This document shows positions 1 through 64,000 of a DNA stretch of 64,000 nucleotides, one piece after another. Position 1 is the stretch's first letter; the number at the start of each line of letters is the position of its first letter. Origin of the DNA: a virus; the IMG/VR virus record IMGVR_UViG_3300025154_000052, positions 1 through 64,000 of that record. One strand, 5' to 3'. A program made the position numbers and the translations under genes. The notes beneath the pieces are model-generated. The model was not told the DNA's origin and did no database searches. It saw only the letters and a program-made list of their open reading frames with translations.

Positions 1-816
1 CGTGCTGCAGGAGGCGCCTTCGCTGGGTTACTCGCCTCTCCACTCCTGCAGCACGGAATGCGCGTGGTCAAGGCTGTACGAGCCTGGGACGCGAAGAAGT
101 ATGAATGGGGGCCAGGTGGGAGCAAGGTCCCCTCGAACGGTCCCATCACAGCCACGTTCGACGCTGTGGACAAAGCATCGGTGAACTTCCTTCGAAAGTC
201 CACCGTCAACTTCGTGACCGACCAGTTTAAACAGCGTTCAGCCCAATGGAGTGAAGCCGCACGCTCCATTACCGCTCGGGGCTTCGAACAGGGGCTATCG
301 GGTGACGAGATCGGTAAGGACCTGTCCAGATGGCTCGAGGTCCGGGGAGGCAATCCAAACTACTATCGCGTTGTGGCCAATGCCTACACGGTGAGGGCTG
401 AAGCCTATGGACACCTGAGCACTTACAGTAAAGCTGGAATTGAGACGGCAATTTTTACAGCTATACTGGACGAGAGGACCAGCGATCAGTGTAGATGGGC
501 TGACGGCAAGTTTGTTAATGTTGGACGCGCGCTTGATTTACTCAAAGGGCTCGAGTCCCTCGATGATCCGATGGACGTCAAGTACGAGAATCCATGGGTC
601 AGAGAGAGACAACTCGACGACGGCAAGAAGGAGATATTCGTCCGTGGCAAGGACGGGACAGACACCGTTCTCGCTGAGATCTCCCGGTCAGGGATGGGGA
701 ACAGGGACGACCGGGGAGAGTACACGGATAAGGTCAACGATATCCTCTCCCAAAGCATAGGGCCCCCTCCACTGCACGGGTTGTGTCGGTCTACACTCCA
801 GCCTGTGATCGTCTGA
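1..816 (+). CDS. Mu gpF/SPP1 gp7-like head morphogenesis protein (5' partial)
   Basis: Minor head protein of the Mu gpF / SPP1 gp7 type, normally bound to the portal inside the procapsid. The frame is open from the first base, so the N-terminus lies outside the window; an internal ATG at 58 would give 252 residues. Visible signature: an internal DERTSDQCRWADG segment followed near the C-terminus by PPPLHGLCRSTL, matching the family pattern of Asp/Cys and a final PPxHxxCR. It is followed by the protease/scaffold gene after about 70 bp, the usual portal - gpF - protease - capsid order. Family call is by motif reading and is fairly secure; the exact role in packaging is inference. Confidence 0.8.
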   Translation, partial: RAAGGAFAGLLASPLLQHGMRVVKAVRAWDAKKYEWGPGGSKVPSNGPITATFDAVDKASVNFLRKSTVNFVTDQFKQRSAQWSEAARSITARGFEQGLSGDEIGKDLSRWLEVRGGNPNYYRVVANAYTVRAEAYGHLSTYSKAGIETAIFTAILDERTSDQCRWADGKFVNVGRALDLLKGLESLDDPMDVKYENPWVRERQLDDGKKEIFVRGKDGTDTVLAEISRSGMGNRDDRGEYTDKVNDILSQSIGPPPLHGLCRSTLQPVIV

Positions 817-884
817 TTCCTGCCCGATTTTGACGCCCTTCCTGCCTACCTGCTACCGTGGACTCAAAACCTATTTGGTGATTC

Positions 885-3800
885 ATGGCAGACAAATTTC
901 CCGCCCGAATGATTCGTGCCTTCAAAGTCGGTCTGAAGTGGCATAGCGAGGGCTTTAGCGGCGACGGGCTGAAGCCTGAAACGGTGCGTCGTGCTCAGGG
1001 AGTAGTCGACGGGGACACGACTCCGTCTGATGACTGGGTTAAGGAAGCCTCCGCATGGCATTCCCGGCACCACTCCAATGGTGTCAGCAAGATCGACGCA
1101 AGGAAGGCAGACCCAGTCCCGCTTGATGTGGCAACGGCACTCTGGGGAATACTGGGGCCATCGGATGCAAAGTGGTGGGACAACCAGGCACAGGAGCTCG
1201 CAGAAACGATGAAAGACGCCATTGCGATCGTTATCAAGGACACCTACTCTGTCGGCGGACTCCATCGGCTCGACTTCTCCGACGACACCTATCTGTCGGT
1301 GGAGGACGTCGAGAAGTGGCTTGCTGCCAACTTCTACGCCATCGAAGATGACGAGGCTATCACCAAGACGGGGAACCGCTGGGTCGCTACCATCCGTGCC
1401 GAGAGCAAGTTCCAGTCAGGCAATCCCCGCTTTCATCCGCTTCCACTCGGTGATGGCGTGACCGCCTACATCGGCGTCCCGCTGCCCAAGCAGGCTAAGC
1501 CTCCGCGTAAGACCAATAAGCCGGTGGAAGGTGGTCCCATTGTTCCTGAGATCGTGGATGTCGAGTCGCTGGCCTCGGGTGGTGAGGTCAAGACCGAGCC
1601 GACACTGAAGGCCGATGAGCCGACAGCCGACATGACCGATGACGAGGCGAAAGCCGCACAGCAGGCCCGAGCCGGACGGTTCGCCATCGAGATTCTCGAA
1701 AGTACCAACCTTCGATTTCCCAAAGGGTTCCCCATAAGCCTCGAGGACTACGGGGATCCTGTCAATCTCAAGTATCCGCTCATACCGAAGGGGCGACTGC
1801 GGAACGCCCTGTCCCGATTCACCGCCAATTACGAGGAGTATACCAAGCCTCGCTCCCGGAAGATCGTGTTCAGCCGTATCGTGTTAAGGGCACTCCAGGA
1901 AGGTGTCACGGTCGACCCTGATAGCACCCTGGTGAAGACTCTTCTGGCCCCTGATCTGAAGCGGCGCGTGGATGAGCAGGTACAGGAAACCGCCAAGGAG
2001 ATGGTCGCGAAACTGGATCTGGGTGGCGGAACCATTCAGGACTTCATGGCGCTACTCGAGCGGGCCGTTACGAGCGCTGCCAAAGATGGGTTGTGGGGAA
2101 CCTATAATCACAGCGACCACTACTATCCCGGCTACATCCACGCGGTCATGGAGACGGAGGTCATCGTCTACAACTACCGCGATGTGATGTACTACCGTGC
2201 AGGCTGGGCACGGAACGGCGACACGATCACGTTCAGCGACGTCCAGGAAGTCAAGGCGGTAGTTTCATTCATTTCGGTGGAGCCGCCGAAGCCTCCTGAG
2301 TCCGTCACCGTACAGACAGAGAAGATCGATCTGGCCGGACAATCGGTCGAAGTATTCCGGCGTGACATGTACGATGCGGTGAAGAAGGCAGGACTTACAG
2401 GCATCTTCGGACCCACGGATCATGACTACTGCCCGGCCAGTTTGGACGGTGTCTACGAGACATACATTATCGTTTACAACTATCGCAATGATGGCTTCTA
2501 CCAGACCGACTGGACCAAGTCCGCAGATGGCTCAATCACCTTCTCGAACGTAACCCAGGTGGAGGCGGTCGTCTCGTTCAAGCCGGTGGCAAAGCAGTTC
2601 AACAAGACCGATCTGGATGATGTCCTGGCCGACTGGAAACATTTGCCTGCCGAGATGACGCAGGCGTCCGTACTCAAAGCGGTCGCGGACTTCGAAGCGA
2701 AGATCGACGCACTACCTATTCCAAACCGAACACAGACCTACAAGGGCGCAGATGGGAACACGGTGCGACTCGTCCCCATCCTGAAGATCGACGCACCCAA
2801 TCGAATTGTTTCCTACGAGGTCTATCGGCCATACGAGAAGGACACTCACGGGGACTGGATGTCCCCTGAGACGATCTACAACGCCATGACCTTCTGGATG
2901 GAGAAAAGTCAGGAATTCGATGCCGACCACGACTATGCCAAGCGAGACGCGCGAGTCGTTGAGAACTGGCAGGTGAAGTCGGGTGATACCACGGCACCCG
3001 AAGGCACATGGATGCAGTCTGCCAAGATCATGGATGACAGCCTCTGGAAGTCCATTGAGGCAGGTGAATACGGCTATGTGTCCATCGCAGGGACGGCAAA
3101 GCCTGTCCAGGGGAGTGAACCTCCAGCCATGAAAATGAAGCAGAACGCAGAACTCCAAGAGATGGAGGTCTGGAAAGTATCCTTCGTCAATCGAGGTGCC
3201 AATTCAGGCCAGGGTGTGAAGTCGTTCAGTGTCTTCAAGTCGGGCGATGACTTCGAGTCTGAAGCATTGACTCGCATTTTTGACAGTCAGTCAAGTGACG
3301 TGTCAACTTCAAAGCAGAGTATGTGGAAGCGCGTTTGGGACTGGATCGTTGGTGGTCCGGCACAGAGTGAGACTGACAGCTTCCTCAAAGAGTTTGAATC
3401 GACCATCCGGGAGAGTGACATGAAGGATGTACTCAAGGGTATCGCCCAGTTCGTGCGCGAGAACCACCAGAAGGACCCCACGGCAACCGTCCAGGCGCTG
3501 AAGGACGTTCACGGCGGCGTCGGTCTGCTCATCAGCGAGATCGAGAAGACCACCACGAAGCCGACCGAGACCGAGAAGACCGAAGCCGACAAGACCACGG
3601 AAAAGGCTGACATGGCGTGCCCGTCCTGCAAGGCCATGAACACCAAGGAAGCCAAGTTCTGCAGTTCGTGCGGTGGCTCCATGAAGCCGAAGGCCGAGAA
3701 GACCGAGAACGCGGACGCGCTCAAGGAGAAGACCGAGAACGCGGCAGTCGACCCGTCCGTTGCCCTGAAGGCCGAGATGGAAGCGCTCAAGGCACAGATG

Positions 3801-4103
3801 ACCGACTTCACCAAGGCCCAGCAGGCACTGAAGGACGAGAATGCCGTGCTGAAGGCCCAGGCCGATAAGGCCCAGACCGATAAGGCCACAGCTGAGAAGG
3901 ACGCCGCTGCAAAGGCTGCGCTGCTGAAGGATGCCGGGCTGGGTGGCAACACCACGACATCGGACGCTGACGCCGGGAAGCAGAACACCGAGAAGTCCGA
4001 TCCGTGGGCCGAAGTCGACGCCGTGGGCCGATCCTACAAGGTCGCGGGCGCCACGGGCCGTCCCCGTGTGGAGAAGGCGTCGGACGACGACGATTCCTGG
4101 TAA
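885..4103 (+). CDS. XkdF-like prohead protease fused to zinc ribbon and coiled-coil scaffold
   Basis: A 1072-residue multidomain head-maturation protein. Residues about 640-750 resemble the XkdF phage serine protease: HGDWMSPE near 655, a DHDY segment near 680 and EYGYVSIAG near 733 (candidate His/Ser residues). Residues about 400-460 and 500-565 are a tandem duplication (GLWGTYNHSDHY... and GLTGIFGPTDHD..., each ending EAVVSF or KAVVSF). A CPSCK...CSSCG zinc ribbon lies near 909-930 and a Lys/Ala/Glu-rich coiled coil near 955-1030, the usual composition of a scaffold. It directly precedes the major capsid gene, as proteases and scaffolds do. Much longer than typical XkdF proteins; the roles of the N-terminal and duplicated parts are unknown. 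Confidence 0.75.
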   Translation: MADKFPARMIRAFKVGLKWHSEGFSGDGLKPETVRRAQGVVDGDTTPSDDWVKEASAWHSRHHSNGVSKIDARKADPVPLDVATALWGILGPSDAKWWDNQAQELAETMKDAIAIVIKDTYSVGGLHRLDFSDDTYLSVEDVEKWLAANFYAIEDDEAITKTGNRWVATIRAESKFQSGNPRFHPLPLGDGVTAYIGVPLPKQAKPPRKTNKPVEGGPIVPEIVDVESLASGGEVKTEPTLKADEPTADMTDDEAKAAQQARAGRFAIEILESTNLRFPKGFPISLEDYGDPVNLKYPLIPKGRLRNALSRFTANYEEYTKPRSRKIVFSRIVLRALQEGVTVDPDSTLVKTLLAPDLKRRVDEQVQETAKEMVAKLDLGGGTIQDFMALLERAVTSAAKDGLWGTYNHSDHYYPGYIHAVMETEVIVYNYRDVMYYRAGWARNGDTITFSDVQEVKAVVSFISVEPPKPPESVTVQTEKIDLAGQSVEVFRRDMYDAVKKAGLTGIFGPTDHDYCPASLDGVYETYIIVYNYRNDGFYQTDWTKSADGSITFSNVTQVEAVVSFKPVAKQFNKTDLDDVLADWKHLPAEMTQASVLKAVADFEAKIDALPIPNRTQTYKGADGNTVRLVPILKIDAPNRIVSYEVYRPYEKDTHGDWMSPETIYNAMTFWMEKSQEFDADHDYAKRDARVVENWQVKSGDTTAPEGTWMQSAKIMDDSLWKSIEAGEYGYVSIAGTAKPVQGSEPPAMKMKQNAELQEMEVWKVSFVNRGANSGQGVKSFSVFKSGDDFESEALTRIFDSQSSDVSTSKQSMWKRVWDWIVGGPAQSETDSFLKEFESTIRESDMKDVLKGIAQFVRENHQKDPTATVQALKDVHGGVGLLISEIEKTTTKPTETEKTEADKTTEKADMACPSCKAMNTKEAKFCSSCGGSMKPKAEKTENADALKEKTENAAVDPSVALKAEMEALKAQMTDFTKAQQALKDENAVLKAQADKAQTDKATAEKDAAAKAALLKDAGLGGNTTTSDADAGKQNTEKSDPWAEVDAVGRSYKVAGATGRPRVEKASDDDDSW

Positions 4104-4165
4104 TAGCAGCCGCTTCGATTGCTGCGCTGTTGAGCTAAACGCTCTTGCTGATGGGAGAATTTCAG

Positions 4166-5107
4166 ATGGCACAAGATTTCCGTTCTCTGTTCGAAAAAGC
4201 CGATATGGCGCTCGGTGAGCTCACCAGTAATGGAGGTGTGCTCCAGCCCGCACAGGCGGCAAAGTTCGTCGCCAAGATCCTCAGACGGGCCGTGGTCCTG
4301 CCGATGGCGCGAACCGTGACCATGAACGCGCCGAAGCAGCTCGTCGAGAAGATCGGCTTCACCACTCGCGTCATGCGTGCCGGCACGGCTAGAACCGCTC
4401 TCAGTGTGAACGACCGGTCCAAGCCTGTTACAGAGAAGGTGGAACTCGATTCGAAGTACCTCAAGGCCGAGGTTCGGCTGGACACCGCAATCCTCGAGGA
4501 CTCGATCGAGCGGGGAAACCTCCGGACCACGATCATGAACCGGCTGCTCGACGCCGTCCCCCGCGATCTCGACGAACTCGCGGTCAACGGTGACACGACC
4601 AGCTCCGATACCTACCTGGCCGTCATGGACGGGTATGTGAAGTTGGCGACGTCCCACACCTACGACGCCAACGACGCCGAACTCTCCGGCGATGTGTTGC
4701 GTCTCCTGCTCAGGCAGATCCCGGTTCAGTACCGGCGCAGTCTCGAGGACATGGCCTTCCTCACCGGATGGAATGCCGAGGTCGAGTATAGGAACACGTT
4801 CGGTCAGCGGGTGGGTATGGACGCCTACCTGCTGGAGAACAAGCGCATCCAGTACAGCGGCATTCCGCTGGTGCCGGTCGATGTTCATCTCGAGACGCTG
4901 GGAACGAACAGCGACCAGACCACCGTTCTCCTGTCCCCGCGACAGAACATGCTCATCGGCTTCTGGCGCCAGGTCAGCATCAAGACCGACGAGGACATCA
5001 GCAGCGATGAGATCATCGTGGTGGTGACCCTTCGTATGGCCGTGCAGTACGAGGAAGAGGACGCCGTTGCAAAGGCAACGGAAGTTCGAGTGCCGCTGGC
5101 TGCGTAA
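4166..5107 (+). CDS. Major capsid protein
   Basis: Predicted 313-residue major capsid protein of HK97 fold. It follows the protease/scaffold gene, contains the conserved-looking core LDELAVNGDTTSSD...YRRSLEDMAFLTG, and ends with the kind of beta strand (FWRQVSIKTDEDISSDEIIV) seen at the end of HK97-type capsid proteins. Start chosen at ATG 4166 because GGGAG lies 8 bases upstream; an in-frame TTG at 4145 has no such site. The gene probably gives a separate abundant message, since a GC hairpin follows it. The identification rests on position and sequence feel rather than a database match. Confidence 0.85.
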   Translation: MAQDFRSLFEKADMALGELTSNGGVLQPAQAAKFVAKILRRAVVLPMARTVTMNAPKQLVEKIGFTTRVMRAGTARTALSVNDRSKPVTEKVELDSKYLKAEVRLDTAILEDSIERGNLRTTIMNRLLDAVPRDLDELAVNGDTTSSDTYLAVMDGYVKLATSHTYDANDAELSGDVLRLLLRQIPVQYRRSLEDMAFLTGWNAEVEYRNTFGQRVGMDAYLLENKRIQYSGIPLVPVDVHLETLGTNSDQTTVLLSPRQNMLIGFWRQVSIKTDEDISSDEIIVVVTLRMAVQYEEEDAVAKATEVRVPLAA

Positions 5108-5121
5108 TTCGCTGACCGGGT

Positions 5122-5142
5122 CGGGGGCTTAACACGCCCCCG
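5122..5142 (+). terminator. GC hairpin after capsid gene
   Basis: CGGGGGC - 7-base loop - GCCCCCG, a perfect 7-bp stem 15 bases after the capsid stop codon. It is followed by TTCTCC rather than a T run, so it may be a weak terminator, an mRNA 3' end stabiliser or a processing site. Confidence 0.5.
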
Positions 5143-5168
5143 TTCTCCTCAGTTACAGGGAGAGATCT

Positions 5169-6380
5169 ATGAAGGGATTCTTTGGCGATGTCGTTCGCAC
5201 GCTGGTTCGAAAGAGCCACTTCGCAGGCGGTGCGAACCTGAGCGATGCGCCGGCAGACATGCCGAATCGTGCTTCGCTCGCGGCAGTCATCCGGGACCTG
5301 GTGACCGATATTTCGGGCATTCAGCACACCAAGCCCGCCACGGCGGCAGTGAGTGCGCCGGCAGCGGTGACTGTGCAGGGGTCGATTCCCGCTGCTCAGA
5401 ACCCTCTGGCCACGGTGACGGGCGGAACAACGGTCACGGACACTGTCGCTGAGACCGTGTCTCGCACGCTGACGATCGCTACGAACGCGTTGACGTCGGG
5501 CAAGGTCTTCAAGGTGCGGTTCGGGGCGTATTTCCCGTCCACCAATGGCGCGGACACCGCTCGGGTACGTCTGCGACTGGGTGGTGTGGCCGGGACCATC
5601 CTGCTCGACAGCGGCGCCATCGACGTTGCCAACAATGACTTCGTCGTGGGCGACTTCGAAATGGTGGCGACCGGTGCTCCCGGTGCAGCCGTGCCGGTCA
5701 TCGGCTACGGCTACATCTGCGAGCCCAGCGCAGCCGGAAGTCCGATAGTGTCCGGCGTCTCGCTGCCGACAAACACCTTCGCCACCAATGGAGCACTGGA
5801 TCTGGTGGTGACGATTGAGTTCTCGGCGGCAAGCGCGGATAACCAGGGCGTCTGCAACTACTTCCACATCTCGGCACCCGAGACCAACACGCTGGCCACG
5901 GATCACAACCTGGCCGCGACCGACGTCACTAACCTGCGCGCGACGGCAGCAAGCCTGGTGACCCTTACAAACGAACTCAGGACCAACGCCCTGGCGGCCG
6001 GAAAGACCGCGACGGCACGTTCGATCGTGTCCAACAACGCCCAGACGTACAACGTGAACGGCGGGAAGACGTTTGCCTTCCAGTTGGATGGGGTGGCGAT
6101 GTCCTGTCCCATTACCAGTGCAATCGCCACCGCGAACGCCACTGACGCCACTGCAGCCACCGCAGCCGAGGTGGTCACCATGCTCGAGAAGGCCGGGCTG
6201 AACCGGCTGGGCGTAGTCCCGAGCGTGAGCGGTGGGACGAAGGTGGCGCTCACCACGTCTCGGAAGGGTGCGTCCCGGACGCTCAACACCTTCTCCGGCA
6301 CGCTCGAAACTGTACTCGATCTTACCGGTGGTGTGGCCACGGCCGGCACCGGCTACGAGTCCCTGGTGGGTAACGCGTAG
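5169..6380 (+). CDS. Putative head fibre/decoration protein
   Basis: 403 residues, rich in Ala/Thr/Val and predicted all-beta in the first two thirds (VRLRLGGVAGTILLDSG, LDLVVTIEFSAASADN). The last ~150 residues (TNLRATAASLVTLTNELRTN) look helical then beta. GGGAG sits 7 bases before ATG 5169. Immediately downstream of the capsid gene, so a capsid decoration or head fibre role is the natural inference, but no family is recognised with certainty. Confidence 0.55.
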   Translation: MKGFFGDVVRTLVRKSHFAGGANLSDAPADMPNRASLAAVIRDLVTDISGIQHTKPATAAVSAPAAVTVQGSIPAAQNPLATVTGGTTVTDTVAETVSRTLTIATNALTSGKVFKVRFGAYFPSTNGADTARVRLRLGGVAGTILLDSGAIDVANNDFVVGDFEMVATGAPGAAVPVIGYGYICEPSAAGSPIVSGVSLPTNTFATNGALDLVVTIEFSAASADNQGVCNYFHISAPETNTLATDHNLAATDVTNLRATAASLVTLTNELRTNALAAGKTATARSIVSNNAQTYNVNGGKTFAFQLDGVAMSCPITSAIATANATDATAATAAEVVTMLEKAGLNRLGVVPSVSGGTKVALTTSRKGASRTLNTFSGTLETVLDLTGGVATAGTGYESLVGNA

Positions 6381-6417
6381 CCTTCTCTCAACCTGTGTAT
6401 GTGAAAGGATTTTCTTC

Positions 6418-7020
6418 ATGTCCGATTCCCTCTATGTCCGCATTCGTCGTGTCGGTCCCAACGAACCGAAGCCGAGCAACTACACCATCGGCGGTACCAA
6501 TTTCGAGTACAACCACGACGGGTGGTACAAGGTGTCCACCGTGTTTGGCGAGGGGCTTCGCAACAAGCGCAGCAATGTGCTGAACCCGAACAGCCCGCCA
6601 GTGTTCGAGGTGTTCACCCACGAGCAGGTCATCAACCTCGAGCAGTCCGAGGCCATGGCCAAGAGACTCGCCCTGCAGCGACAGCAGCGACAGGCGACCG
6701 GGGAACGGGTAAGCGCTGCGATTCCGAAGGACGCGATGGTGGACACCAAGCGGGTGGGACGTCTCAGTGAATCGCCCATCGTCGAACCCGAGAAAGTGCT
6801 GGTGGCTGAGCCCGTCGTGACCGCACCCGAACCGGAACCGGTGGCGCCTTCGTCCAGTGACAACTGGGACGACTCGGCCGAAGCGCCGGCACCGGCACTG
6901 GAAGAGAAGCCCGAAGTCATCGACTCTGGCAAACGGGCCGATGGGCCGAGTCTGGTGAAGGTCCCGGAGCCTGCCGTCAGACGGAGTGGCAAAACTCTTC
7001 GTGCGGAGAAACGGCGGTGA
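6418..7020 (+). CDS. Head-associated protein, Pro/Glu-rich tail
   Basis: 200 residues. The N-terminal ~60 residues are compact (SLYVRIRRVGPNEPKPSNY) and the C-terminal half is low complexity, rich in Pro, Glu and Ala, ending in a basic stretch (RRSGKTLRAEKRR). Start at ATG 6418 with AAAGGA upstream; an earlier in-frame ATG at 6232 overlaps the previous gene and is not credible. Overlaps the next gene by GTGA. Function unknown; position suggests a virion or head-completion role. Confidence 0.6.
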   Translation: MSDSLYVRIRRVGPNEPKPSNYTIGGTNFEYNHDGWYKVSTVFGEGLRNKRSNVLNPNSPPVFEVFTHEQVINLEQSEAMAKRLALQRQQRQATGERVSAAIPKDAMVDTKRVGRLSESPIVEPEKVLVAEPVVTAPEPEPVAPSSSDNWDDSAEAPAPALEEKPEVIDSGKRADGPSLVKVPEPAVRRSGKTLRAEKRR

Positions 7021-7316
7021 GTCTCTATATCACTTCCGACTTGGGACTGGCCGGATGGCTGCTGATACAAGATGACTCTGGCCAATCCAGGTTGAGTATG
7101 GAAGACGCTCAACGGTTGGATGACGGGAAGTTCCGTCTTGTCTTCTCGGACCCGCACGCTCGAGGGCCCGCTCTTGCCATCGAGTACCTGACCAGCGAAA
7201 GTGCGCAGCATGACCAGCAGGTACGGAACCTGAAGAGCCTGCTGCACAACAGGAGAAGCCATGGCGACACCGTGGAAACGAGAACTCCCGGTCCCCGAAT
7301 CTGTAGCCGCAGGTAG
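7017..7316 (+). CDS. Small hypothetical head-region protein
   Basis: 99 residues starting with GTG that overlaps the preceding stop codon (GTGA), with GGAG 8 bases upstream. The first ~80 residues (MSLYITSDLGLAGWLLIQDD) look like a genuine folded domain. The last ~19 residues overlap the next gene and read as low-information sequence. Function unknown; a small connector-region protein is possible. Confidence 0.55.
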   Translation: MSLYITSDLGLAGWLLIQDDSGQSRLSMEDAQRLDDGKFRLVFSDPHARGPALAIEYLTSESAQHDQQVRNLKSLLHNRRSHGDTVETRTPGPRICSRR

Positions 7317-7587
7317 GGCGCAGTCCATCCCACCGCTTGCGACCCCTTTGCATGTCCAGGTGATGGATGGTGCAGTCCAGTGGGATGGAACCGTCTCGCT
7401 GCAGGTGAGTCTAGACGGGGTCAACTTCGTCGACGTGGGCAATGCCGGTCTGGTGGGGATGACGGGTGTCCAAATCCCAAAAGCATCGCTCGAGGTCGTC
7501 AGTGAGTACGCTCGCTGGATTCGGGCGAATACCACCGTCTACGCTTCAGGCAAAGCCAGCATTATCCTGTCCGCCACTGAGGAGTAA
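7261..7587 (+). CDS. Small beta-rich hypothetical virion protein
   Basis: 108 residues with AGGAG five bases before ATG 7261. The sequence LQVSLDGVNFVDVGNAGLV and the final ASIILSATE read like a beta-sandwich of the kind used in phage structural proteins. It overlaps the upstream small gene by 56 bp in a different frame and precedes the connector gene by 5 bp. No specific family recognised. Confidence 0.6.
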   Translation: MATPWKRELPVPESVAAGRAQSIPPLATPLHVQVMDGAVQWDGTVSLQVSLDGVNFVDVGNAGLVGMTGVQIPKASLEVVSEYARWIRANTTVYASGKASIILSATEE

Positions 7588-7592
7588 GCCTC

Positions 7593-8654
7593 ATGGCCAC
7601 CACTCGTGACACTGCCCTGGTCGGTACCGACCTTCTCCTTCAGATCAAATTCCAAGCGACTGCCACCTACACCTACTTCGATCCGTACTCGATCACGTCG
7701 GTACAGATTCTGGATACGGACGGTGTGACAGTCCTGCAGACCATCACCGGGTCCAATATCGTCCAGGTACAGACCGGCATCTACGAAGTGACCGGGCTGG
7801 CTGCCAACTACGACTCGGCGGGCACGTACTACGACCGATGGACGGTGGTCGTCAACGAGGGTGAGGCGGCGACCGTCTACACACTCCAGACGGCTGTTGC
7901 TGCCACGTCTTTGGTCAGTTCGTATCTGACGGTACAGGAGATGCGAGATCAGGGATTCACCGTTACGGCTTACCCCAACGATCAGGTAGCAGATGCCATC
8001 GACGTAGCTACCCAGTACATCGACGTAATGACCGGTCGATGGTTCGCTCCCAGAGCGTTCCCCGAGTCATCGCCGTTCATCGTTGATGGCTCAGGAACGC
8101 ACGTTCTCGAACTGCCCATACCCATCATTTCGATCTCCAAGATTGAGGTCACCAGCCGTGTTGACGGGTCGACGCTGTATGAAGTGGGCCTGGACACAGT
8201 GATGGTCTACACCCGTCATCTGCGAGGTCAGGTGACGGGTACGATGGATGACCGCGAGAATCCACGGATCGAACTCCTGCACACTACTCGCCGTGAAATG
8301 CGGCTGTACGATGACCAGGATGGCAAGTGGCCCGAGGGGAGCGGCAACGTCCAACTGTCCGGTTACTTCGGCTATACCGACTATGATCCGTCGAACGTGA
8401 GAGGTAAGACACCACGGCTCATCAAGCGTGCCTGCGCCCTACTCACAGTGCGCGAACTCCCGAAGTTGTCGCAGACACATAAGCGTGACACTTTGCGCCA
8501 CCGGTTTCGTATCTCGAGCCAGGAGACAAAGGACCAGAGTTTCAGCGTCACATCTTCGGCGCAACTGGTCGGGCGTGGCATGTTCACGGGCGACCCTGAG
8601 ATCGACTCTATCTTGACCATGAACATGCGTGCTTCGTATGTGGGGTCAGCATGA
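7593..8654 (+). CDS. Head-tail connector (gp6-like) with N-terminal beta domain
   Basis: 353 residues. Residues 1-105 form an Ig-like beta domain (VQILDTDGVTVLQTITGS). From about 108 the sequence YLTVQEMRDQGFTV...DVATQYIDVMTGRWF matches the helical opening of HK97 gp6-type head-tail adaptors, followed by beta strands and a final helix (RLIKRACALLTVRELPKL). This would dock on the portal after packaging. GGAG lies before ATG 7593; the stop overlaps the next start (ATGA). The N-terminal extra domain is unusual for the family. Confidence 0.65.
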   Translation: MATTRDTALVGTDLLLQIKFQATATYTYFDPYSITSVQILDTDGVTVLQTITGSNIVQVQTGIYEVTGLAANYDSAGTYYDRWTVVVNEGEAATVYTLQTAVAATSLVSSYLTVQEMRDQGFTVTAYPNDQVADAIDVATQYIDVMTGRWFAPRAFPESSPFIVDGSGTHVLELPIPIISISKIEVTSRVDGSTLYEVGLDTVMVYTRHLRGQVTGTMDDRENPRIELLHTTRREMRLYDDQDGKWPEGSGNVQLSGYFGYTDYDPSNVRGKTPRLIKRACALLTVRELPKLSQTHKRDTLRHRFRISSQETKDQSFSVTSSAQLVGRGMFTGDPEIDSILTMNMRASYVGSA

Positions 8655-9160
8655 TGCTCGATCTGAACCCTGGCCTGGTGACTCAGTACCAGGTGATTGT
8701 CGGCAGACTCGACACAGAGAGCGACGACGCACCCGGCTACAACGACCTACTGCGTGAACCGGTTGGGGTCGACGACAACGGCGATGGAATAGCCGACCTC
8801 ATCAGGGCCGAGACACAGGTCACTCTGTACGCTCAGATCTCAACAGATACATGGGAGAAGTTGCGAATGGTGCAAGGTGGTATTGCACCGACTACTCAGA
8901 TTGAACTGGTGTTCGACCATGACGATCTTGTAACCGCTTCACTGATTGGTTCTGGCGGCGAATGTCTGATCAGAACGAATGACCGGCTCGTGTCTGTCTA
9001 TGACGAGGACGGCGTACTTCTGATTTCGTTCGACGACGATCCCGGTGCTACTGACCACCGGCCACCACTGAAGGTCGATCAGGTCCGCCCGTCAGGATTC
9101 ATGGTCAGTCAGCACTTGTGGGTAGTGACATTCAGCCAAGAGGATCGGTACGCCAGATGA
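8651..9160 (+). CDS. Putative head closure/stopper protein
   Basis: 169 residues. Sits between the gp6-like connector and the gp10/Mu-G-like protein, the position of head-closure (stopper) proteins such as SPP1 gp16. Predicted mostly beta with acidic loops (DDNGDGIADL). Start overlaps the previous stop (ATGA), and its own stop overlaps the next start, implying translational coupling. Assignment is by gene order only. Confidence 0.5.
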   Translation: MMLDLNPGLVTQYQVIVGRLDTESDDAPGYNDLLREPVGVDDNGDGIADLIRAETQVTLYAQISTDTWEKLRMVQGGIAPTTQIELVFDHDDLVTASLIGSGGECLIRTNDRLVSVYDEDGVLLISFDDDPGATDHRPPLKVDQVRPSGFMVSQHLWVVTFSQEDRYAR

Positions 9161-9705
9161 GGCTGACAGGTGACTGGAGAACTGTTGGACCGATGCTAAA
9201 GGCGCTCAACATCGTTGCTCCCCAGATCGTTCATAGGGCTGTACAGCAGGAAGCGCTTCTTTACGAGAAGGAGATGAAGGAGCGCATCGTCAAGCAGGAT
9301 ATCGTCCCGCCTGAACTCAGTCCGCTGACATTGGCGATACGGAAACTCAACCGCAACTCAGGTACGAAAGCATTGGCGGTTACTGGTGCGCTGATGCGGT
9401 CGATCAAGACCATCACACCAGTCAACCCAACAGTCAAAGGATTCCAGGTCTTCGTCGGAGTCAATCGGAAGAGCAGGACGAATCTTCATGGCGGTAAAGG
9501 GTGGAGCGCCAAACTCATCAATGTAGCGATGGCTCAGGAATTAGGAACAAAGAAGTTCTACATCCGAGTCACGCCGAAACTTCGGAAGTTCTGGGCATTA
9601 CTCTGGTGGATGGGGTTCGTCGCTGCCCCGCTTAAGGCTTCTACCACTGTACTGGGACCGTTCCAAACGCCGGCGCGCCCTTTCATCGGCCCGGTACAGT
9701 GGTAG
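9157..9705 (+). CDS. HK97 gp10 / Mu gpG-like virion morphogenesis protein
   Basis: 182 residues. The pattern of a helical N-terminus (LKALNIVAPQIVHRAVQQEA), then SPLTLAIRKLNRNSGTKALAVTGALMRSI, then a final PARPFIGP matches the phage virion morphogenesis family (HK97 gp10/Mu gpG), which links tail to connector. Start placed at ATG 9157, overlapping the previous stop as ATGA. The PARPFIGP ending is a characteristic feature of the family. Confidence 0.75.
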   Translation: MRLTGDWRTVGPMLKALNIVAPQIVHRAVQQEALLYEKEMKERIVKQDIVPPELSPLTLAIRKLNRNSGTKALAVTGALMRSIKTITPVNPTVKGFQVFVGVNRKSRTNLHGGKGWSAKLINVAMAQELGTKKFYIRVTPKLRKFWALLWWMGFVAAPLKASTTVLGPFQTPARPFIGPVQW

Positions 9706-9788
9706 AATAAGAGCAAGTCTCCGGATCGAATCCGTGAGCGAGCGTTCAGTGAATTTAGACAGTCTGTTCGTCGATTTGGAGGCCGGTG

Positions 9789-10682
9789 ATGCCTGCACCT
9801 ACCATCTCCACAGTGTCACCGTCGTCTGGGCTCACTCGAGGCCGAACGTATGTGCTCATCACCGGAACCAACTTCCCCGTTCAGGAGGTAGGCGAGGGCG
9901 ACGAGGATAAGGTGCTGGTCAAGTTCGGCACCGATGAAGCATTGAACGTTCAGGTGCAAAGTGCTACCCGGATCGTGTGCCAGTCACCGTCTCATGACCC
10001 GGGAGTGGTCAGTGTTTCGGTACAGAACATCGACACCGAGCAGACGGCGACAAAGGCCAGTGCGTTCACCTATGGCCGCCCAAACCTTACGGCTCCGTCT
10101 CATCTGCAAGAAGTGATCGAGGCGGTCGTCCGGATCTTCCGGCGTGAAGTGATCGAGGATGTGTCGCGCCTTAGCCACTCGGAATACGATCCGAATACCA
10201 GCGATACCAAGAGCATTCCTCAGCACGCCTCGCTTCCGTGTATCACATTAAATGGGCCACTCTCTGGCCCAAAGGACGCATGGACCGAGACGCAGGAGTC
10301 TACGTCGATCACTTACGACGCTGGTGGAGACCCGGTGTCGTTTGAAAAGCGGAGAGCTCCCACCCGTTGCAACCTCGTTTTTGAGCTTACAATCGGGGCG
10401 CGTTTTGACGTCGAGCTCTTCTCGCTGGTACATCACACTACAGAGACGCTGACTGTTACGCCGAAACTGGCTGTGCTTACACAGTCAGGGACGACTCTGG
10501 AATACGATTGGGATCTGATTGAAGAATTCGATCTCCCAAGTAAGGCAAATGATTCGGATGTAAGGGAAGCGTCATGCAGATTCGTGGTTCAAGGCGTTCT
10601 GTTCGAGGACGGCGAGACCCTGGAGCAGGGACCGGTGACGGACTCGAGCAGCATCATCCTCAGTTACGGGAGCCAGTCGTGA
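9789..10682 (+). CDS. IPT/TIG-domain protein in tail terminator position
   Basis: 297 residues. Residues 1-95 are an IPT/TIG-type Ig domain: PTISTVSPSSGLTRGRTYV, then ITGTNF and VSVSVQNID are typical strands. The remainder (SHLQEVIEAVVRIFRREVI then a long beta region) occupies the position of a tail terminator or tail-completion protein, just before the sheath. GGAGG is 6 bases upstream of ATG 9789; a GTG one codon earlier is equally in frame. The terminator role is inference from position. Confidence 0.5.
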   Translation: MPAPTISTVSPSSGLTRGRTYVLITGTNFPVQEVGEGDEDKVLVKFGTDEALNVQVQSATRIVCQSPSHDPGVVSVSVQNIDTEQTATKASAFTYGRPNLTAPSHLQEVIEAVVRIFRREVIEDVSRLSHSEYDPNTSDTKSIPQHASLPCITLNGPLSGPKDAWTETQESTSITYDAGGDPVSFEKRRAPTRCNLVFELTIGARFDVELFSLVHHTTETLTVTPKLAVLTQSGTTLEYDWDLIEEFDLPSKANDSDVREASCRFVVQGVLFEDGETLEQGPVTDSSSIILSYGSQS

Positions 10683-10927
10683 GAGATGTCGTTGAACTCA
10701 AAAATACCGACCGCGCAAACATGGTCACATGCGCTCTGGATGGGCCGTTTGCGAGGGATGGCATACCCTACACGATGACCATCCTGGCTGGCGAGACCGT
10801 AACCGTCGACGCGTCCGTTCTTCGCTGCCAGGACGTCTCACGCAGGCTTAAACCGAATGGACCTCTAAAGGAAATCCGCAGATATCGCCCGGTTCCAGGT
10901 GACCCGGCACCCATGATTACGCTGTAG
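10679..10927 (+). CDS. Small hypothetical tail-region protein
   Basis: 82 residues from GTG 10679, which overlaps the stop of the preceding gene (GTGA). Begins VRDVVELKNTDRANMVTCAL and ends with a Pro-rich segment. Lies 18 bp before the sheath gene. Function unknown. Confidence 0.5.
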   Translation: MRDVVELKNTDRANMVTCALDGPFARDGIPYTMTILAGETVTVDASVLRCQDVSRRLKPNGPLKEIRRYRPVPGDPAPMITL

Positions 10928-10945
10928 CGGCTGCTGGAGGATGTT

Positions 10946-13180
10946 ATGTCGCTTCAGCGTAATCAGGTCAAAATTCAAGAGGCCAACCCATCGCTCAAGA
11001 TCTTTCAGACTTCGAGCACAGCGGTCAGCCTGTTCCTGGGTGTCACAGAACGCGGCCCGATCCGCACACCCACCGAGATCGCTGACCTGGCGACCTACAC
11101 CAAGATCTTCGGCGGACACCGGTCCAATGTGACTCTACGCACTGCCATCGAGGCCCACTTCAATGAGGGCGGCGGGCGGTGCTGGGTAAGTCGGACGTGT
11201 CACTACTCGGACATCACAGACTCAACGTCTGTCGCTGCGGCGACTTCGACCGTAACGGCGGCGAATAGCACATCCAGCGCCACGAAGGGCACCACGACCT
11301 GTAGCATTGATGGCACATACGACCTCGAGCCCGCTGACACCCTGGTTATCTCCACCAATGGCGGTGGAAATGAGACCGTGACGTTCGACGCTTCGGCGGC
11401 GACCCGTGCGACTGCTGGAGCTGGCCCCTATGTCCTCGCAGACGGGCTGACCCTGACCTACTCCGTGGGAGGCACGGCCAAGCCAACGATTACTTTCGCC
11501 ACGGCAGACTTCGTTGATATCACTGCCGCGACGGCGCTCGAGGTCGCCAACGGTATCAATAAGTATGCTCAGGGATGCAGAGCATACGTGAATGCCGGTG
11601 CCGGCGTGACGATGGAGACCAATCAGCGCGGAACGGGCGCCTCCATCCAGATTACCGGTGGCACTGCAAACGCGGCTGGAAAACTCGAGTTCCAGGCCGG
11701 CGCGGCCACTGGCTCGGGTGACGTCGCCAACATCGACGCGGTCACCCCTGCCGAGGTGCGGGATCGAATCAATGCCGATACTACCGGGCTTACGGCTACG
11801 GTCGTAGGGGACCGGGTCAAACTCGAGACAGACACCGCAGGTGCAACCGGGTCCGTCCAGGTCCAAGCGGCATCCACAGCCGATGCGATCATCGGATTCG
11901 ATAATGCCCTTCATTCGGGCGCCAACGCATCGCTGGCGGTCAATACGCTCAAGTTCGACGCCAAGACGCCGGGCGGGTGGGGCGATGGACTCACGGCAAT
12001 CGTATCAGCAGCATCGAACGCCTCCTCGTACTACTTCAACCTCAAGGTGTACCAGGGTGGCATCCTCAAGGAGACATGGCAAGACCTGTCGATGAGCGAC
12101 ACCGACGACCGGTACGTTGAGGATCTGATCAACGACGTTACGACGGGGTCCAACTACATTGCGGTCACAGATCTGGACAGCGCCAACAGCGCACCAGCAG
12201 ATCGTCCAGGAAGCGCCACCTACACGCTTACGGGTGGCAATGACGGCATCTCGGCTCTGGCTGATACCGACTACACGGGGTCGCAGGCAGGCGGAACCGG
12301 GCTGTACGCCTTCGATACCGTCATGGATGGTACCGTGCTGGTCGTCCCGGATCGCTCGAGTCTGTCCGCTGTTTCGACGGGAATGATCAACTACGCCGAA
12401 GATCGCAGGCTCTTCGCTATCATCGACCCCCCGGCCAATCTGACCGCATCAGCAGCCAAGTCCGACCTGACCAGTCGCGGGCTCAAGGCCCTGTCGGAGT
12501 ACGGCGCCTATTACTGGCCACGGGTCAAGGTACTGAACCCTGACAAGACTGTCCACGGTACGGCAGAGACCATCACCATTCCGCCTTCCGGACTGATTTC
12601 CGGATTGTACGGACGGGTGGACGGCTCCAAACTGGGTGGAGTCTACCTCCCGCCCGCTGGTGAGGAAGTCGGCAGGCTGAGGAGCGCCCAAGGGCTCGAG
12701 ACCACCGAGGTCCAGAAGAGTGCGGCGCGCGGGCTGGTCTTCCCGGAACGGATCAACCCCATCACCAAGAACGCGAACGGCGTCTACTACGTCGATGGGG
12801 CAAGAACATTGAAGGGAACCGGCAACTTCCCCAGCGTGTCGGAGCGGCGCGGTGTGCTCTACATCGAGAAGGTCGTGGAGGACAACCTCCAGACCTACCG
12901 TCACCGGAACAACGACGCTCGGCTATGGAACGAGATTGCACAGTCAATTCGGGCCTTCCTGTACACGCAGTATACTGCCGGTGCGTTCCGTGGGGCCACC
13001 CCGGCAGACAGTTACACGGTAAACTTCGGTGACGATCTGAATCCGCCCACCGAGGTCTTCGTCAACAGGATCAACGGCGAGATCGGGCTCGCAACGCAGA
13101 AGCCTGCGGAGTTCATTATCGTCACGTTCCAGCAGGACATGCGTGATATTCAGGCAGAACTGGCAGCAGCGGGCGCGTAA
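10946..13180 (+). CDS. Contractile tail sheath protein
   Basis: 744 residues, GGAGG then ATG 10946. The N-terminus SLFLGVTERGPIRTPTEIAD and following ATYTKIFGGHRSNVTL are the hallmark of Myoviridae sheath proteins (sheath subunit wraps the tube and contracts). The C-terminal domain (ARLWNEIAQSIRAFLYTQYT ... FVNRINGEIGLATQKPAEF) is the conserved sheath handshake region. It is longer than common ~480-residue sheaths because of a large Ala/Thr-rich beta insertion at about residues 90-320, probably a surface domain. Followed immediately by the tube gene, as expected. Confidence 0.92.
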   Translation: MSLQRNQVKIQEANPSLKIFQTSSTAVSLFLGVTERGPIRTPTEIADLATYTKIFGGHRSNVTLRTAIEAHFNEGGGRCWVSRTCHYSDITDSTSVAAATSTVTAANSTSSATKGTTTCSIDGTYDLEPADTLVISTNGGGNETVTFDASAATRATAGAGPYVLADGLTLTYSVGGTAKPTITFATADFVDITAATALEVANGINKYAQGCRAYVNAGAGVTMETNQRGTGASIQITGGTANAAGKLEFQAGAATGSGDVANIDAVTPAEVRDRINADTTGLTATVVGDRVKLETDTAGATGSVQVQAASTADAIIGFDNALHSGANASLAVNTLKFDAKTPGGWGDGLTAIVSAASNASSYYFNLKVYQGGILKETWQDLSMSDTDDRYVEDLINDVTTGSNYIAVTDLDSANSAPADRPGSATYTLTGGNDGISALADTDYTGSQAGGTGLYAFDTVMDGTVLVVPDRSSLSAVSTGMINYAEDRRLFAIIDPPANLTASAAKSDLTSRGLKALSEYGAYYWPRVKVLNPDKTVHGTAETITIPPSGLISGLYGRVDGSKLGGVYLPPAGEEVGRLRSAQGLETTEVQKSAARGLVFPERINPITKNANGVYYVDGARTLKGTGNFPSVSERRGVLYIEKVVEDNLQTYRHRNNDARLWNEIAQSIRAFLYTQYTAGAFRGATPADSYTVNFGDDLNPPTEVFVNRINGEIGLATQKPAEFIIVTFQQDMRDIQAELAAAGA

Positions 13181-13208
13181 CGGCTGACGGCGGATAAGGA
13201 GAGTATCA

Positions 13209-13670
13209 ATGGCCTTCGGGACCCCCCGGAATTACTACAAGAAATACCTCTTTGAGGTCCAGATCGACGGCATCGCATGGGCAGGATTCATGTCCTGTTC
13301 GGGCCTGTCATTTGAGACTGAAACGATCGAGATCAACGAAGGCGGACTGAACCGTCCCGCTGCCAAGGACCCCGGGCGTGTGAAGTTCGAGCCCATCACG
13401 CTGAAGCGCGGGGCTACCGATGACCTGGACACCTATGCCTGGGCCATCGCCGTCAACGAGGGCGCCTCCGGTATCGGCCTTCCCAGCCAGGTCGTGAAGC
13501 GCAACGTTTCCATCGTTCAAAAAGACCGTTCCGGTGTCGTGCTTCGACGGTGGAACGTTGTGAATGCATGGCCGAAGAAGTTCACGGCCGGGGACTGGGA
13601 CAACAGTTCGAACGAGGCGACCATCGAAGAGATGGTGCTCGAGCACGATTACTTCGCTCTGGCCGAGTAG
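13209..13670 (+). CDS. Tail tube protein (gp19-like)
   Basis: 153 residues of the T4 gp19-type phage tail tube family: YLFEVQIDGIAWAGFMSCSG, then ETIEINEGGLN and a C-terminal beta hairpin with WPKKFTAGDW. Stacks as hexameric rings inside the sheath. Preceded by AAGGAG and located directly after the sheath gene. Confidence 0.9.
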   Translation: MAFGTPRNYYKKYLFEVQIDGIAWAGFMSCSGLSFETETIEINEGGLNRPAAKDPGRVKFEPITLKRGATDDLDTYAWAIAVNEGASGIGLPSQVVKRNVSIVQKDRSGVVLRRWNVVNAWPKKFTAGDWDNSSNEATIEEMVLEHDYFALAE

Positions 13671-13700
13671 TCTGCAATTCAGCGAATGTGAAGGAGACAA

Positions 13701-14495
13701 ATGAAGACCATCCGCGTTACTCTCCCTTCGGGGTTGGGGTGTGAAATCCGTAAGCTTCAAACCCCGGAACTCGATATCCTGGCTTCTCCCAGTGCTGCAC
13801 ATTCTCCTGACATCGTCGGTCAGATCTTCACGTCGGTCGCCACCGGGATCTACGACATCCCGCCGTTCTATGACCTGGACGAGCACATCCGTCCGTCAGA
13901 ACTACTGGTGGGTGACCACACCGCACTTCTGTACTACCTACGGCGATGGACCTACGGCGACGTCATCGAGTACGACTGGACGTGTCCGCATCCAACTTGC
14001 CTGCATCCGAACCAGGAAGAGGGCGACCTGAGCAAACTCATTGTGCGCCCACTCCCGGAGGAGAGTATCCAAGCCCTGACCGAGGGACGGCTATTCAAGA
14101 CGACGCTCCCGGACAGTGGCGCAGTTGTCGAGTTCAACATTCTACGAGGCAGAGACCAGACGAAACTGGCGAAGCTTCGTAAGCAGAAGAAGAACGAACT
14201 CGTGACCGCGATTCTCGGCTACCGGGTGGCGACCATCAACGGGAAGATGACCACCGACGCACTGATCCGAGAGTACATCGAGGGCTACGACCAGGACTGG
14301 CTGATGAAGCACTGGGAAACGGTCGACTGCGGCGTCGACACAGCCGTGCCCGTCGTCTGTGAGGAATGCCGGAGGAGAACCGAGATCGAAATCCCTTTCG
14401 GTGGGAAAGGCTTCTGGAGTGCAGCGAAGACACTGAAGAGGACTCTGACCGATGGCGACGGGAGCCGACACCAGGCGGCTGTCTCCGACCGGTAA
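13701..14495 (+). CDS. Tail assembly chaperone, zero-frame product
   Basis: 264 residues, AAGGAG before ATG 13701. Contains a CPHPTC...C-type Cys cluster near residues 96-101 and a CEECRRRTEIEIPFGGK segment near 217-233, suggesting zinc binding. Located between tube and tape measure, where tail assembly chaperones lie; these guide tape measure assembly and are usually expressed as short and frameshifted forms. A canonical -1 slippery heptamer near the end supports this role. The zero-frame version stops 31 codons after the slip site. Confidence 0.8.
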   Translation: MKTIRVTLPSGLGCEIRKLQTPELDILASPSAAHSPDIVGQIFTSVATGIYDIPPFYDLDEHIRPSELLVGDHTALLYYLRRWTYGDVIEYDWTCPHPTCLHPNQEEGDLSKLIVRPLPEESIQALTEGRLFKTTLPDSGAVVEFNILRGRDQTKLAKLRKQKKNELVTAILGYRVATINGKMTTDALIREYIEGYDQDWLMKHWETVDCGVDTAVPVVCEECRRRTEIEIPFGGKGFWSAAKTLKRTLTDGDGSRHQAAVSDR

Positions 14496-14719
14496 CGAGC
14501 ACTGACCGACTCTGGCTACCTTTCCCTATCCCTTCACAGGAGACGCTTCGAAAGCTCATCTTCAAACTCTCATACCGGCAGGACGGGTATGGACTCGGCT
14601 GGTCTTACCGCGACATCATGGAACTCGACGCACCGGATCTGATAGCATACGCTCAGATGCTGGAGGACCAACTCGAGGCCGATTCCAAGGCGATACGAGA
14701 AGCGAACCAGTCAAAATGA
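13701..14719 (+). CDS. Tail assembly chaperone, -1 frameshift fusion product
   Basis: Predicted 339-residue product made by slipping back one base at 14393-14399 (zero frame to 14399, then resuming at base 14399). The downstream part adds about 106 residues ending LIFKLSYRQDGYGLGWSYRD ... MLEDQLEADSKAIREANQ, similar in character to the T half of lambda G/GT. No usable start codon precedes this domain in its own frame, so it can hardly be made without the frameshift. Analogous to lambda gpG-T and to the E/E' genes of P2-like phages. Efficiency cannot be read from sequence. Confidence 0.75.
14393..14399 (+). promoter_or_regulatory. Programmed -1 frameshift slippery heptamer
   Basis: CCCTTTC read in the zero frame as (at)C CCT TTC: it fits X XXY YYZ with both tRNAs able to re-pair after a -1 slip to CCC TTT. 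The frame is correct relative to the chaperone start, and the -1 frame stays open for 107 codons afterwards. Confidence 0.75.
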
Positions 14720-14870
14720 CCCACTGATGCCTAAAAATCAGATCCATCACTAGATGACGTTGGTGGGTTACGTCGTCACATTCCGTCCCTCACATCCCTG
14801 ATTCGCCAGCCCATGTCATCGGGTGCCATAGTGGGGCTAGTAGCACTGATGTGTCTCATCTCAAGGGTGT

Positions 14871-17246
14871 ATGATGGCATTGAATGGTAGTTTCGGGCTC
14901 GGCGTGGTCTTCGACTTCGTCAATCGAGGCATGCAAGGAATCCTCGATACGGATCGGGCATTCGGCAACTTGCACCGAAACATCTCCACACGTTCGATGG
15001 ATGTTGGTTCCGCCCTGCACAAGATGGGCATCGCCTTCGCCGGTATCGGGATGGCCGCTGCTCCGCTGATGGCGTTCAAATCCCTCGCAGATCGAGCTGG
15101 TGAATTCGAACTCGGGCTCGCCAAAGTCCGCAACGTATCGGGCGCCACATCAGAAGAACTGGTCAAACTGCGTCGAGCCGCTATCGACGCTGGCATAGCC
15201 ACCCAGTTCAGTCCGACACAGGCCGTCGAAGGACTCCAGAACATGGCGTCTCTCGGCTTCACTGTCAATGAGCAACTTACAACACTCATTCCGACTTTGG
15301 ACTTCGCAGCGGGGCAGTCACTGAGTGTGGCCGACGCCGCGACCATCGCCGGTGCTGCAATGAAGATCTACGGCATCGGCGTAGATGATGCAGGGTTCGC
15401 TCTTGACCGGTTGACCAAGATCTCAAACCTTACTGCAATCCAGTCGACCGATCTCCAGGTGGCATTGGCCAACTCTGCTAAGGGTGCCATCGCAGGTAAG
15501 CAGGGACTGACCGAAATGCTCGTTACCATGGGTCTGGCCAAGAACGCTGGACTCGATATGAGCGTGGTGGCCAACTCAGTCAACCGTGCCCTTCTCTCAA
15601 TGAGCACGACAGGCAAGGCCACATTCGACGAACTCGGCATCGCAGTTGCGAACGACAAGGGACAATTCCGGGACTTCGGTGACATCCTCTTGGACCTGGC
15701 AGCGAAGACAGAACACATGTCTGATGTCCAAAGAGCAAAAACCCTGGACGACGCACTTGGTACGTTTGGTATGACCGCATCTCTGGCCGTGATGGAGCAG
15801 TTGAAAAATGGAGTCACGACTGCGAGTGGCGAGATTCTGAAGGGTGGAGATGCGCTGGCATACCTTCGCCAGCAACTCCAAAATTCAACGGGTACGATGG
15901 CTCAATTCCGAGACAACATCCAGAACACCTTCGAAGGCCAGAAAGTGCTTCTCCAGGGCACGATGGAGACAATCGGGATCGTTCTCGGTGAACCGCTGGC
16001 GAAAGTATTCGGACCCGCGGTAAAACTCGTCACCGATACGCTCAACAAGTTCCTGTACGCGTTCGATCAACTTCCTGCCGAAACCAAGTCTGGCATCGTG
16101 CAGATAGTGTTGGCGGCATCTGCCTTTGTTGGCCTGGTGAGCGCATTCGCTGCTTCCAAGGCAATCCTGGGTCTCCTGATACCCCTTCTGTCCGCGTTTA
16201 AACTATCGCTTCTTGGGCTTGGTCTGGGGACAATTCTGCCACTACTGCCGATCATCCTACTGATGCGCGACCACTGGTCTGAAGTGAAGTTGGTGTTGAA
16301 GTCCTTCATCGACATCCTGACCACGGGCCAGATGAGTAGCGCGATGGAACAGGAACTCGAGAAGGCAGAGAACCAAGGGGTACGCGCCTTTGTCCTGGCA
16401 GCGCAGGAAGGCTTCGCTTCGGTTCGTACCGCCATCAAGGAAACGACCGGATTCCTTATGGAGCACAAAGAAGTCGTTGAGATGGTCGTAATTGCCTACG
16501 GTGGTATCAAAGGTGCGACCCTGGCATATGCTGCTGCTCTCGGAACGTATGGTTCAGCAGTCAAGATCATCACTGCACTCACAGTGGCGTGGAGATGGGC
16601 ACAGTGGCAGTTGAACTTGGCCATGGTTGCTAATCCAGCAGGATTGGCGATTGCTGGCATCATCGCCGTAGTAGCTATGGTTGCGTATAGATGGAAGAGA
16701 ATCAAGACAGAATGGATTTATCTCGTTAGTGTCATGAAGGAGGGCTTTTCGCTATTCGTTGATTTTATCAAAATACAACTCGGTTTTGTGATGGACATGA
16801 TCATCAAAGCCGCGCGAATGATTCCCGAGAAATTCCAGGTCGGCCCCATCAAGACTCTCGCGCAGATGCAAACGACACAAGAGAAAAAAGAATCATGGGA
16901 CAAGGTCGCTCCTGCATTAACAACTGGACCAAGTAGAAGGGCCGGGCCACGAAATAGGGCAACACTCAATGAGGATGATTGGGGTGACGTATACGATCAG
17001 GACCCGATGGAAAGCCTGCCTATGGTCGTTCGATCAGGCGCTCTGGAATCTGACGCAAAGCGTCGATGGGAAGCCAGTCAAAACGAAGCATGGATACGGG
17101 ACGCGCTAAGGGAACAAGCCAATATACCGATCGAAACCCACATCGCCCTGGAACTCGACGGTGATAAAATCGCCGGAATGGTTCACCGTCGCACCAAGGA
17201 CGGCGAAGACGAGATGTTCATGGACGAACCGGAGTACGCGTACTAG
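14871..17246 (+). CDS. Tail tape measure protein (TP901 type)
   Basis: 791 residues. The region from about 70 to 330 matches the TP901 tape measure core: LADRAGEFELGLAKVRNVSG, LRRAAIDAGIATQFSPTQAV, LSVADAATIAGAAMKIYGIG and TKISNLTAIQSTDLQVALA. Hydrophobic segments follow at about 405-465 and 530-610, expected for a protein that inserts in the host membrane. Its length sets tail length. Preceded by 151 bp with no gene after the chaperone fusion. An ATG at 14874 is an equally good start. Confidence 0.9.
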   Translation: MMALNGSFGLGVVFDFVNRGMQGILDTDRAFGNLHRNISTRSMDVGSALHKMGIAFAGIGMAAAPLMAFKSLADRAGEFELGLAKVRNVSGATSEELVKLRRAAIDAGIATQFSPTQAVEGLQNMASLGFTVNEQLTTLIPTLDFAAGQSLSVADAATIAGAAMKIYGIGVDDAGFALDRLTKISNLTAIQSTDLQVALANSAKGAIAGKQGLTEMLVTMGLAKNAGLDMSVVANSVNRALLSMSTTGKATFDELGIAVANDKGQFRDFGDILLDLAAKTEHMSDVQRAKTLDDALGTFGMTASLAVMEQLKNGVTTASGEILKGGDALAYLRQQLQNSTGTMAQFRDNIQNTFEGQKVLLQGTMETIGIVLGEPLAKVFGPAVKLVTDTLNKFLYAFDQLPAETKSGIVQIVLAASAFVGLVSAFAASKAILGLLIPLLSAFKLSLLGLGLGTILPLLPIILLMRDHWSEVKLVLKSFIDILTTGQMSSAMEQELEKAENQGVRAFVLAAQEGFASVRTAIKETTGFLMEHKEVVEMVVIAYGGIKGATLAYAAALGTYGSAVKIITALTVAWRWAQWQLNLAMVANPAGLAIAGIIAVVAMVAYRWKRIKTEWIYLVSVMKEGFSLFVDFIKIQLGFVMDMIIKAARMIPEKFQVGPIKTLAQMQTTQEKKESWDKVAPALTTGPSRRAGPRNRATLNEDDWGDVYDQDPMESLPMVVRSGALESDAKRRWEASQNEAWIRDALREQANIPIETHIALELDGDKIAGMVHRRTKDGEDEMFMDEPEYAY

Positions 17247-17254
17247 GAGGCGGC

Positions 17255-17854
17255 ATGGCACGACTCGAGCGGGTACAACACGAGCCAGTCAAGCCCAATA
17301 ACAGGCTCGAGCGGGTGGAGTATACTCAGCTTGAGCGCAGTGTTGCGCCTCCTCCATCTATCCCATGGGAGACTCGTCCACCCAGGGTGGTCATCGTAAA
17401 TACGGATACTACCGAGGAATATGAGTGTCAGTACAACCCAACAGAAGTGACCAGACAACTCGAAGTCGTCTACAACGTCATCCAGGCTGATGGGTTGGGG
17501 TACACTCCACTTCAGTATCGCAACACCAATGCGCAGGCTATATCTCTGGCATTCGACCTGCAGGCCATCTCTGACAACGTTCAAAAGATGGCGGACGCCC
17601 TTAGATTTTTTGAATCGTTATGCTACCCGACACAAAGTGAGTCGGGGCTTGGATCGAGTCCTCCCCCTATTCTGGTGGTATGGCCCAACTGGATCAGTAT
17701 GACATGCGTGGTCCAACGATGGAAGGAAAGTATCACCCGGTTTAAGACAGCAGACATGCGCCCGATGCTTGGCAGAATTGAACTTGAGGTGATGGAGGCT
17801 CGAGCGACCGCCATCTATAGTCAGGATGTTCGATTCTTTGGAGCGCGACGATGA
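17255..17854 (+). CDS. Baseplate/tube initiator protein (CIS tube-like)
   Basis: 199 residues, AGGAGG before ATG 17255. The phrase EYECQYNPTEVTRQLEVVY, where a beta strand leads to QYNP, is typical of the contractile-injection-system tube-like family that joins hub and tube. Directly followed (ATGA) by a LysM-like gene, the common arrangement in myoviruses. Family assignment moderate. Confidence 0.65.
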   Translation: MARLERVQHEPVKPNNRLERVEYTQLERSVAPPPSIPWETRPPRVVIVNTDTTEEYECQYNPTEVTRQLEVVYNVIQADGLGYTPLQYRNTNAQAISLAFDLQAISDNVQKMADALRFFESLCYPTQSESGLGSSPPPILVVWPNWISMTCVVQRWKESITRFKTADMRPMLGRIELEVMEARATAIYSQDVRFFGARR

Positions 17855-18174
17855 GCGCGTTATTCCCCAGCCGGTATCTGTACAGCGAAACCATCACGGA
17901 TGGCACGACTCTGTTGGCAGAGGATCCACGTCTGGAGAAGTTTCGCTTCAAAGAGCGCGAGGACAACCTACAGGTTACAGTGTTTGAGGGGGAGCGACTC
18001 TGGCACATTGCCCATCGACTCTACCCAAACAATCCTCGAGCCGGAGAACTGTACTGGGTGATAGCGGTCTACAACAACATCGCAGATCCAACCCTGGAAC
18101 TCGAACCCGGCATCATTCTTTATGCCCCGTCCAACCGCGTTCTTGCTGAAGAACTCTTCGGGTTTGAGGACTGA
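17851..18174 (+). CDS. LysM-like baseplate wedge/hub protein (gp53-like)
   Basis: 107 residues. Contains VTVFEGERLWHIAHRLYPN followed by ELYWVIAVYNNIADPTLELEPGIILYAP, the LysM-type pattern found in small baseplate proteins such as T4 gp53 and XkdP tails. Overlaps the previous gene by ATGA and lies 2 bp before the hub gene. Confidence 0.75.
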   Translation: MSALFPSRYLYSETITDGTTLLAEDPRLEKFRFKEREDNLQVTVFEGERLWHIAHRLYPNNPRAGELYWVIAVYNNIADPTLELEPGIILYAPSNRVLAEELFGFED

Positions 18175-18176
18175 CG

Positions 18177-19334
18177 ATGGACATCCGGGTAAACGAAGGT
18201 GGCGTATTTTTCATCAAGATCGTCCCTGAAAAAGGGGAGGCGATCGATCTGCCTGCCGAACGGGTGGAGAGTTTCAACTTCGAGGACCGGTCAGTTGGCG
18301 TGGACAAACTCACGCTGCAGGTGAACAACTCCGACCTAGCGTTCTTTGAAGACCCCATTCTCCTGCCTGGGAACAAGATCGAGTTCACCTTTGGATATCC
18401 ATCGAAACTGTCCTTCAAGCGGGCGATGAAGGTCAAGGTGGTGAAAGGCTTTCTTCGCCTGACCGTCGAGGCATACGGTAAGGAGAGCGACTTTCACCAT
18501 GAGAAGTTGACCAAGACGTGGAAGGGACTGTCCGTCGACGAGATCGCCGCACAGATGGCGAAGGACATGGGCCACACAAAGACCAGTATCAGTGCCTCAA
18601 ATGTGAAGCGTCAGGTGGTCCAGCAAAGTCAGGAGACCTACGCTCAATTCCTCATGCGATGGGGTGCACGTCTCGGGTGTGAATGGTTCATTGATGTGGA
18701 CGACACGTTCCACTTCCATCCTCGAGATCATCAGCAGGCACCAGTGCGGACGTTCGTCTGGCGCGGGGCGAAAGATCGATCTGAGATAGTGCTTACTCCC
18801 GAACTTGAGCACAGCGTAAAAAACAAGCCGGGCTCCATGGAGACGGTTGCAGTCGACCCAAAAAAAAAGAAGGTGCGTAAGCACAAGGCCAGCAAATCAA
18901 ACGTCAGCACATCCGTTCTTGGCCCGGCAACGCTCGTTCAGGAGGCGGTTCCCTTCTCCTCCAAGCCTCTCCGATCATTGTCGCTTCAAGCCTGGCATAA
19001 CGACCAGCACCTGAAGGAGACCGCTGAGGCTAAGTACCGAGTCACCCAGCAATCACAACTGAAACTGCGCCTCCCGGTCGTTGGTGACCCGACTCTTACA
19101 GCCAAGAGAGTGATCAGGCTGGAGAACTTTGGAACCCTGCTCAATGGCAACTACTATGTGGTGAGAGCGGTCCACAAGATCAGCGGTGGGTACTACACGG
19201 ATCTTGAGTTGCGTCGTGACGCCATCGGGAAGCCGAGTAACCGCAAGGACACCAGCGTAGGGGCGGCTCGAGAAAACAGAGAGAAGACTCCCAAGGTGCA
19301 GAGACCTCGTGAGGACTTCCTGCCAAAGAAGTAG
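18177..19334 (+). CDS. Baseplate hub protein (gpD/gp27-like)
   Basis: 385 residues of the late-control gpD / T4 gp27 fold. Diagnostic regions are VESFNFEDRSVGVDKLTLQV near the start, LSVDEIAAQMAKDMG around residue 121-135, ETYAQFLMRWGARLGCEWF, and FVWRGAKDRSEIV. Forms the trimeric hub at the tip of the tube, on which the spike docks; the next gene encodes the spike. The C-terminal ~40 residues are charged and probably disordered. Confidence 0.85.
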   Translation: MDIRVNEGGVFFIKIVPEKGEAIDLPAERVESFNFEDRSVGVDKLTLQVNNSDLAFFEDPILLPGNKIEFTFGYPSKLSFKRAMKVKVVKGFLRLTVEAYGKESDFHHEKLTKTWKGLSVDEIAAQMAKDMGHTKTSISASNVKRQVVQQSQETYAQFLMRWGARLGCEWFIDVDDTFHFHPRDHQQAPVRTFVWRGAKDRSEIVLTPELEHSVKNKPGSMETVAVDPKKKKVRKHKASKSNVSTSVLGPATLVQEAVPFSSKPLRSLSLQAWHNDQHLKETAEAKYRVTQQSQLKLRLPVVGDPTLTAKRVIRLENFGTLLNGNYYVVRAVHKISGGYYTDLELRRDAIGKPSNRKDTSVGAARENREKTPKVQRPREDFLPKK

Positions 19335-19340
19335 GAGTAT

Positions 19341-20075
19341 ATGTCGGTCTGGGATCCGGATACTCAATACCCAGAACAGAAACTGTACGGACTGTATGAC
19401 GGCTTCGTATTGGAGCGCGACGACCCGGACGGACTCGGGCGGGTGAAGGTTACTGTCCCGGGGATACTCGAGGAGAGTGACTGGGCATTCCCGGTGGGTG
19501 TTCCTGGCGGCGGCGCGGGCCAGGGCGGGTTGTGGTGGGTGCCGAAGGTCAATGCGTCTGTGGCAGTGTTTTTCGTCGCCGGAGATATCGAGGCCCCTCG
19601 TTACATGCCGTCACACTGGGGCGACGGAGAAGCACCTACGGATGCCCACGTCGACAAGGCCATCCTCGAGACCGATTCGTGGATAATAGAGATTGACGAG
19701 AGGTCCGGTCAGCGGTCCCTGAAGTTGCGCTCGAAGACGACAGATGACCATCTGGAATTGGATCTCGAGTCTGGTGAGACCGTTATCAGCGGTTCGAGTA
19801 AGGTCATCGTCAACGCGCCCAACGTGTATCTGGGAAGCGATACAGCAGGTCATCCAGTAGCGTGGGGTGACATCGTCAGTGACTTATTGAACGGCTTTGC
19901 TCAACTGTTGAAGTCGGCGGCTCCACTTGGATTTGCTGCTATCCCAGTGGCATTCTCGGCAGATGTGACAGGGTTTACTACCAAGTATGGCGCGGGTGGC
20001 ATCACAGCGGTAACAACAGCAGGTATGGCCGCAGACCTTGCCGCCAACAAGAGCGGTAATGTAAACACGGAGTAG
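19341..20075 (+). CDS. Baseplate central spike (gpV/gp5 OB-fold)
   Basis: 244 residues. N-terminal OB-fold like that of gpV/VgrG: GRVKVTVPGILEESDWAFPV, GLWWVPKVNASVAVFFVAGD, then a repeating beta stretch (SLKLRSKTTDDHLELDLESG) suited to a trimeric beta-helix. The C-terminal Ala-rich part contains a hydrophobic stretch (SAAPLGFAAIPVAFSADV). Pierces the outer envelope at the end of contraction. Follows the hub gene with GGAG before ATG 19341. Confidence 0.85.
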   Translation: MSVWDPDTQYPEQKLYGLYDGFVLERDDPDGLGRVKVTVPGILEESDWAFPVGVPGGGAGQGGLWWVPKVNASVAVFFVAGDIEAPRYMPSHWGDGEAPTDAHVDKAILETDSWIIEIDERSGQRSLKLRSKTTDDHLELDLESGETVISGSSKVIVNAPNVYLGSDTAGHPVAWGDIVSDLLNGFAQLLKSAAPLGFAAIPVAFSADVTGFTTKYGAGGITAVTTAGMAADLAANKSGNVNTE

Positions 20076-20077
20076 AC

Positions 20078-20983
20078 GTGGCACTGGATGGCGGGACTGT
20101 TAATCCTCCGACCGGATTGGCCGGGGAAATAGCTGACGCACTGGAAGCCGCGGGGCAGATTTCTGCTGCTCAACGATCATCGGCTCAATGCGAAGATTCT
20201 CTTAACCCGTTCTGTGAGGGTCTTGCTTCGTACCTTGACCCATTTGTCGCTGGTGCTACGCCCACTGTTTACGGCACTCTGTTCGACACATCTGGACTGG
20301 TCCATCAGGCGGACGCCTACGTTGCTCCGTGGACGTATGAGAATACAGCAAAGAGCGATAAACCCAACTGTAATGACAATACCAGCCTTGCAAACGCCAG
20401 GACGGTCAAGGCCGGAGCAGCAACGTCGTCATGGGTGACCGGGACGAACACGACGCCGATGGGGTCGAAGCTCATCACGCCCAGTATATGCCAGGGTCAG
20501 GTATTTTACAGCCGAATTACGAGTAATCTCCCGGTCAACTTTGACGCGGCGGGAATCCACGTTCATCTCCGATCCAATAGAGATAGGCGCTGTCTGGCCT
20601 ATATCCAATGGATCGGCGGGCAGTACAAGGTGTACGCCGATCACGCCGGTTCCTACTCAGCCGGGATCGTGATCACAGCGGGGCAATTGGCGGCGGGTGT
20701 CTGGCTCGCTATCGCGTTGCAGCCCGCTGGTGGTAACCTGGGCGCTCACGCTATGTACAGTCTAGCCAATTCCGCGACCGCCCCCACCACAGGGTGGACT
20801 ACGCTCGGCTGGAATGGGTCGGTGTTTACGGGCGTAGGGGGCCCCCTCGGTTACGGCTACTGGCACAATGCGAATGATGTTTCTGGATCACACGTTATGC
20901 GCGTCATGGCGTTCGACGATAGCGGTATGCGCGTTATTGATCCGGCGGTCGACTTGACCGATGCCACCGGGGCGCAGGGGTGA
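20078..20983 (+). CDS. Putative baseplate-associated beta protein
   Basis: 301 residues from GTG 20078. Predicted mainly beta after residue 60, with a jelly-roll feel (FYSRITSNLPVNFDAAGIHV, RCLAYIQWIGGQYKVYAD). Such a domain could bind carbohydrate, which would suit a receptor-binding or baseplate accessory role. It sits between the spike and gp25-like genes. Four cysteines occur in the first 120 residues. No family is recognised confidently. Confidence 0.5.
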   Translation: MALDGGTVNPPTGLAGEIADALEAAGQISAAQRSSAQCEDSLNPFCEGLASYLDPFVAGATPTVYGTLFDTSGLVHQADAYVAPWTYENTAKSDKPNCNDNTSLANARTVKAGAATSSWVTGTNTTPMGSKLITPSICQGQVFYSRITSNLPVNFDAAGIHVHLRSNRDRRCLAYIQWIGGQYKVYADHAGSYSAGIVITAGQLAAGVWLAIALQPAGGNLGAHAMYSLANSATAPTTGWTTLGWNGSVFTGVGGPLGYGYWHNANDVSGSHVMRVMAFDDSGMRVIDPAVDLTDATGAQG

Positions 20984-20985
20984 TT

Positions 20986-21402
20986 ATGGCCAGCAAGATT
21001 CTCGGCTTCGGAGTGCTGTCACCATTTCGAAGAGAAGGCAAAGACTTCGTGAACGGCGGTGATGCTGCCCTAGTCCAATCGTGCATCGAAAACATTCTTG
21101 GCACTCAGTCAGCTATGCCCAACGGATTGAGTGCTGGCGAATTGCCATGGCAGCACACGTTCGGTTCGAGATTGGGTATGCTCAGACACCGCAACCTTGG
21201 ACCGACAACAGATGCCTTGGCTCAGTTCTACGTCGAGGAAGCATTACGCCGGTGGGAACCACGGGTAAGGGTGACTGAGGTTGTCGTAAAGAATGACGCC
21301 ACTACCAATACGCGCAGTATCGACGTCCAGTACCGACTGATTACCGCGAACGTGCCGTCAAACCGCGTCGTAGTGGACCAGACCGCGACGGTGGAGATCT
21401 GA
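20986..21402 (+). CDS. Baseplate wedge protein gp25/gpW-like
   Basis: 138 residues. The pattern GDAALVQSCIENILGTQ, then SAGELPWQHTFGSRLGML, then YVEEALRRWEPRVRVTEVVV is the GPW/gp25 family (T4 gp25, P2 gpW), a wedge component connecting hub and sheath. Start placed at ATG 20986, since the earlier GTG 20980 lies within the stop of the upstream gene. Directly precedes the gpJ-like gene, as usual. Confidence 0.9.
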   Translation: MASKILGFGVLSPFRREGKDFVNGGDAALVQSCIENILGTQSAMPNGLSAGELPWQHTFGSRLGMLRHRNLGPTTDALAQFYVEEALRRWEPRVRVTEVVVKNDATTNTRSIDVQYRLITANVPSNRVVVDQTATVEI

Positions 21403-21403
21403 C

Positions 21404-22945
21404 ATGGCTGACTATACCGATCGTGACTACGCAGCGTTGATGGTCCGGGAACAGGCGCTCGCTCAGCAGCAGTTTCCCGCATGGACTGATTACAACGAGG
21501 CGAACTTCGGCAATCAGTTGCTGCAGGCGTTCGCCTTTATCGGAGACATTCTCTCCTACTATCAGGACAATCAGGCTGGTGAAAGTCGGATTACCACTGC
21601 CCAGCAGCGGCGGAATATGATCGGCCTGTTGAAACTCATCCAGTACGAGATGAGCGGGGCGACTGCTGCACAGCACACCGTCACATTCTCGATCGCGTCT
21701 GCCCTGGGTGAGGACATCATCATCCCGGCTGGAACGATCGTAAAGACGCGAGAGTCGACGCCAACAGAATTTCAGCTCCTGGCGGCCGTCACGATTACAG
21801 CGGGAAATACATCGGTGAATGGTACCGCTGAACATTCGCAGTTCTGGGATGACGAGACGTGGCAAGTGGACGGGTCTACAGGCCAGGTAATCAAGTTGGG
21901 TAGGACTCCGTTCCTAGACGACTCACTTGCTGTGGCCAACGGTGGATATGTTCAGGTTGACGCAATGGACTATTCAGAGGTCTCCAACTTCCTTGATTCG
22001 ATCTCGACGGACAAGCACTACACTGTCACGGTGGATGAGAACGACCGTGCATACATCCGGTTCGGGGACGGCGTAAACGGTGTGGCGCCATCCGGGACGC
22101 TCACCGTGAAGTACAAGACGGGTGGCGGGGTGGCTGGCAACGTCGAGGCCGCCGCAATCAAGGACATCTCCGGGACGCTCACGACCGTAGGCGGGACACC
22201 GGTATCCGTAGCCGTAACGAATGCGGCTGGTGCGTCCATCCTGGGTACAGACCGGGAGTCGATTGAGACAGCTCGGACGGCGGGTCCTGCCAGCCTGCGA
22301 GCTCTCGAGCGCACGGTATCGCGCACCGACTTCGAGGACAATGCGCGTCTCGTGACCGGCGTAGGACGGGCCCTGGCCATCACCAAAAACGAAGCTCCAT
22401 TAGTCCTGAGTCTCGAGAACACCACCTACGTCTACATCGTCCCAACCGGGGGCGGTACGCCATCAGCAGGGTTGAAGACAAACGTCGACACCATGTACAG
22501 CACGACCCGGCCCGTGATGGTGACCCACGTCGTTGATGTAAAGGACCCCACCTACGCGACCATCAACATTGTCTGCTGGGTGTACCTGACATCCGGCGCG
22601 GTTGCAGCCACCGTGAAGGCCGCCATCGTCGCATCACTGACAACGTTCTTTGAGCCAGTGGTGAGTGATGCGACGGCTGACGACTACCTGCAGCCGAATT
22701 CAAATGTGAACTTCGGCTACTACATGCGGGATGAGAACGACGATCCGGAACCGTCCATTAGATGGTCGGATATCAACGCCATCGTGAAGAACACGGCAGG
22801 GGTAAGGAAGGTCGGAACACCGGTGGACGGTCGTGCGACGACGCTCAATGGTGCGGCTGACGACTACACCATCAACCTGGTGGAGTTCCCGAAACTCGGC
22901 ACCGTAGCGGTGTGGAACGGTGATACCGGGGCCGAAATCCCGTAG
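21404..22945 (+). CDS. Baseplate J-like wedge protein
   Basis: 513 residues. Matches baseplate J/gp6-type proteins: an N-terminal YNEANFGNQLLQAFAFIGD, IIIPAGTIVKTRESTPTEF, a central ASILGTDRESIETARTAGPA and RTVSRTDFEDNARLVTGVGR. The wedge ring it forms rearranges on contraction. Flanked by the gp25-like and gpI-like genes in canonical order. Confidence 0.9.
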   Translation: MADYTDRDYAALMVREQALAQQQFPAWTDYNEANFGNQLLQAFAFIGDILSYYQDNQAGESRITTAQQRRNMIGLLKLIQYEMSGATAAQHTVTFSIASALGEDIIIPAGTIVKTRESTPTEFQLLAAVTITAGNTSVNGTAEHSQFWDDETWQVDGSTGQVIKLGRTPFLDDSLAVANGGYVQVDAMDYSEVSNFLDSISTDKHYTVTVDENDRAYIRFGDGVNGVAPSGTLTVKYKTGGGVAGNVEAAAIKDISGTLTTVGGTPVSVAVTNAAGASILGTDRESIETARTAGPASLRALERTVSRTDFEDNARLVTGVGRALAITKNEAPLVLSLENTTYVYIVPTGGGTPSAGLKTNVDTMYSTTRPVMVTHVVDVKDPTYATINIVCWVYLTSGAVAATVKAAIVASLTTFFEPVVSDATADDYLQPNSNVNFGYYMRDENDDPEPSIRWSDINAIVKNTAGVRKVGTPVDGRATTLNGAADDYTINLVEFPKLGTVAVWNGDTGAEIP

Positions 22946-22953
22946 AGGTAAGC

Positions 22954-23820
22954 ATGGCTGCTCCGACAATCGTATCCGTCGTCCCTGTCGCCTTCTGGCC
23001 CGAAACCATTCTTCGTATCACGTTCAGTGCGGCACTGGACCCGGCACAGGCAAACAGCACCACGGCATCGACGTACACGCTCACAGGCACAAGCGAGGAC
23101 GAGCATACCGTCATACCTCGCAGCGCTGTCCTGTCGGCGGCTGCCGTCATCGACCTGTACTGCTACGGCGTCCCCAACGGCAACTACACGCTGACCACGA
23201 CGGCGCCGATCTACGCCAATGCAAACCCGGACCCGCTTCCAACGGGGAGCACTAAGGCGGTGGTCGCCAACGGGCAGCCATCCGGAAGAGTCGTCGCACT
23301 GGACGAGATGATCGCCTCCATGCACTGGTCACGGGACGACTCGGGGGATCTGGCTCGGTTCATCAAGAACATCCTCCAGCCGATTCTGGATGAGCTACTG
23401 GTCTACATCGATCGATGGACGGACATCATCGATCCGGACCTGGCCCCTGAGACGTTCCTTGATGACATGTTGACCGACCTTGGGAATCCGTTCCCATTCG
23501 CTCTGACGGTAGTGCAGAAGCGCGCCCTCGTTCAGACGCTCATCCCCATCTACCGGCAGACCGGGACGGCGGCGGGCATCGAGAACGTGATTCGATTCTT
23601 CCTGGGCATCAACGCTACAGTGTACCCAGTTCACAAGAGTAGTTGGAAACTGGGGACTGACAAACTCGGTACCGAAACGGTACTTAGTTCAGCCAACGTG
23701 ATTTATACGTTCGACATCATCTTGCCGGCGCCGGCGTCCGCCTTTGAAGAGAAGGCGATTACCTGGATAGCCAACCGTATGAAGGTATCTCACGAGCATT
23801 TCCGCCGAATCGTAGTGTAG
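22954..23820 (+). CDS. Tail protein I-like baseplate protein with N-terminal Ig-like domain
   Basis: 288 residues. Residues 1-105 form an Ig-like beta domain (ILRITFSAALDPAQANSTTA). From about 130 the sequence IDPDLAPETFLDDMLTDLGN, RALVQTLIPIYRQTGTAAGI, ENVIRFFLG matches the gpI/phage tail protein family that attaches fibres to the wedge. The N-terminal domain is an addition to the family norm. The next gene is a fibre, consistent with this role. Confidence 0.8.
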   Translation: MAAPTIVSVVPVAFWPETILRITFSAALDPAQANSTTASTYTLTGTSEDEHTVIPRSAVLSAAAVIDLYCYGVPNGNYTLTTTAPIYANANPDPLPTGSTKAVVANGQPSGRVVALDEMIASMHWSRDDSGDLARFIKNILQPILDELLVYIDRWTDIIDPDLAPETFLDDMLTDLGNPFPFALTVVQKRALVQTLIPIYRQTGTAAGIENVIRFFLGINATVYPVHKSSWKLGTDKLGTETVLSSANVIYTFDIILPAPASAFEEKAITWIANRMKVSHEHFRRIVV

Positions 23821-23828
23821 TGGAGTGA

Positions 23829-25511
23829 ATGATGGACAGATCAGATTTCTACCATGGGCAGATCGTCACGCAGGATGACATGGATGAGGCGTTCGTTGAC
23901 GTCGACGAGGCGATCAAAAACTACGTGATGGACGTCAGCTATACCGGCTCGCACGGTGTCGCCTGGGGACTCACAGTCGCTCCGACAGGTCCTGTATCCA
24001 CAAACGTTTCGGTTGCTGCCGGTGTGGCATACGACCAGACAGGGGACCGCGTTCCAGTGACGCCGGCACAGTTGGTGGACTGTTCGGTGGACAAGAACGG
24101 CGCATCCACTACAGTCGCCAACCCGGGCGAGGAGCGATGGCTGTCCATCTTCCTGGTCGCTGCTCGTGTCGAGTCGGAGCCCTACGTGGACGACAACGCT
24201 GTCCCGGGCAACTACCGGTCGGAAGAGTCGTTCACGATCGAAGTGGAGATGGAGGCGGCAGCCGCAATCGGAGCAGCGGTCAAACCGGCGCTTCGAGCCG
24301 ATGCTACTCTTCTGGCCGATGCGAGACGGTTCAACGCAGATGGGGGAATAGATACCGCTCAGATAAGCACGACTCGCCGGGAAGACTACGACATTGTCTC
24401 TCCGAGTTTCCAAGACCTTGAGGACGACGTTGTCGCCAACTACATCAAGAACTACGAGACGCTCGAGGGCCTGATCACTACCCTACCCGTAAACTCTGGC
24501 GGCTTCGTCAAAGGCCCGTGGGTGGGGATCGACACGCCCTATACGTCGTTTTGGGATCTCTCCCCGGCTGCTGCAACGAATGGATATCGTGTCTGCTCGG
24601 ACGGTGAACAGGTGTATTACATCTGGTACGACGGCGCCGGCAACGAGTATCTTCGTGCCGTATCACGAACCGATGGCTCTCAGTTGTGGCAGATCGCGAC
24701 AGCCGGGGAGAGATCCCACGTTCATAGCGATGGCGAATCGGTCTACTACGCTGACCCGGCTGTGCCCTGTGTCTACCGAGTCGCCCGCGCCGATGGGAGC
24801 CTGACCAACAGCAACAACACGCTCGGAGGGTCGGGCTACGTCGGCTACTCAGACAGCACTCAGGTCATCCTCGCTTGTAGCGGTGGCGCTTCCTTCACCA
24901 GCGGTGACTGGGTAATTGCCCTCACGCCGTCACTGGCTGGCCCTGCAACATGGGGCTATGACCATTCAGCGGCGGTCAATCAAGTAGTTTCGAACGGTCG
25001 TTACGTGTTCATGGGTGGCGTAGCTGGAGCAGGAGGATTCCAACTTCGGCGCCTCGATTATCTTGCCGGAACGGTTGACTGGAGTGTGGTCGTCGGTGCT
25101 ACGGTCAACTCAATCGCGCTGGATCAGGATCTGCTGATAGCGGGCCACGCAGCCGCAGCCGGGAAGTATCTTACGGCATTCAGCCCAGATGATGGCTCTG
25201 TCGTCTGGACGATCGACCCTGGCTCTGAAGTGGTCTCGGTACACTCAGACGGCCGCTACATCTACGCTGCAGCAGGCAACGAAGTAGTGGTCGTCAGTCG
25301 GACAGGCCACGTCATCGACCGGATTGACTACGGTGTTATCACTCGGTCTGTCTTCAGTGACGGAGACGCTCTCTTCGTCGCCTACGACGTCACCGGTGGT
25401 GCGGTCGGAACACGGGTGATTCTGCCTCACGTCTCACGGTGGTTCACTCGAGTCGCCGCCACTGCCGCCTATCGCCGCCCGTTCCACACCCTGGCCCTTC
25501 CAGAGTTGTGA
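23829..25511 (+). CDS. Tail fibre with C-terminal beta-propeller-like repeats
   Basis: 560 residues. The first ~190 residues (DFYHGQIVTQDDMDEAFVDV ... PSGV-type beta) look like a baseplate-attachment domain. From about 255 on, repeated blade-like units appear: SDGEQVYYIWYDGAGNEYL, SDGESVYYADP, SNGRYVFMGGV, QDLLIAGHA, SDGRYIYAAAGNEVVVVSR and SDGDALFVAYDV, a PQQ-like propeller pattern of about 40-45 residues. Likely the receptor-binding adhesin. An ATG at 23832 is an alternative start. It closes the + strand tail operon. Confidence 0.7.
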   Translation: MMDRSDFYHGQIVTQDDMDEAFVDVDEAIKNYVMDVSYTGSHGVAWGLTVAPTGPVSTNVSVAAGVAYDQTGDRVPVTPAQLVDCSVDKNGASTTVANPGEERWLSIFLVAARVESEPYVDDNAVPGNYRSEESFTIEVEMEAAAAIGAAVKPALRADATLLADARRFNADGGIDTAQISTTRREDYDIVSPSFQDLEDDVVANYIKNYETLEGLITTLPVNSGGFVKGPWVGIDTPYTSFWDLSPAAATNGYRVCSDGEQVYYIWYDGAGNEYLRAVSRTDGSQLWQIATAGERSHVHSDGESVYYADPAVPCVYRVARADGSLTNSNNTLGGSGYVGYSDSTQVILACSGGASFTSGDWVIALTPSLAGPATWGYDHSAAVNQVVSNGRYVFMGGVAGAGGFQLRRLDYLAGTVDWSVVVGATVNSIALDQDLLIAGHAAAAGKYLTAFSPDDGSVVWTIDPGSEVVSVHSDGRYIYAAAGNEVVVVSRTGHVIDRIDYGVITRSVFSDGDALFVAYDVTGGAVGTRVILPHVSRWFTRVAATAAYRRPFHTLALPEL

Positions 25512-25519
25512 TTTTTTTG

Positions 25520-25556
25520 TTGACTTTTATAAAATGCTTCTTTACTGTTTCAGTAA
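25520..25556 (+). promoter_or_regulatory. Candidate promoter with palindrome upstream of secreted-protein gene
   Basis: The 91-bp gap is AT-rich. TTGACT (25520-25525) is followed 17 bases later by TACTGT (25543-25548), a weak -10. The perfect inverted repeat TTACTG-ttt-CAGTAA (25542-25556) covers the -10, and CAGTAA recurs at 25570-25575. Suggests separate, regulated expression of the next gene. Confidence 0.35.
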
Positions 25557-25602
25557 CAGTCTCATTATTCAGTAATCAAAATTAACCCTTGGAGAGATTC
25601 TT

Positions 25603-26175
25603 ATGAGACACTTCATGCTTCTGGTCATCGCTATTCTGTCCTTCGTCTCGTCGCCCATCCTGGCGTCGGAGTTCATTACCTCCGAGGTCCATACCCGGGT
25701 CCGGTCGGATACGGAGTATGTGGAGGGCTGGACCACCTATCACTCCACGACGTCCGGTGACTGGGCCAAGGTGCCCCTCACCGATACGCTCGTGTATGAT
25801 CTGGAGTCCTGCGACATGATCAGGATTCAGGGCTACGTGCACGTCAACGTGGTCGGTCAGAGTTCACCGATGGCTCGAGCACGACGGGTGGAAACCGGAA
25901 TCCGCAAGGCCGGCGTCCAACTTCGTGTGGTCGTGTCGGGACCCGCCTACGGGGATGAACACTACTCCACTATGGTGCAGAACAGCGCCACATGGGCAAG
26001 CCAGTCGAGTAAGGTGCCCATCTACGGCACCATTCAGTTGCAGTGGAGTCCCGACGCTGAATACTGGGTGAGTTTACAGGCCAGGTCGGTAGACGGGACG
26101 TGGGTGGATTTCGTCGGCCCGATGGACCTCAGCGTGGAGGTGCTACGCGCATCAGACGACGTCGGCTGCAACTAA
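25603..26175 (+). CDS. Secreted or periplasmic hypothetical protein
   Basis: 190 residues with a clear Sec signal peptide: MRHF, then a hydrophobic core MLLVIAILSFVSSP and cleavage-type ILAS. The mature part is beta-rich (SMV, GTIQLQWSPDAEYWVSLQAR) with two cysteines, one near residue 70 and one second from the end, that could form a disulfide. GGAGAG lies before ATG 25603. It is isolated between two tail fibre genes with its own AT-rich upstream region and a terminator after it, suggesting an independently expressed cargo gene acting at the host envelope (for example superinfection exclusion); function unknown. Confidence 0.7.
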   Translation: MRHFMLLVIAILSFVSSPILASEFITSEVHTRVRSDTEYVEGWTTYHSTTSGDWAKVPLTDTLVYDLESCDMIRIQGYVHVNVVGQSSPMARARRVETGIRKAGVQLRVVVSGPAYGDEHYSTMVQNSATWASQSSKVPIYGTIQLQWSPDAEYWVSLQARSVDGTWVDFVGPMDLSVEVLRASDDVGCN

Positions 26176-26256
26176 TCCCGCTGTTTCCCTCCCGCTTCCC
26201 TACACTTATCGTTTCCCCCGCTCGTTTTGACCACTTGAGCCCGCTCGGCTACTCTG

Positions 26257-26287
26257 AAGCCACACAGTTTTCTCCAGTGTGGCTTTT
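26257..26287 (+). terminator. Intrinsic terminator after secreted-protein gene
   Basis: GCCACAC (26259-26265), 11-base loop, GTGTGGC (26277-26283), then TTTT. A perfect 7-bp stem with a T run, placed 80 bp after the stop codon and 17 bp before the next start. Confidence 0.7.
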
Positions 26288-26304
26288 ACGGAAGGAGCAG
26301 GCTC

Positions 26305-28185
26305 ATGTTCAATCTGCGGAACAATGGTGCAATTTACAGGCTGGTTCTCTGGATCTCCCAGACTCTCGGTGACATCACGTCGTCCCCCACGATTACGGCG
26401 GGCACGGGGGCGCCCACGGCAGCCGAGCCGAACGGGTCCACCTATCACCGGACGAACGGATCCATCTACAAGCGGACCGGTGGCGCCTGGGTGGAGATGA
26501 TCGATACGTCGGTCATCAATGACATGGACTTCACGGCGAATGCCGACGCGGCAGCCGGTGCAAACGAAGTCGGGTCGTTGCGGGCCAAGTCGTCCAGTGT
26601 GGCCGAAGTCCATTCGGTCGTGCTCGAGAACGACGCCACCAATAACTGGGCCGCCCTCTACCGCCTGAACGGCGCAACCCCCGTCTCGACACACGTCCAC
26701 CTGGGCGTCCCCGGTGACACGAATCTGGGCCGAGACATCACCATCACGATGGACGCCAGCACAGACGCGGGCCTGGCCAACCCTGCCACCATCGTTGCCA
26801 GGGGCCAGGAGGACGACCTGTCCTTCGCCGGCGTGGCCACATACGCCTTCGACGGAAACATTACGGTGACGGGCACGGTGGACGGGCGGGACGTGGCGAC
26901 GGACGGCGGGAAACTCGACGGGGTCGAGTCTGGGGCAGACGTGACCGACGCGACCAATGTCGCGGCGGCTGGCGCGGTTATGGAATCGGATACGACCACG
27001 GCAGCGATGAACTTTGTGGTCGATGAAGACTCGATGGTCTCGAATCTCGATACCAAGGTGCCCACGCAGCAGAGCGTCAAGGCATACGTCGACGGACGAG
27101 TCGCGGGACTGCTCGACTACAAGGGCGGCTATAACGCGGCGACGAACACGCCTGACCTGGACACGACGCCTTCCGGGGTGCTGAAGGGGGACAGTTACAC
27201 GGTAACCGTTGCCGGCACTTTCTTCACCGCGGAGGTCGAGGCGGGCGACATGCTGATTGCCGAAGTCGATGCGGCGGCGGCCGAGGCGGACTGGACGATC
27301 GTTCAGTCGAATCTTACGGCCGGGTCGATCAAGACCGCATACGAGTCCAACGCAGACACCAACGCGTACACGGACGCAGAGGCTGCCAAGTTGGCAGGGA
27401 TAGAGGCATCGGCCGACGTGACCGATTTTACGAACGTGTCTGCCGCCCTGGCAGCGGCTTCGGGATCTGTTGCGGTCAACAGCCAGAAGATCACCGGGCT
27501 GGCTTCCGGTGCGGCTTCCGGCGAAGCGGTCCATTACTCGCAGCTCGAGTACTCGCTGAACGGCGTCATCCCGAACGCGGTGCTCGCTCTCCCGAATGCG
27601 GTGGTCGATGGAGATTACGTAGAGATCGGAACGGATCTCTACGAGTGGGACGACGGCGGCGGAACGGCTCAGCCGGGAGCCATCACCGTTCTCCTGGGTG
27701 GCGGAATCGCAGACGCTCGAACGAACCTGATCACCGCAATCAACACGTCCGGAACCGAGAACGTGAAGGCGACGGCAGATGGAACCGGGGTGATGATCCA
27801 GCCGGCCGATGCCCCAGGCGGAACGGTGGTGGCTGCCAACCCGGACATCCTGCTTGCCGAGACCATCACCGATGTGGCGGACATCTGGGTGTGCGGTGCG
27901 GTGAACTTGAACACGCTCGGCGGCGAGGCAACAGCACTGAAGCGGAAGTGTACGGCCAGCATCACGATCACGACTGCGATGGTAGCGGGGGCCAGTTACA
28001 GACTCTTCGACGCCCCGTTCACGCCGAGTCGAATCAAGGGAGTCTTTGTCCGGACGGCAGTCGGCGCGATCCGGTACGACGTGACTGACCAGTTCACGAT
28101 CACCGGCAACGGGGTGACGTGGACCAGCGCAGGCGCAACACACCTCGTCAACACGAACGTCGTCGAGGTGGAAGTCATCGGATAG
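26305..28185 (+). CDS. Tail fibre protein
   Basis: 626 residues, GGAAGGAG before ATG 26305. Fibre signatures: YHRTNGSIYKRTGGAWVEM near the start, DSMVSNLDTKVPTQQSVKAY (the DDxxxxTQQSVKAYVD motif common in phage fibres and appendages) near 240, and repeats of the type KLDGVESGADVTDATNVAAA and KLAGIEASADVTDFTNVSAA. The C-terminal ~60 residues may be the receptor-contacting head. Ends 11 bp inside a convergent gene. Confidence 0.8.
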   Translation: MFNLRNNGAIYRLVLWISQTLGDITSSPTITAGTGAPTAAEPNGSTYHRTNGSIYKRTGGAWVEMIDTSVINDMDFTANADAAAGANEVGSLRAKSSSVAEVHSVVLENDATNNWAALYRLNGATPVSTHVHLGVPGDTNLGRDITITMDASTDAGLANPATIVARGQEDDLSFAGVATYAFDGNITVTGTVDGRDVATDGGKLDGVESGADVTDATNVAAAGAVMESDTTTAAMNFVVDEDSMVSNLDTKVPTQQSVKAYVDGRVAGLLDYKGGYNAATNTPDLDTTPSGVLKGDSYTVTVAGTFFTAEVEAGDMLIAEVDAAAAEADWTIVQSNLTAGSIKTAYESNADTNAYTDAEAAKLAGIEASADVTDFTNVSAALAAASGSVAVNSQKITGLASGAASGEAVHYSQLEYSLNGVIPNAVLALPNAVVDGDYVEIGTDLYEWDDGGGTAQPGAITVLLGGGIADARTNLITAINTSGTENVKATADGTGVMIQPADAPGGTVVAANPDILLAETITDVADIWVCGAVNLNTLGGEATALKRKCTASITITTAMVAGASYRLFDAPFTPSRIKGVFVRTAVGAIRYDVTDQFTITGNGVTWTSAGATHLVNTNVVEVEVIG

Positions 28186-28603
28186 CCTCGCTCTCCCTCG
28201 CCCACTTTCCTACCTGTCCACAGTAACTAATCCTCTGACTGAAACTCGCTGGAATACACTGCGTGACTTCCTTCCCGTCCGCACTGTGCGGGCATTCCGA
28301 CTTGCACCGCTCGAGTACTCGTCGCTCCACGTCCGGTTGTTGATCCACTGCTTCCGTCTTCTCTGTCGCGGCTTCGAACCTTGATGCGCATACACTGATT
28401 ATCGCACCCACCTGGTCAGCGTACATCTTGCCGACGCACACGTCAGCCTTGAGACACGACTCACAGCCAACACCCGCCGCTCGAGTCGGAATGATGGCGT
28501 AGCCGATCGACTTCACATGCTGGACCACGAAGCCGCACGAGGTGCACAGCCCTTCCTCTGACGCCGCCTTTACGCTCTCGCACATCAGACACATGTCATC
28601 CAT
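28175..28603 (-). CDS. Cys-rich small zinc-binding protein
   Basis: 142 residues from ATG 28603, with TTGGAGG 6 bases upstream; a TTG 12 bases earlier would overlap that site and is rejected. Cysteines are arranged as CLMC, CTSC, CESC, C, with later CPHS and C, consistent with two zinc clusters. Last gene of the leftward operon starting at the CRISPR locus; its 3' end overlaps the end of the tail fibre gene. Function unknown. Confidence 0.6.
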   Translation of the reverse strand: MDDMCLMCESVKAASEEGLCTSCGFVVQHVKSIGYAIIPTRAAGVGCESCLKADVCVGKMYADQVGAIISVCASRFEAATEKTEAVDQQPDVERRVLERCKSECPHSADGKEVTQCIPASFSQRISYCGQVGKWARESEAIR

Positions 28604-29456
28604 CGCAGCCTCCAAGATAACGCTTTATCGCCTCCCTGCCGGTCGTAGTCGCCCGGTAGGTATATCGACCAGGGCATGGCTCCGTTCGCTCTACCAGTCG
28701 CCTTGCAGTGAGCCTGGCGCACATTCTCGACATGCCCTGCCAACTGATGCCGATCCCCATTGCCGCCTGTGCTATTGATGATCGTCCATCGGCCATGGCG
28801 ATCAGTGCCGCGAGCGCTTCATGGGACAGCGGGACAGGCATGGGAGGTAGAACGATCGCATACCGACTCACCTCCTCACCGACTGCGTATCGGTCCACCA
28901 CACGGCCACACGCAGGACAGTGGGGACGGTGTGACATGAGCGGCGCCCAGAAGGTAACGATCTCAGACCCGGCGTGACGAGTTGACGCCTTGCACTCAAG
29001 TCGCTTCCATCGGAAGGGTGTCTCGAGGCATGACACGTTGAACAGGTACCGCTTTCGTAGCCGCGGGCTGATCCAGTCAGGGTCTACGATCTCGGGTCGA
29101 TGGGTGAGAAACTTCTCAACCTCGTCGAGCGCAAACATGCGCATGGTCGCTCGCCCAAATACCTTGCGCGGTCCATCATGTGTCACCATGCCGAGTTCCG
29201 TCACCCAGCGGGTGATCTCTTTCGGACTGACACCCAGTAGCGCAGTAATGTGGAGCGTCGGATACCATCCCTGATGATCCGTCTGGGTGTAGCCGAGTTC
29301 AGCCGCCTTGGCCTTCACCGCACCCACAGTGCGCCTTACACGCTTGGCAACAAACTCAGGTGTCTGCGCCCCCCACATGTCCGTCAGGATGTCCAGATCA
29401 GATTTCGAGTCGCTGAATGCATCCTGTTTGTTGATGATTCCCCATCTGCGTCCCAT
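28596..29456 (-). CDS. DNA-binding HTH/zinc finger protein
   Basis: 286 residues. N-terminal ~60 residues resemble a GcrA/Myb-like HTH (FVAKRVRRTVGAVKAKAAEL), followed by a second HTH (ITALLGVSPKEITRWVTELG) linked to FGRATMRMFALDEVEKFL, a single CPACG knuckle near 180, and a C-terminal winged-helix-like part (SRMCARLTARRLVERTEPCP). Probably a transcription regulator. Its 3' end overlaps the next gene downstream by 8 bp, so the two are coupled. Target unknown. Confidence 0.65.
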   Translation of the reverse strand: MGRRWGIINKQDAFSDSKSDLDILTDMWGAQTPEFVAKRVRRTVGAVKAKAAELGYTQTDHQGWYPTLHITALLGVSPKEITRWVTELGMVTHDGPRKVFGRATMRMFALDEVEKFLTHRPEIVDPDWISPRLRKRYLFNVSCLETPFRWKRLECKASTRHAGSEIVTFWAPLMSHRPHCPACGRVVDRYAVGEEVSRYAIVLPPMPVPLSHEALAALIAMADGRSSIAQAAMGIGISWQGMSRMCARLTARRLVERTEPCPGRYTYRATTTGREAIKRYLGGCDG

Positions 29457-29479
29457 ACTCCGCTCTCCGCATCGCGCCG

Positions 29480-30043
29480 CTACAACAAGCTTTCAGTGGG
29501 TGTGCTGGAGCTGTTCGCGATAATGGCGTCCAGCACAGGGCTCAATTTATCGTTGGTGACGATCCGGCTGATGCGCCGGTACTCTTCGAGAAAGGACTCG
29601 TACACGTCCTTGTGGACCCAGCCGGTAACATCCCCTATCAGAAAGGGTACCCAGTCGCCCGACTCGGGGTCTGGGTTTGAGTCGAATTGGTGGATGGCCT
29701 GGCGTAGCGCAACCTGGACGGCAGGCGGGAGACCGCGAAGTTTCAGCAGATTCCTGATGTACCCTGACGGCACACCCAGCATCATCTGTCCGGCGTGCTT
29801 CTTCGCCCGGTATCCCATAATGAACCGTCCGCGATCGTCTCGACGTAGCCAGCCTTCGTACTCATCAAATGCGGATTTGAGGAACCCGCCGACCTGCCCG
29901 TTCGGGAGGCTTTGGGGTGGGCGTGACTGGCCTGATGATATCGACGGCGCTGTCGGGGACGGCGAACCAGTGGGTTCCTTCGTCTCCTGGCCACCAACAG
30001 ACGTAGGTAACTTCAGCGTGGGTCGTCTTCTGTCGCCTGACAT
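29480..30043 (-). CDS. Hypothetical protein with Pro/Ser-rich N-terminus
   Basis: 187 residues. The first ~50 residues are low complexity (Pro/Ser/Gly) and overlap the 3' part of the upstream gene in another frame. The rest (GWLRRDDRGRFIMGYRAKKH ... YESFLEEYRRISRIVTNDK) looks folded and helical. GGGGAG lies just before ATG 30043. Function unknown. Belongs to the leftward operon below the nuclease gene. Confidence 0.55.
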   Translation of the reverse strand: MSGDRRRPTLKLPTSVGGQETKEPTGSPSPTAPSISSGQSRPPQSLPNGQVGGFLKSAFDEYEGWLRRDDRGRFIMGYRAKKHAGQMMLGVPSGYIRNLLKLRGLPPAVQVALRQAIHQFDSNPDPESGDWVPFLIGDVTGWVHKDVYESFLEEYRRISRIVTNDKLSPVLDAIIANSSSTPTESLL

Positions 30044-30176
30044 ACTCCCCCTGTTCCCGATTCAACGCCGACTCGGGGATGATCCGGATCTCCGTCCCCG
30101 CTGGCATCTCCATCCACCCGCCCTTCCCCTCCCGGTGGAATTTCAGAGTCGTCTTCAGTGTCGCCGGAATGAACAT
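29865..30176 (-). CDS. Small hypothetical protein
   Basis: 103 residues with GGGGTG before ATG 30176. Residues 5-80 (FHREGKGGWMEMPAGTEIRI ... YVCWWPGDEGTHWFAVPDS) look like a compact beta domain. It overlaps both neighbours by 160-180 bp in different frames: its start lies within the upstream gene and its end within the downstream gene. Function unknown. Confidence 0.5.
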   Translation of the reverse strand: MFIPATLKTTLKFHREGKGGWMEMPAGTEIRIIPESALNREQGEYVRRQKTTHAEVTYVCWWPGDEGTHWFAVPDSAVDIIRPVTPTPKPPERAGRRVPQIRI

Positions 30177-30414
30177 CGGTCACCCCATCTGCCAGCCTGA
30201 ACCGTGGTTCATCCTCACTGTCGAGCCAGTCAGCGACCAGTTTTCCTTCCATCGTGAGTTTGATGGCTGCCGCCATGGCGAGTGCTCCGGCACACCAGTT
30301 CACGAACCGATGCGCCTCCTCCTCGGTAACTCTCGCGTCTCCTCGTCCATCAACGAGTGCGATGATGAGGGCTTCGATCTGGTCGTCGGTAAGGACGTTG
30401 ATACTATCGAGCAT
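30013..30414 (-). CDS. Small acidic hypothetical protein coupled to the Cas12-like gene
   Basis: 133 residues. ATG 30414 lies inside the last codons of the nuclease gene (CACGATGCTCGATAG), with AAGGA 8 bases upstream, so translation is probably coupled to it. Residues 1-65 are helical (LTDDQIEALIIALVDGRGDA ... RFVNWCAGALAMAAAIKLTM); the C-terminal half is acidic low complexity. No known family. As the first gene after the nuclease it is a candidate partner or regulator, but nothing in the sequence proves this. Confidence 0.55.
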   Translation of the reverse strand: MLDSINVLTDDQIEALIIALVDGRGDARVTEEEAHRFVNWCAGALAMAAAIKLTMEGKLVADWLDSEDEPRFRLADGVTDVHSGDTEDDSEIPPGGEGRVDGDASGDGDPDHPRVGVESGTGGVCQATEDDPR

Positions 30415-32089
30415 CGTGCAGTTCCTTCTTTGCGCATCGTGGTTTCTTCACGACTGCACTCTGTTCACCGGTTGTCTTCGCCTCATCCAGCGCTTTACGC
30501 AGTATGTTCACAGCCGCGTTGATGTCGCGATCATGAGACACACCACACACCGGACATGTCCATGTTCTCACCGACATCGGCAGATCGTCCACTCGCTCAC
30601 CACATGCAGAGCATATCTTGCTCGATGCGGACCACTTATCGATCCGCACCGACCGACCGCCATACGCCGGCGCCTTGTACTCGAGTTGCCGGCGGAATTC
30701 CCCAGGGCATGCGTCGGTCAGACTGCGCTGGAATCCGCGCTTGCGCTTCCCTTCGCCGGTCATCTTCTCTGCGTTCTGAGTCTTCATCTCGTTGAAGTTG
30801 ATGTCCTCCAGTCCGATAAAACTGTAGGTCTGCACGATGCGAGTTGTGGCCTTGTGCATGTGATCATTACGCTGATTGGCGGCATGCTGCTGGAGTTTGG
30901 TGATCTTCGCCTCAAGGTCGATCATGCGCTGTGACTTCTGGCGACCACACCCCCGGCACCGACGACAGCGCTTTGACTCGTCCTCCAGATCCTTCCCGGT
31001 GCCCTTGCAGACCTCACATGTCACTGCCCGCCTATCCTGGACCTGGCCTGCACCAGAGCACCGCTTGCATTCCTTCTTCTTGTCCGGTTCACCAGCGCAC
31101 GCCGGGCACGGAAGCCAGATACTCTTGAGACTGATGGCCTGATTGAGTTTCGCGATCCGTGGTTCGTTCTTTCGTGCAGCGTGGAGGTTATCGATCTTCT
31201 CACCAGTGGAGAGAGTGGCAGTTGACGCTACGCCAAGATCGACACCGACTGATGGACCGGCATGCGCGGCAGGATCGGGAACGGTAATATCCATCACCTG
31301 AATAGATGCGTACCAATGCCGGTTGTCCTCGAAGACTCGAGCAGACGCAACCCGCCCTTGAAAACGCAGTTCTTCTGCCATCGTAATGCGCTGATGGTAT
31401 TTGTTCCCAGTGAACACGAAGTGTTTGCCATCAACGCCAAATATCGCGTTGCAGCCACTCTTGTCTGAACCCGGCAGAAGAAAACTCTTCCCGCTGCTTC
31501 TGTTCTTGAATCGCGGATGACCACATCCCATCCATGCGGGGAAATCCTTACACCAGCAGTTCTTGTCATCCTTACGGCGTGAGCATGGCTTTGAACCACA
31601 CTCCTTGAAATACTTATTCCACGCCTTGTTGAGGTCGATGAATGCATTGAAGCCGACCATCGCAGGCACGGCATTTGCGATTACTGCACCACGCAGTTGC
31701 CCGGATGCCGATGTCTTCTTGACCTGTGTCCATGCCGCACTCGCAGGAGCAGAGTCCCAACCTGTGGGAGCCCGCTTCAACCGATCATCATCTGTATAAC
31801 TTGCCCATTCAACCTTGGGCTTGCTCTGCTTTTTCTTTTTATCGTCAGACACTTCAGTCTTTTTCTTTTTACGCTTTGATTCTTTCTTGGGTTTCAGTGC
31901 TGGATCACGGGCCAGTCGTTCGGCGTCTGAGAGTGCATTCCAGTCGGCAATGACGCGACGATTCGACTCAATTAAGAATGACAGCCCGAAGTTCCAGGCG
32001 GTGCGAGCCACGAAGGCGCAGTCTTGGAGAAAGCGTTCCTGCTCTTTGGTGGGGAACAGACGTATTCTGTGCGACCTTGATATGTTCAC
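30404..32089 (-). CDS. TnpB/Cas12-like RuvC nuclease, candidate type V CRISPR effector
   Basis: 561 residues; start GTG 32089 chosen because GGAGG lies 5 bases upstream (a GTG four codons earlier lacks a site). N-terminus RSHRIRLFPTKEQERFLQDC is the TnpB/Cas12 opening; a Lys-rich insert follows at 66-92; GHPRFKN near 190-196 is the TnpB 'PRFK' motif, here preceded by Cys 164, 169, 178, 180 and 189. RuvC-I VGVDLGVAS (D284), RuvC-II FIGLEDINFNEM (E428) and RuvC-III HDRDINAAVNI (D522) are all intact, with the C-terminal zinc ribbon (Cys 493/496/512/515). Between RuvC-I and RuvC-II lies a DnaJ-like four-CxxC domain (Cys 328/331, 341/344, 358/361, 375/378). Read leftward straight from array 1. No tnpA or IS ends are seen, so an RNA-guided nuclease using the adjacent arrays is inferred. 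Confidence 0.85.
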   Translation of the reverse strand: MNISRSHRIRLFPTKEQERFLQDCAFVARTAWNFGLSFLIESNRRVIADWNALSDAERLARDPALKPKKESKRKKKKTEVSDDKKKKQSKPKVEWASYTDDDRLKRAPTGWDSAPASAAWTQVKKTSASGQLRGAVIANAVPAMVGFNAFIDLNKAWNKYFKECGSKPCSRRKDDKNCWCKDFPAWMGCGHPRFKNRSSGKSFLLPGSDKSGCNAIFGVDGKHFVFTGNKYHQRITMAEELRFQGRVASARVFEDNRHWYASIQVMDITVPDPAAHAGPSVGVDLGVASTATLSTGEKIDNLHAARKNEPRIAKLNQAISLKSIWLPCPACAGEPDKKKECKRCSGAGQVQDRRAVTCEVCKGTGKDLEDESKRCRRCRGCGRQKSQRMIDLEAKITKLQQHAANQRNDHMHKATTRIVQTYSFIGLEDINFNEMKTQNAEKMTGEGKRKRGFQRSLTDACPGEFRRQLEYKAPAYGGRSVRIDKWSASSKICSACGERVDDLPMSVRTWTCPVCGVSHDRDINAAVNILRKALDEAKTTGEQSAVVKKPRCAKKELHDAR

Positions 32090-32097
32090 TTCCGCCT

Positions 32098-32348
32098 CCA
32101 CTCTACACTTTGCTACTCAGCATCCGCTGTCACGCGCCGGTGGTAAACAGATGGGCTGGATCGAGCAGCTCACAATGGTTCTCGCTACTCAGCATCCGCT
32201 GTCACGCAGATCGGGGGGCGGTCATGATTACCAAACCTGTCACAATGGTTCTCGCTACTCAGCATCCGCTGTCACGTCTCTTTCCAGGCGGTTACGTCGC
32301 ACACCTCTTCGGTCACAATGGTTCTCGCTACTCAGCATCCGCTGTCAC
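32098..32348 (-). CRISPR. CRISPR array 1 (3 intact 36-nt repeats plus 1 degenerate)
   Basis: Intact repeats at 32170-32205, 32240-32275 and 32313-32348 are identical over 36 nt (minus strand begins GTGACAGCGG and ends ACCATTGTGA). A degenerate copy at 32098-32133 keeps its leader-distal ~23 nt. Spacers: 36 nt (32134-32169), 34 nt (32206-32239), 37 nt (32276-32312), all different. The decayed copy on the left marks the trailer, so the leader is on the right and transcription is leftward into the nuclease gene, whose start codon lies 8 bases after the last repeat. Confidence 0.9.
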
Positions 32349-32462
32349 TGCCTCACTAAATTTGTAAGGTGTAGCAACCATTTGCGAGCACGTAGCGCGA
32401 ACCTTCGCGTTTCCAGTTGAGCGTCAACTATATCCGCGCTTATACCGATGTGTGCTCACCGG
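32349..32462 (-). promoter_or_regulatory. Leader 1, with shared block and possible promoter
   Basis: Non-coding. A block at 32402-32462, 53 bp from the last repeat, aligns with leader 2 over ~60 bp with one indel. It contains the dyad AGTTGA-gcg-TCAACT (32415-32429) and CGCGAA-cc-TTCGCG (32396-32409). On the minus strand TATAAG preceded 16 bases earlier by TTTACC is a possible promoter, not conserved in leader 2. Confidence 0.65.
32371..32382 (-). ncRNA. Anti-repeat candidate (tracrRNA or leader hairpin)
   Basis: The minus-strand RNA here (AATGGTTGCTAC) can pair with GTAGC and AACCATT of the array 1 repeat, giving 12 bp with a 3-nt bulge (GAG). It could be a tracrRNA anti-repeat or a hairpin between leader and first repeat. 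No comparable perfect match was found in leader 2. Confidence 0.35.
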
Positions 32463-32547
32463 TAAATACCTGAAATCTATTGTTTATTTTTCTTGTCTAT
32501 ACCTGCGCGAACCTGCCTGTGTTTTGATGTTTGCTACAGGTCCGCGA

Positions 32548-32855
32548 TCATTCTAGTCACTCCCAACGATCAGCTATTGTCAGCCATTACCCATCTCATC
32601 AGTGCCCTCAATGGCACTCCCAACGATCAGACATTGTCAGGTGTTGTGCACTGGTCGATCGGTTTTACCCAGACGCCCTCAATGGCACTCCCAACGATCA
32701 GACATTGTCAGTGTTAGCTGTAAGTGAGGTTAAAGTGGCAAGTATCGTCCCTCAATGGCACTCCCAACGATCAGACATTGTCAGCCGGGACTGTGTCAGC
32801 AGCAGCCGCACGCAGTGCGCCCTCAATGGCACTCCCAACGATCAGACATTGTCAG
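32548..32855 (-). CRISPR. CRISPR array 2 (4 intact 36-nt repeats plus 1 degenerate)
   Basis: Intact repeats at 32605-32640, 32676-32711, 32749-32784 and 32820-32855 are identical (minus strand begins CTGACAATGT and ends GCCATTGAGGG). A degenerate copy at 32548-32583 lies at the left end. Spacers: 21 nt (32584-32604, atypically short), 35 nt (32641-32675), 37 nt (32712-32748), 35 nt (32785-32819). The repeat differs from array 1 but shares TGACA near the 5' end and CCATTG near the 3' end; its CAATG and CATTG words can pair. Same orientation as array 1. Confidence 0.92.
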
Positions 32856-32971
32856 GGCTGCCACCAAGACGCCAGCAATTCCAATGGCTTATGATCACGT
32901 TTTCGAGCGCCTTCGCGTTTCCGGTTAAGGTTTAACCATTGACGCGCTTAAGCCGACGCTAAGTTCACCGG
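32856..32971 (-). promoter_or_regulatory. Leader 2, homologous to leader 1
   Basis: The block 32910-32971 starts 54 bp from the last repeat, matching leader 1 (53 bp). It contains CCTTCGCGTTTCC, then the dyad GGTTAA-ggt-TTAACC (32923-32937) at the same offset as leader 1's dyad, then CGCGCTTA and TTCACCGG. Two base pairs of the dyad differ between leaders by compensatory change. Confidence 0.65.
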
Positions 32972-33221
32972 CTATCAACTAGTTGAACGTCGTAACGTCC
33001 AATCCTGTATTCAGTTTTCAAAACTCGGTATAGACCATCTGGTCATGCGAGCGACCCCCGGGATCTGAGACATCGCCGGGCCGCTCGAAAAAGGATGTCG
33101 AAGGTGCTCTCATGAGTCATGAGAATTGGCCGATCACCGTAGAGCCTTAGCACCGACGACATGAACCCAGTCTAGCACGAATCATTAAACTAGTCTCTAA
33201 AATAATCCGTGCCAGGAGGTT
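32972..33221. other. Non-coding region with serial inverted repeats
   Basis: 250 bp without a credible gene. GACCA-tc-TGGTC (33033-33044); CGAGCG...CGCTCG enclosing CCCGG...CCGGG (33048-33087) followed by AAAAA; TCTCATGA-g-TCATGAGA (33108-33124), a perfect 17-bp palindrome; imperfect 12-bp arms at 33175-33212 (10 of 12 matching). May hold a structured RNA or operators controlling the CRISPR locus. Confidence 0.5.
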
Positions 33222-33725
33222 TTAGTTCCCCATCGCCGCAAACGCCGCGTCGAACGGCGCTTCGTCCTCGGTCAACACGTCGATGTCGATCCACAGGCTC
33301 GAGTTCAGTCGATGGTAAAGAGCGTTCCACGTCGCCTCATCCAGTGCAGCGTCCACCTTGAATTCAAGGCAGGCGGACCCGCCCTGAACGAGGCACTTCA
33401 CCTTACCGGTAATGATGGCCTCGTTCAGGGTGATGACGGCGTGGTGAGTGTCCAGCGTGGCATGTAGACGAATAGTGAGAGGCGGGAAGGTGTCCTCAAG
33501 TTGGTCGTCCCAGCGGCGACCGTCAACACTGTCCTCGAGCCGCTGGCGAAGTCCTGGAAAGTGGGTCTCGACAGATTCGACGACCTCGTCCGGGACGTCT
33601 TCGTCGAGTTCAAGACGGAAGCCCATCTCCCCCCTGACTGCTCGCTCTCCCCGAAGTGGAGACACCTTGACCTTGTGGTGAGACCGAAACAAAGTGACCC
33701 GCACCCGCTTGAACGACTCGAACAT
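33222..33725 (-). CDS. Hypothetical protein upstream of CRISPR locus
   Basis: 167 residues from ATG 33725 (a GTG two codons earlier is possible). Sequence MFESFKRVRVTLFRSHHKVK then an acidic helical middle and a beta section (LTIRLHATLDTHHAVITLNE) ending LWIDIDVLTEDEAPFDAAF. No recognised family. It has its own strong promoter (TTGATC-16-TATAAT). Transcription from that promoter would run on toward the arrays if not terminated; no clear terminator follows. Confidence 0.6.
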   Translation of the reverse strand: MFESFKRVRVTLFRSHHKVKVSPLRGERAVRGEMGFRLELDEDVPDEVVESVETHFPGLRQRLEDSVDGRRWDDQLEDTFPPLTIRLHATLDTHHAVITLNEAIITGKVKCLVQGGSACLEFKVDAALDEATWNALYHRLNSSLWIDIDVLTEDEAPFDAAFAAMGN

Positions 33726-33756
33726 ATCCACCCCACAGCAAAAAGACCACGGGTGT

Positions 33757-33784
33757 ATTATATCACGGGAGGGGAATGGATCAA
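33757..33784 (-). promoter_or_regulatory. Sigma70-type promoter
   Basis: Minus strand TTGATC (33784-33779), 16 bp, consensus TATAAT (33762-33757), 32 bases before the start of the hypothetical gene at 33725. Confidence 0.65.
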
Positions 33785-33835
33785 CAAAATTAAATGGTAG
33801 TTTAATCTATCCGTACATGCGGACAAAAAAAGGGG

Positions 33836-34333
33836 TCATGTGGTGATGGTCACTTCGATGCGTGCCGAGTCGGATTCGACCCACTCCCACGATCCCGCTC
33901 TCACCACACGAAGACGGTCATCCTTGATCACACCAGCCTTGACCATGGCGTCGAGCACGCTACCGATCGCGTTGTCGCCGTCACACGAACCAGCGCCACC
34001 GATGAGTTTCACATCCACGCGAACTCGCTCGAGTCGCATGGGTCCAGTCCATTGTGAAGTGATCTGCTTCTGTGCCTGCCTCAACCACTCGGTGTAATCG
34101 GCTGGCCGTCGAACGTCGATACCTCCTCCGTCGTCGATAAACGACCGTCCACGGGCTTTTCCCTTGGGTGGAAGGCTCAAGACAAGCATGTAGGTCTGAC
34201 CGCTCTCTACAACCGGGACAGTGGGCTTCCTGGCCGTGTTCGTTCGCCCGATCTTCCGGGTGTCGACCATCCGGAGATCTCCACCCGCCTCTTTCAGCAA
34301 CCGTCTGAACTCTTCCCGCGTAATGTCCGCCAT
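33836..34333 (-). CDS. rusA: RusA-like Holliday junction resolvase
   Basis: 165 residues. The C-terminal half carries the RusA fold signature: YMLVLSLPPKGKARGR, then PMRLERVRVDVKLIGGAG and CDGDNAIGSVLDAMVKAGVI followed by KDDRLRVV, with the conserved acidic residues (D of DGDN, D of LDAM, DD) expected to bind metal. It resolves branched replication and recombination intermediates. The N-terminal ~35 residues are extra. Runs leftward, divergent from the gene at 34429. Confidence 0.85.
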   Translation of the reverse strand: MADITREEFRRLLKEAGGDLRMVDTRKIGRTNTARKPTVPVVESGQTYMLVLSLPPKGKARGRSFIDDGGGIDVRRPADYTEWLRQAQKQITSQWTGPMRLERVRVDVKLIGGAGSCDGDNAIGSVLDAMVKAGVIKDDRLRVVRAGSWEWVESDSARIEVTITT

Positions 34334-34383
34334 CGCTTCCGCTCCGATTTGTCGTGTAGAATCGGTCGTGATACAGTCGAATC

Positions 34384-34397
34384 TGTTGGAACCAACA
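34384..34397. promoter_or_regulatory. Palindrome in divergent intergenic region
   Basis: TGTTGG-AA-CCAACA, a perfect 14-bp inverted repeat between rusA (leftward) and the gene at 34429 (rightward), 31 bp before the latter. Operator-like. Confidence 0.45.
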
Positions 34398-34428
34398 CAA
34401 CAGTCAATCCCTGTACAGGAGTAATTTC

Positions 34429-34761
34429 ATGGCTATCACAGTCGCAAATGATGCCGTTATCGGCGTCGTCCCGTCGTCCCCCAAGCGCACCATCCGTATG
34501 AAACTCACCGGAGACGCGACCTACGCAGCCGGTGGCTACACCCTCGGTCTCGGTGCGCGCGCCGGCTTCAAGGACCTGGGAACCGGCGTCAAGCCCAACA
34601 CCATCACCTTCGAGGGATGTACGGTGTTCACTCTGGCCGCCGCCTACGACCGGGCCAACGACAAGATCTACATCGTCGACTACTCGACCGGCGCCGAAGC
34701 GGCCGACAACCTGGGAGGCATCAACGGCGCGATCTTCTACTTCCAGGTGACCTTCGAGTAG
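34429..34761 (+). CDS. Lone + strand small beta-rich protein
   Basis: 110 residues with AGGAG before ATG 34429. Ala/Gly/Thr-rich, predicted beta (TIRMKLTGDATYAAGGYTLG, IYIVDYSTG, FYFQVTFE), in style like head or tail decoration proteins. It is the only + strand gene between 28.2 and 44.1 kb and has an AT-richer upstream region with a palindrome, so it is likely independently controlled. Convergent with dnaB, whose stop is 3 bp away. Function unknown. Confidence 0.6.
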   Translation: MAITVANDAVIGVVPSSPKRTIRMKLTGDATYAAGGYTLGLGARAGFKDLGTGVKPNTITFEGCTVFTLAAAYDRANDKIYIVDYSTGAEAADNLGGINGAIFYFQVTFE

Positions 34762-34763
34762 GA

Positions 34764-36137
34764 TCACCGTTCCAGATCCGAGAACCGCCCAGTCTCCTTC
34801 TCGAACATTACCTTCACGGTGCCAGTCGGGCCATTCCGCTGCTTTGCGATGATGATCTCGCACACCCCCTTCTGATCAGGATCGATGTCCTTGTTGTAGA
34901 CCTCGTCACGATACATGAACATGATGAGATCCGCGTCCTGCTCCAACGAACCACTCTCACGCAAATCAGACATAACAGGCCGTTTGTCTTGTCTACTCTC
35001 GAGACTTCGATTGAGTTGGGCCAGGGTGAGGCACGGCACCTCTAACTCTTTCGCCAGTCGCTTGAGTTCACGGCTACGCCGGGCGATCTCCTGCTCCCGG
35101 CTCCCGCCGATGTCGCTGTCATCCATCAACTGGATGTAGTCGAGGATGATCGCCTTGAGTTGGTACTTCTTGTGAGCGGCCCGGGCCTTGACTTTCAACT
35201 CTTCGATGGTTCCTGGCATCTCGTCGATGTAGATCGGCGCGTCGTAGATCCGATCTACGGCATCGTTCAGGAGTGCTGCTTCCTCGTCGGTCATCTGTCC
35301 GGTACGAACCGCCTGAGCATTGACACCGGACTCTGAACAGAGTAGCCGAAGGTGCAGTTGTAGCAGGCTCATCTCAACACTGAATATGGCCACCGGGTAG
35401 TTGTAAACCATCGCCATGTATCGGGCGAGGTACAACGCAAAGGCCGTTTTTCCCATCGACGGACGGCCCGCAAGGATGATCTGATCCGTGGGTTGAAGAC
35501 CAGCTGTAAGTCTGTCGAGTTCAGTCAACCCGGTGGGGACTCCGGTGATGGCTGCCTGATTATTCCGCAACCGCTGAATATGGTCCACGGTGGCCTGGGT
35601 GGCGTCAGCGATGGAGATCAACCCCTTCCCCGTCGTCTGCGCTTCCGCCAGTTCTTCACCGACCTGACTGGTGAAGGTGAGGAGTTCCCCCACAGGCGTT
35701 CCCATGTCGATAGACTTCTCGGAGAGACGCTTACCCGCGGCATATGCCTTTCTGCGAATGGCATCTTCCTTCACGGTCAAGGCATAGTGCCGGGCCCGGG
35801 ACGTGTCAGCGACATGCGTTGTAAGATCGGAGACATATTCCAGGCCACCCGCGACATCCACCCGATCCGCCTTTATCAGCGCTCGAGGTAGGGTTACTCC
35901 GTCGATGGGTGACGACTGGGCGTGCAACTCCACGATGGCCTGGAAGATCACCTGATGCCGTGGATTCCAGAAGTCAGCCGGCTTCACAAGGGTGAGCACA
36001 TCATCCACGACCGAATTGTCGATGATGATAGATCCGATCACGGCTCGCTCGGCAACTTCATCCCGGGGCAACGGGCTATTCGCTTCCGTCGTTCTGAGTC
36101 CTGGCCTTGTCCGCTCCCGCTTCTGCTCTTTCCTCAC
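34764..36137 (-). CDS. dnaB: Replicative DNA helicase DnaB
   Basis: 457 residues. Start taken at GTG 36137, overlapping the stop of the loader gene (GTGA) with GGGAGG 6 bases upstream, rather than 25 codons further up. N-terminal DnaB domain (AVIGSIIIDNSVVDDVLTLV), then Walker A GRPSMGKTAFAL near 224, H1a SVEMSLLQL, Walker B IILDYIQLM, and LAQLNRSLESRQDKRPVMSD (motif H3) with LRESGSLEQDADLIMFMYRD. Hexameric helicase of the phage replisome, operating with the DnaC-like loader, initiator and DnaG primase in this window. Confidence 0.95.
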   Translation of the reverse strand: MRKEQKRERTRPGLRTTEANSPLPRDEVAERAVIGSIIIDNSVVDDVLTLVKPADFWNPRHQVIFQAIVELHAQSSPIDGVTLPRALIKADRVDVAGGLEYVSDLTTHVADTSRARHYALTVKEDAIRRKAYAAGKRLSEKSIDMGTPVGELLTFTSQVGEELAEAQTTGKGLISIADATQATVDHIQRLRNNQAAITGVPTGLTELDRLTAGLQPTDQIILAGRPSMGKTAFALYLARYMAMVYNYPVAIFSVEMSLLQLHLRLLCSESGVNAQAVRTGQMTDEEAALLNDAVDRIYDAPIYIDEMPGTIEELKVKARAAHKKYQLKAIILDYIQLMDDSDIGGSREQEIARRSRELKRLAKELEVPCLTLAQLNRSLESRQDKRPVMSDLRESGSLEQDADLIMFMYRDEVYNKDIDPDQKGVCEIIIAKQRNGPTGTVKVMFEKETGRFSDLER

Positions 36138-36898
36138 TGGTCGCCTCCCGAGAACGTTTTCAATTCGGCGCGATAGTTCGGGCCGGTAAAGGTAATTTGC
36201 TTGCCTTCGCACATCTGGAAGAGCCGATAAGCGACCCTTGCAGGGTAGACCTGTGCGACGTCTGCAAGGCTATGCTCAGACGTGACCACGGTAGGAAGCC
36301 GCCACAGAGCACGGTGGTCGATGATGTCGCAGATGAACGACTGGAGCCAGTCGGGGAGTCCTCCTTTCGTGCTGCCCAGATCGTCAATCACCAGTAGCCC
36401 GGCGTGTCTCCACTCCTTCCGAATGTCCGCCTTCGTTCCGGCATCCACGTCTGACTCTCGCATGAACCGGCCCGATCTCCCCGTGTGGCGAATGTGGTGC
36501 AGCAGTGCAGCTATCGCGGCAACAGTCTTCCCCCGCCCGGTCTTACCGCACAGATGGACAGACCCACCCGACTCAACGACCGACTGCAACTTCCTGAGTC
36601 GGTCCTCGTTCGTCTCGTTGATCAGACCATCCAATGTCAACGTCCAGAGATGGCTGGGCACACCAGACAGGGAGATCTCACGATGAACCGACTCTGCCCA
36701 TGCCTTGGCCGCTGTCTGCGCCTGCCGAGCCGCGCGACACGTCGAACAGGTCTGTAGTACCCACTGGCTTGTTGACAACGGCATCAGGCGATACTGGAGG
36801 GACGCTCCACACTCGCACTGAACCGGGTCAGGTTGCGGCGTGAGCGGGACAGCTCCTGCTTCCTTCCACCGTCGATACGATCCCATGTCAAAACTCAA
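36134..36898 (-). CDS. DnaC-like helicase loader (AAA+ ATPase)
   Basis: 254 residues from TTG 36898, placed 6 bases after AAGGAGG; the ATG at 36943 is embedded in the end of the upstream gene and has no site, so TTG is preferred though not certain. An N-terminal zinc-like cluster (CECG, CSTC) precedes the ATPase core: Walker A LCGKTGRGKTVAAIA, Walker B AGLLVIDDLGS, sensor VTSEHSL, arginine finger region ARVAYRLFQMC. Loads DnaB onto the initiator-opened origin. Lies between initiator and dnaB in one operon. Confidence 0.88.
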   Translation of the reverse strand: MSFDMGSYRRWKEAGAVPLTPQPDPVQCECGASLQYRLMPLSTSQWVLQTCSTCRAARQAQTAAKAWAESVHREISLSGVPSHLWTLTLDGLINETNEDRLRKLQSVVESGGSVHLCGKTGRGKTVAAIAALLHHIRHTGRSGRFMRESDVDAGTKADIRKEWRHAGLLVIDDLGSTKGGLPDWLQSFICDIIDHRALWRLPTVVTSEHSLADVAQVYPARVAYRLFQMCEGKQITFTGPNYRAELKTFSGGDQ

Positions 36899-36911
36899 CA
36901 GCCTCCTCCTT

Positions 36912-38234
36912 TCACAATTCACGCACTTCGGGCATCTCGTCATGAATGTAGTACGTTTGGCCCTTTCGAATGTCGGGTAGGCGTTTTACAGGCTGTGCCG
37001 CCGCTTTTCTCCTGGCTATGGCCGCCTGGAGGTTGTCCATGCTTCCGAACAGCCGGATGAACGTGTACTTACCCTGTTCCTTCCAGTAGGTGTCCGCCGG
37101 AGCTCGCGCCCCGTCGATGTACTGGTCGCGAGGAGCGCCAGACGTGATCCACGCCTGTGCGGTCATGCGGACGGTGTTGTAGCCCCGTGCATCAAGGGCT
37201 GCCGGTTGTCCATGCGCTTCCGAGAACGCGACAAGGGAGTCGGCCACCAGCGAGAAGACATCTGGATCGGCAGGCTTGCGCTGGCACTCGGTGCCGTACC
37301 ACAGGCTGGACCACAACTTCACGAGTGACGAGTTTTTGAACCGCTCCTCGAGCATCGGCTTCGCCTTCCCGGTTCGGCGCTTCGTCGGCGTGGATGTGCC
37401 CTGTTGTGACTCTTCCATGGGCGGAACGGCATCCTCTCTGGCAGGCTCAGCCAATAACGAAACGGGCTCATCGTCAGCCGTAACGGGGGGTAGACTGCGT
37501 TCGCAGGACTGAGCGGCTGGGGTGGTAGCCGTTCGGGGGGGGCGGCCCGCTGACGGGGCGATATCGAGTCGGAGTTGCGGCCGGGCACGACGCGACGGGG
37601 TGGGTGCTATCCCCGATCCCGTTTTGGTTCCCGTTCCCGTATTCTCCCCCCGGTCCCCGACCTCTCTCTTCCCAGCGGTCCCCTCCCCGTTCCCCCGATC
37701 AGCCACGGTGCCCGCTCCGGGCTCGATGCCCCGATCCGCTACTGACTCGAGCGAAGCCGAGTCAGTTATTCCCCGTACCCTCTCCTCCCGAAGGGAGGAG
37801 ATATTGTTAGTAGGGTTAAGATCAGAAGAAGAAGTATTAATAATAGAATAGGTATTAGACGCGCGCGCGCGCGAGGGAGGTTTTTGGGAGGGAAGCGGGA
37901 GGAATTCGGGAGGGAGCGTGGAGGGATCAGGGCCTGAGAACCGCGCCATTACGGCATCGGCTGGGAGGAATGCTGGAGAAGTACTGGGAGGTTTTTGGGA
38001 GGGAAGCGGGAGGAATGCATTCGTATGTGCCAACCTTATGACTTGACGTGCTTTCCAGTCTGTCATCCCGGTGTGAGAAGAAAACCGCCGTCTACCCCAA
38101 TCGGCTTCATGTCCAGTGGCCAGAATCGCTTGATAGGCGATCTCGGCTAGCAGTTCATCGCATGGAGCGTCAGCGGTGTATCTGCCCGCAAGAAAGTGCT
38201 CGTATACGCGCTCGGCTTGAATAACGAGATGCAT
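36912..38234 (-). CDS. Putative replication initiator with internal origin
   Basis: 440 residues from ATG 38234 (GGAG four bases upstream); the longer reading to 38402 is ruled out because an HTH gene occupies that DNA. The N-terminal domain resembles a phage helical initiator (YTADAPCDELLAEIAYQAIL); the middle (residues ~85-330) is low complexity with repeated FLPLPSQKPPS; the C-terminal ~150 residues hold a folded domain (LWSSLWYGTECQRKPADPDV). Position upstream of loader and helicase, and repeats inside the gene, parallel lambda O. Specific family not recognised. Confidence 0.6.
   Translation of the reverse strand: MHLVIQAERVYEHFLAGRYTADAPCDELLAEIAYQAILATGHEADWGRRRFSSHTGMTDWKARQVIRLAHTNAFLPLPSQKPPSTSPAFLPADAVMARFSGPDPSTLPPEFLPLPSQKPPSRARASNTYSIINTSSSDLNPTNNISSLREERVRGITDSASLESVADRGIEPGAGTVADRGNGEGTAGKREVGDRGENTGTGTKTGSGIAPTPSRRARPQLRLDIAPSAGRPPRTATTPAAQSCERSLPPVTADDEPVSLLAEPAREDAVPPMEESQQGTSTPTKRRTGKAKPMLEERFKNSSLVKLWSSLWYGTECQRKPADPDVFSLVADSLVAFSEAHGQPAALDARGYNTVRMTAQAWITSGAPRDQYIDGARAPADTYWKEQGKYTFIRLFGSMDNLQAAIARRKAAAQPVKRLPDIRKGQTYYIHDEMPEVREL
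37798..38016. other. Candidate replication origin inside initiator gene
   Basis: An AT-rich tract (about 37798-37858), a (CG)7 run (37860-37873), then two identical 31-bp direct repeats (37875-37905 and 37986-38016), 111 bp apart, each built of G-rich GGGAGG/GGGAGGGAAGCGGGAGG words. Iteron plus unwinding-region architecture, as at lambda ori within O. Confidence 0.5.
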
Positions 38235-38244
38235 GATGTCTCCG

Positions 38245-38457
38245 CTACCGCTGACATGCCGGCTTATCGATACTGGACGTGCAACCGGAATTTGTTGCTG
38301 CATTCTCAATGGCTTCAATTGCCGCCAGTGGAATACGGATGGCACCACGCGGATGGAGTCGTATGGAGGGGATATCGCCGCGCCTGATAGCAGAATAGAC
38401 AACGCCTGGTTTAAGGTTCAGCCTGAACATCACATCTCTTGGTGACAAATACTTCAT
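38245..38457 (-). CDS. Excisionase-like HTH protein
   Basis: 70 residues from ATG 38457, GGAGG 8 bases upstream. The sequence LSPRDVMFRLNLKPGVVYSA, then GDIPSIRLHPRGAIRIPLAA matches the HTH_17/excisionase-type (MerR-like) domain. Likely a small DNA-binding regulator at the head of the replication operon. First gene after a strong promoter. Overlaps nothing once the initiator start is set at 38234. Confidence 0.75.
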   Translation of the reverse strand: MKYLSPRDVMFRLNLKPGVVYSAIRRGDIPSIRLHPRGAIRIPLAAIEAIENAATNSGCTSSIDKPACQR

Positions 38458-38496
38458 GTTTACCGCCTCCGCAAATCAGAGCTAATCGCAATCGAG

Positions 38497-38525
38497 ATTT
38501 TACCCTGTGAAAAGGTGGCAGTCAA
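38497..38525 (-). promoter_or_regulatory. Promoter of replication operon
   Basis: Minus strand TTGACT (38525-38520), 17 bp, TAAAAT (38502-38497). 40 bases before the HTH gene; expected to drive HTH - initiator - loader - dnaB. Confidence 0.7.
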
Positions 38526-38526
38526 T

Positions 38527-38546
38527 GAAAATAACTATCAAATAGT
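38527..38546 (-). terminator. Weak terminator-like hairpin after SSB-like gene
   Basis: ACTAT-ttg-ATAGT stem (38546-38534) followed by TATTTTC on the minus strand, 57 bases after the SSB-like gene stop and just before the next promoter. Short AT stem, so only a tentative terminator. Confidence 0.35.
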
Positions 38547-38602
38547 ATTTGAATGATTGTCTTGGCAGGTAGGAGATGGCGATGGAAGAAGAGGATGATG
38601 GT

Positions 38603-39190
38603 CTAGAACGGGATGTCGTCGTCGAAGTTGGTATAGTCGCCATCGGACGGAGGCGGGGCATCGCCTGACACGGCGTCGGAGGACTGTCCGGAAGCCTGCT
38701 GTCCATCGTTCGGCTCTTCGGGGGCGAGTGGATCACCCAGTGCCGCGATATGCCGTTTCACGTCGAGGTAGTCCCCCGGTGTGATCTGGGCATAGGAGTA
38801 GGCGTCGATCTCCATGAACTTCGGGTTCTTGCCCTTCCGTATGGCGGCCTTGAACAGTCGGCCACCCATTGCGTCGAGAATCGCGTTGGCGTTATCGAAG
38901 TCAAACGGCTTATGGATTTGGTTCCCGTCCGCGTCTCGGTACGCGGCGCGGACCCAGTTGATGAATACCCAGCGCTGTTTTTCTGCCGCCGGGTTGAAAA
39001 AAGCACTGGTCTCCTGGTTGTGGATCAGCGCGCCCTTGTCGTTGTACCCGAAGCCGACGAAGATGCATTTCTTTCCTTGATCGTGCGGAATCACTTCCGC
39101 CAGGGCCAAGACGGCTGTCCCTTCGTCGCGAATGTACTTGGATTGTGTTGCAGAGTCGAATTTCGAATCGAACGGATCTTCTACTGTCAT
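38603..39190 (-). CDS. SSB-like single-stranded DNA-binding protein
   Basis: 195 residues. The extreme C-terminus NFDDDIPF is the classical SSB tip that binds partner proteins, preceded by a disordered acidic linker rich in Pro/Ser/Asp. The body (residues 25-140: VLALAEVIPHDQGKKCIFVG, QRWVFINWVRAAY, FMEIDAYSYAQITP) is beta-rich but not a recognised OB fold by eye. Sits next to an AAA ATPase of the Sak4 style and the nuclease, i.e. in the recombination cluster. GGAG before ATG 39190. Confidence 0.75.
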   Translation of the reverse strand: MTVEDPFDSKFDSATQSKYIRDEGTAVLALAEVIPHDQGKKCIFVGFGYNDKGALIHNQETSAFFNPAAEKQRWVFINWVRAAYRDADGNQIHKPFDFDNANAILDAMGGRLFKAAIRKGKNPKFMEIDAYSYAQITPGDYLDVKRHIAALGDPLAPEEPNDGQQASGQSSDAVSGDAPPPSDGDYTNFDDDIPF

Positions 39191-39228
39191 ACTTTCTCCG
39201 AAAATGAATTGAGAACGTGAACTTGATA

Positions 39229-40122
39229 TCAGGTCAACCGCGAAACGGCACGTCTGCCGGTGCGCGGAGTAGATGAGGATGTCGTTTGTGAGACGTCTTC
39301 CCCTGTGGACCCGTCAAAAGCACCGGGCTTTTCATCCGTGATGGGGTGTACCTGGTCAGAGTCTTCCTTGTCCTGGCTTTCCCCTTTGATCCAAAGGGTC
39401 AGGAGGGACGCCACTTCGTCGCCCGGGTTGGCAAAGGTCTTGCCGTCCAGCGCAGGGACACGACACTTGCCGTTGAAGTGGAGCAGACGGCTGTCTTTCG
39501 TCTGTTCCAACTGGCAGATGATCTTGAACTGGTACTCATCCTCCGGGCGGAAGATGGCCTTTTCCCCGAGTTTCACGGGCACTGCCTTCTTGTTGCCACG
39601 GTCATCTACTCGTTCTTCGATCCCGGTCTTGATGGAACTCTTGGCGGTCACAAGTACAGGGAGCCCGAGTTTGTTCATTTCCTCGAGCAACCGTTCGTGA
39701 CGCGGTGTCATCACCGACCATGGGTTTGCGCGGGATGTCTCCTTGAGTTTGTCGATCTCCCGGAGGATGCCCCCGGACTCGTTCCATTCAGAACTCAGGG
39801 AGTCGATCCCGACTACCGAATAGCCGGCCGATTTCACCTCGTAGAGCGCCGCGATGAAGCGCTCGGGAGTGTAGGGTGCGTCAAGGGGGAGTACGTCGAA
39901 GTCGAAGTGCTCCTGATAGTCCAGGGTGGATGTGGATTCGGTATCGATCACGCAGAGGCGACCGTCACCGGGCTTACCATTGCCGCGTTTGAGCAGTGCC
40001 GCAAGCGGACACCCGATCTTCAGGAGGGAGAAGGTCTTACCCGACCAAGGAAGACCCCACATGAACATGACGAGATGTCGATACCGGTTGGTGCGCGCGT
40101 CCCGCGCTCTGATGATGGCCAC
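39229..40122 (-). CDS. RecA-fold ATPase (AAA_24/Sak4-like) recombination protein
   Basis: 297 residues from GTG 40122, with GGAGGCGGAA directly upstream. Walker A MWGLPWSGKTFSLLKIG near residue 21-37, LCVIDTEST and a Walker B-like SVVGIDSLSSEWNE follow; GLPVLVTAKSSI is a sensor-like strand. The C-terminal tail is Ser/Thr/Asp-rich. Sak4-type ATPases assist phage strand annealing together with SSB, and an SSB-like gene follows here. It could also be a general phage AAA_24 nucleotide-binding protein. Confidence 0.75.
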   Translation of the reverse strand: MAIIRARDARTNRYRHLVMFMWGLPWSGKTFSLLKIGCPLAALLKRGNGKPGDGRLCVIDTESTSTLDYQEHFDFDVLPLDAPYTPERFIAALYEVKSAGYSVVGIDSLSSEWNESGGILREIDKLKETSRANPWSVMTPRHERLLEEMNKLGLPVLVTAKSSIKTGIEERVDDRGNKKAVPVKLGEKAIFRPEDEYQFKIICQLEQTKDSRLLHFNGKCRVPALDGKTFANPGDEVASLLTLWIKGESQDKEDSDQVHPITDEKPGAFDGSTGEDVSQTTSSSTPRTGRRAVSRLT

Positions 40123-40212
40123 TTCCGCCTCCGCTATAAGTTGTCGCCGTCGTCGTCAACAACAATAGTGTACCATGCGGTAAGCGTAAATACAAACTAT
40201 TTTTTTAATGGT

Positions 40213-41604
40213 TCAGACCTGCGGGGCAAAAAAATCATCGTCCCAGTTATCTTCGACCGGGGATTCGGGGATGTCTGACGGAATGGAGAACAGGCTGGAC
40301 AGGTTCGGGTGCTGGCTACACAGTTGAACGTATTCACACGTTCCTCTGCCCATGCACGCCCATGGCGCGGAACGTGGGAAGTCGAGCACCAATTCTGTGT
40401 CGGCGCTACTTGCCAGTTTCTCGAGCGTGACGCGGTTAGCCGATTTATAGTCTTCGACCTGCAGTCGTGCCCGGCCAAGGGATAACACATCCCGATAAGC
40501 CGCTATCTCGAACACCTCAATCTGATGATCCGTGACCGTTATCGGCTCGCGGTGGAAGAACCAGTTAGAGACCAGACCGTTGTACACGGACTGGTAGTCT
40601 TCGCTCTCCTCCAGAACGACCCCCAACTCATCCACAGCAGTTCGATACATCTCCGCTGTGGTGTCGATGGCAGCGGTGCTGACGGCTCGAGCCTTGGACC
40701 CGTCGAGAGACCTGCCGGAAGTCGTTCCGCACCGAGAACAGGGAACGGTATTTCCCTTCGCGTGTGTCATCGGACAGGCAATCAACTTCGGCTCGCCGGG
40801 AAGTTTCGTCCTGATGAGGTTGTAGATCACCTCGTTCGGACGGTCCTGTCGTCCCCACAGGCCATCACCGAAGGCAACGTAGGCGATGCCCTGTGTATCG
40901 AGCCGGTACATCTCCATGGCGGCTTCCCAGCGTCGGGAGATGGTAGTCTTGTGTTCGATGATCTTGATCCTGCCATCAGCCAGGTCCCGAACCACCAGAT
41001 CCCGGCGTCCTCGGTAGTATTTATCCCGGGCGAGTCGTCCGGTGGGAGTGTACACCCGGCCTGAGAACCATCCCTCTACGTCGATGATCTGATACCATTG
41101 GGCGTCGTGGTCGCCCCACGTCGCCCAATGGTTCCACATGAGGCTATCGGCCAGGTCCATCATGTCCTGCCGTGCCTCATGCGTCATTGGGATATCCTGC
41201 CGGTCGATCATCTCCCGGAGTACGATGTCCCGTTCCTCGAGCACGCCCATCCACGCACCTGTGACGTCGTTATGCTTGAGCCGAAGGAGTCGACACACAT
41301 CGTCCTTGTCCTTCACCCCAAGGAAGCTGAAGATGTCTCGGATATCGTCACCGGTCAGTCCTTCAGCGGTAGGTCCCCATGCGATGATCTTGAGTAGCGG
41401 TTCAATGGCCGCCTTCCTGGTGACCTTCTGGACGATGTACAGGCGTTGCAGGAGGTCGTGAACGAGTCCGCCAAGGTAGGCAGGTACTCGAGGTCGGGTA
41501 GGTTTGATGCCGAGTCCGTGGTTGAGTAGCCACTTGAACCGGCACTTCTTCAGTTCGACGAGTTGACTATGACTCGCCGTTATCGGTCTCTGCCGAACCT
41601 TCAT
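40213..41604 (-). CDS. PD-(D/E)XK nuclease with Fe-S cluster (RecB/Cas4-like)
   Basis: 463 residues from ATG 41604. Motifs: early Cys in LVELKKCRFKWLL; YLGGLVHDLLQRLY (the typical GxxxHxxL helix); RRDLVVRDLADGRIKIIEHK, holding the RD...EhK catalytic core; and near the C-terminus CMGRGTCEYVQLC, which with the first Cys would form a 4Fe-4S cluster as in AddB/Cas4/Dna2. A CSRCG pair lies in between. Likely exonuclease for recombination. Being Cas4-like, it deserves mention next to a CRISPR locus, but it lies 8 kb away among recombination genes. Confidence 0.85.
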   Translation of the reverse strand: MKVRQRPITASHSQLVELKKCRFKWLLNHGLGIKPTRPRVPAYLGGLVHDLLQRLYIVQKVTRKAAIEPLLKIIAWGPTAEGLTGDDIRDIFSFLGVKDKDDVCRLLRLKHNDVTGAWMGVLEERDIVLREMIDRQDIPMTHEARQDMMDLADSLMWNHWATWGDHDAQWYQIIDVEGWFSGRVYTPTGRLARDKYYRGRRDLVVRDLADGRIKIIEHKTTISRRWEAAMEMYRLDTQGIAYVAFGDGLWGRQDRPNEVIYNLIRTKLPGEPKLIACPMTHAKGNTVPCSRCGTTSGRSLDGSKARAVSTAAIDTTAEMYRTAVDELGVVLEESEDYQSVYNGLVSNWFFHREPITVTDHQIEVFEIAAYRDVLSLGRARLQVEDYKSANRVTLEKLASSADTELVLDFPRSAPWACMGRGTCEYVQLCSQHPNLSSLFSIPSDIPESPVEDNWDDDFFAPQV

Positions 41605-42100
41605 CTTCACGCCACCCCTCCAGGAGAGCGGCCGGATATCCGATCGCATCTCGAAGTATTTCGACTGGCAACCCGAGTTGCGCTGTCACCGGCACCAGTT
41701 TTTCATCGTTCGCCTCATGCGGCGACCGGAGCCACTGGGAAACCGACCGCTGCGGCAGGCTGATGAGATCGGACAGCCGCTGTACCGATAAGTCGATGGC
41801 CGCCATCCGAACGCGGATACGGTCCTTCGTGTTCGCTTCGTGCCGGAGCCCTTCCTCGTAGTTCTCGAACAGGTAGTCGCCCAGATCAGGGCGGAACCAG
41901 TAGTCGAGGCTTGAGAGACCCAACACCGAAGTCAGCATCGACAGTCGCTGGAGTTCGGGAAACTGCCGTGACTTCATGGAGTGGTAGGCTTGAGGCGTGA
42001 AGCCCACCTCGCGGCAGAGCCAGGTGAAACTTCTATCGAGAGCCGCCAGCCGTATCGCCACCTTCTTGTGAAAGTGCTGGACGGGTTTTGGTTTTGCCAC
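41567..42100 (-). CDS. Tandem HTH repressor-like protein
   Basis: 177 residues from GTG 42100 (AAAGGGA upstream). Two HTH-like segments: RSFTWLCREVGFTPQAYHSM near the start, and LSVQRLSDLISLPQRSVSQW about 75 residues later. Such a pair suggests a repressor binding a dyad operator. An inverted repeat AACGCT...AGCGTT covers the -10 of its promoter, suggesting autoregulation. The 3' end overlaps the nuclease gene start by 38 bp. Confidence 0.7.
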   Translation of the reverse strand: MAKPKPVQHFHKKVAIRLAALDRSFTWLCREVGFTPQAYHSMKSRQFPELQRLSMLTSVLGLSSLDYWFRPDLGDYLFENYEEGLRHEANTKDRIRVRMAAIDLSVQRLSDLISLPQRSVSQWLRSPHEANDEKLVPVTAQLGLPVEILRDAIGYPAALLEGWREDEGSAETDNGES

Positions 42101-42134
42101 AGAAAATCCCTTTCTATATTGAACGTTACCGACT

Positions 42135-42169
42135 AACGCTAACATATCAGCGTTATTTTAAGGTGTCAA
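42135..42169 (-). promoter_or_regulatory. Promoter with operator palindrome for tandem-HTH gene
   Basis: Minus strand TTGACA (42169-42164), 17 bp, TATGTT (42146-42141). AACGCT-8-AGCGTT inverted repeat (42135-42154) spans the -10. The promoter begins inside the end of the SNF2 gene. Confidence 0.7.
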
Positions 42170-44033
42170 ATCGAGTGCTAAGGTGTTGTGCTATCTGCAC
42201 AATATCTGCTTGGGTGTTTCCGTCAGACGTCGCGCTGACAATGCCACGTTTGCGCTCGATCACATCCCATATGTCCTCGTAGATAGTGCCCTTCCCTACG
42301 AGATAGTAAGCCGTGACCGGGTGCGTCTGGCCGCTACGCCAGCTCCTATCTTCCGCCTGATCGTGGGCGGTGGATGTCCAGTCGAGATCAACGAATAACT
42401 CATTCGGCCCAGCAGTGATATTCAACGCCTCTCGGCCTGCTTTGAGCGAGATGACGATCATCTGCGCTGCCGGTTCGGCCTGGAAGCGCTGGACCTGAGC
42501 GAACCGTGTGGCCGGTGAGTCGTCCCCATGAACTCTCACAGAGATGTCACGAAAGCGCTCATATATCGCCTGCTGAACGTCTCTACTCAGAGCAAAGACC
42601 AGCAACTTTTGGCCCGACTCGAGGAAGTCGGTAATCCATTGGATAGCTACCGGAATCATCGCCTTTGAGGCCAGACTACGCAGCGTTCCAAGCCTGACAA
42701 GGGTCTCAGCCGGAGAAGGCTGCATCGACAGCCAGGATGCGGTTTCTTGCTCGGCTTTCCGGTATTCCTTGGGAAGATCGAGGTCGACCAGCACCTTAAC
42801 CCGGGTCTTCGGCGGAAGGTCCTTGAGCACATCGATCTTACGGCGTCGGATCATGCAGGTACTGCGTAGCACCTCGTTGAACTCGCGCAGATGTAGCGCT
42901 TCCGGGTCCGCGTCGGGATGGACCCATCCCCAGTTTGCTTGGTACGCCCCGCAATAGCGCTTCGTCATGGTGTGCCAGCCACCAACGTCATCCAACCGTC
43001 CAAGAATCTTCAGGATCGGAATCCACTCCTTCACCTGATTGTTGATCGGCGTGCCGGATAGGCCCAATCGGACACGAAGTTTAGCACCCAGGATCTTGAC
43101 CAGATCCATGATGGCGCTGGTGCGTTGGCTCCCCGGGTTGCCGAGATAATGAACCTCGTCAAGGACAAGCCCAGACAGTCCCTGTTGAATGAGGTTTTGA
43201 AGTATGGCCGATAGCGCGACTCGTCGCCCCTTCTTCTCGACTCGCCAGGGTTGTTCCTTTGTCGCCTCATTGAATGTGCGTCTGGCCGTTGGGCTGATAA
43301 TGCAGTTGCGCAGACGTCGCGCTGGACGGTCGTATCCACCGACTACGATACCGAGGGATTGAAGGAGCTCTCTCGCTTCACGTTGCGCCATGCCTTCGGG
43401 ATGGAAGATCGACGCAACATCCATCCAGCCATCGGCCAGCAGGTCGTAGTTGATCACGGTGATGTCGGCTGGAGTCGTATTCCCCTGTCCCGAGTTGATC
43501 ACGTTAACGCTTCTGTGAGGAAGCGCAATAGCCAACTCGTCAGCCCAGTTGTACTTTGCGCTGGCAGGACAGACGACCAGTGCTGGGTAGGCTTGAGCCA
43601 GTTCGACTGCTGCGATGGCTTGCAGAGTTTTCCCAACGCCCATCTCGTCAGCAATGATGACACGGAAGTCGGCCATCTGGCAGTAACAAACGCCGGCGCG
43701 CTGGTACGGCCTGAGTTTTCGGCGAAGTCCCGGGACATCAACTGATGCGTCAACGGCTCGAGAAGCCGCGAGCAACTTGCGCCCATTCCCTTCAAGCGAG
43801 ACAATCTTATCCATCGCTACCCGCTGACACAGGAAGTTGTGCTTCCTTCCGAGTAGCCGGACAGCGATGGCAGCAGATCTTGAAGTAGCAGGGACGGTCC
43901 AGATTCCACGGGACGGGTCGTATTCTCGGCCTGGCAAGTCATGCACGTCGGCTATTAATGCCTGACTGGGCGTGAAACCCACATGAAACGTGTCTGCCGA
44001 TTTGTCGTATCCAATCCATCTCTCTGGTGCCAA
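42153..44033 (-). CDS. SNF2-family helicase/ATPase (SMARCAL1-like)
   Basis: 626 residues from TTG 44033 (TTGGAGG 8 bases upstream); the TTG five codons earlier is part of the ribosome site. N-terminal ~95 residues have a HARP-like character (ADVHDLPGREYDPSRGIWTV). Helicase motifs: Walker A FRVIIADEMGVGKTLQAIAA near 127-146, LVLDEVHYLG (motif II, DEVH), LSGTPINN (III), FALSRDVQQA, ISLKAGREALNIT and QAEDRSWRSGQTHPV (VI). Fork remodelling or recombination role is inferred. A second SNF2 gene lies at 58.5 kb. Confidence 0.9.
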   Translation of the reverse strand: MAPERWIGYDKSADTFHVGFTPSQALIADVHDLPGREYDPSRGIWTVPATSRSAAIAVRLLGRKHNFLCQRVAMDKIVSLEGNGRKLLAASRAVDASVDVPGLRRKLRPYQRAGVCYCQMADFRVIIADEMGVGKTLQAIAAVELAQAYPALVVCPASAKYNWADELAIALPHRSVNVINSGQGNTTPADITVINYDLLADGWMDVASIFHPEGMAQREARELLQSLGIVVGGYDRPARRLRNCIISPTARRTFNEATKEQPWRVEKKGRRVALSAILQNLIQQGLSGLVLDEVHYLGNPGSQRTSAIMDLVKILGAKLRVRLGLSGTPINNQVKEWIPILKILGRLDDVGGWHTMTKRYCGAYQANWGWVHPDADPEALHLREFNEVLRSTCMIRRRKIDVLKDLPPKTRVKVLVDLDLPKEYRKAEQETASWLSMQPSPAETLVRLGTLRSLASKAMIPVAIQWITDFLESGQKLLVFALSRDVQQAIYERFRDISVRVHGDDSPATRFAQVQRFQAEPAAQMIVISLKAGREALNITAGPNELFVDLDWTSTAHDQAEDRSWRSGQTHPVTAYYLVGKGTIYEDIWDVIERKRGIVSATSDGNTQADIVQIAQHLSTRFDTLK

Positions 44034-44053
44034 TCGTGCTACCTCCAAATCTT

Positions 44054-44082
44054 AATCTAACTCCGGATGCACAAACTTTCAA
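44054..44082 (-). promoter_or_regulatory. Promoter of SNF2 gene
   Basis: Minus strand TTGAAA (44082-44077), 17 bp, TAGATT (44059-44054), about 20 bases before the SNF2 start. Confidence 0.55.
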
Positions 44083-44173
44083 CTGATTTTTTATTGATAC
44101 GAGACAACGGCGTGAATTTGCCCACATCGATCAAATAAGACACGATGGATCAATCAGTCATTTTGGAGGAGTC

Positions 44174-44860
44174 ATGGACGAGCAAGACAAAGATCTTGAA
44201 ACGCATAGCGGAACCGCCAGGTCATGGAATCGTCAGCCCGGGGAGACATCGAAAGCATGGGCGCTATTCAAGTTGTGGCTTCGAGATCCGAATCACAGTT
44301 TTACCACTGCGGCTCGTAAGTACCGTGAGATCAACGGGCTGAAAAATCCGCCAAAAAATCCATGGATCGGTTGGATGCAGGATGCCCGGCTGAAGTGGAA
44401 GTGGGAGAAAAGACTTGATGATTACGAGGCACACCTTGATCAGCAGCGGGCTGCACTCGAGGCTGAGCAGCAGCGCGCACAGGTAAACATGTGGTTCGGG
44501 CGTGATCCGGCGTGGAGGGAGGAGCGCTACAAGATGGCTGAAGCCCTCGTGGATCGAGTGAAACAGATGCTCGCTATCCCGCTGGTTGAGACAGTCAGTG
44601 AGACGACAGAGGCACTTCCGGATGGACGGACACTTAAGCGTGTGACCATCCTTAAACCGGTGCACTGGCGGCATTCGGACATCCCCAGTTTTCTGGCCGT
44701 GGCAGATAAACTGGCGGCGCTGGCACTTGGCAAACCGACCGACCATACCAAGGTGGAGACCAACAACTACGCTGAAATGTCAGAAGACGAACTCGATAGA
44801 CTCATGGAGAAAAAGATCCTTGAACTCAAGGGTCTCACCGTCCCAGACATGGTCCAGTAG
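44174..44860 (+). CDS. Putative terminase small subunit
   Basis: 228 residues with GGAGGAG before ATG 44174. The N-terminal half carries KAWALFKLWLRDPNHSFTTA, WMQDARLKWKWEKRLDDYEA, a pattern seen in phage small terminases (HTH followed by W..R..AYD). The middle (LVDRVKQMLAIPLVETVSET) and C-terminus are helical. First gene of the rightward early cluster, far from the head genes, so the large subunit would lie outside the window. Assignment is tentative. Confidence 0.45.
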   Translation: MDEQDKDLETHSGTARSWNRQPGETSKAWALFKLWLRDPNHSFTTAARKYREINGLKNPPKNPWIGWMQDARLKWKWEKRLDDYEAHLDQQRAALEAEQQRAQVNMWFGRDPAWREERYKMAEALVDRVKQMLAIPLVETVSETTEALPDGRTLKRVTILKPVHWRHSDIPSFLAVADKLAALALGKPTDHTKVETNNYAEMSEDELDRLMEKKILELKGLTVPDMVQ

Positions 44861-44959
44861 CTTCCGACCGCGAAACATTAAAATAGCCGTTGACTCTGGT
44901 GCAATTCCGGGCTACGATCTCCTCTGCGGTACTGGCGTGAACGCTGACAGGAGATACGC

Positions 44960-46582
44960 ATGCCCGGAATGGAAGCGGTACGGAGTCTTTTTGGTCGGTT
45001 GGATAAACCGGCAGTAGCCGTGGGGTTCTGCGGAATCGGCGGAGCATGCAAGGGCATTCAGGACGCCCTTGGTGTGGCCCCGCTGGTTGCCGTGAATCAC
45101 AGCCGGGCGGCCATCGCTGCCCATGCAGCCAACTTTCCGGACACGATCCACATTCAGGAGGACATCTTACAAGTTGCCCCGCTTCGCGTGACCCGTGGCC
45201 GCAAGGTAAAGTACGGCTGGCTTTCCCCGGATTGCACTCATCATAGCCGGGCCAAGGGAGCAAAACCGCTCGATTCTGGGCGCCGCTCGCTTGCCAACGT
45301 AGCCATTGACTGGGTTAGAGACCTCGGGCTCGACGTACTTTTCCTCGAGAACGTTCCGGAGTTTCGGCAGTGGGGGCCGTTGTATCCGGACGATCATCCG
45401 GACCCGGCGTTAAGGGGACGGCCGATCAAGGAGCGCGCCGGCGAAGACTTCCGCCGATGGTGCGGTGAACTCGAGGCGCTCGGCGGCCATGTGGAGTGGC
45501 GGGTTCTCCGGGCGTGCGACTACGGTGCTCCGACCAGCCGAGAGCGCCTCTATATCGTGGTGCGCTTCGACGGGATTCCCTTCCGATGGCCAGAGCCGAC
45601 GCACGGACCCGGTAGAGTATACCCATGGCGCACCGCTGCATCCTGCATTGACTGGTCGATTCCGGAGCTCAGTATCTTCGCCTCTCCGGAAGAGGCACGG
45701 GCCTGGGCGAAGGCAGTTGGCGCCGATGGCGTGCCCAAGAGGCCGCTTGCCGATGCGACCCTGCGCCGGGTGGCTACGGGGCTGGTGCGGTTCGTGATCG
45801 AGAGTCCACGGCCGTATATCATCCCTTTGAGGGGCACATCTCTGAGTCACCGATCGGCTCATAGTATTGATGTCCCTTTATCCACCGTGACTGCCGGCGG
45901 GACTCATCACGGACTCGTTTCCCCGCTACTCATCAACACGCGGAACGGCGAGCGGATCGGCCAGGCTCCCCGGGTGTACGACATTCAACAGCCATACCCA
46001 ACCGTAACCGCTCAGGGCAGTCAGGGTGCGCTTGTGACCGCCCACCTGACGAGTTTCTATGGCCAGTCAAAAGGGTCGTCTCTCGATGCTCCGTGCCCGT
46101 CGCCGATGGCGAACGTGAACCACGAAGCGCTTGTGACCGCCTGGCTCGCCAAACATTACACGGGCGTCGTCGGCTCGAGCCTGACCGACCCGCTCGGCAC
46201 CGTGACCGGGATCGACCATCACAGCCTCTGCCAGGCCCACCTTGCCCCGGCAGAGATCGCAGGCGCCCGCCGTGTGGCGTCATTCCTATGCACCTACTAC
46301 GGCCAGTCGATCGGCCAGGACCTGCGCGAGCCGATGGCTACCGTCACCGGGCATGACCGGTTCGGGCTTGTGACCGTCGACATCCGTGGGGAGCCGTGGG
46401 TGGTTTATGACGTGTCCTTACGGATGCTCCAGCCGCGAGAGTTGGCAAGGGCGATGGGCTTTCTGGACACCTACAAACTCATCGGCACCAAAGCGGAGCA
46501 AGTGGCAGGGATCGGGAATGCGGTCAGCCCTATCATGGCAGAAGCGCTGGTGCGATCTCACCTGGGCCTGACTGTACAGTGA
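44960..46582 (+). CDS. DNA (cytosine-5) methyltransferase
   Basis: 540 residues. Motif I VGFCGIGGACKGI, motif IV with the phage-type SPDCTHHSRAKG (Cys nucleophile), motif VI LFLENVPEF, motif VIII APTSRERLYIVVRF, motif X QVAGIGNAVSPIMAEALV. Longer than typical because a ~200-residue region in the target-recognition part contains repeats of the type ...STVTAGGTHHGLVSPLL, PTVTAQGSQGALVTAHL, GTVTGIDHHSLCQAHL and ATVTGHDRFGLVTVDI. Methylates C5, probably protecting the phage genome from restriction. An HNH gene follows after 8 bp. Confidence 0.92.
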   Translation: MPGMEAVRSLFGRLDKPAVAVGFCGIGGACKGIQDALGVAPLVAVNHSRAAIAAHAANFPDTIHIQEDILQVAPLRVTRGRKVKYGWLSPDCTHHSRAKGAKPLDSGRRSLANVAIDWVRDLGLDVLFLENVPEFRQWGPLYPDDHPDPALRGRPIKERAGEDFRRWCGELEALGGHVEWRVLRACDYGAPTSRERLYIVVRFDGIPFRWPEPTHGPGRVYPWRTAASCIDWSIPELSIFASPEEARAWAKAVGADGVPKRPLADATLRRVATGLVRFVIESPRPYIIPLRGTSLSHRSAHSIDVPLSTVTAGGTHHGLVSPLLINTRNGERIGQAPRVYDIQQPYPTVTAQGSQGALVTAHLTSFYGQSKGSSLDAPCPSPMANVNHEALVTAWLAKHYTGVVGSSLTDPLGTVTGIDHHSLCQAHLAPAEIAGARRVASFLCTYYGQSIGQDLREPMATVTGHDRFGLVTVDIRGEPWVVYDVSLRMLQPRELARAMGFLDTYKLIGTKAEQVAGIGNAVSPIMAEALVRSHLGLTVQ

Positions 46583-46589
46583 GGATGCA

Positions 46590-47114
46590 ATGGCGAATCG
46601 AAAGCGGACCACTTCACGCGAGCAGAAACCATGTCTCCATTGCGGAACGATGTTCGAACGCAAGCCGAACGTGGGCATGCCAGTGTTCAACAAGCAGAGG
46701 TTTTGTAGCCCACGATGTGGACGACTATGGAACGAAGCACAGAAGCCTCCGCTGGAGCAGCGAGAGCGAAAGTGCAGCACACGGTACTTTAAGACTAAGG
46801 TTGCTGGTAGGACTATCAACGTGCACCGCTACGTGATGGAACAGAAACTGGGCCGGAATTTGAAACCGGATGAAATTGTCCACCACGTCAACGGGGACAA
46901 GCACGACAACAGTCCGGAGAATCTCGAACTGACCACTGCAAAAGATCATTCTCATCACCATAATCAGAAGCACCCGTTGACATCAACCTGCACGGTTTGC
47001 GGGAATGAGTTCACGCCATCTCCGACGAAGCGAGCCAGGGCGAAGACCTGTAGCCCGGCGTGCAGGGGCAAGGCCATTGGTAGAGCACAGTCTGCCCGCT
47101 GGAGTGCCGAATGA
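46590..47114 (+). CDS. HNH endonuclease with zinc fingers
   Basis: 174 residues. CLHCGTMF...CSPRCGR zinc finger, then HNH core VHRYVMEQKLGRNLKPDEIV HHVNGDKHDNSPENLEL, then a second finger CTVCGNEF...CSPACRG. This is the common phage HNH_3-type homing endonuclease layout. Free-standing, immediately downstream of the methyltransferase, a possible invading mobile gene. Confidence 0.9.
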   Translation: MANRKRTTSREQKPCLHCGTMFERKPNVGMPVFNKQRFCSPRCGRLWNEAQKPPLEQRERKCSTRYFKTKVAGRTINVHRYVMEQKLGRNLKPDEIVHHVNGDKHDNSPENLELTTAKDHSHHHNQKHPLTSTCTVCGNEFTPSPTKRARAKTCSPACRGKAIGRAQSARWSAE

Positions 47115-47152
47115 AACAACTTGGATTGGTTCAGGAAGATAAGTTCTAAGGG

Positions 47153-47290
47153 GTGGAAGCCCTAAAGGTGCGATGTCTTTGCGGGTCAATAGCCAGTAAT
47201 GAGGTCTGGGTACGAGACGGAACCTTTATCGACTGGACGGAGCACCGTGTGATGCCGGTGTCGTGCGATCAGGCTAACGGATGTGCCTGA
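47153..47290 (+). CDS. Small Cys-containing protein
   Basis: 45 residues from GTG 47153 (or GTG 47168). RCLCGSIASNEVWVRDGTF ... VMPVSCDQANGC, four or five Cys suggesting a zinc knuckle. It fills the gap between the HNH gene and the next gene. Start and coding status are uncertain. Confidence 0.4.
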   Translation: MEALKVRCLCGSIASNEVWVRDGTFIDWTEHRVMPVSCDQANGCA

Positions 47291-47319
47291 GTTGAATAAC
47301 TTCCAATGGGAGATCGAGC

Positions 47320-47832
47320 ATGAAGGTTGAACGTTCGACCGTCACAAAGTTGACGATCAAAAACATCCCGCATTTGGATCCGGTGAGTGTCATCCTTGAA
47401 GACATCGGACTACGGCAGGGCAAGGTCATCATCGAGTGCTTCGGGGAGTCGTGGACAGCCAATTGGGGTGGTATAGGAGCCAGGACAGTGCAGCAGTTTT
47501 TCGCGTCCTGCTCGTCTGGCTACCTTGTGGGCTGTCTCGATCGTGGGTGTTCTGCCATCATCACTGACAAAAGCCGGCTCCAGGATTGGCTGAAGGAGAC
47601 GGTTCTGCAGCGACGTCGAGATGGTGATTTCACCCGTCAACAAGCGCGGGAGTTGTGGGACGAGGTCAATGACCGTCGTCCAGATGATGTGGATCACTAT
47701 GACGATCTGATCGAGTCGGTCGTTGGCCCCGAGTGGTGGCATTGCCTGCCACAGTGCGAGAACCCACGATACGTATATCTGACACGCATCGTCAAGGCGG
47801 TACAGGAGGCGATGAATGCGAAAACTGTTTGA
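47320..47832 (+). CDS. Conserved-type phage hypothetical protein
   Basis: 170 residues, GGGAG before ATG 47320. The segment GKVIIECFGESWTANWGGIG, then FFASCSSGYLVGCLDRG resembles a hypothetical protein common in phage accessory regions. Second half is helical and acidic, ending in EWWHCLPQCENPRYVYLTRI. Function unknown. Overlaps the next gene by 17 bp. Confidence 0.65.
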   Translation: MKVERSTVTKLTIKNIPHLDPVSVILEDIGLRQGKVIIECFGESWTANWGGIGARTVQQFFASCSSGYLVGCLDRGCSAIITDKSRLQDWLKETVLQRRRDGDFTRQQARELWDEVNDRRPDDVDHYDDLIESVVGPEWWHCLPQCENPRYVYLTRIVKAVQEAMNAKTV

Positions 47833-48250
47833 TGTGTGCCGCCATGGTGTCGGTGCTGATTTTGATAATCGTGAGGTGAGTATGAGTCTGATCGAAACAT
47901 GGGAAGCCCGGACACGCGACCCAATGACGTCCGTCGAAGAGCGGCAGCAGGTCACGCGCTGCATTGACGACCTCGAGGATGCCACTACGCCCCGCGCCCC
48001 GCGTCCGGAGTGGTTTGAGCAGTGGGATGCGTGGTGGTTTAAGGACATAGGGGTGCTCCTCGATGTTGAATACGATCGGAACGGCATATCCGGAGGCACG
48101 CGGGAGAGTTGGATCTATGGGACATGGGACGATGGCGCCCGGGTTGGATTTCCTGCTGACAGGTGCACAGCCTGCATCCCCGTTCGTCGTCCGCCAGATC
48201 CCCCGGCGATGGACGTCGGTTGGGGCGTGGTTGGAGGGGTGAGATGCTGA
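47816..48250 (+). CDS. Hypothetical protein
   Basis: 144 residues; ATG 47816 is preceded by AGGAGG with 6-base spacing, which decides it over the later ATG 47882. Acidic, Trp-rich middle (EWFEQWDAWWFKDIGVLLDV). Overlaps both neighbours. Function unknown. Confidence 0.55.
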   Translation: MRKLFDVCRHGVGADFDNREVSMSLIETWEARTRDPMTSVEERQQVTRCIDDLEDATTPRAPRPEWFEQWDAWWFKDIGVLLDVEYDRNGISGGTRESWIYGTWDDGARVGFPADRCTACIPVRRPPDPPAMDVGWGVVGGVRC

Positions 48251-48618
48251 CGACGGCTCATGCGCAGATCGGCACCATGTACCGGCTACCGCCCTCTCGA
48301 CTCGAACGCATCGAGTCGGAGGTAGAGGTTTTTCTGTCGCGGTTTTCAAGCGTCGTTGCGGCTGTGAAAGACACTGGAGGAATGGGGTTGTGTGAGTTCT
48401 ACTCACGCTCGCTGGCCGCATGGCTCAGGCATCGCGGTCACTCTGCATACGTAGCATGGGTGACGCGTGAGCAGGTGTCATATCCGTATGATGTCGCGGT
48501 GAACGGTGATCCAGAAGTAGACCACTACATCACTGTAGTTGGTGATGTACGAATAGATTTGACCGCACGCCAGTTTGATAGCCTCGCCCCGTTTCCGATG
48601 GTTTGGAGGACAAGATGA
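48244..48618 (+). CDS. Transglutaminase/papain-like small protein
   Basis: 124 residues from ATG 48244 (GGAGG 6 bases upstream). GLCEFYSRSLAAWLRHRGHS (candidate nucleophile Cys), VDHYITVVGDVRIDLTARQF (candidate His and Asp) fit the Cys-His-Asp pattern of transglutaminase-like or NAT-like papain folds, with the typical spacing of a small domain. Activity is not certain. Lies in the small-gene accessory cluster. Confidence 0.55.
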   Translation: MLTTAHAQIGTMYRLPPSRLERIESEVEVFLSRFSSVVAAVKDTGGMGLCEFYSRSLAAWLRHRGHSAYVAWVTREQVSYPYDVAVNGDPEVDHYITVVGDVRIDLTARQFDSLAPFPMVWRTR

Positions 48619-48938
48619 AAACACACATCGGCCCGTTTCCGCCCAATGACGGCAAGGAATGGGATTACCAGTGCGCCAGGTGCGGATCTACTGCTGACTT
48701 CCTCGAGTGCGAGGCGTGCGGAGGGGAGGGCGTATCTGGTCACGACTGCGGAGAGGATTGTTGCTGTTGCGAGGACCCTGAGGACAACATCCGTTGCGAC
48801 ATCTGCAACGGTGCATGCGGTTGGTATGTCTGTCTATCCACTGAGGAATGGTGCGAGCAGAATCCGTATACCGATCCACCCCGGGGGCGAGGGCAGATCG
48901 AGTGGTTTTGTCTGGCAGAGGAGGATAGCTACGAATGA
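48615..48938 (+). CDS. Cys-rich zinc-binding protein
   Basis: 107 residues from ATG 48615 (GGAGG 5 bases upstream, ATGA overlap). CARCGSTADFLECEACGGEG then C..CCCC..C...CDIC...C...C: a CxxC/CxxCxGxG-like pattern reminiscent of the DnaJ zinc domain. Function unknown. Confidence 0.6.
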   Translation: MKTHIGPFPPNDGKEWDYQCARCGSTADFLECEACGGEGVSGHDCGEDCCCCEDPEDNIRCDICNGACGWYVCLSTEEWCEQNPYTDPPRGRGQIEWFCLAEEDSYE

Positions 48939-49420
48939 AACACCTTCGAGACATGACCCCATGCGACCTATCGGAACTCGCCACACTCGACCCGGAGACC
49001 CCGGACGGGCGGGCGACGTTTAACCGCCTGGCGCATGAGATGAGGGGGCTACCGGACGCCGTTGTATGCCCAGAGTGCTTGGGCGTCGATTGGGATGAGC
49101 ACGAGGTGGAGTGGGACGATGGGTCAACCTCATGGCGCGATGCGTGTAGTTGCGCCCGGAATGAGGTAGGAGGCTACATCGTCGCCCCGATCCTCGACCT
49201 CTGCCACCCGGGTCCCTTCGACCCAGAGCCCGTCGTGGCAGCGGTGAGGGCGTGGACGGGGATGGACCTTCATCTCGAGATCGAGATCAACGGTCACGGA
49301 TACACCTTTGCGCGGTTTGTCAACGTCAGTGAGTCCGACTGGCAGACATCTCGCCACATGGCCCACGCCTGCATCTACGCGGGCATCATCGCCTGCGTGG
49401 TTTACGGGAGGGTGGGATGA
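48935..49420 (+). CDS. Hypothetical zinc-binding protein
   Basis: 161 residues, ATGA overlap on both sides. VCPECLGVDWDEHEVEWDDG ... DACSCARNE suggests one zinc site in the middle. Rest unrecognised. Confidence 0.5.
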   Translation: MKHLRDMTPCDLSELATLDPETPDGRATFNRLAHEMRGLPDAVVCPECLGVDWDEHEVEWDDGSTSWRDACSCARNEVGGYIVAPILDLCHPGPFDPEPVVAAVRAWTGMDLHLEIEINGHGYTFARFVNVSESDWQTSRHMAHACIYAGIIACVVYGRVG

Positions 49421-49776
49421 AGCCCGACACATGTAAGCACTTCACCGGCGTTCAGCATGACCGATGTGAGAGCGGTATTCGGTATCAGGAAGTGAGAGAC
49501 TCGAGCGGACCCGGTGCCTACCGGTGGCCATGCCTTCCGCCACATACGCCGGGCACGACATGTCAGACGACGTGTACCGCTCGGGAGTATCTGACACAAG
49601 CAGAGGTGTCCGCCTTCGACACGCAGGTTGAAGCGGCTGTCACTGCGGCGCTTTCCGCACTCGCGGACGGTAAGTGCCCGCACTGCGGCAACCCAATCGA
49701 GAGTAAGCAGCAAGTCGGACCGTGTGTCTATGCCCGTCCCTGCGGACACCGGATACGCCAGGGGACGGCGGCGTGA
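49417..49776 (+). CDS. Hypothetical Cys-rich protein
   Basis: 119 residues. Cysteines at CKHF, C, C, CQTTC near the middle, and CPHCG...C...C at the end fit metal binding. ATGA overlap with the preceding gene, GTGA with the next. No family recognised. Confidence 0.5.
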   Translation: MKPDTCKHFTGVQHDRCESGIRYQEVRDSSGPGAYRWPCLPPHTPGTTCQTTCTAREYLTQAEVSAFDTQVEAAVTAALSALADGKCPHCGNPIESKQQVGPCVYARPCGHRIRQGTAA

Positions 49777-49967
49777 AGATCCAACCCTGCCGTCACTGCA
49801 ACCACAAGCCCACGTTGCAGAAAGTCGCTGGTCCGTCAGCCTCCGGGCTCTGGTACACCTACGTCTGCCGGTGCGGAGCGACACCGGACGTGTACGACGG
49901 TACCCGGCTCGAAGCGATCGAGCGGTGGAATGCCACGCATGGAGAAAGGAGTGGAGCGAATGACTGA
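49773..49967 (+). CDS. Lar-like zinc-ribbon protein
   Basis: 64 residues from GTG 49773. CRHCNHKPTLQKV and YVCRCGATPDVYDGTRLEAI followed by ERWNA match the Lar/zinc-ribbon family of small phage proteins (restriction alleviation family). A role in counter-restriction is a family-level inference only. Confidence 0.65.
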   Translation: MKIQPCRHCNHKPTLQKVAGPSASGLWYTYVCRCGATPDVYDGTRLEAIERWNATHGERSGAND

Positions 49968-50253
49968 ATTCAGCAGCCGAGACCTGATCGACGCCCTGCG
50001 TCGTCTTCGTGACGTCAACGACCACGTCATGATCTACGTCGGACCCATCAGCGTAAACGTCCACCTGTACCCGTGGCGCGGTTGCCTGTCGTCGCTGTCG
50101 GTAGGTCCTCTCAGTGTCTGGTTCTGGCGTATTCACGAGCCCGGACGCAGACTCAAGTGGTGGTGGGAAGGGAAGGAGTTGAACGTTCAGGTCCGTTCAT
50201 GCCGGTTTGACAACGTCAGCCGCTGCGCGGCGCGCGCGGGGAGGGGGAGATGA
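49960..50253 (+). CDS. Small hypothetical protein
   Basis: 97 residues from ATG 49960, AAGGAG upstream. Tryptophan-rich beta middle (VMIYVGPISVNVHLYPWRGC, LSVWFWRIHEPGRR). Overlaps both neighbours. Function unknown. Confidence 0.5.
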   Translation: MTEFSSRDLIDALRRLRDVNDHVMIYVGPISVNVHLYPWRGCLSSLSVGPLSVWFWRIHEPGRRLKWWWEGKELNVQVRSCRFDNVSRCAARAGRGR

Positions 50254-50588
50254 AACCGCCCAGCCCGGCTGCAGCATACGCCATCCTATACCCGCAGTTG
50301 GCCGAGATCGCACGCCATCATGGGTACACACTGGCTATCCACGGGTCGATGACTCGAGATCTGGATCTGATCGCTGTCCCGTGGGTGGACGACGCAGGCG
50401 ACCCGCAGGCGCTGGTTGCTGCCCTGACGGCCGAGATCGGCGGGTACGTGATCGGCAACACCAGGACAGCGGGTACAATTCCCCATCGAATTAAGCCCCA
50501 TGGACGCCGCGCATGGACGATCCACTGGGAGGCGAGTGGCGAGCACTACATCGACCTGAGTGTGATGCCCAGGTTGGAGGTGAGATGA
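50250..50588 (+). CDS. Nucleotidyltransferase-fold protein
   Basis: 112 residues. AIHGSMTRDLDLIAVPW carries the GS...DxD nucleotidyltransferase pattern. The rest (RRAWTIHWEASGEHYIDLSV) completes the fold with a third acidic candidate (IDLS). One of three such proteins in this window. Substrate unknown. Confidence 0.65.
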   Translation: MKPPSPAAAYAILYPQLAEIARHHGYTLAIHGSMTRDLDLIAVPWVDDAGDPQALVAALTAEIGGYVIGNTRTAGTIPHRIKPHGRRAWTIHWEASGEHYIDLSVMPRLEVR

Positions 50589-50986
50589 TTTGCGAATGCG
50601 GACAACGATTGTGCATGCCTGGGATTTTTCTGGGACAGACAGCACTATTGGTACCTATCGTCCAATTTCAGTGCCCGGCAGGGCATGTCACGCGAGTTTC
50701 ACTGGAGACCATGCGGCCCTACAATGCGCTACGCAGCGAGGTATTTCCCGCCCCGCGTGGCCAGTACAAGACTTGTGCAGACGGGCCGGTGTTCACCTGT
50801 CCTCTCTGCCCGCAAGGACTGATCCCTCTTAAACTCCCGGTGCACACCGTCCATGCTGACGGGAGGGTTACGCCGAGTGTCATTTGTCCGCAGGGATGCG
50901 GATTTCACGCCTACGTGACGCTGTCCGACTGGCGCCCACTCAGACTCGATGGTGAACCGTTAACCTTGGAGGACCATCATGGATGA
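50585..50986 (+). CDS. Cys-rich hypothetical protein
   Basis: 133 residues from ATG 50585 (GGAGG 4 bases upstream, ATGA overlap). MICECGQRLC at the start, then CPAGH, CPLCP and CPQGC: up to four zinc ligands or pairs. Function unknown. Confidence 0.55.
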   Translation: MICECGQRLCMPGIFLGQTALLVPIVQFQCPAGHVTRVSLETMRPYNALRSEVFPAPRGQYKTCADGPVFTCPLCPQGLIPLKLPVHTVHADGRVTPSVICPQGCGFHAYVTLSDWRPLRLDGEPLTLEDHHG

Positions 50987-51464
50987 CACCCTGGCCCGCG
51001 CCGGTTGGCGCAGATGCCCAGACAAGGACATCATCAGATCGTGGGAGAAACCAAAGTCCGAAGGTGGACCAGGCGGGACCTGGCAGTGGATTGGCGAATG
51101 TGCCATCCCACAGTACGACATTAGTGGGTTGACGCCGTCAATGCGCGCAAGGATTCTTGTTCGTCCAGTCCATCCCGATGCCGGGTGGGATTACTGCCCC
51201 GAAGGATGGGGAGCACCTGCACCGGTCGCGACTGTCCAGGACCTCGGCAACGGCGTCACACTCACGACGACTGTGCAGATTGTCCCGTGCGCCGTTGTTC
51301 CGACCGAGCAGGGGTGGTGGTGGAGGCGGGACCGGGATGACCCGGTCAAGGTGTTCGCAACTGCCAACGGCGCGCTCCACTGGGCGCTACCTGACCACGA
51401 TTGGCGATGTGGAGTCACTGACGACGGGCAGTGGCTCGGACCATGCGTCAAGCCGGGAATGTGA
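50979..51464 (+). CDS. Hypothetical protein
   Basis: 161 residues, GGAGG before ATG 50979. Small Trp-rich domain (WWWRRDRDDPVKVFATANGA). Overlaps the previous gene by 8 bp. Function unknown. Confidence 0.5.
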   Translation: MDDTLARAGWRRCPDKDIIRSWEKPKSEGGPGGTWQWIGECAIPQYDISGLTPSMRARILVRPVHPDAGWDYCPEGWGAPAPVATVQDLGNGVTLTTTVQIVPCAVVPTEQGWWWRRDRDDPVKVFATANGALHWALPDHDWRCGVTDDGQWLGPCVKPGM

Positions 51465-51488
51465 CACAAGGATAGGAATGGAGACGCT

Positions 51489-52040
51489 GTGCGGATACGA
51501 TTCAGGCGGATGCGGCCAGGCGCGATGGTTCCCACGAGACAAACGGAAGGGTCTGTCGGGTATGATCTTCATTTCTGTCCTGCTGATGGGAAGCCGGTAA
51601 CTATTCCGTCAGTGTGGACGTCTGTCTTCTGTTGTGTCGCTGGAATGGTCCCTACCCTGATCGATATGCGGCACAGTATCGAAGTGATCGGCCAGGTCCG
51701 CAAATACTGGCTTGATCGTTTGAAAGTCGGATCCACTCTCCTGTCTACTGGCATCGCCGTTGCAATCCCGCCAGGTTACGAAGGTCAGGTAAGATCCCGC
51801 TCTGGCTTGAGTTACAAACACAGTCTGCTTCTGATCTGTGGTGCCGGTACCATTGATCAGGACTATCGAGGGGAGATCTGTGTCCCGCTACTCAATCTTG
51901 GGCCTGTCCCTGTAGTTCTCCAGCCAGGTGAGCGTATCGCTCAGGTCATCATCGCCCCCGTGCTTACTCCGGAATGGGTGGAGGCGGATTTGGACGATAC
52001 CGCTCGGGGTAAGGGCGGATTTGGCAGCACCGGAATGTAG
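51489..52040 (+). CDS. dut: dUTPase
   Basis: 183 residues from GTG 51489. All five trimeric dUTPase motifs are present: VGYDLHF, RSRSGLS, GTIDQDYRGE, GERIAQVIIAPV and GKGGFGSTG at the C-terminus. Hydrolyses dUTP to dUMP, limiting uracil in DNA; a UDG gene lies 4 kb away. An extra ~40-residue segment (TIPSVWTSVFCCVAGMVPTL) is inserted between motifs 1 and 2. Adjacent to dnaG. Confidence 0.93.
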   Translation: MRIRFRRMRPGAMVPTRQTEGSVGYDLHFCPADGKPVTIPSVWTSVFCCVAGMVPTLIDMRHSIEVIGQVRKYWLDRLKVGSTLLSTGIAVAIPPGYEGQVRSRSGLSYKHSLLLICGAGTIDQDYRGEICVPLLNLGPVPVVLQPGERIAQVIIAPVLTPEWVEADLDDTARGKGGFGSTGM

Positions 52041-52046
52041 GGGCTG

Positions 52047-53801
52047 ATGATACCGCGTGAGATCATCGACGAAGTCCGGAATCGGATCTCCATCGTGGAG
52101 GTCGTGGGCCGTTATGTGGGATTGCGCCAAAAGGGTAAATCTCACTGGGGTCTGTGCCCGTTCCATACCGAGAAGACCCCTTCCTTCCACGTCAGCGACC
52201 TCAAGCGGATGTTCTACTGCTACGGCTGTCAGGCGGGTGGCGACGTCTTCAAGTTCGTCGCTCAGATCGAGAGTGCTTCCTTCATGGAAGTGCTTCAGGA
52301 CCTGGCCCGCCAGTGCGGCGTTGAACTCCCGCCAGCGTCCCCGCAAACGCAGCGCGTCCAGACTGAGCGTGAGCAACTTCTGAGCCTGACAGAGGTTGCT
52401 ACCAGTTGCTATGAGCGTGGCCTGGCCAGGTCGCCTACTGCACGAGCGTACCTCGAGCGGCGAGGAATACCGCCCGAGATTGTAAAGTCGTTCAGGCTGG
52501 GCTATGCGCCTCCGGGATGGGAGAACCTACATCGATACTTCGCCCGCCATGGACACTCGGTTGATGGTGGTGTCAAGACCGGGCTGCTGGTACGTCGTGA
52601 GGATGGCAAAGGCTGCTACGACCGGTTCAGGGATCGGATTATTTTTCCCATCTTCAACGTCTCCGGGAAGGTAATTGGATTCGGTGGGCGGATACTGGAC
52701 ACAGGCGAGCCAAAGTATCTCAACTCGCCTGAGAGCGTCCTGTTCAACAAGTCGAACGCTCTGTACGGGCTCGAGCAGGCACGGCGAGTCATCGCTCAGG
52801 AGGACTGTGCAGTCGTTGTGGAGGGCAACATCGATGCACTGTCGTTGCATGCGGCTGGTATCCGTCATGCTGTGGCGACGTGTGGTACTGCCCTGACGAA
52901 AGGGCATCTCCGGACGCTGAAGCGATACACCAGGCGGGTGCTACTCGTCTACGACGGTGATCGAGCTGGCCAGGCGGCGGCTGAACGTAGCCTGCCGATG
53001 TTTCTGGATGAGGACCTGTGGCCGTACTTCGTGTCACTACCTGTCGGTCAAGACCCGGATGACATAGTGCGTGCCGAAGGTGGAGACAGGTTCAAGACAC
53101 GGCTTGCTGGGGCTGTACCGCTGCTCGAGCACGTCATAGCGGTACATGCTAAGGGTGCAATCTCGTCGCCCATGAAACGTGAACAGGGATTGCGCGAGGT
53201 GATACCTCTCCTGGCCCGTCTGGCGGCTGAGCGGTGTGACTACTATGTCGGCTATACTGCGCAACTCTTCGGTGTCCGTGAGGAGTCGATACGCACGCTA
53301 CTGAGTGTTCAGGGTCCACGACAAGCGCAAGACATCCCTATCACGGCCAATCAGACACCCCTACCTGTGCAAGAGGAGTGGCTATTACAGTGGCTGCTCT
53401 GCTGTCCTGAATGCACTGAGACGGTGGACGAGATCAAGGTCATTGACTTCGTGTCTGATTGGCGTGTTCAGAAGATGGCTCGATGGATCGTCCGGCAACG
53501 ACTAGCCGGCAAGGTAGTCGAGTCGTCAACTTTTCTGGAGATGGTCAGGGACCAGGAAGTCAAGCAGCGACTGATTGAGTTGATCATGGAGGGTGTTGGA
53601 GATGGGGATGATCGACATTTTGAACAGATGGTTCTACGAATCAAACTAGCACGACTCCGACAGATCTCGAGCGAGGCTCAGGGTGAGATTCAGACGGCTA
53701 GTCGGGGTGCTACCCAGGAACGGATACTTGAGTTGATACAGCACAAGGTGCGGGTCGATCGAGAGGTTGCGGCAGTGCAGCGGATGCTGAAAGGAGACTG
53801 A
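52047..53801 (+). CDS. dnaG: DNA primase DnaG
   Basis: 584 residues, full-length bacterial-type primase. Zinc ribbon CPFH...CYGC (Cys37, His40, Cys58, Cys61), RNA polymerase domain with RDRIIFPIFNVSGKVIGFGG and EPKYLNSPESVLFNK, TOPRIM elements VVVEGNIDALSLHAAGI and LVYDGDRAGQAAAERS. The C-terminal domain (residues ~420-584) would contact DnaB. Primes lagging-strand synthesis in the phage replisome. Confidence 0.96.
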   Translation: MIPREIIDEVRNRISIVEVVGRYVGLRQKGKSHWGLCPFHTEKTPSFHVSDLKRMFYCYGCQAGGDVFKFVAQIESASFMEVLQDLARQCGVELPPASPQTQRVQTEREQLLSLTEVATSCYERGLARSPTARAYLERRGIPPEIVKSFRLGYAPPGWENLHRYFARHGHSVDGGVKTGLLVRREDGKGCYDRFRDRIIFPIFNVSGKVIGFGGRILDTGEPKYLNSPESVLFNKSNALYGLEQARRVIAQEDCAVVVEGNIDALSLHAAGIRHAVATCGTALTKGHLRTLKRYTRRVLLVYDGDRAGQAAAERSLPMFLDEDLWPYFVSLPVGQDPDDIVRAEGGDRFKTRLAGAVPLLEHVIAVHAKGAISSPMKREQGLREVIPLLARLAAERCDYYVGYTAQLFGVREESIRTLLSVQGPRQAQDIPITANQTPLPVQEEWLLQWLLCCPECTETVDEIKVIDFVSDWRVQKMARWIVRQRLAGKVVESSTFLEMVRDQEVKQRLIELIMEGVGDGDDRHFEQMVLRIKLARLRQISSEAQGEIQTASRGATQERILELIQHKVRVDREVAAVQRMLKGD

Positions 53802-54514
53802 TGAACATCCCTCTAGGACTTCGTGTCCCCAGGGGCGAGGCATGGCGCTTTGCTGACCTGATGATGAAGGAACTTGCACCTCACTGCGAGCGCATACAGG
53901 TAGTGGGCATGCTACGCCGGCACGGTCCGAAGAATGGGGGTAATCAGTTCCAAAGGTGGGTGGATGGGATCGACTTACTCATCATCCCAAGGATGGCGCT
54001 TTTACCTACCGGGTTGTATGCCGCAGGAAAGCCGATACTGACTCGACAACTGGCCCCAGTTGCATGGCTTAACGACGCGGTGCTTAGACGGTTGGTGAAG
54101 GTGCTGTCATGGGGCGATAAACACCTGTTGTTCAAGTACAAGTGGGCGCAGATTCGAGTATGGATGGCGGACGATCAGAACTGGGGACATCAGATGGTAG
54201 TCCGAACTGGGTCAACCCGCTATGTCGCTTGGTGGTACCTCAGAGCATTGAAACGGGCGGGCTATACGATCAAGGATGACTACGTCCGTAAGGGCAAGAC
54301 CATCATCCCTGTGGAGACTGAAGAACAGGCGTTCTCGCTGGCTGGTATGCCGGTGATCGATCCAGCCGATAGGAGACCCAACCTGTACAAGCCTAATCCT
54401 CGAAAGAAGAATCCTGGTCCCCGCAAACGCAAGAAGGTGCCCGTCAAGAAGGTCATTAAGAAGGTCGTCAAGAAGGTTCCAAAAAAGAAGAAGCGTAAGA
54501 AACAATTAAAATAG
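53801..54514 (+). CDS. DNA polymerase X/beta-like nucleotidyltransferase
   Basis: 237 residues. Fits phage polX-like palms: VVGMLRRHGPKNGGNQFQRW then VDGIDLLIIPR (D.D pair), KHLLFKYKWAQIRVWMADDQ with a third acidic residue, and VVRTGSTRYVAWWYLRALKR, equivalent to the TGS of family X. The C-terminal ~40 residues are highly basic (KKVPVKKVIKKVVKKVP), probably a nucleic-acid tail. Starts within the stop of dnaG (ATGA-like overlap). Repair or joining role is inferred; a full polymerase is not shown. Confidence 0.7.
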   Translation: MNIPLGLRVPRGEAWRFADLMMKELAPHCERIQVVGMLRRHGPKNGGNQFQRWVDGIDLLIIPRMALLPTGLYAAGKPILTRQLAPVAWLNDAVLRRLVKVLSWGDKHLLFKYKWAQIRVWMADDQNWGHQMVVRTGSTRYVAWWYLRALKRAGYTIKDDYVRKGKTIIPVETEEQAFSLAGMPVIDPADRRPNLYKPNPRKKNPGPRKRKKVPVKKVIKKVVKKVPKKKKRKKQLK

Positions 54515-54589
54515 AGATTGAATGATACGTGCTTTTGTGATACGCTGACCTATGCTGATTGCTGTCTTACCTACCAGAATGGAGTGGCT

Positions 54590-55702
54590 GTGGAGTTCTA
54601 CATCACGAAGAAAGTGTTTGAGCGGGCACTGGCTGAAGTAGTGCCTTTCATGGACATCAAGAATACCATCTCCAGGTTGTCGATGGCGCGGCTCGAGTTG
54701 AGCCAGGATGGTCTGACGATATCGGGCACTGATATGGAGATGGGATTCTCGAATCGGTACGAGGCCAGGTGCATTCTCCCCGGCGTCCTGCTTCTCGGTG
54801 GACGCCAATTGCTCGAGATCATCAAGGCTCTTCCCAACAAGGAGGTTCACGTCCGGGAGCTCGACAACTGGTGGATTGAGATCGTCTGCGGTAAGAGCTA
54901 TTTCAAGTTGGCTGGCCTGGACTCTACAGGCTATCCGGAGAGTCCAAAACTGGCCGGCGAGGATGTCACGCTGCTCAGCATTGGCGCCTCCAGGCTGGCT
55001 GACATGATCGATGATACCATCGTCAGTGTGGCCACCGATGACTCACGGTACGGGCTCAACGGCGCCTTCCTCGAGTCCGGCAACGACGACGACAAACACT
55101 TCGTCCGCATGGTGTCCACGGACGGACACCGGCTGACGCTCTACCACTCCGCCATGGACGCGCCGACCGGTGAATGGCTGCTTCCCCGCGTCGGCTTGAA
55201 ACTGCTCCAGAACTGGCTGCGTGGTGTGTCCGCCGATGTGGAGTTGTGTCTCGACTCCCGGACGCTCTCTATCAGACACGGGGATGTGTGCGTATGGATG
55301 CGGCTGTTGGAAGGCGACTTCCCCGACTATCGCCAGGTGATCCCTCAACGGTTCACCCGCACCGCTGAAGTGTCTCGAAGCGATCTCCTGTCTTGCATGA
55401 AGCGGGTAGCGCTTCTCTCGAGCGAGAAGACCCACTCGGTGAAGATCGAGTTGGGTGATGAGGGGATCATCGTTTCGACATCCAACCCGGATCTGGGGGA
55501 GTGTCGCGAGTCCGTTGACGCGACAGTATCGAAGCCTGATGGCGGGTTCTCCATCGGCGTGAACGCTCGGTACATGGTGGATCGACTCGCCAAGAGCACC
55601 GCAGTCCAAGTGACGCTCCGACTCCAGGATTCACTCAACCCGATCACCATCGTCGATGGCTCCGACACGATCGCAGTGATCATGCCAATGCGGCTTGACT
55701 GA
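54590..55702 (+). CDS. dnaN: DNA polymerase sliding clamp (beta)
   Basis: 370 residues from GTG 54590 (GGAG 5 bases upstream), giving the typical clamp start VEFYITKKVFERALAEVV. Conserved: NTISRLSMARLELSQDGLTI, GRQLLEIIKALP, MVSTDGHRLTLYH (TDGHRL is the clamp hallmark) and the final IAVIMPMRLD. Overlaps the next gene by 1 bp. No replicative polymerase gene is in the window, so the clamp may serve an outside phage polymerase or the host's. Confidence 0.95.
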   Translation: MEFYITKKVFERALAEVVPFMDIKNTISRLSMARLELSQDGLTISGTDMEMGFSNRYEARCILPGVLLLGGRQLLEIIKALPNKEVHVRELDNWWIEIVCGKSYFKLAGLDSTGYPESPKLAGEDVTLLSIGASRLADMIDDTIVSVATDDSRYGLNGAFLESGNDDDKHFVRMVSTDGHRLTLYHSAMDAPTGEWLLPRVGLKLLQNWLRGVSADVELCLDSRTLSIRHGDVCVWMRLLEGDFPDYRQVIPQRFTRTAEVSRSDLLSCMKRVALLSSEKTHSVKIELGDEGIIVSTSNPDLGECRESVDATVSKPDGGFSIGVNARYMVDRLAKSTAVQVTLRLQDSLNPITIVDGSDTIAVIMPMRLD

Positions 55703-55950
55703 TGCCATGTAAAGACTGCTGCACTATCTACCATCGGTGGATCGGCCAGGCTCGAGAGTGGTCCCTCACCCATGGGCAAGACTTCTGGAATCTCCTGCTG
55801 GTTCGAGACCGCGTCTACCTGCATGAGATCGGTGGACAGCGGTGGATTCGAGGCGAGTGGAATGGTCGCGCATTGACAATGGAGTGTGCGCCATCTCTTC
55901 GACGGATTGTCCGTCAAGCACTGATGGAGACAGGGAATGAAGCCATCTGA
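55702..55950 (+). CDS. Small hypothetical protein
   Basis: 82 residues, TGATG overlap with dnaN. PCKDCCTIYHRWIGQAREW near the start. Overlaps ung by 14 bp. Function unknown. Confidence 0.5.
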   Translation: MPCKDCCTIYHRWIGQAREWSLTHGQDFWNLLLVRDRVYLHEIGGQRWIRGEWNGRALTMECAPSLRRIVRQALMETGNEAI

Positions 55951-56623
55951 TCCCATCTTCCCGCTCGGCTGGAGACAGTCACTCCCTCCAGCCATTGTGT
56001 CGTCAATGCTGTCGTTCCTGGCCAGCGACGTCCACGCAGGATATCTGTTGAATCCGTCTCCGTCGCTGGTGTTTCGGGCACTTCAGGAAGTGGATCTCCC
56101 AGATGTCCGGGTGGTGGTGTTGGGCCAGGACCCCTACCCGAATCATCTTGACGCCTGTGGCCTGTCGTTCAGCGTCCCGCCAGGGCGACCGGTCCCGGCT
56201 TCTCTGAAAAACGTCTTCAAGGAGATCTCCCGGGACACGCGGACGTCCCTTCCACCGTGGCAACGGGTGTCGGGTGATATCTCACACTGGGCGCAACAGG
56301 GCGTCCTTCTGCTCAATGCCGATCTGACGACTCGAGCGGGATATAGAGCAGCACACTTTGGCTATTGGCGGTCATTCACCAAAGCGGTCTTCGTGGCGCT
56401 CCGTCAGCACCGCCAGGGTGTGGTGTACATGCTCTGGGGGCGTAGTGCGAAAGACTGGGCTGAAGCCATCGACAAGCGGTGTAACCTTGTTCTCGAGGCC
56501 GCTCATCCCAGCCCGCTGGCCGGTAATACGTTTTCCGGCTGTGGTCACTTCACCAAGGCCAATGACTATCTGGCACAGCATGGCCACAAACCCATCGACT
56601 GGACATGGGCTGTGAACTACTGA
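55937..56623 (+). CDS. ung: Uracil-DNA glycosylase, family 1
   Basis: 228 residues. Catalytic motif VVVLGQDPYPN (Asp65), LLNADLTTRAGYRAAHFGYW, and HPSPLAGNTFSG (His190 onward) match Ung. Removes uracil from DNA; works alongside the phage dUTPase to keep the genome uracil-free. Starts inside the previous gene by 14 bp. Confidence 0.95.
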   Translation: MKPSDPIFPLGWRQSLPPAIVSSMLSFLASDVHAGYLLNPSPSLVFRALQEVDLPDVRVVVLGQDPYPNHLDACGLSFSVPPGRPVPASLKNVFKEISRDTRTSLPPWQRVSGDISHWAQQGVLLLNADLTTRAGYRAAHFGYWRSFTKAVFVALRQHRQGVVYMLWGRSAKDWAEAIDKRCNLVLEAAHPSPLAGNTFSGCGHFTKANDYLAQHGHKPIDWTWAVNY

Positions 56624-56633
56624 TGAGGATACA

Positions 56634-57023
56634 GTGAAAGTAAAGGTCACTGCTTTTGATCGTGAGCGAGTGATTAAGGCCATTCGAGACATCGATCGGC
56701 AGCACACCAAAGGCAAGATGTGCTTCGCTGCCATTATTGACGAGGCGCACGAAGTCGATCACGCTGTAGTGCGCGCAGTGATGAATGAACTGGCACGTCA
56801 GGGTGTGTTCAACGTCCAGTACTATCCAGTGCACAGGCACTGCGGACGAGTCATTGACGCCCCAGCCAAGACCAAAGCCACGATTCAGCGACGAATCGAC
56901 CAGGAGCACTACGGAAGGGTCTGCTTCCTCTGTCATGAGGATATGGATGGGAACCTCGAGGTGAGTCGACGACTCATCTACATCGGGCTGGAATCCTTCG
57001 ACAATGGAAGGGCATCATCGTGA
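56634..57023 (+). CDS. Hypothetical winged-helix-like protein
   Basis: 129 residues from GTG 56634. VIKAIRDIDRQHTKGKMCFA then DEAHEVDHAVVRAVMNELAR resemble a winged-helix or kleisin-like helical domain, followed by a single C..C (VCFLCHED). GTGA overlap with next gene. Function unknown. Confidence 0.5.
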   Translation: MKVKVTAFDRERVIKAIRDIDRQHTKGKMCFAAIIDEAHEVDHAVVRAVMNELARQGVFNVQYYPVHRHCGRVIDAPAKTKATIQRRIDQEHYGRVCFLCHEDMDGNLEVSRRLIYIGLESFDNGRASS

Positions 57024-57565
57024 AGTTGGATATTGATCAGGTCAAGAAGGACACAACTCTCCGGACGCAGTTATCAGCAGGCTCACAGGTGAAGCGAGTA
57101 GAACAATATCTGTCCGATGAAAAGAGTGTAGTGAGACTCGAAGCACTCGAATGCCGGTCGTGTTTCTACCTTAAGTCCGGAGCAACGTCCGGTCAGGCTT
57201 TCAGTAACTACATCTGCAGTGTCTGCAGTAAACCCGACCAGTGGCCCAACACCCACGTTCCGAATATCTGCGCCGACTGTGCAAAGGAAAACCGGATGTG
57301 CCATCGATGTGGGGCATCCCTGGACTACGCTGACATTGAACTCGCGCCTCACAGCGACTGTACGCGCACTCAATACGGTTTCCGGTGGGGGAACATCAAT
57401 ATTTCTCGGATGTGCAACGATCCTCGTGCCGGGCGAGTGCTCTTGATCATGAGCCCGAAACATCATCTTCAGGTCAGGTTCACCAATTCGGGCCTGATCC
57501 GTTGCTTCTTGTCGAAATCGACGGAGGAGTCCATCGGGCCGCTCGATGTGGTGAAGTCGAAGTAG
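57020..57565 (+). CDS. Hypothetical zinc-binding protein
   Basis: 181 residues. ECRSCFYL then ICSVCSKP, ICADCAKE and MCHRCGAS: four CxxC pairs, two likely zinc sites. The last ~60 residues are beta-rich. Function unknown. Confidence 0.55.
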   Translation: MKLDIDQVKKDTTLRTQLSAGSQVKRVEQYLSDEKSVVRLEALECRSCFYLKSGATSGQAFSNYICSVCSKPDQWPNTHVPNICADCAKENRMCHRCGASLDYADIELAPHSDCTRTQYGFRWGNINISRMCNDPRAGRVLLIMSPKHHLQVRFTNSGLIRCFLSKSTEESIGPLDVVKSK

Positions 57566-57611
57566 CGTGGTTTGTATCTACAGACGTGCGGATGAAAAGG
57601 TAGAGGCTGCA

Positions 57612-58160
57612 GTGGATCGTCACCCGGTATTCAATCTTGTCGCACCATGGATGACTGAACTTCTTGACGGACTAGATCATCCGTGGGCGGTCTGTGGTGG
57701 GGCTGTTCGTGACGTCATTCGTGGCAAGACTCCGCATGACATCGACATCATGAGTTTCGCCACGACGCGGGCACTCCTTGACGCGATAACCAGCAGGCGT
57801 AATGACGCTACGGTCAAAGCGCCGTATACGCTGGGTGGTAAGGGCAAGGTGAGGTTCCCTGCCGCTGGCTGGATATCCAAGGCAGATATCGAGCCCATCG
57901 TCATCGGCGCCGGCAACATGGAGGTCTGGTCTTGTCTCGAGTACGGGTGGACCGGGATCCCGAAAGGCAGGATCGAAGAGTTTGACTTCTCCTGTAACGC
58001 CATCGCCGCATGGTCGGACGGGACGCTGTCAGCTGATGACGAGGTCCTCCACCATATCAAGACCGGGCAGATGGCCATCCTCACGCCGAAGCGAGCACTA
58101 CGTCCTCATCGTGTGGGGCACATGCAGGCCAAGGGCTTCCGCCTGGTGAGCGCCGCATGA
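57612..58160 (+). CDS. PolyA polymerase/CCA-type nucleotidyltransferase head domain
   Basis: 182 residues from GTG 57612 (AGAGG 5 bases upstream; an in-frame GTG at 57567 lacks a good site). AVCGGAVRDVIRGKTPHDID followed by IMSF carries the GG...RD...DxD of class II nucleotidyltransferases (CCA-adding and polyA polymerase head). Only the head domain is present; no neck or tail. ATGA overlap with the next gene. Substrate unknown, perhaps a tRNA or small-molecule target. Confidence 0.75.
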   Translation: MDRHPVFNLVAPWMTELLDGLDHPWAVCGGAVRDVIRGKTPHDIDIMSFATTRALLDAITSRRNDATVKAPYTLGGKGKVRFPAAGWISKADIEPIVIGAGNMEVWSCLEYGWTGIPKGRIEEFDFSCNAIAAWSDGTLSADDEVLHHIKTGQMAILTPKRALRPHRVGHMQAKGFRLVSAA

Positions 58161-58513
58161 ACTCCTCAGAGATAGCCATGCTGATAGGCGGTTACCGCTA
58201 CACATTTCCCGATGAACAGGGACTGCAGGACGGTATTGAGCGTGTATTGACCGGAGCGGGAGTTACGTTCCAGCGGGAGGCGCAGTTGTCGGTTGATGAC
58301 CGGATTGACTTCCTGATTCAATGCGGGATCGGGCTCGAGGTCAAGGTGCAGGGACGGCCGGCCGACGTGACGCGCCAACTCCACCGGTACGCTCAGCATG
58401 ACTCGATAACGGCGCTCGTATTGGTGACCAGCCGTATGCAGTTGGCTCGCGTCCCCAAAGAGTTGAACGGTAAGCGGGTGGATGTGGTGCGGTTGATGGG
58501 GAGTATCTTTTGA
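58157..58513 (+). CDS. PD-(D/E)XK-like nuclease (VRR/HJR type)
   Basis: 118 residues. VDDRIDFLIQCGIGLEVKVQ contains the D...ExK core of small phage PD-(D/E)XK nucleases. The pair with the following SNF2 gene (TTGA overlap) is a common phage arrangement. Endonuclease activity is inferred. Confidence 0.7.
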   Translation: MNSSEIAMLIGGYRYTFPDEQGLQDGIERVLTGAGVTFQREAQLSVDDRIDFLIQCGIGLEVKVQGRPADVTRQLHRYAQHDSITALVLVTSRMQLARVPKELNGKRVDVVRLMGSIF

Positions 58514-60192
58514 TAGAGCGGATGTACGGTAGGGTTGAACTGGCTGGGTCAAACTGGTGTATCGTCACCGAGCCCCAGGTGTCGCTTCGAATGAAGCGTG
58601 TCTTCCAGCGCATGGACAAGGGCCAGTTCGGGAAACTCTACCTGAGCGATACGATCGAGAACGCTCGAGAACTGGAGTGGTTCCTCGAGCGGTATCCGAT
58701 GGATGTCCATCCCCGAGAATACCTCTCCCAGCGCTCACAACAGCACAAGTCGCTGGCGGTCACTATTCACCACATCTTGACTGGGCACTACGAACCCACC
58801 CAGTTCCAACTGGCTCTCCCGCCTCGAGAGTATCAGCGTGTTGCAGCCGACATGGCTCTGGCTACGGGGAGCCTGCTTCTGGCTGACGATGTGGGGTTGG
58901 GTAAGACTTTATCTGCCATCTGCACGTTTTGTGACAGTCGTACCCTACCGGCGCTGGTCGTGTGCATGAGCCATCTCACCTGGCAGTGGCGGGATGAGAT
59001 CAAGAAGTTTGCGCCCGATCTGCGGACGCACGTCATTCGTACCGGCAAGGTTTATGACATCGCCCGCACCCGGGAGATGAAGGGCCAACTTCCTGATGTG
59101 TACATCATCAACTACCACAAGTTGAGGGGATGGGCCGATACGCTGGCCCCGATCATCAAGTCCGTGGTCTACAACGAGGTGCAGGATTTACGCACGGGTG
59201 AGGGGCTGAAGTACGCGGCTGCGAAACACATCAGCGATAACGTGGCGTTCAGGACAGCGCTCTCAGCCACCCCCTTTTACAATTACGGCGGTGAGTTTTA
59301 CAACGTGGCTGAAATCGTCCGACCTAGCGCGCTCGGCACGCGAGAGGAGTTCATCCGGGAGTGGTGTACCTACGGTGAGCAGAAACCGCGAGTGAAAGAC
59401 CCACGGGCGTTTGGGGTGTATCTCCGGGAGACCGGATTGATGTTGCGCCGGACGCGGAAAGAGGTAGGTCGTGAGTTGCCACCTGTTATCCGAGTGCCGC
59501 ACACCATCGAAGCGGATACGGCAGAACTCGAGCGGATCAAGTCCAGTGCTACCGAGCTGGCGCGGATCATCCTCTCCCAAGGACAGCAGGCACGAGGCGA
59601 GAAATTCCTGGCTGCTGAGGAGTTCTCCAACCTGGTCCGGCAGGCTACCGGCATCGCGAAGGCATCGTATGTGGCCGAGTTCGTCCGGCTGCTGGTGGAG
59701 TCGGGTGAAAGGGTGGTCCTCTTCGGGTGGCATCGCACCGTGTATGATATCTGGCTGGACCGGTTGCGCGACTTTATGCCTGCCATCTATACCGGCTCAG
59801 AATCGCCCCAGAAGAAGCATGCTGAGGCGAAGCGGTTCATGGACGGTGCTACCCCTATCCTCATCATGAGCCTGCGCTCAGGGGCCGGTATAGACGGTCT
59901 CCAGCATACGTCCAAAGTGACGGTGTTCGGAGAACTCGACTGGAGTCCGGGCGTTCACGACCAGTGTATCGGTCGTCAGGCGCGGGATGGTCAGGATGAG
60001 ACCGTTCTGGCCTACTACCTGGTGTCAGAGACTGGATCAGATCCTGTCGTGATGGATGTACTGGGTCTGAAGCGACAGCAGATCGAGGGGGTCAAGAATC
60101 CAGATCAGGACCTGATTGAGATGCTGGATTCGGGTGGGGCGGACAACGTGAAGCGACTGGCGCAGGAGTATCTGACCAGGCATGGAGCGTGA
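58510..60192 (+). CDS. SNF2-family helicase, second copy, Walker B Asp replaced
   Basis: 560 residues from TTG 58510 (ATG 58522 is possible). Walker A LLADDVGLGKTLSAICTF near residue 123-140, SATPFYNYGGEFYN (III), LRRTRKEVGRELPP, MSLRSGAGIDGLQH and DQCIGRQARDGQDETVLAYY (VI). Motif II reads VVYNEVQDLRTGEG, with Asn where relatives have DEVQ or DEAH, so ATP hydrolysis may be impaired or the protein may have another role. Overlaps the nuclease gene by 4 bp, so the two are likely partners. Confidence 0.88.
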   Translation: MIERMYGRVELAGSNWCIVTEPQVSLRMKRVFQRMDKGQFGKLYLSDTIENARELEWFLERYPMDVHPREYLSQRSQQHKSLAVTIHHILTGHYEPTQFQLALPPREYQRVAADMALATGSLLLADDVGLGKTLSAICTFCDSRTLPALVVCMSHLTWQWRDEIKKFAPDLRTHVIRTGKVYDIARTREMKGQLPDVYIINYHKLRGWADTLAPIIKSVVYNEVQDLRTGEGLKYAAAKHISDNVAFRTALSATPFYNYGGEFYNVAEIVRPSALGTREEFIREWCTYGEQKPRVKDPRAFGVYLRETGLMLRRTRKEVGRELPPVIRVPHTIEADTAELERIKSSATELARIILSQGQQARGEKFLAAEEFSNLVRQATGIAKASYVAEFVRLLVESGERVVLFGWHRTVYDIWLDRLRDFMPAIYTGSESPQKKHAEAKRFMDGATPILIMSLRSGAGIDGLQHTSKVTVFGELDWSPGVHDQCIGRQARDGQDETVLAYYLVSETGSDPVVMDVLGLKRQQIEGVKNPDQDLIEMLDSGGADNVKRLAQEYLTRHGA

Positions 60193-60195
60193 GCG

Positions 60196-60384
60196 TTATT
60201 TTGTCTCGACATCTCGCCAGCCAGGAGCCTTCTCATCGGCCCACGCCTCGAGCGTATCCGCTACTCCGTGATGGACAAGGTAAGCCTTAAGTCGAGGGTC
60301 CACCTTGGTGTTTAAGGGGACCCGCTTAGGTCTTCCGGCGTTTCCTATGCCGGATTTGCGGCCACGGGGTTTGCGGTCAGACAT
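60196..60384 (-). CDS. Small ribbon-helix-helix-like protein
   Basis: 62 residues from ATG 60384, GGAG 5 bases upstream. VPLNTKVDPRLKAYLVHHGV is a ribbon-helix-helix-like signature; basic N-terminus. Last gene of the leftward small operon. The end of the upstream gene overlaps its start by 8 bp. Confidence 0.55.
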   Translation of the reverse strand: MSDRKPRGRKSGIGNAGRPKRVPLNTKVDPRLKAYLVHHGVADTLEAWADEKAPGWRDVETK

Positions 60385-60643
60385 ACGATCTCCAATCAAG
60401 AGACTTTCCGTTCAACCCGGCCCGGGATGCCACCCAAACCATCTCCAGCGGGGTGTAATAGTCAGGGCATACCGCGCGTAGCGCCTCTGGCGTACCGTCC
60501 GTGCGTGCCGCAGCATCCACGATATCGGTGGGCGGTATGAAAGAGTAAGGGCGCTGATTCACGCAACACTGCGATAAAACGCACCACGTACCGTTCTCTT
60601 GCCTGCCTTTATGGGTACACTTTACTGCAGCCGGGCTTTCCAT
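60377..60643 (-). CDS. Small hypothetical protein
   Basis: 88 residues from ATG 60643. Contains GRQENGTWCVLSQCCVNQRP and DYYTPLEMVWVASRAGLNG. Function unknown. Follows the gene at 60672 in one operon. Confidence 0.45.
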   Translation of the reverse strand: MESPAAVKCTHKGRQENGTWCVLSQCCVNQRPYSFIPPTDIVDAAARTDGTPEALRAVCPDYYTPLEMVWVASRAGLNGKSLDWRSYV

Positions 60644-60671
60644 GGTCTCTCTTCCCTCTGCCTCCTGCGAT

Positions 60672-60926
60672 TCATCGCGGAGACTGCGTAGCAAACTGCT
60701 CTGTATGCGCCTTCAATGCGTTCCAGTCGGCCCGGCTCAACGCACTGCCGGACACGCGAGAGCCTGCACGCTGATATCGTTTTGATGTCCAACGGCCTTT
60801 TTGCCGATAAACTACCACCGGGCTTGACCACAACTCAAACCACCCTACGAGGTCCCCGTTATGTTCACGCTTGAGCAGCCGCGCAGAGAGCTCGAGACCT
60901 GATGGCAATGTGATCGTGGTCACCAT
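60672..60926 (-). CDS. Small hypothetical protein
   Basis: 84 residues, GGAGAC directly before ATG 60926. Beta-rich start (TTITLPSGLELSARLLKREH). Function unknown. Confidence 0.5.
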   Translation of the reverse strand: MVTTITLPSGLELSARLLKREHNGDLVGWFELWSSPVVVYRQKGRWTSKRYQRAGSRVSGSALSRADWNALKAHTEQFATQSPR

Positions 60927-60971
60927 AGTCTCCTTGTGCCCGGGATATCCGCCGGGGTTCGGGTGTAGCGG

Positions 60972-61139
60972 TTATGCCCAATCAAAAATCCACACTCCGG
61001 CAGGGCAGCGCAGGACGAAGATGTCAGCGTAGTCCTCCGGAAGAACCCCACCGTCCTTAATCGCCTGCTGGATAATCTTCAGCAGGTTGCCTTCGATCAC
61101 CGCGTTCGTGTTGTTCATCCAATCGGGCTTGATCACCAT
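60972..61139 (-). CDS. Small hypothetical protein
   Basis: 55 residues; ATG 61139 preceded by GGAGG 8 bases upstream, preferred to the ATG at 61166. VIEGNLLKIIQQAIKDGGVL then YADIFVLRCPAGVWIFDWA. First gene after the promoter at 61185-61213. Function unknown. Confidence 0.5.
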   Translation of the reverse strand: MVIKPDWMNNTNAVIEGNLLKIIQQAIKDGGVLPEDYADIFVLRCPAGVWIFDWA

Positions 61140-61184
61140 ATCCTCATCCTCCGTCCGGCCGTTCATCGACCGTCCATGTAGATA

Positions 61185-61213
61185 ATATAATACCTGGATT
61201 TGATTAACGTCAA
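61185..61213 (-). promoter_or_regulatory. Promoter of leftward small-gene operon
   Basis: Minus strand TTGACG (61213-61208), 17 bp, TTATAT (61190-61185), within TATTATATTATC. The 156-bp gap is AT-rich. Confidence 0.65.
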
Positions 61214-61322
61214 GACGTTTATTGAAAATAATCGCTCGGGATGAAAAAATAATCAGTGGGGATTTGCAAACTACTCGTTGACACTGGTACCGGGTAGAGC
61301 TATTGTTCCGGTGCAGGCACCA

Positions 61323-61841
61323 TTACGACGCTCCGAGTTCCTGCACAGCACCCGTTAGCTGTTCCACGTCCCCTGTAGTGACGGGGTGGGGGATGTGGCC
61401 CCATTCATCCATCCACTTTCCCGCACCTAAAGCCGCAAGAAAGCCGCGGCATCCACTCTCGATCCGAAACATAATCGCTAATTCTCTAGAGGTTTGCTTA
61501 GATGCTCTTGTCGCACCAGTGACAAGTTGTGAAATGGCGCTTTGCGAAATCTGTGCCGCGTCCGCCAGTACACTCTGAGTGAGCCCGAAGATCTCCAACA
61601 GGTACTTCATCTGCGGCCCGAGAATGATGCCCTTTGTCTCAATTATCCAGTCACAGAAGATCTGGACCTGTAGTTTCTCGAGGCGCTCATCCTCGCCCGG
61701 TTTCAAGATGACATACAGATCCGAATCCAGCACATCTGCCCGGCAGGCATGAGTACCCAGTGGGGTATTCATCACGTAGTCCTCGATGGTTTTCCAATTC
61801 AGGCTGTCCACCGGGACGGGAACGAAATCTTGGCGCGCCAT
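61323..61841 (-). CDS. XRE-type HTH regulator
   Basis: 172 residues. The central ~45 residues YLLEIFGLTQSVLADAAQIS QSAISQLVTGATRAS are a Cro/CI-type HTH. The N-terminal ~65 residues and C-terminal part are unassigned. An operator-like nested palindrome overlaps its own -10, suggesting autoregulation. Could control the neighbouring DNA-modification genes or the small operon. Start ATG 61841 with GAGG upstream. Confidence 0.8.
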   Translation of the reverse strand: MARQDFVPVPVDSLNWKTIEDYVMNTPLGTHACRADVLDSDLYVILKPGEDERLEKLQVQIFCDWIIETKGIILGPQMKYLLEIFGLTQSVLADAAQISQSAISQLVTGATRASKQTSRELAIMFRIESGCRGFLAALGAGKWMDEWGHIPHPVTTGDVEQLTGAVQELGAS

Positions 61842-61850
61842 ATGTACCTC

Positions 61851-61880
61851 GCTACATTATAAGTCACTTATCAGTGTAGC
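61851..61880 (-). promoter_or_regulatory. Nested palindrome over -10 of XRE gene
   Basis: Inner ATAAGT-c-ACTTAT (61859-61871), outer GCTACA (61851-61856) and TGTAGC (61875-61880). A consensus TATAAT -10 (61861-61856, minus strand) lies within it. Confidence 0.6.
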
Positions 61881-61896
61881 GATGCGGATGGGTTGG

Positions 61897-62256
61897 TCAA
61901 GAAAAAGTGGCGCGCAATTGGTCCAAGGCGCTTGTCACGAACGGCTCGAGTCCCCACGCAAACAGCAGTTTCCCATTCTTGGCCGCCCCGCACGGTGTAG
62001 CTCCCGCCGCCAGATAGAGGGCTCCATCGTGCCCGGCCGCGGGATCCGCGTAACTGATGAGCAGGCGAGGCTTGGCTATCAGTTTATGGTCGCACTTCTG
62101 CCGCTCCCAGACATCAGCCAGAGACGGCAGGCGGTCACCACACATGCACCAATCTGGTAGCCAGTGGATGATCGCGCGTTTCAGCGCCATATCGTGACCT
62201 GCCGCCAGTGGGCAGTGTGGCTTGTGCCGCTCCCCACGGATTACCCTGCGAAGCAC
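61897..62256 (-). pseudogene. C-terminal fragment of GNAT (Mom-like) acyltransferase
   Basis: The last ~100 residues (ALKRAIIHWLPDW ... RLLISYADPAAGHDGALYLA, AAG) are the second half of a phage GNAT/Mom-like acyltransferase (pattern SYADP-GH-G-YxAAG). The frame continues open a little upstream (SLTPSVAPDFTPEVLRRVI) into the HNH gene, and no sensible start with a ribosome site exists; GTG 62256 is only nominal. Likely a gene whose 5' half was lost or replaced when the HNH entered. Confidence 0.6.
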
Positions 62257-62293
62257 CTCGGGTGTGAAGTCGGGTGCGACCGATGGTGTGAGG

Positions 62294-62947
62294 CTACTTG
62301 TGATGCCCCCACATTAAAGGGGTCTCTAGCGCTTTTGCAATACTCCAGCCTCTTTTAAGCCGTGCGGAGATACAATCCGATCTAAGTCCATATCTTTCCG
62401 CCCATTCACTCAAACAGAGCGTCTCGCCATTGAACTCCATACGTCTATTGCTACGCATGTTCCTCGTTTGTGTTGTTATCGTGGCCCATCGACAATTACC
62501 AGGTTCGTAGTTTCCATTGACGTCGATTCGATCTAGAGTACTATCATTTGGCCTAGGCCCCATGTCTGACAGAAACGCTTTGAAACTGGCCAACCAGTTT
62601 TCGCAAATTGAGATGCCACGGCCACCATAATTGTGGAACTCGGGGTCGTAAACATTTGTGCAGCGTGCTTTCATGCTAAGCCATGACGAGTACTCTGGCG
62701 TGCTATGACCTCCTCGTTTAGCTCCGTGCGTTATGTTCCAGTTGGAGTGCATTTCCTGTCTCAGGCAACCGCAGGATTGACTGTCACCGCTGGTTAGCAC
62801 ATGCTTCGGGAGTTGACGCTCTATACCGCATTCACATTTCACATGCCATAGTTGTACCCTTGCTGGCGAGCGTTGTCCTTTGCCTAATACGGTCCATCGA
62901 CCGAACTTAGATCCAATAAAATTGGTAAGGTCATACTTTGGCATAAT
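62294..62947 (-). CDS. HNH/AP2-type homing endonuclease
   Basis: 217 residues from ATG 62947. N-terminal zinc-like part (CECGIERQLPKHV...CGCLR), then WLSMKARCTNVYDPEFHNYG GRGISICENW, LDRIDVNGNYEPGNCRWAT: the YGGRGI...LDRID...CRW pattern of phage HNH homing endonucleases, and a C-terminal repeat helical DNA-binding part. It separates the Mom-like gene from the GNAT fragment, so it probably inserted here. Slightly more AT-rich than the surroundings. Confidence 0.9.
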   Translation of the reverse strand: MMPKYDLTNFIGSKFGRWTVLGKGQRSPARVQLWHVKCECGIERQLPKHVLTSGDSQSCGCLRQEMHSNWNITHGAKRGGHSTPEYSSWLSMKARCTNVYDPEFHNYGGRGISICENWLASFKAFLSDMGPRPNDSTLDRIDVNGNYEPGNCRWATITTQTRNMRSNRRMEFNGETLCLSEWAERYGLRSDCISARLKRGWSIAKALETPLMWGHHK

Positions 62948-63009
62948 GTGGTTCCCATGTAAGTAGTGATACTGTGTATAGTATAGCATCAACAGAACAT
63001 AATGAGAAG

Positions 63010-63816
63010 CTACTCCGTGTAGGAGAACTTCGGATAAGGCAGGGCGGTCCAGTGCCTATCGACATGTCGCCTATCACGCCGATTCAGCACCCATGCATAC
63101 TTGTGGTTTCCCGGGTGTCTGAGCGGCCTGGTAAGCTTCGGAAGCCAGTAGTTGAGCCATACGTCAGAAGGCTCGAACAGTGGCCCCTGATAGGCTGTGG
63201 CGCCATGTTTTTCGAGGAGGGCGCAACTGTACTTCCACCCACGCTCGAGACTACGAATTTTGGAGATCGCACGGTCGCTCATGACGGTGCCGTCTGGCAA
63301 GAGTCTTAGCCGGCGAGATGTCCCCCTGCCCAGGTAGGTTGCGTTATGCCCTTGGTATATTCCCCCGATGTGGCCCGCGAACACATGGTGTCCGTCGATA
63401 GATTCTCGAGGCATAGGGTCGCTAAACGACAGCACCCCGACCATATCCCTCTTCCGAAGCAACTCCCAGCACCTGGCCAACATCCAAGTTTCACCATTCC
63501 CAGGAACATCGTCCAGAAGGACGAAGCGTCCGAGCTCGACGGATTGAAGTCGCTCCCCCGGAAAAATGGAGAGCAACCTGTCATTCGTCGGGTGGGAGAA
63601 CACCGCTACGCCAACCAGAGATCCAGCACGGTACAGACCGAACCTGAAGCGTGCCGCTGGATAACTGGCGCTGTAGTGATGGGTCTCTACGAAGGCTCGA
63701 GCAATTGTGTCACCGGGGATCTCAGCCACCTCGTAGTGGCTGGTGTTGATGACTTCATCTGCGGGACGATACACGCCTCTGCGTTCCCGCCAGCGCTGCG
63801 CTACCGCTGTGATCAC
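63010..63816 (-). CDS. Mom-like DNA-modification acyltransferase
   Basis: 268 residues from GTG 63816 (AGAGG upstream). Mom/GNAT family: HHYSASYPAARFRFGLYRAG, ELGRFVLLDDVPGNGETWML, VLSFSDPMPRESIDGHHVFA GHIGGIYQGHNATYLGRGT, RLRLLPDGTVMSDRAISKIR, closing ALPYPK. Mu Mom modifies adenine and protects DNA from restriction; such genes in other phages are annotated as Mom-like. Substrate here is unproven. Directly follows a gene ending at 63825. Confidence 0.85.
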   Translation of the reverse strand: MITAVAQRWRERRGVYRPADEVINTSHYEVAEIPGDTIARAFVETHHYSASYPAARFRFGLYRAGSLVGVAVFSHPTNDRLLSIFPGERLQSVELGRFVLLDDVPGNGETWMLARCWELLRKRDMVGVLSFSDPMPRESIDGHHVFAGHIGGIYQGHNATYLGRGTSRRLRLLPDGTVMSDRAISKIRSLERGWKYSCALLEKHGATAYQGPLFEPSDVWLNYWLPKLTRPLRHPGNHKYAWVLNRRDRRHVDRHWTALPYPKFSYTE

Positions 63817-63824
63817 TTCAACCT

Positions 63825-64000
63825 CTACTTTTGGCCGAGTCGTCGTTCCGCTACCTCGTCCCAGTCGATGTCGTCGTGCTTATCCTGACATCCCTGGCAC
63901 CAAGGACGGCCCAAAACATCTTTACGAATGGTGCCGTCCTTCTCAGTCGAACCGCTGTCCTTCCATCGCCCGATGGTTTCATCGGTCAGGTAAACACCGC
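63825..64000 (-). CDS. Partial gene running off right edge
   Basis: C-terminal ~57 residues of a gene that continues beyond the window on the minus strand. Reads GVYLTDETIGRWKDSGSTEK then PWCQGCQDKHDDIDWDEVAE. A CQGC pair suggests zinc binding. Stop is 8 bp before the Mom-like start, so it probably shares a transcript. Function unknown. Confidence 0.6.
   Translation of the reverse strand, partial: GVYLTDETIGRWKDSGSTEKDGTIRKDVLGRPWCQGCQDKHDDIDWDEVAERRLGQK

Follow-up and report, generated by a model that had tools for sequence, protein, structure and literature searches.

Two diverged scaffold-plus-array units, probably tracrRNA-like, beside a single TnpB-like Cas12 gene in a tailed phage

Why should two CRISPR arrays with different repeats, lying side by side in a phage genome, each be bordered by a similar block of sequence with a perfect inverted repeat inside it? 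The question arises in the 64,000 nt that open a virus record of 137,577 bp (this stretch is called the window below). The record comes from a tailed phage, and its genes include those for tail sheath and baseplate. Since the two ends of the record are identical over 126 bp (window 7-132 against the last 126 bases), the genome is probably circular and its assembly complete, at about 137.4 kb. Read on the minus strand, the locus runs from block 2 through array 2, block 1 and array 1 to an effector gene, both blocks (hereafter also scaffolds) lying upstream of arrays and both arrays upstream of the effector gene (Table 1). No Cas1 or Cas2 was found in the whole 137.6-kb record, and gain of spacers would therefore need help from the host or recombination.

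Table 1. Positions of the arrays, scaffolds, antirepeats and effector in the window
Feature	Position	Strand	Description
Array 1	32098..32348	-	3 intact 36-nt repeats GTGACAGCGGATGCTGAGTAGCGAGAACCATTGTGA and 1 degenerate distal repeat, 32098-32134
Block-proximal spacer of array 1	32276..32312	-	37 bp identical to own genome, 106058-106094
Antirepeat 1	32392..32403	-	GGUUCGCGCUAC, pairs with R1 GUAGCGAGAACC, 11/12
Scaffold 1 (first block)	32402..32448	-	TATAAGCGCG, dyad, GGAAACGCGAAGG
Dyad/hairpin 1	32415..32429	-	RNA AGUUGA-CGC-UCAACU
Array 2	32547..32855	-	4 intact 36-nt repeats CTGACAATGTCTGATCGTTGGGAGTGCCATTGAGGG and 1 degenerate distal repeat, 32547-32584
Antirepeat 2	32892..32911	-	GGCGCUCGAAAACGUGAUCA; GGCGCUC pairs with R2 GAGUGCC, 7/7, then GUU, UGAUC
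Scaffold 2 (second block)	32910..32956	-	CTTAAGCGCG, dyad, GGAAACGCGAAGG
Dyad/hairpin 2	32923..32937	-	RNA GGUUAA-ACC-UUAACC
TnpB-like Cas12 effector, 565 aa	30404..32101	-	RuvC D288, E432 and DRD 524-526 present
Zinc-finger insert, residues 330-396	30914..31114	-	Four CxxCxGxG-like motifs; DnaJ models matched

An earlier, sequence-only reading had proposed that the two arrays share a block with a covarying dyad, and on re-examination the likeness held. The blocks align without a gap over 47 bp, with 36 identical positions (77%) and 11 mismatches, and lie 53 and 54 bp from the 36-nt repeats, as had been claimed; the wider flanks (32350-32546 and 32857-33221) reached an alignment score of 72 against a maximum of 55 among 1000 dinucleotide shuffles. 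Both 6-3-6 dyads are perfect and begin 13 bases into their block, reading AGTTGA-GCG-TCAACT and GGTTAA-GGT-TTAACC on the plus strand, and all four arm differences between them are compensatory, giving the two changed base pairs originally reported. When 11 substitutions were placed at random, a dyad that was still perfect with at least two pairs changed appeared in a fraction of 6.4e-4 of trials, and given four arm substitutions a perfect dyad was retained in 0.0034, the covariation being that between two sequences, the only ones that carry the scaffold. Upstream of the dyad, CCGGTGA and TATAAG/CTTAAG are conserved in both blocks. Run over the record, a covariance model of the scaffold matched the two blocks and nothing else, and a search of Rfam returned chance matches only, no family fitting the scaffolds. 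Upstream of block 2 on the minus strand, about 265 bp (window 32957-33221) are non-coding, and the first bases of this stretch can be aligned with sequence flanking block 1.

The repeats had been described as different, and their sequences do differ, but they are related, sharing TGACA at the 5' end and GAG--CCATTG-G at the 3' end (minus strand). In each array the degenerate repeat stands at the end far from the block, which places the blocks on the upstream side for a minus-strand reading. Read as minus-strand RNA, each block comprises its hairpin, the stretch GGAAACGCGAA and an antirepeat (GGUUCGCGCUAC in block 1, GGCGCUCGAAAACGUGAUCA in block 2), and the crRNA repeats end in GUAGCGAGAACC-AUUGUGA (R1) and UGAUCGUUGGGAGUGCC-AUUGAGGG (R2). 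The two copies share one register: conserved CGA-A-GG lies opposite the conserved CC-A-UUG of the repeat, with CGA pairing with UUG across an A-A mismatch, and the bases that follow differ between the arrays yet pair with their own repeat. In this shared register the sequences give two changes from copy to copy, U-A to C-G and U-A to G-U. Beyond the 7/7 helix of R2, AAC pairs with GUU and GAUCA with UGAUC. Uninterrupted helices measure 5-7 bp and total pairing about 14-18 bp per copy, and an antirepeat complementary to the repeat, as expected of a tracrRNA, is present in both copies. Another candidate antirepeat in block 1, CAAAUGGUUGCUAC, was dropped, having no counterpart in block 2.

Because the pairing was first spotted by eye, the tests applied to it were widened. 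In a joint test, the two 150-nt flanks were aligned at the conserved block and scored in each of 24 repeat registers at 120 offsets, all within 60 nt, the score being that of the weaker of the two helices. Own pairs scored 19, with the same offset and register for both antirepeats, against a maximum of 17 in 3000 dinucleotide shuffles; swapped repeats scored 9 and the plus strand 12, and the plus-strand reading was dropped on that score. In an anchored version of the test none of 2000 shuffles reached the observed value. When duplex energies were computed for the first 22 nt, own pairs came out significant (P 0.013 and 0.019) and swapped ones did not (P 0.71 and 0.24), and cofolding gained -17.5 and -11.8 kcal/mol with the array's own repeat against -6.1 and -5.7 kcal/mol when the repeats were swapped. 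Taken across the full 55-nt gap, the energies of the single duplexes were weak (P 0.06 and 0.15), and in a 16-kb scan the R2 antirepeat was not among the best R2 matches. The case for pairing rests on agreement of place and register, each duplex taken singly being only moderately strong.

This agreement bears on what the blocks are. They had been taken for leaders serving transcription or past adaptation, in which the dyad would bind a regulator or mark where transcription starts or where spacers were once integrated, a proposal that we now regard as improbable. Such leaders would suit the position of the blocks, each adjacent to the leader-side repeat of its array, and CCGGTGA with TATAAG/CTTAAG could be promoter elements, which may coexist with a tracrRNA. 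However, leaders do not predict array-specific complementarity to the repeat in one shared register, two compensated pairs with different half-sites would be unusual for a single protein site, the record lacks Cas1/Cas2, and neither a sigma-70-type promoter nor an intrinsic terminator was recognised. The array-specific antirepeat, found in the same register in both copies, points instead to a tracrRNA gene. The compensatory changes uphold the earlier suggestion that the dyad is selected and, of the two forms then offered for it, a protein site or an RNA hairpin, the hairpin is the better option.

We also doubt that the second unit is a silent relic of duplication, alike by common descent only, with array 1 working alone. 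Array 2 does lie farther from the effector gene, and its antirepeat duplex is the weaker one; against this, neutral decay would not give compensatory changes in both hairpin and antirepeat, and the four repeats of array 2 are near-identical. The short uninterrupted helices could also bring to mind the scoutRNA, the RNA of short complementarity that serves Cas12c and Cas12d. That the blocks encode a helper of this kind rather than a tracrRNA seems very unlikely, since the total pairing in each copy is tracrRNA-sized.

A tracrRNA would need a protein partner, and the candidate adjoins array 1. Its best PADLOC profile was Cas12u4 (3e-66), its NCBIfam match guided_TnpB (4.3e-61) and its Pfam matches Cas12f1-like_TNB, OrfB_IS605 and HTH_OrfB, and the RuvC residues align with TnpB motifs, leaving the catalytic motifs intact. 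An AlphaFold model (mean pLDDT 72) found its best fold matches in TnpB and LaTranC, and RdCas12n was a top sequence match in the PDB. Judged by these matches the effector is a Cas12 of the TnpB lineage and, as in type V systems, a single RuvC effector of TnpB ancestry thus adjoins an array with its catalytic residues present. Between RuvC-I and RuvC-II it carries an insert that resembles the DnaJ zinc-finger domain (the PF00684 match being weak, below cut-off) and that falls in a gap of the alignment, being absent from the TnpB relatives aligned. In free trees the protein formed a long branch whose neighbours were IS607-like TnpBs and two further phage proteins, L020 and L021, and did not group with the actinobacterial loci presumed to be Cas12n-like; a clade uniting them was not rejected by an AU test (p 0.32).

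Taken with the pairing, these features make it likely that the locus is a duplicated scaffold-plus-array unit in which tracrRNA and repeats have co-diverged, so that one effector would use two cognate guide sets. On the minus strand, immediately before its array, each block would supply the central part of a tracrRNA-like gene, whose RNA would consist of the short hairpin encoded by the dyad, the conserved GGAAACGCGAA stretch and the antirepeat. The antirepeat would pair with the 3' half of its own repeat, first CGA-A-GG opposite CC-A-UUG and then through the array-specific pairs, and the lone TnpB-like Cas12 would bind the resulting tracrRNA:crRNA duplex and then cut DNA matching the spacers. 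From the sequence we infer transcription of these RNAs, their maturation into guides, binding by the effector and cutting of targets. After the duplication that would have produced the two units, the parts recognised by the protein (hairpin, GGAAACGCGAAGG and CCAUUG) would have stayed constant whilst antirepeat and repeat changed together, and each tracrRNA would prefer its own crRNAs. The earlier idea that one effector serves two repeat families is plausible on these terms, each array having its own scaffold beside a single TnpB-like Cas12.

Parts of this arrangement have precedents. Type V effectors that use a tracrRNA are already known (PMC11641405, PMC12669027), as are CRISPR systems borne by phages (PMC11656645). 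Cas12n (V-N/V-U4, C2c9; V-U4 being its former name) uses a tracrRNA, which is located inside the cas12n mRNA (PMC11641405). The phage system resembles it in combining a small TnpB-like effector, with Cas12u4 as best PADLOC profile, and a putative tracrRNA, but its two putative scaffolds lie upstream of two arrays, which in turn precede the gene. Its 36-nt repeats also differ from the 29-nt repeats of the actinobacterial loci L071 and L078. Comparison of the 3' end of the phage effector gene with the two blocks was not significant (P 0.13 and 0.42), and that gene end was dropped as a source of the scaffold. IS607-type TnpBs, which work with an omegaRNA encoded at the 3' end of their gene and have the guide beside the end of the element, rank with the closest relatives in sequence (about 30-40% identity) and in fold, and have a C-terminal KPxxxKxE tail similar to that of the phage effector; unlike them, the phage protein would take its guides from arrays, carries the zinc-finger insert and has its two recognised scaffolds away from the 3' end of its gene, where the 3'-end motif of the IS607 relatives was not seen by eye. 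LaTranC, a TnpB-to-Cas12 intermediate, was the third best fold match, and its guide is presumably split into scaffold and crRNA, as is proposed here; two scaffold-array units are not known to be part of it.

Among relatives, one distant phage locus shares the architecture. In L021 (IMGVR_UViG_3300022682_000042, 3382-5470) a TnpB-like effector has an array on either side, the two arrays being in opposite orientation and differing in their repeats, and the flanks of the two arrays are similar (P 3e-4). Unlike the repeats of the window, those of L021 are 29 nt long and near-palindromic, and one of the scaffolds overlaps the effector gene at its 3' end, the place where TnpB guide RNAs are usually encoded. 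This gene-end flank resembles the blocks of the window, block 2 with P 0.007 and block 1 with P 0.048, the values being uncorrected for four comparisons. For the dyad, whose conservation in related phages had been put forward as a check, the check covered this one distant locus: one flank of L021 has a perfect 6-3-6 (GGTTGA-TGG-TCAACC, after ATAAGCG), and the second lacks a perfect one. Stretches complementary to the repeats occur at matching places (0 of 2000 shuffles), but the pairing is ambiguous: cofold energies do not favour own pairs and the 'antirepeat' could be a decayed repeat, the repeats being near-palindromic. L021 hence supports the architecture and not the pairing. Scans with single proteins over viral and genome contigs gave no close relatives of the effector, and the scaffold model found nothing convincing outside the two blocks across 78 sources. 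DNA-pattern scans for the block gave nothing apart from a chance match in L180, which was set aside, having neither array nor effector. A scan with the tail sheath found only a sister contig, which is without the locus. One further viral contig has a repeat array (L085:4808-5169; 36-nt copies at a spacing of 62-67) near a TnpB-like gene.

The effector probably serves as a nuclease against rival mobile elements, yet the only spacer target found was in the phage itself. Searches of the array spacers against phages and plasmids gave no convincing matches, and of two spacers scanned in viral contigs, neither matched anything beyond the sister contig. In array 1, the spacer nearest the block matches the phage genome where an 80-aa open frame ends (L011:2045-2287, minus strand), and this protospacer is also present in the sister contig, G001. 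Its 5' flank, TTCACC, is unlike the repeat; the PAM of Cas12n is AAN. We consider it unlikely, if conceivable, that the two units are mutually exclusive guide channels, with tracrRNA 1 remaining attached to the first repeat-spacer of its array to form a natural single guide against a gene of the phage itself, channel 1 regulating or marking self and the other attacking competitors.

No account of a single effector served by two co-diverged tracrRNA-array pairs came up in the open-licence literature searched. The presence of two diverged units of scaffold and array next to one effector amounts to a natural compensatory-change experiment, and comparison of the two units suggests which parts must stay fixed for the protein (hairpin, GGAAACGCGAAGG and CCAUUG) and which only need to pair. 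Ultimately, such a locus may yield a pair of orthogonal guide sets to be used with one small nuclease.
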